Assembly: GCA_024699595.1 (NCBI GenBank) | Contig: JAILPG010000180.1 | Location: forward strand, 1 to 15,494 | Direction of reading: 5' to 3' | DNA length: 15,494 nucleotides | Origin: Lachnospiraceae bacterium | GTDB taxonomy: Bacteria > Bacillota_A > Clostridia > Lachnospirales > Lachnospiraceae | Shown: in pieces, positions 1-15,494 of the stretch | Layout of the letters: each line of letters opens with the position of its first letter | How positions within the stretch are numbered: the stretch's first letter is position 1 | Notes under the pieces: generated by a model | Databases searched by the model: none | What the model was told of the DNA's origin: nothing | The model's input: only the letters and a program-made list of their open reading frames with translations | Translations under genes and position numbers: made by a program

Positions 1-444
1 CGAAATACCGCAGATGGTGCAAATACGGGTGCAGGTCAGTCCGCAAAGACCGGTTCCCTTGAAAAGAGGATAAAAGATAAGAAGAAGCTTGCAGAAGAGC
101 TGTCGATCGGAGAGATAACCTTAACAGATATCATCAAGGAACTTGACAAGCCTGCAAGGGATCCGAGAGAAGACATGCCAAAACCCATCCTTCGCTCTGA
201 TGTCCTTGAGATGAAGGACTTAAAGCCCGGAATGATACTTAAGGGCACGGTAAGAAACGTTATAGATTTCGGTGTGTTTGTGGATATAGGCGTACATCAG
301 GACGGCCTCGTACATATATCGCAGATCACGGATAAATACATAAAGCATCCGCTTGAGGCGGTATCCGTAGGCGATATCGTCGAGGTAAAGATCCTTGATG
401 TAAACATTGAGAAAAAGAGGATCTCGCTAACGATGAAGATCTGA
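1..444 (+). CDS. tex: Tex family S1 RNA-binding protein, C-terminal part (5' end outside window)
   Basis: The reading frame is open from base 1 and stops with TGA at 442-444, giving the last 147 residues of a protein that starts outside the window. Seen: the conserved Tex stretch DIIKELDKPARDPRE followed by MPKPILRSDVLEMKDLKPGM (about residues 44-79), then a complete S1 RNA-binding domain (about 75-147) with the hallmark DFGVFVDIGVHQDGLVHIS. Tex proteins are cytoplasmic nucleic-acid-binding proteins with YqgF-like, helix-hairpin-helix and S1 domains, linked to transcription and RNA metabolism; the S1 domain binds RNA. Only the end of the helix-hairpin-helix/S1 half is present. Odd: a low-complexity Asn/Thr/Gly/Ala-rich stretch (residues 2-17) followed by a Lys-rich stretch sits just before the conserved segment, which is not typical of Tex. 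The family call is firm; the precise role is not known from sequence. Confidence 0.93.
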   Translation, partial: RNTADGANTGAGQSAKTGSLEKRIKDKKKLAEELSIGEITLTDIIKELDKPARDPREDMPKPILRSDVLEMKDLKPGMILKGTVRNVIDFGVFVDIGVHQDGLVHISQITDKYIKHPLEAVSVGDIVEVKILDVNIEKKRISLTMKI

Positions 445-468
445 GGAAACGCGTTATCCTGCGTTTCC
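445..468. terminator. Stem-loop after tex, possible weak terminator
   Basis: GGAAACGC (445-452) is perfectly complementary to GCGTTTCC (461-468) with an 8-base loop. It starts directly after the tex stop codon and lies between two convergent genes. There is no T-run on either strand after the stem, so it is not a canonical intrinsic terminator. It may act as a 3'-end stabilising hairpin or a weak bidirectional terminator. Confidence 0.4.
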
Positions 469-527
469 CCGGTGTATCAGAAAGGCCGGTCAAAGCTAAG
501 GCTATGGATACGGTAACCGGAACCCGC

Positions 528-1142
528 TTACGGGTACAGGATCTCTTCCTGCCTTGTCCCCTTGATTATCGGTGAGATCTTCTTATAGATCAGAAGAGTG
601 ATCAGGACATTTATCATTCCCTTTACAAAGGTGAAGGGAGCGTTAAAGATGACCAGACACTTGATAAGAGTGTCAGCCGAGGGCAGGATCGCCTGATACA
701 TCGAGATGATCGTCTCCATCGGCATAAAGGCCGTGTAGATCGGATAAGTGATAAAATAATTGGATGGAATGCTTATGAGTGCCATGGCAAGAGCTCCCAG
801 GACAGAGCCTGTTATGGCATTCTTTTTTGTTTTTTTATGCTGATAAACGATTCCCGCTATAAAGACGAAAGTGGCTCCGATAATGAAGTTAGCCAGCTCG
901 CCCACGCCGCCTGTTTTGGTAACGGTCAGATGCAGCAGGTTTTTTAACAGACAGATGAGCACCCCATATACCGGACCCATAGCGAATGAACCTATGAGAG
1001 CGGGAAGCTCCGAGATATCCATTTTTATAAATGAAGGGATCAGGGGTACGCTGAATTCCAAAAACATGATCACAAATGACAGAGCAGACAGCATCGCTGT
1101 TATCGTCATGAACCTGATGTTGATACGGGAACCGTTTTTCAT
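528..1142 (-). CDS. ribU: ECF transporter S component, riboflavin type (RibU-like)
   Basis: A 204-residue hydrophobic protein with about five to six membrane segments. Seen motifs typical of RibU: MDISELPALIGSFAMGP (residues 41-57), KNLLHL (67-72), TGGVGELANFIIG (77-89) and FNAPFTFVKG (166-175). The S component is the substrate-binding membrane subunit of an energy-coupling factor transporter; RibU captures riboflavin and works with a shared EcfA-EcfA'-EcfT module. No Ecf ATPase or T subunit lies nearby, as expected for a group II ECF system. The reading frame is open upstream to 1229, but I choose ATG at 1142 because GGAGG sits seven bases before it and the extra 29 residues do not match the family. 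The gene has its own consensus promoter and about 90 bases of leader. An FMN riboswitch, common before ribU, was not recognised. Substrate identity rests on motif resemblance only. Confidence 0.85.
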   Translation of the reverse strand: MKNGSRINIRFMTITAMLSALSFVIMFLEFSVPLIPSFIKMDISELPALIGSFAMGPVYGVLICLLKNLLHLTVTKTGGVGELANFIIGATFVFIAGIVYQHKKTKKNAITGSVLGALAMALISIPSNYFITYPIYTAFMPMETIISMYQAILPSADTLIKCLVIFNAPFTFVKGMINVLITLLIYKKISPIIKGTRQEEILYP

Positions 1143-1237
1143 AATTATCCTCCGGGCTCTTATGGACAAGGCGATCGCCTGTCTGAGCAGTGCAGCCGGT
1201 CTGAGAGTTTTCAAACCTGTGATTAACATTCTTCAAA

Positions 1238-1266
1238 ATACTACCTAGACTTTCATATATTGTCAA
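1238..1266 (-). promoter_or_regulatory. Sigma-A promoter of the ribU-like gene
   Basis: Read on the minus strand: TTGACA (1266-1261), a 17-base spacer, then TAGTAT (1243-1238). This is a perfect -35 box, ideal spacing and a near-consensus -10 box. Transcription would start near 1231, leaving a leader of about 88 bases before the ATG at 1142. The leader contains the 12-base palindrome AGGCGATCGCCT (1169-1180) and two CTCAGAC copies 18 bases apart (1181-1187 and 1199-1205, minus strand). Confidence 0.8.
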
Positions 1267-1288
1267 GGGCGGCTCCCCACAGACATTC

Positions 1289-1340
1289 GCAAAACCGTCC
1301 GCTTCGCGTGCTTAAAGATTTGCTTCGCAAATCGTTTTGC
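1289..1340. repeat. Nested inverted-repeat cluster between divergent promoters
   Basis: Outer arms GCAAAAC (1289-1295) and GTTTTGC (1334-1340) enclose two hairpins with the same TTC loop: CGC-TTC-GCG (1300-1308) and GATTTGC-TTC-GCAAATC (1317-1333). The second hairpin abuts the outer 3' arm exactly. Folded, this gives a three-way, cruciform-like element. It lies between the -35 boxes of two divergent promoters and codes for nothing recognisable. It could be a short interspersed palindromic element or a structured spacer; copy number elsewhere in the genome is unknown. Confidence 0.55.
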
Positions 1341-1352
1341 TCAGGCCCAAAA

Positions 1353-1381
1353 ATGACATAAGCAATTTGATGTGATATAAT
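1353..1381 (+). promoter_or_regulatory. Sigma-A promoter of the 1413 gene, with extended -10
   Basis: ATGACA (1353-1358), a 17-base spacer and a perfect TATAAT (1376-1381) preceded by TGA (1373-1375), an extended -10 element. Transcription would begin near 1388, about 25 bases before the ATG at 1413. This is the last strong promoter seen before the long rightward gene series, so it may feed ycxB and the t6A block as well. Confidence 0.75.
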
Positions 1382-1412
1382 AAGTTGATAATTTGTGTGC
1401 AGGAGACTGTTG

Positions 1413-2576
1413 ATGAAGAAGGTTCACATACTGCCCGTCATATATTTCTGTATATTTGTGATCGGGACAGGAATATTCAGCTGTAAAAATCTTGTGGATC
1501 ATTATGTCAATGATACGCCTGACATGAATGAGTGGATACCGGAAAACGGAAGCAGGCTTGAGAGCGACATCGCAAACAATTTTTTTGCCCAGTTCAATTT
1601 TGTAAATCTTAACGGACTGATGGCAAAAATAATGGGCGTCCGCGAGTTAAACGGCGTTCTCAGGCTCGATAACGGATACCTTACGGAGACATCGCCGTAT
1701 TTTGACGACGACATCCTGATACAGAATACGAACGGGATAATAGCTTTTAAGGATTACCTTGAAGCGCGCGGGATACCGTTTATTTTTACCATTACCCCGA
1801 ACACCTCCGCAAAATACGACTCCAAGCTTCCGAACAATTATTTCGATTACGGCAATGAGAACCTTGACAGGATAGCCTCGGCCTTAAGGCGCGGCGGGGT
1901 GGAGGTCATTGATTTCAGGGATGAGCTATACGCAGACGGGATCGATGCCTACGACATGATGTATAAGACGGATCATCACTGGAACACAAGGATGGGCTTT
2001 TATGCATACACAAAGCTCTGCGATGCGCTTGTAGACAAGCTTTCGTGCGAGGTGGATCCGGTCGTAAGGGACATTGACAACTATAAGATCGAGACCTATA
2101 AAAAATGGCACCTTGGCTCAAGAGGGCAGCGGACGGGCAAATATTTCGGAGGGATCGATGATTTTGATCTGATAACTCCCGATTTTGACACCCATCTTGC
2201 CACTTATGACGGTGAAAAAGAGGGCGTGTTTAGAGGCCTTTTGGTCAATACGGATTCCCTGCAGAAAAAAGATCTTACGATCATGAGGGACGATATCAAC
2301 CGCAGATCGACCTACGACAGGGTGCTCGAACAGTCCCAGGGGGATTTTGTAAATTTCAATTCCCACAATGACAAGAAGATCATGATGGTGACGGATTCCT
2401 TCGGAAAGGCGGTCTTTCCTTTCATGGAGATATCCTTTGCAAGGGTCAGATGGGAATACGGTCCGGTTGGAGGCGATGTAATAGATGAGTTTGCACCCGA
2501 TGCGGTCATCATGATCTACGACCTGAGCCAGGATTTTCAGAGCTATCTGTTCGACTACGGATACGCGATGCAGTAA
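1413..2576 (+). CDS. DHHW family protein, AlgX/AlgJ-like, membrane-anchored
   Basis: A 387-residue protein with one N-terminal membrane segment (about residues 5-24) and a long extracytoplasmic domain. Seen: the family signature TDHHWNT (186-192) and, near the C terminus, a TDSFG motif (327-331) whose Ser sits where the SGNH nucleophile lies in AlgJ/AlgX-like proteins. DHHW proteins in Firmicutes resemble the periplasmic acetyltransferase domain that works with MBOAT membrane proteins to O-acetylate exopolysaccharides. By inference this one modifies a surface polymer, but no MBOAT partner is present in the window. The start is ATG 1413 because AGGAG lies seven bases upstream; an in-frame GTG at 1395 would add six residues but overlaps the ribosome binding site. 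A strong promoter precedes it, and a membrane protein gene follows 13 bases downstream. The family call is good; acetyltransferase activity is inferred. Confidence 0.8.
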   Translation: MKKVHILPVIYFCIFVIGTGIFSCKNLVDHYVNDTPDMNEWIPENGSRLESDIANNFFAQFNFVNLNGLMAKIMGVRELNGVLRLDNGYLTETSPYFDDDILIQNTNGIIAFKDYLEARGIPFIFTITPNTSAKYDSKLPNNYFDYGNENLDRIASALRRGGVEVIDFRDELYADGIDAYDMMYKTDHHWNTRMGFYAYTKLCDALVDKLSCEVDPVVRDIDNYKIETYKKWHLGSRGQRTGKYFGGIDDFDLITPDFDTHLATYDGEKEGVFRGLLVNTDSLQKKDLTIMRDDINRRSTYDRVLEQSQGDFVNFNSHNDKKIMMVTDSFGKAVFPFMEISFARVRWEYGPVGGDVIDEFAPDAVIMIYDLSQDFQSYLFDYGYAMQ

Positions 2577-2589
2577 GGATAGAAAAATC

Positions 2590-3066
2590 ATGGAAATAGA
2601 ATTCGACGTACAGATGAATACGGGAAAAATATATGATTATATGCTGAGGCAGATATTTACGAGCTTTTCCGGCATCATGGGAGAGATCGTGGGACTCATG
2701 CTCATCGTTGGATTTTTCCTGTCGAAGAATTTTCTGTATCTGATAGCAGGCATCATCATCATCCTGTATCTGCCGGTAGCGCTGTATCTGCAGGCAAAAA
2801 AGCAGGCGTTAAGCCCTGCCTTCAAGGAGCCGCAGCATTACAGGCTTTCGGAGGAGGGCATAGAGATCACGGTACTCGGAGAGCACGACTCGGCTCCGTG
2901 GGAAGCGATATCAAAGGTCGTATCCACAGGAAAGAACCTGATCCTCTATACCAACAAGGTAAGAGCCACGCTGTTTCCCTTTGAGGATCTCGGGGAAAAA
3001 AAGAATGCAGTGATCGAAATGATATCCACCCATGTCGATCCGAAGAAGGTAAACATCAGGGTGTGA
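2590..3066 (+). CDS. YcxB-like membrane protein
   Basis: A 158-residue protein. Seen: a short N-terminal cytoplasmic stretch, two adjacent membrane segments (about residues 29-46 and 48-67) joined by a short turn, then a soluble beta-rich C-terminal domain of about 85 residues with the pattern YRLSEEGIEI...W..I..V...KNLILYTNK..ATLFP. This topology and the W-x-x-I / LY-x-x-x-x-A-x-x-FP pattern match the YcxB-like family, whose function is unknown. It starts 13 bases after the DHHW gene and is probably co-transcribed with it. The ribosome binding site is weak (AAGGA about ten bases before the ATG), consistent with translation coupled to the upstream gene. Being the second gene behind a surface-acting enzyme is suggestive but does not define a function. 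Confidence 0.7.
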   Translation: MEIEFDVQMNTGKIYDYMLRQIFTSFSGIMGEIVGLMLIVGFFLSKNFLYLIAGIIIILYLPVALYLQAKKQALSPAFKEPQHYRLSEEGIEITVLGEHDSAPWEAISKVVSTGKNLILYTNKVRATLFPFEDLGEKKNAVIEMISTHVDPKKVNIRV

Positions 3067-3115
3067 CTAAAGAAAATGTCACAAAGTGACGATAGATATA
3101 GAAAGGGCTCTTTGT

Positions 3116-3568
3116 ATGTTTATGCCCGAAAAGATCATGGAGACAGACAGCGAAAAAGAGACCTTTGAGCTGGCAAAAGAAATGGGAAGCCTGGCAGAGG
3201 CGGGTCAGGTATATACGCTGACAGGTGACCTGGGTGCGGGAAAGACCGTATTTGCAAAGGGCTTTGCAGAAGGCCTTGGGGTCACGGAATGTGTCAACTC
3301 ACCGACCTTTACGATAGTACAGGAATATGATACGGGAAGACTTCCGCTGTACCATTTCGATGTATACAGGATCGGAGATGTAAACGAAATGGATGAGATC
3401 GGCTATGAGGATTATATCTACGGAGACGGTGTCTGCCTGATAGAATGGGCCGACCTGATAGATGAGCTGATCCCTGAGAATGCCGTTAGGATAAGGATCG
3501 ACAGGGATACAGAAAAGGGAAGCGACCACCGCATGATCCGGATAGGAGAAAACCTCCCGGATGCTTAA
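3116..3568 (+). CDS. tsaE: tRNA threonylcarbamoyladenosine biosynthesis ATPase TsaE
   Basis: A 150-residue cytoplasmic P-loop ATPase. Seen: Walker A GDLGAGKT (residues 37-44), the family block NSPTFTIVQEY (61-71), HFDVYRI (80-86) and LIEWAD (108-113). TsaE joins the TsaB-TsaD complex and its ATP hydrolysis drives multiple rounds of t6A37 formation on ANN-decoding tRNAs. Length matches the family. The frame is open from a GTG at 3086, but that codon lies in the 3' arm of a GTCAC-AAA-GTGAC hairpin (3078-3090) and has no ribosome binding site; ATG 3116 has AAAGGG eight bases upstream and gives the usual N terminus, so I use it. ATG 3122 is also possible. tsaB follows after 60 bases, and rimI and tsaD lie further downstream, which supports the assignment. 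Confidence 0.95.
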   Translation: MFMPEKIMETDSEKETFELAKEMGSLAEAGQVYTLTGDLGAGKTVFAKGFAEGLGVTECVNSPTFTIVQEYDTGRLPLYHFDVYRIGDVNEMDEIGYEDYIYGDGVCLIEWADLIDELIPENAVRIRIDRDTEKGSDHRMIRIGENLPDA

Positions 3569-3599
3569 ACGGCCGGTAAAAAGCCTCCGGAAAAGTACG

Positions 3600-3617
3600 A
3601 CAACAAGGACAACAAGG
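3600..3617 (+). repeat. Short tandem repeat before tsaB that duplicates the ribosome binding site
   Basis: The nine-base unit ACAACAAGG occurs twice in direct tandem in the tsaE-tsaB gap. Each copy ends in AAGGA when the next base is included, so the ribosome binding site of tsaB (second copy, about ten bases before ATG 3629) is present twice. A slippage-prone duplication is a simple explanation. Confidence 0.5.
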
Positions 3618-3628
3618 ACAGCAGATAC

Positions 3629-4384
3629 ATGAAGATACTCTCTGTTGACAGCTCGGGGCTCGTTGCGACTGTAGCGATAGCAGCTGATGATGAGCTGATA
3701 GCGGAATATACGATCAACTATAAAAAGACACACTCACAGACTCTGCTTCCGATGCTTGATGAGATAAGATCGATGACGGAGCTCGATCTTGATACGATAG
3801 ATGCGATCGCGGTAACGAAAGGACCGGGATCCTTTACGGGCTTAAGGATAGGCTCGGCAACGGTAAAGGGATTGGGACTGGCGCTGAATAAGCCGATAAT
3901 ACCCGTGCCCACGGTCGATGCACTTGCATACAATGCCTGGGGATATAACGGCCTTATCTGTCCGGTAATGGATGCAAGAAGGGACCAGGTATATACAGGG
4001 ATCTATGCATTTGAGAGAGATGAGAGCGGCAGGGTGTCGGATTTTAAGACTTACATGGAACAGCAGCCGATGGATATAGAAGACCTTGCGGATGAGCTTA
4101 AGAAAACGGCTGAAAAGCAGGCGATCCTCTTTCTCGGCGACGGAGTGCCCGTATACAGGGAAAAGCTTGACTATCTGATGAAGGAAAGAAACCTCATCCA
4201 CGAATACGCTCCCCTTAATATGTCAAGGCAGAGAGCAGGCTCGGCAGCAGTCCTTGCGGCAAGGCTCTACAGGGAAGGCGTCACGGAGAGCGCTGCAGAG
4301 CACAGGCCCGAATATCTGAGGATGACGCAGGCCGAGCGCGAGAGGCAGGAAAAAATAAATGACAGACAGCATAGAGATCCGTGA
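3629..4384 (+). CDS. tsaB: tRNA threonylcarbamoyladenosine biosynthesis protein TsaB
   Basis: A 251-residue protein of the ASKHA fold, an inactive paralogue of TsaD. Seen: MKILSVDSSG at the N terminus, THSQTLLPMLDEI (residues 34-46), and the family hallmark VTKGPGSFTGLRIG (62-75), followed by PVMDARRDQVY around residue 112. TsaB lacks the metal-binding HxxxH of TsaD and acts as its dimerisation partner in the t6A complex. The last codons overlap rimI by 26 bases, so the final residues (about 243-251) are constrained by a second reading frame. AAGGA about ten bases upstream supports ATG 3629. Its place between tsaE and rimI is the classic Firmicute order. Confidence 0.95.
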   Translation: MKILSVDSSGLVATVAIAADDELIAEYTINYKKTHSQTLLPMLDEIRSMTELDLDTIDAIAVTKGPGSFTGLRIGSATVKGLGLALNKPIIPVPTVDALAYNAWGYNGLICPVMDARRDQVYTGIYAFERDESGRVSDFKTYMEQQPMDIEDLADELKKTAEKQAILFLGDGVPVYREKLDYLMKERNLIHEYAPLNMSRQRAGSAAVLAARLYREGVTESAAEHRPEYLRMTQAERERQEKINDRQHRDP

Positions 4385-4808
4385 AATGACGGATAACGAA
4401 GTCGATGAGGTCTGTGCTCTTGAGGAAGAGACTTTTTCGATGCCCTGGAAAAAGAAGGATTTTCTTAGGATGATCGAAGATGATCATATGTGTTATCTGG
4501 TGGCGATGCTTGACGGATCGGTGATAGCCGGTGCAGGGATAAGAGAGATAGCCGGAGATATAGAGATAACAAACGTTGCCGTCAAGGAAAAATACAGAAA
4601 GCACGGATACGGCACGAAGCTCCTTGATGCCGTGATAGAAAAAGGCAGAGAAATGGGAGGCCTTGCCTATACCCTTGAGGTCAGAAAGAGCAATAAAGCT
4701 GCGATAGCGCTGTATGAAAAGGCAGGCTTTAAGACCGAGGGCGTGAGGAAGGATTTTTACGAAAAGCCCGTTGAAGACGGACTTATAATGTGGAAGAGGA
4801 TTTACTGA
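4359..4808 (+). CDS. rimI: Ribosomal-protein-alanine N-acetyltransferase RimI (GNAT family)
   Basis: A 149-residue GNAT-fold acetyltransferase. Seen: the acetyl-CoA pyrophosphate-binding loop RKHGYGTKLL (residues 80-89, RxxGxG type), ITNVAV (70-75) before it, LEVRKSN (106-112) with the conserved Glu, and ALYEKAGF (117-124) with the conserved Tyr. RimI acetylates the N-terminal alanine of ribosomal protein S18 in Escherichia coli; homologues in t6A clusters are annotated the same way, although other N-terminal substrates are possible. The start overlaps the end of tsaB by 26 bases and the stop TGA shares its A with the ATG of rnz, so the three genes are translationally linked. Length and motifs are complete. 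Confidence 0.9.
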   Translation: MTDSIEIREMTDNEVDEVCALEEETFSMPWKKKDFLRMIEDDHMCYLVAMLDGSVIAGAGIREIAGDIEITNVAVKEKYRKHGYGTKLLDAVIEKGREMGGLAYTLEVRKSNKAAIALYEKAGFKTEGVRKDFYEKPVEDGLIMWKRIY

Positions 4809-5716
4809 TGTTGGATGTATGCCTGCTTGGGACGGGGGGTATGATGCCCCTGCCATACAGATGGCTGACATCGTTAATGATGAGGTTTAACGGCTCAAGC
4901 ATACTTATAGACTGCGGCGAGGGCACCCAGATAGCGATGAAGCAGACGGGATGGAGCCCGAAGCCCATAGATGTGATCTGCTTTACCCATTATCACGCGG
5001 ATCACATAAGCGGACTGCCGGGGCTGCTTCTTTCGATGGGAAACGCCGAGAGAACGGAGCCGGTGCTCATGATAGGGCCAAGAGGGTTAAAAAGAGTGGT
5101 GGAATCATTAAGGGTCATCGCTCCGGAGCTGCCCTTTGAGATACGCTACCATGAGCTTACAGAGCTTTCGGAAAGCATAGAGTTTGAGGGATATACCCTG
5201 AATGCCTTTAAGGTCGTGCATAATATAGTCTGCTACGGCTACAGTATAGAGATAAAGAGGGCGGGCCTCTTTAACGCAGAGGCTGCAAAGAGTAAGGAGA
5301 TCCCGCTTAAGTACTGGAGCAGGCTGCAGAAGGGTGAGATAATAACCGACGGTGATATGACCTATACACCGGACATGGTGCTCGGCCCAGAGAGAAAGGG
5401 CATTAAGCTTACCTACTGTACAGACAGTCGACCGACACGGTCAATAGTCGAAAATGCTGTTGATTCCGACCTTTTTATCTGCGAAGGCATGTACGGCGAG
5501 GAAGGTATGGAGGGCAAGGCCAAGGAGCACAAGCACATGACCTTTTACGAGGCGGCAGAGCTTGCAAAGCAGGCCGGGGTGAAAGAGATGTGGCTTACGC
5601 ATTACTCACCGAGCCTTGCATATCCTAAGGAATATGAACCGGCTGTGAAAAAGATCTTTGATAGAACGGTCGTTGCTAAGGATGGCCGGACCGTAACGTT
5701 AAAGTTCGAAGACTAA
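4808..5716 (+). CDS. rnz: Ribonuclease Z, MBL-fold tRNA 3'-processing endonuclease
   Basis: A 302-residue metallo-beta-lactamase-fold protein. Seen zinc ligands in order: HYHADH (residues 61-66), H138 in VVHN, D206 in TYCTDS, H243 in KHMT and H265 in THYS. SILIDCGEGTQ (31-41) matches the RNase Z N-terminal strand. The region at about 150-200 is the right place for the tRNA-binding exosite arm. RNase Z cuts tRNA precursors 3' of the discriminator base. I use ATG 4808 because it gives the standard MLDVCLLGTGG start, has AGAGGA seven bases upstream and overlaps the rimI stop as TGATG; an in-frame ATG at 4790 would add six residues. A tRNA-maturation enzyme inside a tRNA-modification cluster makes functional sense. 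Other MBL phosphodiesterases are possible but fit less well. Confidence 0.87.
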   Translation: MLDVCLLGTGGMMPLPYRWLTSLMMRFNGSSILIDCGEGTQIAMKQTGWSPKPIDVICFTHYHADHISGLPGLLLSMGNAERTEPVLMIGPRGLKRVVESLRVIAPELPFEIRYHELTELSESIEFEGYTLNAFKVVHNIVCYGYSIEIKRAGLFNAEAAKSKEIPLKYWSRLQKGEIITDGDMTYTPDMVLGPERKGIKLTYCTDSRPTRSIVENAVDSDLFICEGMYGEEGMEGKAKEHKHMTFYEAAELAKQAGVKEMWLTHYSPSLAYPKEYEPAVKKIFDRTVVAKDGRTVTLKFED

Positions 5717-5808
5717 GCGTTTAAGAGTACGCGGCGCTTCGCAGATCTGTGGATCAGGCAGAAGAGCATAAACACTCCGGAAAAAAACAGGCGAAAGGAG
5801 GCGCGAAG

Positions 5809-6405
5809 ATGGCGATGAAGAAATCGGCGAATGTTGTAAAGATAATAGTCGTCGCTGTTTTTTGCGTGCTTTTGATAGGCCTGTTTGCATTCCTCGTAAA
5901 CCGCAGACCGTCGCAGGCCGATACCACAACAAGGCTTACCCCGGTGCAGGAGCTGTTATCCCAGAATCTCTACGGCAATTATCCTCCGACACCCAAGGAG
6001 GTCGTAAAGCTCTACAGTGAGTACACGAGATGTTTTTACGGGGAAAAATACACCGATGAGGAGCTCGAGGCACTGGCGCTCAAGTCAAGGGAGCTCTTAG
6101 ATGAGGAGCTTGTGGACGGGCAGACGGATGCGGATTATCTTGAATCCCTTAAAACGGACATAGCAAGATACAAGTCAGAGAACCGCTCCATTTCAAGCTA
6201 TTCGGTATCATCGGCAGCGGATGTTGAATACAATACTTTTGACGGATATGACTGGGCGATGCTTGGATGTATCTATTCCATGAGGATAGGAAAGACGATA
6301 GCGCCCGTTAATGAGACCTATCTCTTAAGAAAGGACGCTTCGGGCCACTGGAAGATCTACGGCTGGAAGCTGGAAGAAAAGAAGCAGGAGATAAAGATCG
6401 AGTAA
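5809..6405 (+). CDS. Single-pass membrane protein of unknown function in the t6A cluster
   Basis: A 198-residue protein I do not recognise with certainty; it may belong to a Lachnospiraceae DUF family (DUF6715-like), recalled only from general layout. Seen: a basic N terminus [11 protein letters not shown], one membrane helix (about residues 12-29), then an extracytoplasmic domain of about 165 residues with [19 protein letters not shown] (about 62-80), an acidic helical stretch, a Ser-rich segment SISSYSVSS, and a final strand-rich part ending [19 protein letters not shown]. The last part resembles the end of NTF2-like or lipocalin-like folds, where a late Trp-x-Ile strand is common; this is a guess. 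The start is ATG 5809 with AAAGGAGG seven bases upstream. The stop overlaps the tsaD start as TAATG, implying coupled translation with tsaD. Confidence 0.75.
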
Positions 6406-7433
6406 TGGATAAAGATATACTGATCCTCGGCATAGAAAGCTCCTGTGACGAGACCGCGGCTTCCGTTGTAAGAAACGGAAGGGAAGTACTCTCAAACATC
6501 ATATATTCGCAGATCGATCTGCACACCATATACGGCGGTGTTGTCCCCGAGATAGCATCGAGAAAGCACATCGAAAAGATCAACCAGGTAATAGAAAAAG
6601 CGCTCAAGGATGCGGAGGTATCCCTTAAAGATATCGATGCGATAGCGGTCACCTACGGCCCCGGGCTTGTGGGTGCTCTTTTGGTTGGAGTGGCCGAGGC
6701 CAAGGCAATAAGCTTTGCATCGGGCATACCCCTTATCGGCGTGCATCATATAGAGGGGCATATCTGCGCAAACTTTATAGAGCATGAGGATCTGAAGCCG
6801 CCCTTTATGTCGCTGGTGGTATCGGGCGGACATACGCATCTTGTAAACGTTATCGATTACGGGGAGTACAAGGTCCTCGGAAGGACAAGGGATGATGCGG
6901 CGGGAGAAGCCTTTGACAAGGTGGCAAGAGCGATAGGACTCGGCTACCCTGGCGGCCCCAAGATAGATAAGCTTGTAAGGGAAGAGCACGGCAATCCCGA
7001 AGCCATCGATTTTCCCAGGGCTCATGTGGGTGATTCCGAGTATGATTTCAGCTTCTCAGGGCTTAAATCGGCCGTTCTCAACTACATAAACAGTGAAAAA
7101 ATGCAGGGACATGAGATCGTCGTAAAGGATGTTGCAGCCTCATTCCAGAAAGCCGTGACCGATGTGTTAGTGGAGCGCGGGATAAATGCGGTGCTTTCAA
7201 GAGGCGAAGATAAGATAGCCCTTGCCGGAGGCGTTGCCTCAAACAGCGCACTGAGGGCTGCCTATGACGAGGCCTGCAGACAGTGCGGCATAACCCTCTA
7301 TTACCCCTCGCCCGTATACTGCACGGACAATGCGGCGATGATAGCCGTCGCGGGTTATTATGAGTACCTTCGGGGCAATTTTGCGGGTTATGATCTGAAC
7401 GCCGTACCGAATCTGAAGCTTGGAGAGAGGTAG
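6405..7433 (+). CDS. tsaD: tRNA N6-adenosine threonylcarbamoyltransferase TsaD
   Basis: A 342-residue full-length TsaD/Kae1/YgjD protein. Seen: [12 protein letters not shown] (residues 9-20), the metal-binding HIEGH (115-119), SGGHTHLV (140-147), [13 protein letters not shown] (163-175), the nucleotide-binding ALAGGVASN (272-280) and the third metal ligand D308 in CTDNAAM. TsaD transfers the threonylcarbamoyl group from threonylcarbamoyl-AMP to A37 of tRNAs that read ANN codons, in complex with TsaB and TsaE encoded upstream. All catalytic and metal-binding residues are present. The start codon overlaps the stop of the upstream membrane protein gene by one base. An essential gene in most bacteria; the assignment is secure. 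Confidence 0.97.
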
Positions 7434-7504
7434 ACCAGGGTGATCGATACTTCCCGGATGGACAGCAGGAAACGGTATTATATAGGAAAAGGACAGGATG
7501 ATCT

Positions 7505-8230
7505 ATGAAGCATAAGAAATGCACCGCGGTAGTGCTTTCTGCCGGAAAAGGCACAAGGATGAACGAAGGAAGGGAAAACGGGATCGCCAAGCAGTATATG
7601 CTGCTTAACGGAAAGCCCGTTCTTTATTATCCTCTTAAGGCATTTGAGGACAGCTTCATCGATGAGATCGTGCTCGTGACGGCAGAGAGCGATATCCCCT
7701 TCTGCAGGGAAAAAATAGCGGATGCATACGGTTTTACAAAGATAAAAAAGATCATAAAGGGCGGAGCAGAGCGTTATCATTCGGTGGCAGCAGGACTTAT
7801 GGCAGCCTCGGAGGATACGGAATATGTATTCATCCATGACGGCGCAAGACCGCTCATAGATGGAGAGATACTAAACAGAGCTTATGAGACCGTGGAAAAA
7901 TACAGCGTTGCGATCGCATCAATGCCCGTAAAGGATACGATAAAGATTGCGGGAAGAGACGGCATCGTGACTGAGACGCCAAACCGCGACAGCCTGTATC
8001 TGATGCAGACACCCCAGGTCTTTTTATACGCTCCGATAAAAAAAGCCTATGAAAAACTTCTTGAAAATGAAGAAGAGCTCAGAAATAAAGGCATTAAGAT
8101 AACCGACGATGCCATGGTAATGGAACAATTCGGAAACCTTCCGATAAAGCTTTTTGAAGCTTCATATCGAAACATTAAGATCACAACCCCCGAAGATATG
8201 CTGATCGCCGAAGCACTGATGAAAAGTTAA
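7505..8230 (+). CDS. ispD: 2-C-methyl-D-erythritol 4-phosphate cytidylyltransferase IspD
   Basis: A 241-residue cytidylyltransferase of the MEP isoprenoid pathway, converting MEP and CTP to CDP-methylerythritol in the cytoplasm. Seen: the nucleotide-binding loop SAGKGTRM (residues 12-19), AKQY with K29, the GGAERYHSV segment (87-95), HDGARP (111-116), TPNRDSLY with R161, QTPQVF (168-173) and DDA (201-203); the late Lys in YRNIKITTPED (221-231) is also present. All expected catalytic Lys/Arg residues are there. Slightly long because of an insertion NEGRENGI after the binding loop. It starts 71 bases after tsaD; an AGGA about eight bases upstream supports ATG 7505. It closes the housekeeping run before a fresh promoter. 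Confidence 0.95.
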   Translation: MKHKKCTAVVLSAGKGTRMNEGRENGIAKQYMLLNGKPVLYYPLKAFEDSFIDEIVLVTAESDIPFCREKIADAYGFTKIKKIIKGGAERYHSVAAGLMAASEDTEYVFIHDGARPLIDGEILNRAYETVEKYSVAIASMPVKDTIKIAGRDGIVTETPNRDSLYLMQTPQVFLYAPIKKAYEKLLENEEELRNKGIKITDDAMVMEQFGNLPIKLFEASYRNIKITTPEDMLIAEALMKS

Positions 8231-8268
8231 ATCACCTGTGCGGTTGGATTGTCAAAAAAATATATAAA

Positions 8269-8291
8269 TAACCTATTGACATAGTAGGTTA
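8269..8291. promoter_or_regulatory. 23-bp palindrome over the -35 box, candidate operator
   Basis: TAACCTA (8269-8275) and TAGGTTA (8285-8291) form perfect seven-base inverted arms with nine bases between their inner ends, so arm centres are 16 bases apart (about 1.5 helical turns). The -35 box TTGACA lies at 8276-8281, wholly inside the palindrome, so a bound dimer would block RNA polymerase. The size and layout resemble sites bound by Rrf2-family repressors such as the cysteine regulator CymR, which would suit an amino-acid importer, but the regulator is inferred, not shown. Confidence 0.6.
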
Positions 8292-8304
8292 ATGGTGTTA
8301 TAGT
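8276..8304 (+). promoter_or_regulatory. Sigma-A promoter of the dual-receptor ABC importer operon
   Basis: TTGACA (8276-8281), a 17-base spacer and TATAGT (8299-8304). Transcription should begin near 8311, leaving a short leader of about 29 bases and AGGAG seven bases before ATG 8340. The leader is too short for a riboswitch, so control is more likely by the palindrome overlapping the -35 box. Confidence 0.85.
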
Positions 8305-8339
8305 TGCTACAACACTTTTTAAAAGAGAGGAGACACATT

Positions 8340-10022
8340 ATGAAAAAGAGATTTTTAATGGCACTATTATCCGGAATTCTTGCGGCGGGTCTTCTTTCAG
8401 GCTGTGCTGCAGGAGGAAATACAGCTTCTTCGGGATCCGATAAGGTCATAAAGGTTGCAGCATCAAGCGTACCGCATGCAGAGATACTTGCACAGGCTAA
8501 GGATATCCTTGCAGAGCAGGGTTATGATCTTCAGGTAACAGAGTTCTCGGATTATGTACAGCCCAACAACGTGGTTGAGTCCGGTGAGTTTGATGCCAAC
8601 TATTTCCAGCACATTCCCTACCTTGAGTCCTTCAATGACGAGCAGGGAACACATCTTGTAAATGCTGGCGGCATCCACTACGAGCCTTTCGGTATCTATC
8701 CCGGAACCAAGGCATCACTTGATGAGATAGCAGACGGTGATGTTATAGCACTTCCGAATGATACGACCAATGAAGCGAGAGCACTGTTACTGCTTCAGGA
8801 CAACGGCGTACTCACACTTAAGGATGGAGTAGGACTTACAGCAACGGTCAACGACATTACCGACAATCCGAACAACATCCAGTTTGAGGAGCTTGAGGCC
8901 GCTCAGGTTGCAAGAGTAAAGGATGAGGTAGCTTACGTAGTCCTTAACGGAAACTATGCACTCGAGGCAGGATTCTCGGTAGGCAAGGATTCCATCGCAT
9001 ACGAGAAGGCCGATTCCGAGGCTGCAAAGATCTACGTTAACGTTATCGCTGTTAAGGAAGGAAATGAGAATTCCGAAAAGATCAAGGCTTTAGTTGATGC
9101 TCTTAAGTCGGATGCAATAGTAAAATACATTAATGACACTTATGACGGCGCGGTTATTCCTTTTTCCGAAAGCTCTGATACAGCTGAGCCTGTGGCAGCA
9201 GCCATCGACAAGGATGCATTTGATTCACTTATCGCATCGGGCTCAGTGGCTGATGATGCCGAGATCGAGGCAAACTCATGGGCCAAGGCAGTTAAGGATG
9301 CAGGCGTGTTAAGAGTCGGCGGTACCAGGACCTCCTTCCTGTTCAGCCAGCTTGATGAGACCGATGAGGGCCTCAGAGGCTTTGATGCAGGTCTTTACCA
9401 GCTGCTTACAAGATATATCCTCGGAGATGAGAGCAAATTTGAGCTTACACAGGTTGACTCAAGCACACGTGAGTCAGTGCTTCAGTCGGATCAGGTAGAC
9501 GCTGTTTTTGCAACATATTCGATCACACCCGCAAGGGCTGAGGTCATCTCTTTTGCAGGACCTTACTATACATCACGCCAGGCAGTACTTGTAAAGGCAG
9601 GCAACACCGACGTTAACGGAATTGATTCACTGGCAGGAAAGATCGTTGCGACCCAGGCAGGCTCCACAGGCCCCGATATCCTTGCAGAGTATGCACCCGA
9701 GGCTGAGGTAGAGGAGTTTGAGACAGATCAGGAAGCACGTACGGCTCTTGAGCAGGGAAGAGTAGATGCATATGTAACCGACTACACGCTTTTACTCAAC
9801 TCGATCGTAAAGAATCCTGATGTCTATGAGATCTCAGGCGATGTATTCGGACCCGAGGACAATTACGGAATAGGACTTCCCCTTGATTCGGACGGAGTAG
9901 AGTTCGTAAACGGCTTCCTTAAGAAGATCATCGAGGACGGAACCTGGGAAAAGCTCTGGAAGATCTCCCTCGGAGACCGTACCGGAATAGAGACCGCACC
10001 TGCGGCACCTGTGGTTGAATAA
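8340..10022 (+). CDS. Fused dual substrate-binding lipoprotein: MetQ/NlpA domain + family-3 amino-acid-binding domain
   Basis: A 560-residue lipoprotein, about twice the size of a normal ABC receptor. Seen: a signal peptide with lipobox LLSGC and acylated Cys22; a MetQ/NlpA domain (about 35-276) with IKVAASSVPHAEIL, NYFQHIPYLESF and LPNDTTNEARALLLLQ; an acidic, Ala/Ser-rich linker (about 277-320); then a family-3 solute-binding domain (about 322-548) with GFDAGLYQLL, TYSITPARAEVISFAGPYY and GRVDAYVTDY. R399 and D481 sit where such receptors bind the ligand's alpha-carboxylate and alpha-amino group. From memory the second domain is closest to the glutamate receptor GluB. There is one signal peptide only and the frame is continuous. 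The permeases and ATPase that follow are of the polar-amino-acid type, not MetNI, so the MetQ half appears to have been recruited to a foreign transporter. Start: AGGAG seven bases before ATG 8340. Ligands are unknown. Confidence 0.92.
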   Translation: MKKRFLMALLSGILAAGLLSGCAAGGNTASSGSDKVIKVAASSVPHAEILAQAKDILAEQGYDLQVTEFSDYVQPNNVVESGEFDANYFQHIPYLESFNDEQGTHLVNAGGIHYEPFGIYPGTKASLDEIADGDVIALPNDTTNEARALLLLQDNGVLTLKDGVGLTATVNDITDNPNNIQFEELEAAQVARVKDEVAYVVLNGNYALEAGFSVGKDSIAYEKADSEAAKIYVNVIAVKEGNENSEKIKALVDALKSDAIVKYINDTYDGAVIPFSESSDTAEPVAAAIDKDAFDSLIASGSVADDAEIEANSWAKAVKDAGVLRVGGTRTSFLFSQLDETDEGLRGFDAGLYQLLTRYILGDESKFELTQVDSSTRESVLQSDQVDAVFATYSITPARAEVISFAGPYYTSRQAVLVKAGNTDVNGIDSLAGKIVATQAGSTGPDILAEYAPEAEVEEFETDQEARTALEQGRVDAYVTDYTLLLNSIVKNPDVYEISGDVFGPEDNYGIGLPLDSDGVEFVNGFLKKIIEDGTWEKLWKISLGDRTGIETAPAAPVVE

Positions 10023-10057
10023 ACAGATATGACCTTTAAACGGGACATATGTGAGTG

Positions 10058-10723
10058 ATGATTATGAGTATAGGAACGTTATTATCAGAATACGGTGACC
10101 GGTATATATCGGCACTTATAACGACCTGGAAGCTTACGGCATTGTCATTTATCGCGGCATTCGTGATCGGAGTACTGATCACGGTGCTGCGCATATGCCC
10201 GGTAAAGCCGCTTAGAAAGGCGGCGGAGTTTTACATACAGATATTTCGAAATATACCCGGAGCGGCACTTCTTATCGTACTTGTATATGCGCTCCCGTAT
10301 CTTGACATAGTTCTTTCTTATTTTTCCTGTGTCCTGCTTGCGACCACGCTCATACCCTCGGCATTCTGCTCGGAGTATCTGATGACCGGAATAAATGCGA
10401 TAGGCGCAGGACAGATCGAAGCGGCCAGATCTCTCGGACTTTCATTTTTACAGATAATAAAACGCATCGTCATACCTCAGGCGCTCAGATTAAGCGTGCT
10501 TCCGATGACCAACCTGCTCGTTGCAACCATGCTCACAACAGCACTGGCATCCCAGGTACCGCTTAAACCCACCGATCTTACGGGAATAGTCTCGTATATC
10601 AACACGCATGCCGTAGGAGGCGTGACGGCATTCATCATTTCGGCATTTCTGTATCTGGTGACCGCGGTCTTTATAGGACAGATTGGAAACCTGATAGATA
10701 AGAAGGTGAGGATCATACGATGA
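10058..10723 (+). CDS. Polar amino acid ABC transporter permease, GluC-like
   Basis: A 221-residue inner-membrane permease with about five membrane segments. Seen: the HisM/GluC-type N-terminal stretch ITTWKLTALSFIAAFVIG, then LRICPVKPLRKAAEFYIQIF with FRNIPGA, and the cytoplasmic EAA loop GQIEAARSLGLSFLQIIKRI followed by VIPQALR, which docks on the ATPase. The sequence up to VKPLR closely recalls GluC of the Corynebacterium glutamate importer. It forms a heterodimer with the next gene product. Start: GTG 10055, ATG 10058 and ATG 10064 are all in frame, none with a strong ribosome binding site; I take ATG 10058, and 10064 is an equal alternative. It begins 35 bases after the receptor gene and overlaps the second permease gene by ATGA. 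Confidence 0.9.
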   Translation: MIMSIGTLLSEYGDRYISALITTWKLTALSFIAAFVIGVLITVLRICPVKPLRKAAEFYIQIFRNIPGAALLIVLVYALPYLDIVLSYFSCVLLATTLIPSAFCSEYLMTGINAIGAGQIEAARSLGLSFLQIIKRIVIPQALRLSVLPMTNLLVATMLTTALASQVPLKPTDLTGIVSYINTHAVGGVTAFIISAFLYLVTAVFIGQIGNLIDKKVRIIR

Positions 10724-11535
10724 AGGGTACAGAACCGCTTATATATTCCGTGCTGTACGAGCCTCCGGGAAAAAGAGGCCGCACTGTCATAAATATCTGC
10801 ACCGCGCTGTCCCTGCTACTCATAGCAGGGCTCATCTGTGCCGTGGTAATGAGATTCTATGAGACCGGACAGCTTGATGCGAGATACTGGTCATTTTTCG
10901 TTAAGTGGACCACCTGGCGTTTCCTGTTAAACGGCCTTTTGGGGACGATGGAAGCATCCCTTGCGGCGGCTGTGTTTGCAATGATCTTAGGCTTTGCGAT
11001 GATGCTTATGCGGATAGGGAAAAACAGGGTGATAAATAAGATCGCAACAGGCCTTATCGAATTTACAAGAGGAGTACCGACGCTTCTGTTCATCTACTTC
11101 TTTTTCCTGGTGCTGCCCCAGTACGGGGTCAAGCTGCAGGCCATATGGAAGATATCCCTGCCCGTGGCTATCTCTGCATCGGGCGTGGTGGCAGAGGTAT
11201 TAAGATCCGGCATAAACGCGGTGCCGAAAGGACAGAGGGAGGCAGCTCTATCGCTTGGGCTCAGTGAAGCAAAGACACTATGGAAGATACTGATCCCGCA
11301 GGCTTTCAGGATAGTGATACCTGCGCTGATCGCGGAGCTTGTGATAGTCGTAAAGGACACGACCTTTGCCTATGTTGTGAGCTTCCCCGACCTCATGCAG
11401 AATTCGAAGGTCTTAATATCCAACTATGATGCCATGCTGTCGGTATACTTGGTCACGGCAGTCATATACATACTGATAAATTATATTTTAAACAGGATAT
11501 CCGCATTCTCTGCAGGCCGTATGCAGACAGGCTGA
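10720..11535 (+). CDS. Polar amino acid ABC transporter permease, GluD-like
   Basis: A 271-residue permease. Seen: a cytoplasmic N terminus, a first membrane helix (about 24-46), a loop with YWSFFVKWTTWRFLLNGLLG, then the core permease domain with EFTRGVPTLLFIYFFFLVLP and the EAA loop GQREAALSLGLSEAKTLWKI followed by LIPQAFR. The extra N-terminal helix and loop make it longer than its partner, as in GluD-type subunits. With the product of the preceding gene it should form the membrane channel of a type I importer. The start overlaps the previous stop in ATGA, so translation is coupled. Substrate class is inferred from the family only. Confidence 0.92.
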   Translation: MKGTEPLIYSVLYEPPGKRGRTVINICTALSLLLIAGLICAVVMRFYETGQLDARYWSFFVKWTTWRFLLNGLLGTMEASLAAAVFAMILGFAMMLMRIGKNRVINKIATGLIEFTRGVPTLLFIYFFFLVLPQYGVKLQAIWKISLPVAISASGVVAEVLRSGINAVPKGQREAALSLGLSEAKTLWKILIPQAFRIVIPALIAELVIVVKDTTFAYVVSFPDLMQNSKVLISNYDAMLSVYLVTAVIYILINYILNRISAFSAGRMQTG

Positions 11536-11598
11536 GTACAGATATCCGGTAGGATAAACAGACGGGTTTATGATATTATAGCCCGGAGGTAATGACAG

Positions 11599-12372
11599 AT
11601 GAGCGAAACACCGATTATCGAACTGAAAAAAGTAAATAAGCATTTCGGATCCCAGCATGTACTTAAAGACATAGATCTGACTGTAAGCAGGGGAGAAGTG
11701 GTCGTCATAATAGGTCCCTCAGGTTCCGGCAAATCAACACTTTGCCGTACAGTAAACAGACTTGAGACGATAGATGATGGTACAATACTGATAGACGGAG
11801 TACCGATCCCTGATGAGGGAAAAGAGCTTGCAAAAATGCGTGCACGGATCGGCATGGTATTTCAGTCATTCAATCTTTTCAGCCATAAGACGGCGCTTGA
11901 AAACGTGATGCTCTCACCGATGGATGTTCTGAAGATCCCGAAGGCTCAGGCTAAGGAAGAGGCCATGGCGCTTCTTAAAAGAGTGGGAGTGGAAGAACAG
12001 GCCATGAAGGTTCCGGCAAAGCTTTCGGGCGGACAGCAGCAGAGAGTCGCCATAGCAAGGGCTCTTGCGATGCATCCCGAGGTGATCCTTTTTGACGAGC
12101 CCACCTCGGCACTTGACCCCGAGATGATAGGAGAGGTGCTCGATGTAATGACCAAGCTTGCAGAGGACGGAATGACAATGCTCATCGTCACGCACGAGAT
12201 GAACTTTGCAAGGCATGTCGCAAGCCGCGTGGTATTCATGGATGGCGGTGCGATAGTCGAGGAAAACACTCCGGATGTTTTCTTTGACTGCCCGAAAACG
12301 CAGAGAGCAAAAGACTTTCTGGATTCGCTTGATTACGGAAACAGACAGACAGGAGGCTATGATGTCCGGTGA
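11599..12372 (+). CDS. Amino acid ABC transporter ATP-binding protein, GlnQ type
   Basis: A 257-residue ATPase subunit with every canonical motif: Walker [10 protein letters not shown] (about residues 39-47), Q-loop [17 protein letters not shown], signature [15 protein letters not shown], Walker [16 protein letters not shown] and switch His in [21 protein letters not shown] is typical of polar-amino-acid importers. It drives uptake through the two permeases encoded upstream and works as a homodimer. GGAGG lies 11 bases before ATG 11599. The 63-base gap before it contains TGATATTAT (11571-11579), an extended -10-like sequence without a good -35, so extra internal transcription is possible. The stop overlaps the next start as GTGA. 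It has no C-terminal ACT/NIL regulatory domain such as MetN carries. Confidence 0.95.
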
Positions 12373-13148
12373 AAACTGTAGGGATCATAGGTGACAGAAC
12401 TACCTTTCGGAGAAATCATAATTACTATGATGCCGCGGAAGCGTGCGGCGTAAAAACGGTTCCGCTTATGAAGGGTACGTGGCGCGACAGCATGGGCATT
12501 ATAGACGGGATCATAATACCCGGCGGAGGTGATTTAAATCCCGCTCTGTACGGTGAACAAAACCACGGAAGCGTGGATATTGATGATGAGCTTGATGAGT
12601 TGGAGACGGCGGTGCTTGATCATGCAGTAAAGGCTCATCTTCCCGTATTTGGGATATGTCGCGGATTCCAGCTTATAAACGTATATTTCGGAGGGAGCCT
12701 GATACAGCATATAGATGATCACAGGCATCATGTCTGGATCGACCGCGATACCGACAATGCACACGATGCCGTGGCGGATCAGGGCTCCTTCATATACGGC
12801 CTCTATGGTAAAAAGACGATACGGGTAAACAGCGCCCACCATCAGGCGGTAAAAAAAACAGGTACGGATCTTATACCTGTTCTTTACAGTGATGACGGCC
12901 TGATCGAAGCCTTTGTGCACTCATCTCTTCCGATCATCGGTGTGCAGTTTCATCCCGAGAGGATGTGCCTAAAAAACAGAAGAGCCGATACCGTCAACGG
13001 CCTGAAGCTATTCGAATACTTCACAAATGAACCGCTAACCCCGTCCCGGGGGTCCGTTTCGGGAGAGTCTTTTAGTAAGTGCAAAAAGGAGCAATGCCGA
13101 AAAAAGAGGCATCATAAACCCGATTATCGTGGATATGCCGGGCTTTGA
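12369..13148 (+). CDS. Peptidase C26 / gamma-glutamyl hydrolase-like class I amidotransferase
   Basis: A 259-residue cytoplasmic enzyme of the PuuD/peptidase C26 group. Seen: [15 protein letters not shown] (residues 48-62), the nucleophile elbow [20 protein letters not shown] (94-113) with C97, [10 protein letters not shown] (154-163), and the catalytic His-Glu in GVQFHPERM (191-199; H195, E197). Relatives hydrolyse gamma-glutamyl bonds, for example gamma-glutamyl-GABA or folate polyglutamate. The GTG start overlaps the ATPase stop (GTGA), and AGGAGG lies about 12 bases upstream; no better in-frame start exists. Being the last gene of an amino-acid importer operon suggests it processes the imported compound. 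Odd: the recognisable domain ends near residue 220 and the basic, Ser/Lys-rich tail 222-259 is antisense to the end of the convergent protease gene. Confidence 0.88.
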
Positions 13149-13679
13149 TACCAAAAGGTTGTACAGACCGTGGAAGATCGTGGCGATGGACACGCCGATC
13201 GCAATAGACGAAAAGTTAAGTACCATATGGCGCTTTGCAATAAGAAACCATAGAGAAAGCGCTAAAATGCTAACGATATGCATGACACCGACCGCAAAGC
13301 CGCGGATCAGGATATATCCGAGGTTCTCGGCACCGGCTGTTAAGATATAGCAGCAGTTTTCAAATGTTGCAAAGCCGGCACCGACGGCAACCGCAAGCAT
13401 TGTCTGGCGGCGCTCTTCGGGGACGATCAGTATCGCAAAGAGCCCGAGCGGCATAAGCTTCATTATCTCTTCGATAACGGGAGCAAGAAATACCGATGTC
13501 TCATTATCCGACCAGCCGATGGCACCACCGATAAAACTGCTTATATACGCAGAGAGCAGACATACTCCCATTCCAAGCAGGAATGCGGAGAGGTACCGTC
13601 TTACTTCACCGCGTACGAATAAGAGGGAGACGATAAGCGGGATCGCTATGCATATCAGGATGTTTTCCGCATAGATCAT
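13035..13679 (-). CDS. prsW: PrsW-family intramembrane metalloprotease
   Basis: A 214-residue polytopic protein with about seven to eight membrane segments. Seen: the PrsW motifs in order, APVIEEIMK (residues 66-74, the EExxK motif), GAGFATFEN (100-108), GVMH with H134, and FHGLYN with H170. These Glu and His residues are the proposed zinc and catalytic ligands. PrsW in Bacillus subtilis makes the first cut in anti-sigma factor RsiW; relatives belong to the wider CPBP/glutamic-protease-like superfamily. The substrate here is unknown; no sigma or anti-sigma gene is in the window. The start overlaps the upstream gene as ATGA and has AGGGAGG eight bases upstream. Its 3' end runs 114 bases into the convergent C26 gene, so each constrains the other. 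Confidence 0.87.
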   Translation of the reverse strand: MIYAENILICIAIPLIVSLLFVRGEVRRYLSAFLLGMGVCLLSAYISSFIGGAIGWSDNETSVFLAPVIEEIMKLMPLGLFAILIVPEERRQTMLAVAVGAGFATFENCCYILTAGAENLGYILIRGFAVGVMHIVSILALSLWFLIAKRHMVLNFSSIAIGVSIATIFHGLYNLLVSKPGISTIIGFMMPLFSALLLFALTKRLSRNGPPGRG

Positions 13680-14461
13680 GACGTAACCTCCCTTTTTAAC
13701 GAGAAATACATTAAAAGGAATGAGATCGACATACCCAGATTTGCCATGTTATAGAACATCCCGGCACTCATATACATATAGGTGAAACTCCATGCCGTTA
13801 CGATAAACGACAGACAAATACATGTCTTTGGATCCTCTTTTTTATATAGAGAAAGGATCGATCTGATCATGAAATACAATTCAACTATACTTAACAGAAT
13901 GTAAGCGGCAGTATCAAAAACAGATGCCATAGCCTCTGAAACATGGAAAGTCGCGACATTTGCCGCTATTATAACCACACACAAAAGACCGAGCGCTATC
14001 CACACCGGACGGGGGAACGCCCCGGTCTCTTTTGCGATCCTTACGAGGTTTATGTAAAAATATCCGAGCATGATACCGGTAACGATATCCTGCATCCATT
14101 CACCGGACCATGCGATCCAGAGAGCAACATTGGCAGCCGTGAAAATGACCGCAAATACGATCTCCCATTTGGCTGATCTGTAAGATGTGGTATGAATTGA
14201 CGAAAGGATCGTCGCAAGCGACAGAAACATCGCCCACTCAGCCATCTCATTTGCGGCAAACGGCATACGCTGCATAGGATATAAAAGGTCGTAGGCAAGC
14301 CAGTACAGACCGGAGAGAAGGAGACCGGCTGTAGCAAATGCAAACAGGATCATCTGCAGGGTCCGCCCTTCCTTTATCGCCGTTTTATACAGGCTGATCA
14401 ATATATACACTGTAACTATGTCACATATCAGTGTGGGGATGTAATCATTGATCGATCTCAT
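13676..14461 (-). CDS. Multi-pass membrane protein of unknown function, paired with PrsW
   Basis: A 261-residue very hydrophobic protein I do not recognise. Seen: about eight to nine membrane segments (roughly residues 9-26, 36-58, 74-92, 99-118, 124-142, 152-171, 180-202, 214-232, 236-255), short loops, several Trp/Tyr at membrane edges and a final basic SLKREVTS. There is no soluble domain, no HAMP, kinase or protease motif, and no transporter signature. The gene precedes prsW on the same strand and overlaps it by four bases, so the two are made together. It could be a partner, substrate or regulator of the protease, or a membrane sensor; none of these is shown. ATG 14461 is the only good start in range, with a weak GGGAT ribosome binding site. 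Confidence 0.75.
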   Translation of the reverse strand: MRSINDYIPTLICDIVTVYILISLYKTAIKEGRTLQMILFAFATAGLLLSGLYWLAYDLLYPMQRMPFAANEMAEWAMFLSLATILSSIHTTSYRSAKWEIVFAVIFTAANVALWIAWSGEWMQDIVTGIMLGYFYINLVRIAKETGAFPRPVWIALGLLCVVIIAANVATFHVSEAMASVFDTAAYILLSIVELYFMIRSILSLYKKEDPKTCICLSFIVTAWSFTYMYMSAGMFYNMANLGMSISFLLMYFSLKREVTS

Positions 14462-14504
14462 ATCCAGATCCCATCTTCAGAAGTTTTGTCAACGTATATA
14501 TCAA

Positions 14505-14534
14505 ATCATACCAAAAAAATGAGTAATATTTCAA
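14505..14534 (-). promoter_or_regulatory. Candidate promoter of the membrane protein-prsW pair
   Basis: Read on the minus strand: TTGAAA (14534-14529), an 18-base T-rich spacer and TATGAT (14510-14505). It lies about 44 bases before ATG 14461. A nearer TTGACA (minus strand, about 14490-14485) has no matching -10 box at the right distance and is considered fortuitous. Confidence 0.5.
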
Positions 14535-14829
14535 TGTTTGGCATGTCTGCCCGGTTCTTTAAGATGGTTTTCTCAAAAAAAGTGAAAAAAATTTTGGTTA
14601 ATTTTGGGAAAATGCGCCCCCCGGAAACCGCGTAATATCAACGTTTTCGAGCATTTATTAAGCAATATGCACAAAATGAAGCCTGCAAATTTGTCTAAAA
14701 TCCCGTGAGTAAAATCGGCTTATGCTGCAATTAATAAGTAAAAGGGGTAAAGAGAAGGTTATTTTTCGAACCTATCCGAACCCCAAAACCTGCAAACCGT
14801 TTCATGAAAGAAAATGAGAGGAAGAGAGA
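14535..14829. other. Intergenic region upstream of the repeat surface protein
   Basis: Almost 300 bases without a credible gene on either strand. It is AT-rich with runs of A and T (14574-14610), a small GGCA-TGTC-TGCC hairpin near 14540, a C-run (CCCCCC) near 14617, and a two-tier stem-loop at 14744-14784. No promoter with two convincing boxes was found for the downstream gene, so it may use an alternative sigma factor or an activator. No known riboswitch class was recognised. GAGAGG (14816-14821) eight bases before ATG 14830 is its ribosome binding site. Confidence 0.5.
14744..14784 (+). promoter_or_regulatory. Two-tier stem-loop in the leader of the surface protein gene
   Basis: GGGGT (14744-14748) pairs with ACCCC (14780-14784), and inside it AGGTT (14756-14760) pairs with AACCT (14769-14773), leaving an eight-base loop and an asymmetric internal loop. 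It ends 45 bases before the start codon, so it should be part of the mRNA leader if transcription begins upstream of it. It may stabilise the mRNA or control translation; no T-run follows, so it is not a terminator. Confidence 0.4.
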
Positions 14830-15494
14830 ATGAAGAACAAGGAAATGTTAAAGAGGATATCCGTAAAATGTGTGGCAGCCATAATGGCAGCAGCTGTTGC
14901 AATGTCTGCGTTTGGAGCCGCTTTGGTGACATCCGGCATAACTACTACAGTTTATGCGGCAAACTATGATACTATCGATGATGTTCCTGAGGATAACGAC
15001 GGGCACAGAAACCTTGCCGCAGATGACAGTCTTACCACAAATACATCCACAATACATGAGAACAACGGTACCATCGGAACGAATGCTCCCGGTGCTGTAG
15101 TTGAGGTAAACAACAATATAGTTACGGACAATTACGGTGATGTTGCAAATCAGGGCAGCGGAAGCGTAGGAACCAATCACGTCGGCGGCACTGTATCAGG
15201 CACGGGACGCATCGTTGAGAATTATGGAAATGTAACCGGCGGAAGAGTTACTGACAACTATGCAAGCGGAACGGTTACAGGCGGGGATTCCAGAATAACC
15301 GGTGATAATTTCGGCACGGCAAATAATATAGGACAGGTAGAAAACAATTATGACAACGAAACCGATGCAAATGACAAAAATACTTATTCAAGCGGAACCG
15401 TTAACGAGAATACAAAAGATAATGTACAGGTAGATAACAACTACGGCGGTACATTGGGAGCCGGAGTAGATGCAACAAATCCTAGTCTTGATGA
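14830..15494 (+). CDS. Secreted Asn/Gly-rich repeat protein, probable cell-surface protein (3' end outside window)
   Basis: The frame is open from ATG 14830 to the window end, giving the first 221 residues. Seen: a long signal peptide (basic N terminus MKNKEMLKRISVK, hydrophobic core to about residue 40, probable cleavage at VYA-AN after residue 43), an acidic linker (about 46-66), then loosely periodic repeats built on [D/E]-N-[Y/N/F]-G followed by Thr/Val: ENNGTIG, DNYGDV, ENYGNV, DNYASGTV, DNFGTA, NNYGGT. Such short Asn/Gly/Val-rich repeats usually fold as parallel beta-helices or beta-rolls in secreted adhesins or surface-layer-associated proteins; that is inference. There are no Cys residues after the signal peptide. 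GAGAGG eight bases upstream fixes the start. Function unknown. Confidence 0.8.
   Translation, partial: MKNKEMLKRISVKCVAAIMAAAVAMSAFGAALVTSGITTTVYAANYDTIDDVPEDNDGHRNLAADDSLTTNTSTIHENNGTIGTNAPGAVVEVNNNIVTDNYGDVANQGSGSVGTNHVGGTVSGTGRIVENYGNVTGGRVTDNYASGTVTGGDSRITGDNFGTANNIGQVENNYDNETDANDKNTYSSGTVNENTKDNVQVDNNYGGTLGAGVDATNPSLD

What the first reader, a model, noticed from the sequence alone, without database searches (positions are those of the whole stretch)
8340..10022. Two receptor families fused in one lipoprotein: MetQ/NlpA joined to a GluB-like domain
Seen: one continuous frame with one lipobox encodes a complete MetQ-type domain, a 40-residue flexible linker and a complete family-3 amino-acid-binding domain with both ligand-anchoring residues (R399, D481). 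The two halves normally serve different transporter classes, MetNI versus polar-amino-acid importers. Tandem receptors fused to permeases are known in Lactobacillales, but a fusion of these two unrelated binding folds on one lipid anchor is unusual. It may let one importer take two ligand types, or let one domain sense and the other deliver.
Basis: partly seen in the sequence, partly recalled or inferred. Interest (0 to 1): 0.75.

Follow-up and report, generated by a model that had tools for sequence, protein, structure and literature searches.

The report
Fused two-domain nutrient receptor lipoprotein
One membrane-anchored bacterial protein joins two nutrient-catching domains, one methionine-type and one glutamate-type, behind a promoter that looks controlled by sulfur supply; relatives with the two kinds of domain in swapped order are frequent in the same bacterial family, so the design looks real and recurrent rather than an oddity.

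Summary
The fusion is real. ORF 8340-10022 encodes one lipoprotein with PF03180 (MetQ) at 37-274 and PF00497 (SBP_bac_3) at 324-539. A second MAG, L001, has it at 92% identity in the same gene order. The C-terminal half is the resident receptor of an import operon; in 22 related loci it stands alone, so MetQ was added in front. Only about 275-290 is flexible, not 40 residues. Both halves are under strong purifying selection.

NlpA plus SBP_bac_3 is not unusual as such: the 13 other long MetQ ORFs fetched, and L068, join a cysteine-receptor-like domain and MetQ in reverse order, 12 of 14 with MetN-like and polar-amino-acid-type ATPases alongside. The window's own order and partner are rare: 4 clusters, its own included.

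The promoter carries an operator that in L001's genome otherwise sits, at two or fewer mismatches, only before metY-cysK and an Rrf2-regulator operon. Most likely this is a sulfur-regulated tandem receptor; ligands, and which importer each half serves, are inferred. New variant of a known kind.

The parts
8270..8290 (+). Putative Rrf2/CymR-like operator AACCTATTGACATAGTAGGTT, containing the -35 hexamer
   Evidence: Matrix built from 7 sites at sulfur-enzyme, regulator and glutamate-cysteine ligase-like genes (sites found with a pattern modelled on this operator) scores it 30.0; 470 shuffled upstreams reach at most 16.2; L001 has it at the same distance; only window site >=16.2
8276..8304 (+). 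Sigma-70 promoter TTGACA-17-TATAGT, overlapped by the operator
   Evidence: 11 of 12 consensus matches with TG before the -10, best of 8 found where 6.8 are expected by chance
8340..10022 (+). Fusion lipoprotein, 560 aa: MetQ/NlpA domain + family-3 amino-acid receptor
8340..8447 (+). Signal peptide, lipobox (C22) and spacer, aligned with MetQ leaders
   Evidence: low pLDDT 1-32
8448..9164 (+). MetQ domain (aa 37-275); 96% identical to the separate metQ of L001's genome (L002)
9165..9209 (+). Flexible joint (about aa 276-290)
   Evidence: pLDDT below 50 at 275-283
9210..10019 (+). SBP_bac_3 half (aa 291-560) incl. N-terminal helical extension; Glu/Asp-receptor-like
10055..10723 (+). Permease A, polar-amino-acid (HEQRo) class
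   Evidence: TIGR01726 59.1 bits, cut-off 42.2
10720..11535 (+). Permease B, polar-amino-acid (HEQRo) class
   Evidence: TIGR01726 69.8 bits, cut-off 42.2
11599..12372 (+). ABC ATPase, GlnQ/TcyN-like
   Evidence: NF007027 E 7.2e-98, 326.7 bits, below its equivalog cut-off of 379
12369..13148 (+). Peptidase C26 / gamma-glutamyl hydrolase-like, with GICRG (C at 97) and HPE (195-197)
   Evidence: PF07722 149.4 bits, cut-off 20.5; motif positions; catalytic role recalled

Best explanation
This is a working, sulfur-regulated tandem receptor. A copy of metQ was placed in front of the resident receptor of a polar-amino-acid-type import operon, keeping one signal peptide and lipid anchor (shown by sequence comparison). 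When sulfur amino acids run short, a CymR-like Rrf2 repressor leaves the operator that overlaps the -35 box and the operon is expressed (operator and its company of genes seen by sequence; binding and repression inferred). The SBP_bac_3 half delivers its ligand, a Glu/Asp-like or gamma-glutamyl compound, to the operon's own permease pair (inferred from operon conservation); the C26 hydrolase may cleave gamma-glutamyl compounds inside (inferred). The MetQ half binds methionine and hands it to MetNI, encoded elsewhere (inferred). The tether puts two receptor types on one anchor and makes both with the same timing.
For: Domains over curated cut-offs. Two assemblies with the same synteny, plus clusters P0003 and P0004. 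Strong purifying selection on both halves, window versus L001: NG86 dN 0.030/dS 1.22 for MetQ, 0.018/0.86 for SBP_bac_3. Family-conserved columns kept: 133 of 134 and 157 of 158. The stand-alone form of the C half heads permease-permease-ATPase in 21 of 22 loci (the 22nd contig ends after the first permease). In L001's genome the operator pattern occurs 3 times at up to 2 mismatches: before metY-cysK, before an Rrf2-regulator operon, and before the fusion. A matrix built from seven non-transporter sites finds 11 sites >=20 in 1.07 Mb of loci against 0 with the reversed matrix; they lie at the fusion (3, one a duplicate record), in reverse-order fusion loci (6) and at stand-alone C-half operons (2). 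Reverse-order fusions have both a MetN-like and a PAAT-type ATPase nearby in 12 of 14 loci (MetI and a PAAT permease confirmed over cut-off in L105). MetN-like and MetI genes are present in L001's genome.
Against: In the window MetNI is not in the operon, so the MetQ half has no linked partner, and L001's genome keeps a separate metQ, so MetNI already has a receptor. No ligand is shown for either half. The nearest solved relatives of the C half by sequence bind Glu or Asp, not sulfur compounds. Only 4 of 22 stand-alone C-half operons have an operator above the shuffle maximum, 10 of 22 above the 99th percentile. The matrix is not independent of the finding: its sites were picked with a pattern modelled on the window's operator. 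At up to 3 mismatches that pattern gave 19 hits in four genomes against 13 for the same pattern read backwards (4 against 4 in L001's genome), so only the near-exact sites count. The regulator misses the CymR cut-off (74.2 of 195). NCBIfam MetQ cut-offs are not reached by the fused half (175.4 of 374; 172.7 of 228.85), and both MetN-like proteins scored miss the MetN cut-off (344.2 and 336.7 of 499.7).
Confidence: 0.55

Rival explanations
1. Both halves dock on the operon's own permease pair, as the tandem domains of GlnPQ do, so one importer takes methionine as well as the second ligand.
For: The window operon encodes one importer only. In GlnPQ two domains compete for docking on one translocator (PMC8025302, passages); the model aligns to that tandem (6h30). 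The window permeases are BPD_transp_1, as MetI is by recall.
Against: The MetQ half keeps its own family's conserved columns (1 of 134 changed), with no sign of re-tuning to a new permease. In 12 of 14 reverse-order loci a MetN-like ATPase and a PAAT-type one both accompany the fused receptor, which suggests MetQ still needs MetNI; L093 shows no MetN-like ATPase on its stretch.
Confidence: 0.22
2. The MetQ part is a passive donor of leader and anchor or a spacer and no longer takes part in transport.
For: A separate metQ exists in the L001 genome; the window form is rare.
Against: dN/dS about 0.025 in the MetQ domain and conserved columns kept. A spacer would drift. The metQ locus of L001's genome has no operator at 16.2 or more (L002, L107), so the promoter did not come with metQ.
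Confidence: 0.12
3. The single frame is an assembly chimera of metQ and the receptor operon.
For: The MetQ half is close to stand-alone metQ genes (P0004 against L020: 289 of 292 residues), the kind of repeat that can mislead assemblers; L001 is a metagenome assembly and the window's origin is unknown.
Against: Window and L001 share junction, synteny and upstream operator while differing at 16% of bases in the MetQ domain. Two breakpoints would have to recur. Reverse-order fusions are abundant.
Confidence: 0.03
4. The C half, named glutamate-binding by similarity, is really a receptor for a sulfur compound such as a gamma-glutamyl-cysteine peptide, so the whole operon is a sulfur importer even without MetQ.
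Against: Glu- and Asp-bound receptors score highest (5eyf 25.4, 6h1u 24.9) and 5eyf leads by sequence (E 5.4e-32 against 5.1e-19 for 1xt8). 12 of 22 stand-alone operons have no site above the 99th percentile of shuffles.
Confidence: 0.3

Closest known systems
SBP_bac_3-MetQ fused lipoproteins of Lachnospiraceae (e.g. L105, L068; reverse order)
   Same: Same two Pfam families on one protein; some share the sulfur-type operator (7 of 14 loci above the shuffle maximum)
   Different: Cysteine-receptor-like domain first, MetQ second; usually with both MetN-like and PAAT-type ATPases nearby (12 of 14). No paper on them found in the searches
GlnPQ of Lactococcus lactis (tandem SBD1-SBD2, PDB 6h30)
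   Same: Two substrate-binding domains in one chain serving a polar-amino-acid type I importer
   Different: There the domains are fused to the permease (and are of one family, recalled); here two families, on a separate lipoprotein
Stand-alone receptor operon of relatives (L003, L005, L007, L027 and others)
   Same: Same receptor-permease-permease-ATPase order (21 of 22 loci), C26-like gene on the stretch in 12 of 22; C half 74-86% identical
   Different: No MetQ part; own N-terminal leader
MetNI-MetQ methionine importer (L107/L002; PDB 7mbz, 6cvl)
   Same: MetQ half 96% identical over the domain to the MetQ of that locus
   Different: MetQ is a separate protein there, beside MetN-like and MetI genes
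CymR regulon proposed in Clostridium acetobutylicum and known in Bacillus (PMC3828012, passages read)
   Same: Rrf2-family regulator with cysK and an amino-acid ABC transporter among the targets
   Different: Regulator is below the CymR model cut-off; the operator was compared only among genomes of this study, not with the published motif

Membership tests
MetQ/NlpA receptors | PF03180 domain above gathering score | tested here: met
   282.4 bits, cut-off 27
MetQ/NlpA receptors | NCBIfam MetQ subfamily cut-off | tested here: not met
   175.4 of 374 and 172.7 of 228.85. The MetQ half of reverse-order L105 also misses both; stand-alone MetQ was not scored
MetQ/NlpA receptors | Binds methionine and docks on MetNI | not testable with these tools
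   No assay; conserved columns kept at 133 of 134
Family-3 (PAAT) amino-acid receptors | PF00497 domain with PAAT-class permeases in the operon | tested here: met
   61.5 bits, cut-off 26.4; permeases TIGR01726 59.1 and 69.8, cut-off 42.2
Family-3 (PAAT) amino-acid receptors | Anchoring Arg and Asp present | tested here: met
   R399 and D481; their role is recalled
GlnPQ-type tandem receptors | Two substrate-binding domains in one chain | tested here: met
GlnPQ-type tandem receptors | Domains fused to the permease | tested here: not met
   Separate permease genes at 10055 and 10720
CymR regulon | Operator shared with cysteine-metabolism genes | tested here: met
   3 sites at up to 2 mismatches in L001's genome: metY-cysK, Rrf2 operon, fusion; binding not tested
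CymR regulon | Regulator scores as CymR | tested here: not met
   74.2 of 195; Rrf2 superfamily met at 86.3 of 73.3

The most novel reading that the evidence does not exclude
One lipid-anchored protein serves two different ABC importers: its MetQ domain docks on MetNI and its family-3 domain on a polar-amino-acid permease pair, so a single sulfur-regulated receptor bridges two transporters. The same design arose at least twice in opposite domain order, and the MetQ part was refreshed from the chromosomal metQ by gene conversion or repeated fusion.
Probability: 0.4. Interest if true: 0.7.

Novelty: new variant of a known kind. Interest (0 to 1): 0.5.

Why it matters
Type I importers are usually described as having one receptor, or several, per permease (recalled). 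A receptor with two heads from different families, encoded in the reverse-order relatives near the genes of both importers, makes a direct test possible of whether one anchored receptor can feed two transporters. It also points to a sulfur-uptake strategy in Lachnospiraceae that sources name only 'transporter substrate-binding domain-containing protein' or 'YaeC family lipoprotein' (names seen).

Tried and rejected
Assembly artefact: judged unlikely on two assemblies with the same junction, flanks and operator. Riboswitch control: no Rfam family reached its gathering score in the window; in 14 related loci only three tRNAs did. Detectable common sequence ancestry of the two halves: hhalign 1.3% probability on shallow profiles, inconclusive. 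One single origin of the four MetQ-first fusions: the MetQ halves do not form one clade (p-AU 0.017); window and L001 group with L001's own separate metQ, P0003 and P0004 with L019/L020. The C halves form two pairs, one clade in 14% of 200 bootstrap trees of a bootstrap that had not settled, so two fusions, or one fusion plus gene conversion, remain open. In the genomes of L019, L020 and L024 the search found neither the fusion nor a C half above 35% identity, so synteny could not decide; completeness of these genomes is not given. Within L001's genome the fused and separate MetQ have dS 0.97, against recent conversion in that lineage.

Literature: searches gave no paper that I could see describing an NlpA/SBP_bac_3 fusion; only that library was searched, and apart from the three papers named next the hits were seen as search listing and start of abstract. 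Passages were read of PMC8025302, PMC2940859 and PMC3828012. Searches were on CymR.

Rows dropped or mislabelled: L073 was labelled a Cys-Met fusion but is a stand-alone metQ with a long upstream open frame. The 58 'stand-alone metQ' include L107, a second record of L002, and L073. In one search, L107 and L108 are second records of stretches of L002 and L001. One search thinned 237 C-half rows to 72 at 95% identity. Searches left out L081-L092, L107 and L108 as repeats or short pieces. The tables are cut, so counts of long ORFs there are lower bounds.

Full report
OBSERVATION. The frame 8340-10022 is one uninterrupted 560-aa ORF with a plausible ribosome site (GGAG, by eye). Pfam places Lipoprotein_9 (PF03180, 282.4 bits) at 37-274 and SBP_bac_3 (PF00497, 61.5 bits) at 324-539. 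R399, D481 and the lipobox cysteine C22 are as described. AlphaFold2 gives two folded domains (mean pLDDT 85.6, pTM 0.54). Only 1-32 and 275-283 fall below 50 in stretches, and helices between 291 and 321 are predicted. So the truly flexible joint is about 275-290, and the rest of the 'linker' is a helical extension that stand-alone relatives share.

REALITY. A second MAG (L001, isolate RUI498) encodes the same fusion, 92% identical over its whole length, between the same genes (ispD upstream, permease downstream). Two further clusters, P0003 and P0004, are 83% identical (protein only, their DNA was not seen). Between window and L001 the MetQ domain has dN 0.030, dS 1.22 and the SBP domain dN 0.018, dS 0.86 (NG86; dS near saturation). 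Against 20 stand-alone relatives each, the window departs at 1 of 134 near-invariant MetQ columns and 1 of 158 near-invariant SBP columns (the relatives are close, so many such columns need not be functional). Both halves are maintained.

WHERE IT COMES FROM. In 22 related loci the C half stands alone; in 21 it heads permease-permease-ATPase (in L012 the contig ends after the first permease), and in 12 a C26-like gene (33% identity or more) lies on the stretch, downstream in 9. The fusion therefore looks like the addition of MetQ, complete to its last residues, in front of the resident receptor, whose own leader is gone. In L001's genome the search found two PF03180 genes, the fusion and a separate metQ on another contig beside a MetN-like gene and MetI, and one close copy of the C half, the fused one. 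In the MetQ tree the window and L001 halves group with that genome's separate metQ (SH-aLRT 95), while P0003 and P0004 group with L019/L020; holding all four together is rejected (p-AU 0.017). P0004's MetQ part matches L020's stand-alone MetQ at 289 of 292 residues, leader included; P0003 matches L019 at 264 of 292. The C halves form two pairs whose unity is unresolved. Two fusions at the same point, or one fusion with later conversion, are both open.

HOW UNUSUAL. Among 397 genomes of L001's family group, 212 have PF03180 over the cut-off; in the listed part of that table 14 matches lie in ORFs of 547 aa or more, the G001 fusion among them. The other 13 were fetched, with one of 431 aa (G272), which is a lone MetQ. 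All 13, like L068, are reverse-order fusions, SBP_bac_3 first and MetQ second. The SBP_bac_3 half of L068 is closest to two solved cysteine receptors (1xt8, E 9.7e-84; 2yjp, E 7.6e-81; named cysteine-binding); the halves of the other 13 are 58-80% identical to it and were not searched themselves. Of these 14 loci, 12 carry both a MetN-like and a PAAT-type ATPase; L093 shows only the PAAT type and L103 only the MetN type on the stretch held. These types were assigned by identity to the window ATPase (47-56% against about 39-44%); L099 has fragmentary ATPase frames (43%, 49% and a truncated 47%) and is the least sure. In L105 models support the fusion, a MetN-like ATPase (344.2 bits, cut-off 499.7), MetI (222.3, cut-off 212), a PAAT permease (TIGR01726 95, cut-off 42.2) and a GlnQ/TcyN-like ATPase; the second permease had no NCBIfam match at E 1e-25. 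In L001's genus group 17 of 37 genomes have a reverse-order ORF of 554-592 aa (seen as match rows, not fetched); only L001's has the window form. In 391 genomes of the class, a match across both halves in one ORF was seen in G184 and G573, partly in G794; G790 has a 521-aa ORF that I did not examine (3 candidates scored per genome, E 1e-60). In the protein database 117 of the 120 best clusters listed for the L105 junction carry both domains. For the window's junction 4 of the 120 listed do so in this order, the window's own cluster and L001's among them. The C-half family itself (73% identity or more) occurs in 5 of 397 family genomes, fused only in L001's.

REGULATION. The promoter is TTGACA-17-TATAGT at 8276-8304, the best of 8 matches where 6.8 are expected. 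Around its -35 lies AACCTATTGACATAGTAGGTT, starting 70 nt upstream of the ATG in both window and L001. A pattern built on it was sought in four genomes: 19 hits at up to 3 mismatches against 13 for the pattern read backwards (L001's genome 4 against 4), so the weak tail is uninformative. The 13 hits at up to 2 mismatches (the control's split by mismatches is not given) lie as follows: 4 before metY genes, 2 before Rrf2 regulators, 4 before fused receptors (L001's fusion and the reverse-order ones of G124, G361 and G006), 1 before a glutamate-cysteine ligase-like gene, 1 before a pyridoxamine kinase and 1 (L097 1738) before a gene not identified. In L001's genome NCBIfam supports MetY (622.6 bits, cut-off 495.1), CysK (451, cut-off 350.95), Rrf2 (86.3, cut-off 73.3) and a ThiF-type protein (276.8, cut-off 275.25); the PLP enzyme behind Rrf2 is sulfhydrylase-like but below cut-off, and two desampylase-like genes are below theirs. 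The glutamate-cysteine ligase-like protein is below its cut-off, the pyridoxamine kinase above. The MetY and Rrf2 genes of the other three genomes were named from the likeness of their first residues to these. A matrix built from seven non-fusion sites gives 30.0 for the window and 32.0 for L001; 470 mononucleotide-shuffled upstreams reach at most 16.2. Its sites were chosen with the window-based pattern, so this score is not an independent discovery; what is informative is which genes carry the sites. Over 1.07 Mb of loci it finds 18 sites at 16.2 or more against 2 for the reversed matrix, and 11 against 0 at 20 or more. The 18 are: the fusion (window, L001, and L001's duplicate L108), 8 sites in 7 of 14 reverse-order loci, 4 of 22 stand-alone C-half loci, and 3 metQ loci, although metQ loci are more than half of the loci scanned. 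Part of the motif is the -35 box itself; the 15 sites inspected have -10-like hexamers of varying quality at a spacing of 16-18. The regulator is Rrf2 but misses the CymR model (74.2 of 195). In C. acetobutylicum a CymR-type regulon with cysK and an amino-acid ABC transporter has been proposed (PMC3828012, passages); its motif was not compared.

VERDICT. Real, conserved, of a known general kind (tandem receptors), in a variant I found no paper on in the searches named. The window form is rare; the reverse form is common and, being encoded near both importers, is the better test case.

Noticed in passing
L105 3739-9263; L068, L093-L100, L102-L106: Reverse-order Cys-Met fused receptors, mostly with both MetN-like and PAAT-type ATPases on the same stretch; arguably more interesting than the window form.
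   Followed up: yes
P0070 (593 aa): Another tandem: a receptor similar (by eye) to the cysteine-like half joined to the window's C-half family.
   Followed up: partly
P0005 (528 aa), P0007 (437 aa): Tandem MetQ-MetQ proteins (P0007 with a truncated first copy, by eye); assembly duplication not excluded.
   Followed up: no
L128 9955-10914: A family 2A encapsulin shell gene (491.6 bits, cut-off 380) lies between the two operator-bearing sulfur gene groups of L001's genome.
   Followed up: no
L133 3499-4755 and L131 4320-5144: A glutamate-cysteine ligase-like gene and a pyridoxamine kinase also sit behind the same operator pattern, suggesting thiol and PLP supply in the regulon.
   Followed up: partly
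L097 1738-1758: A second strong operator about 1.6 kb before the one that precedes the Cys-Met fusion; the gene behind it was not identified.
   Followed up: no
window 14830-15492: Start of a secreted-looking, N/G/T-rich protein that runs off the window (by eye).
   Followed up: no
window 528-1229 (-): ECF transporter substrate-specific component (PF12822).
   Followed up: no
window 13035-14461 (-): PrsW-like intramembrane protease next to a protein with no Pfam match.
   Followed up: no
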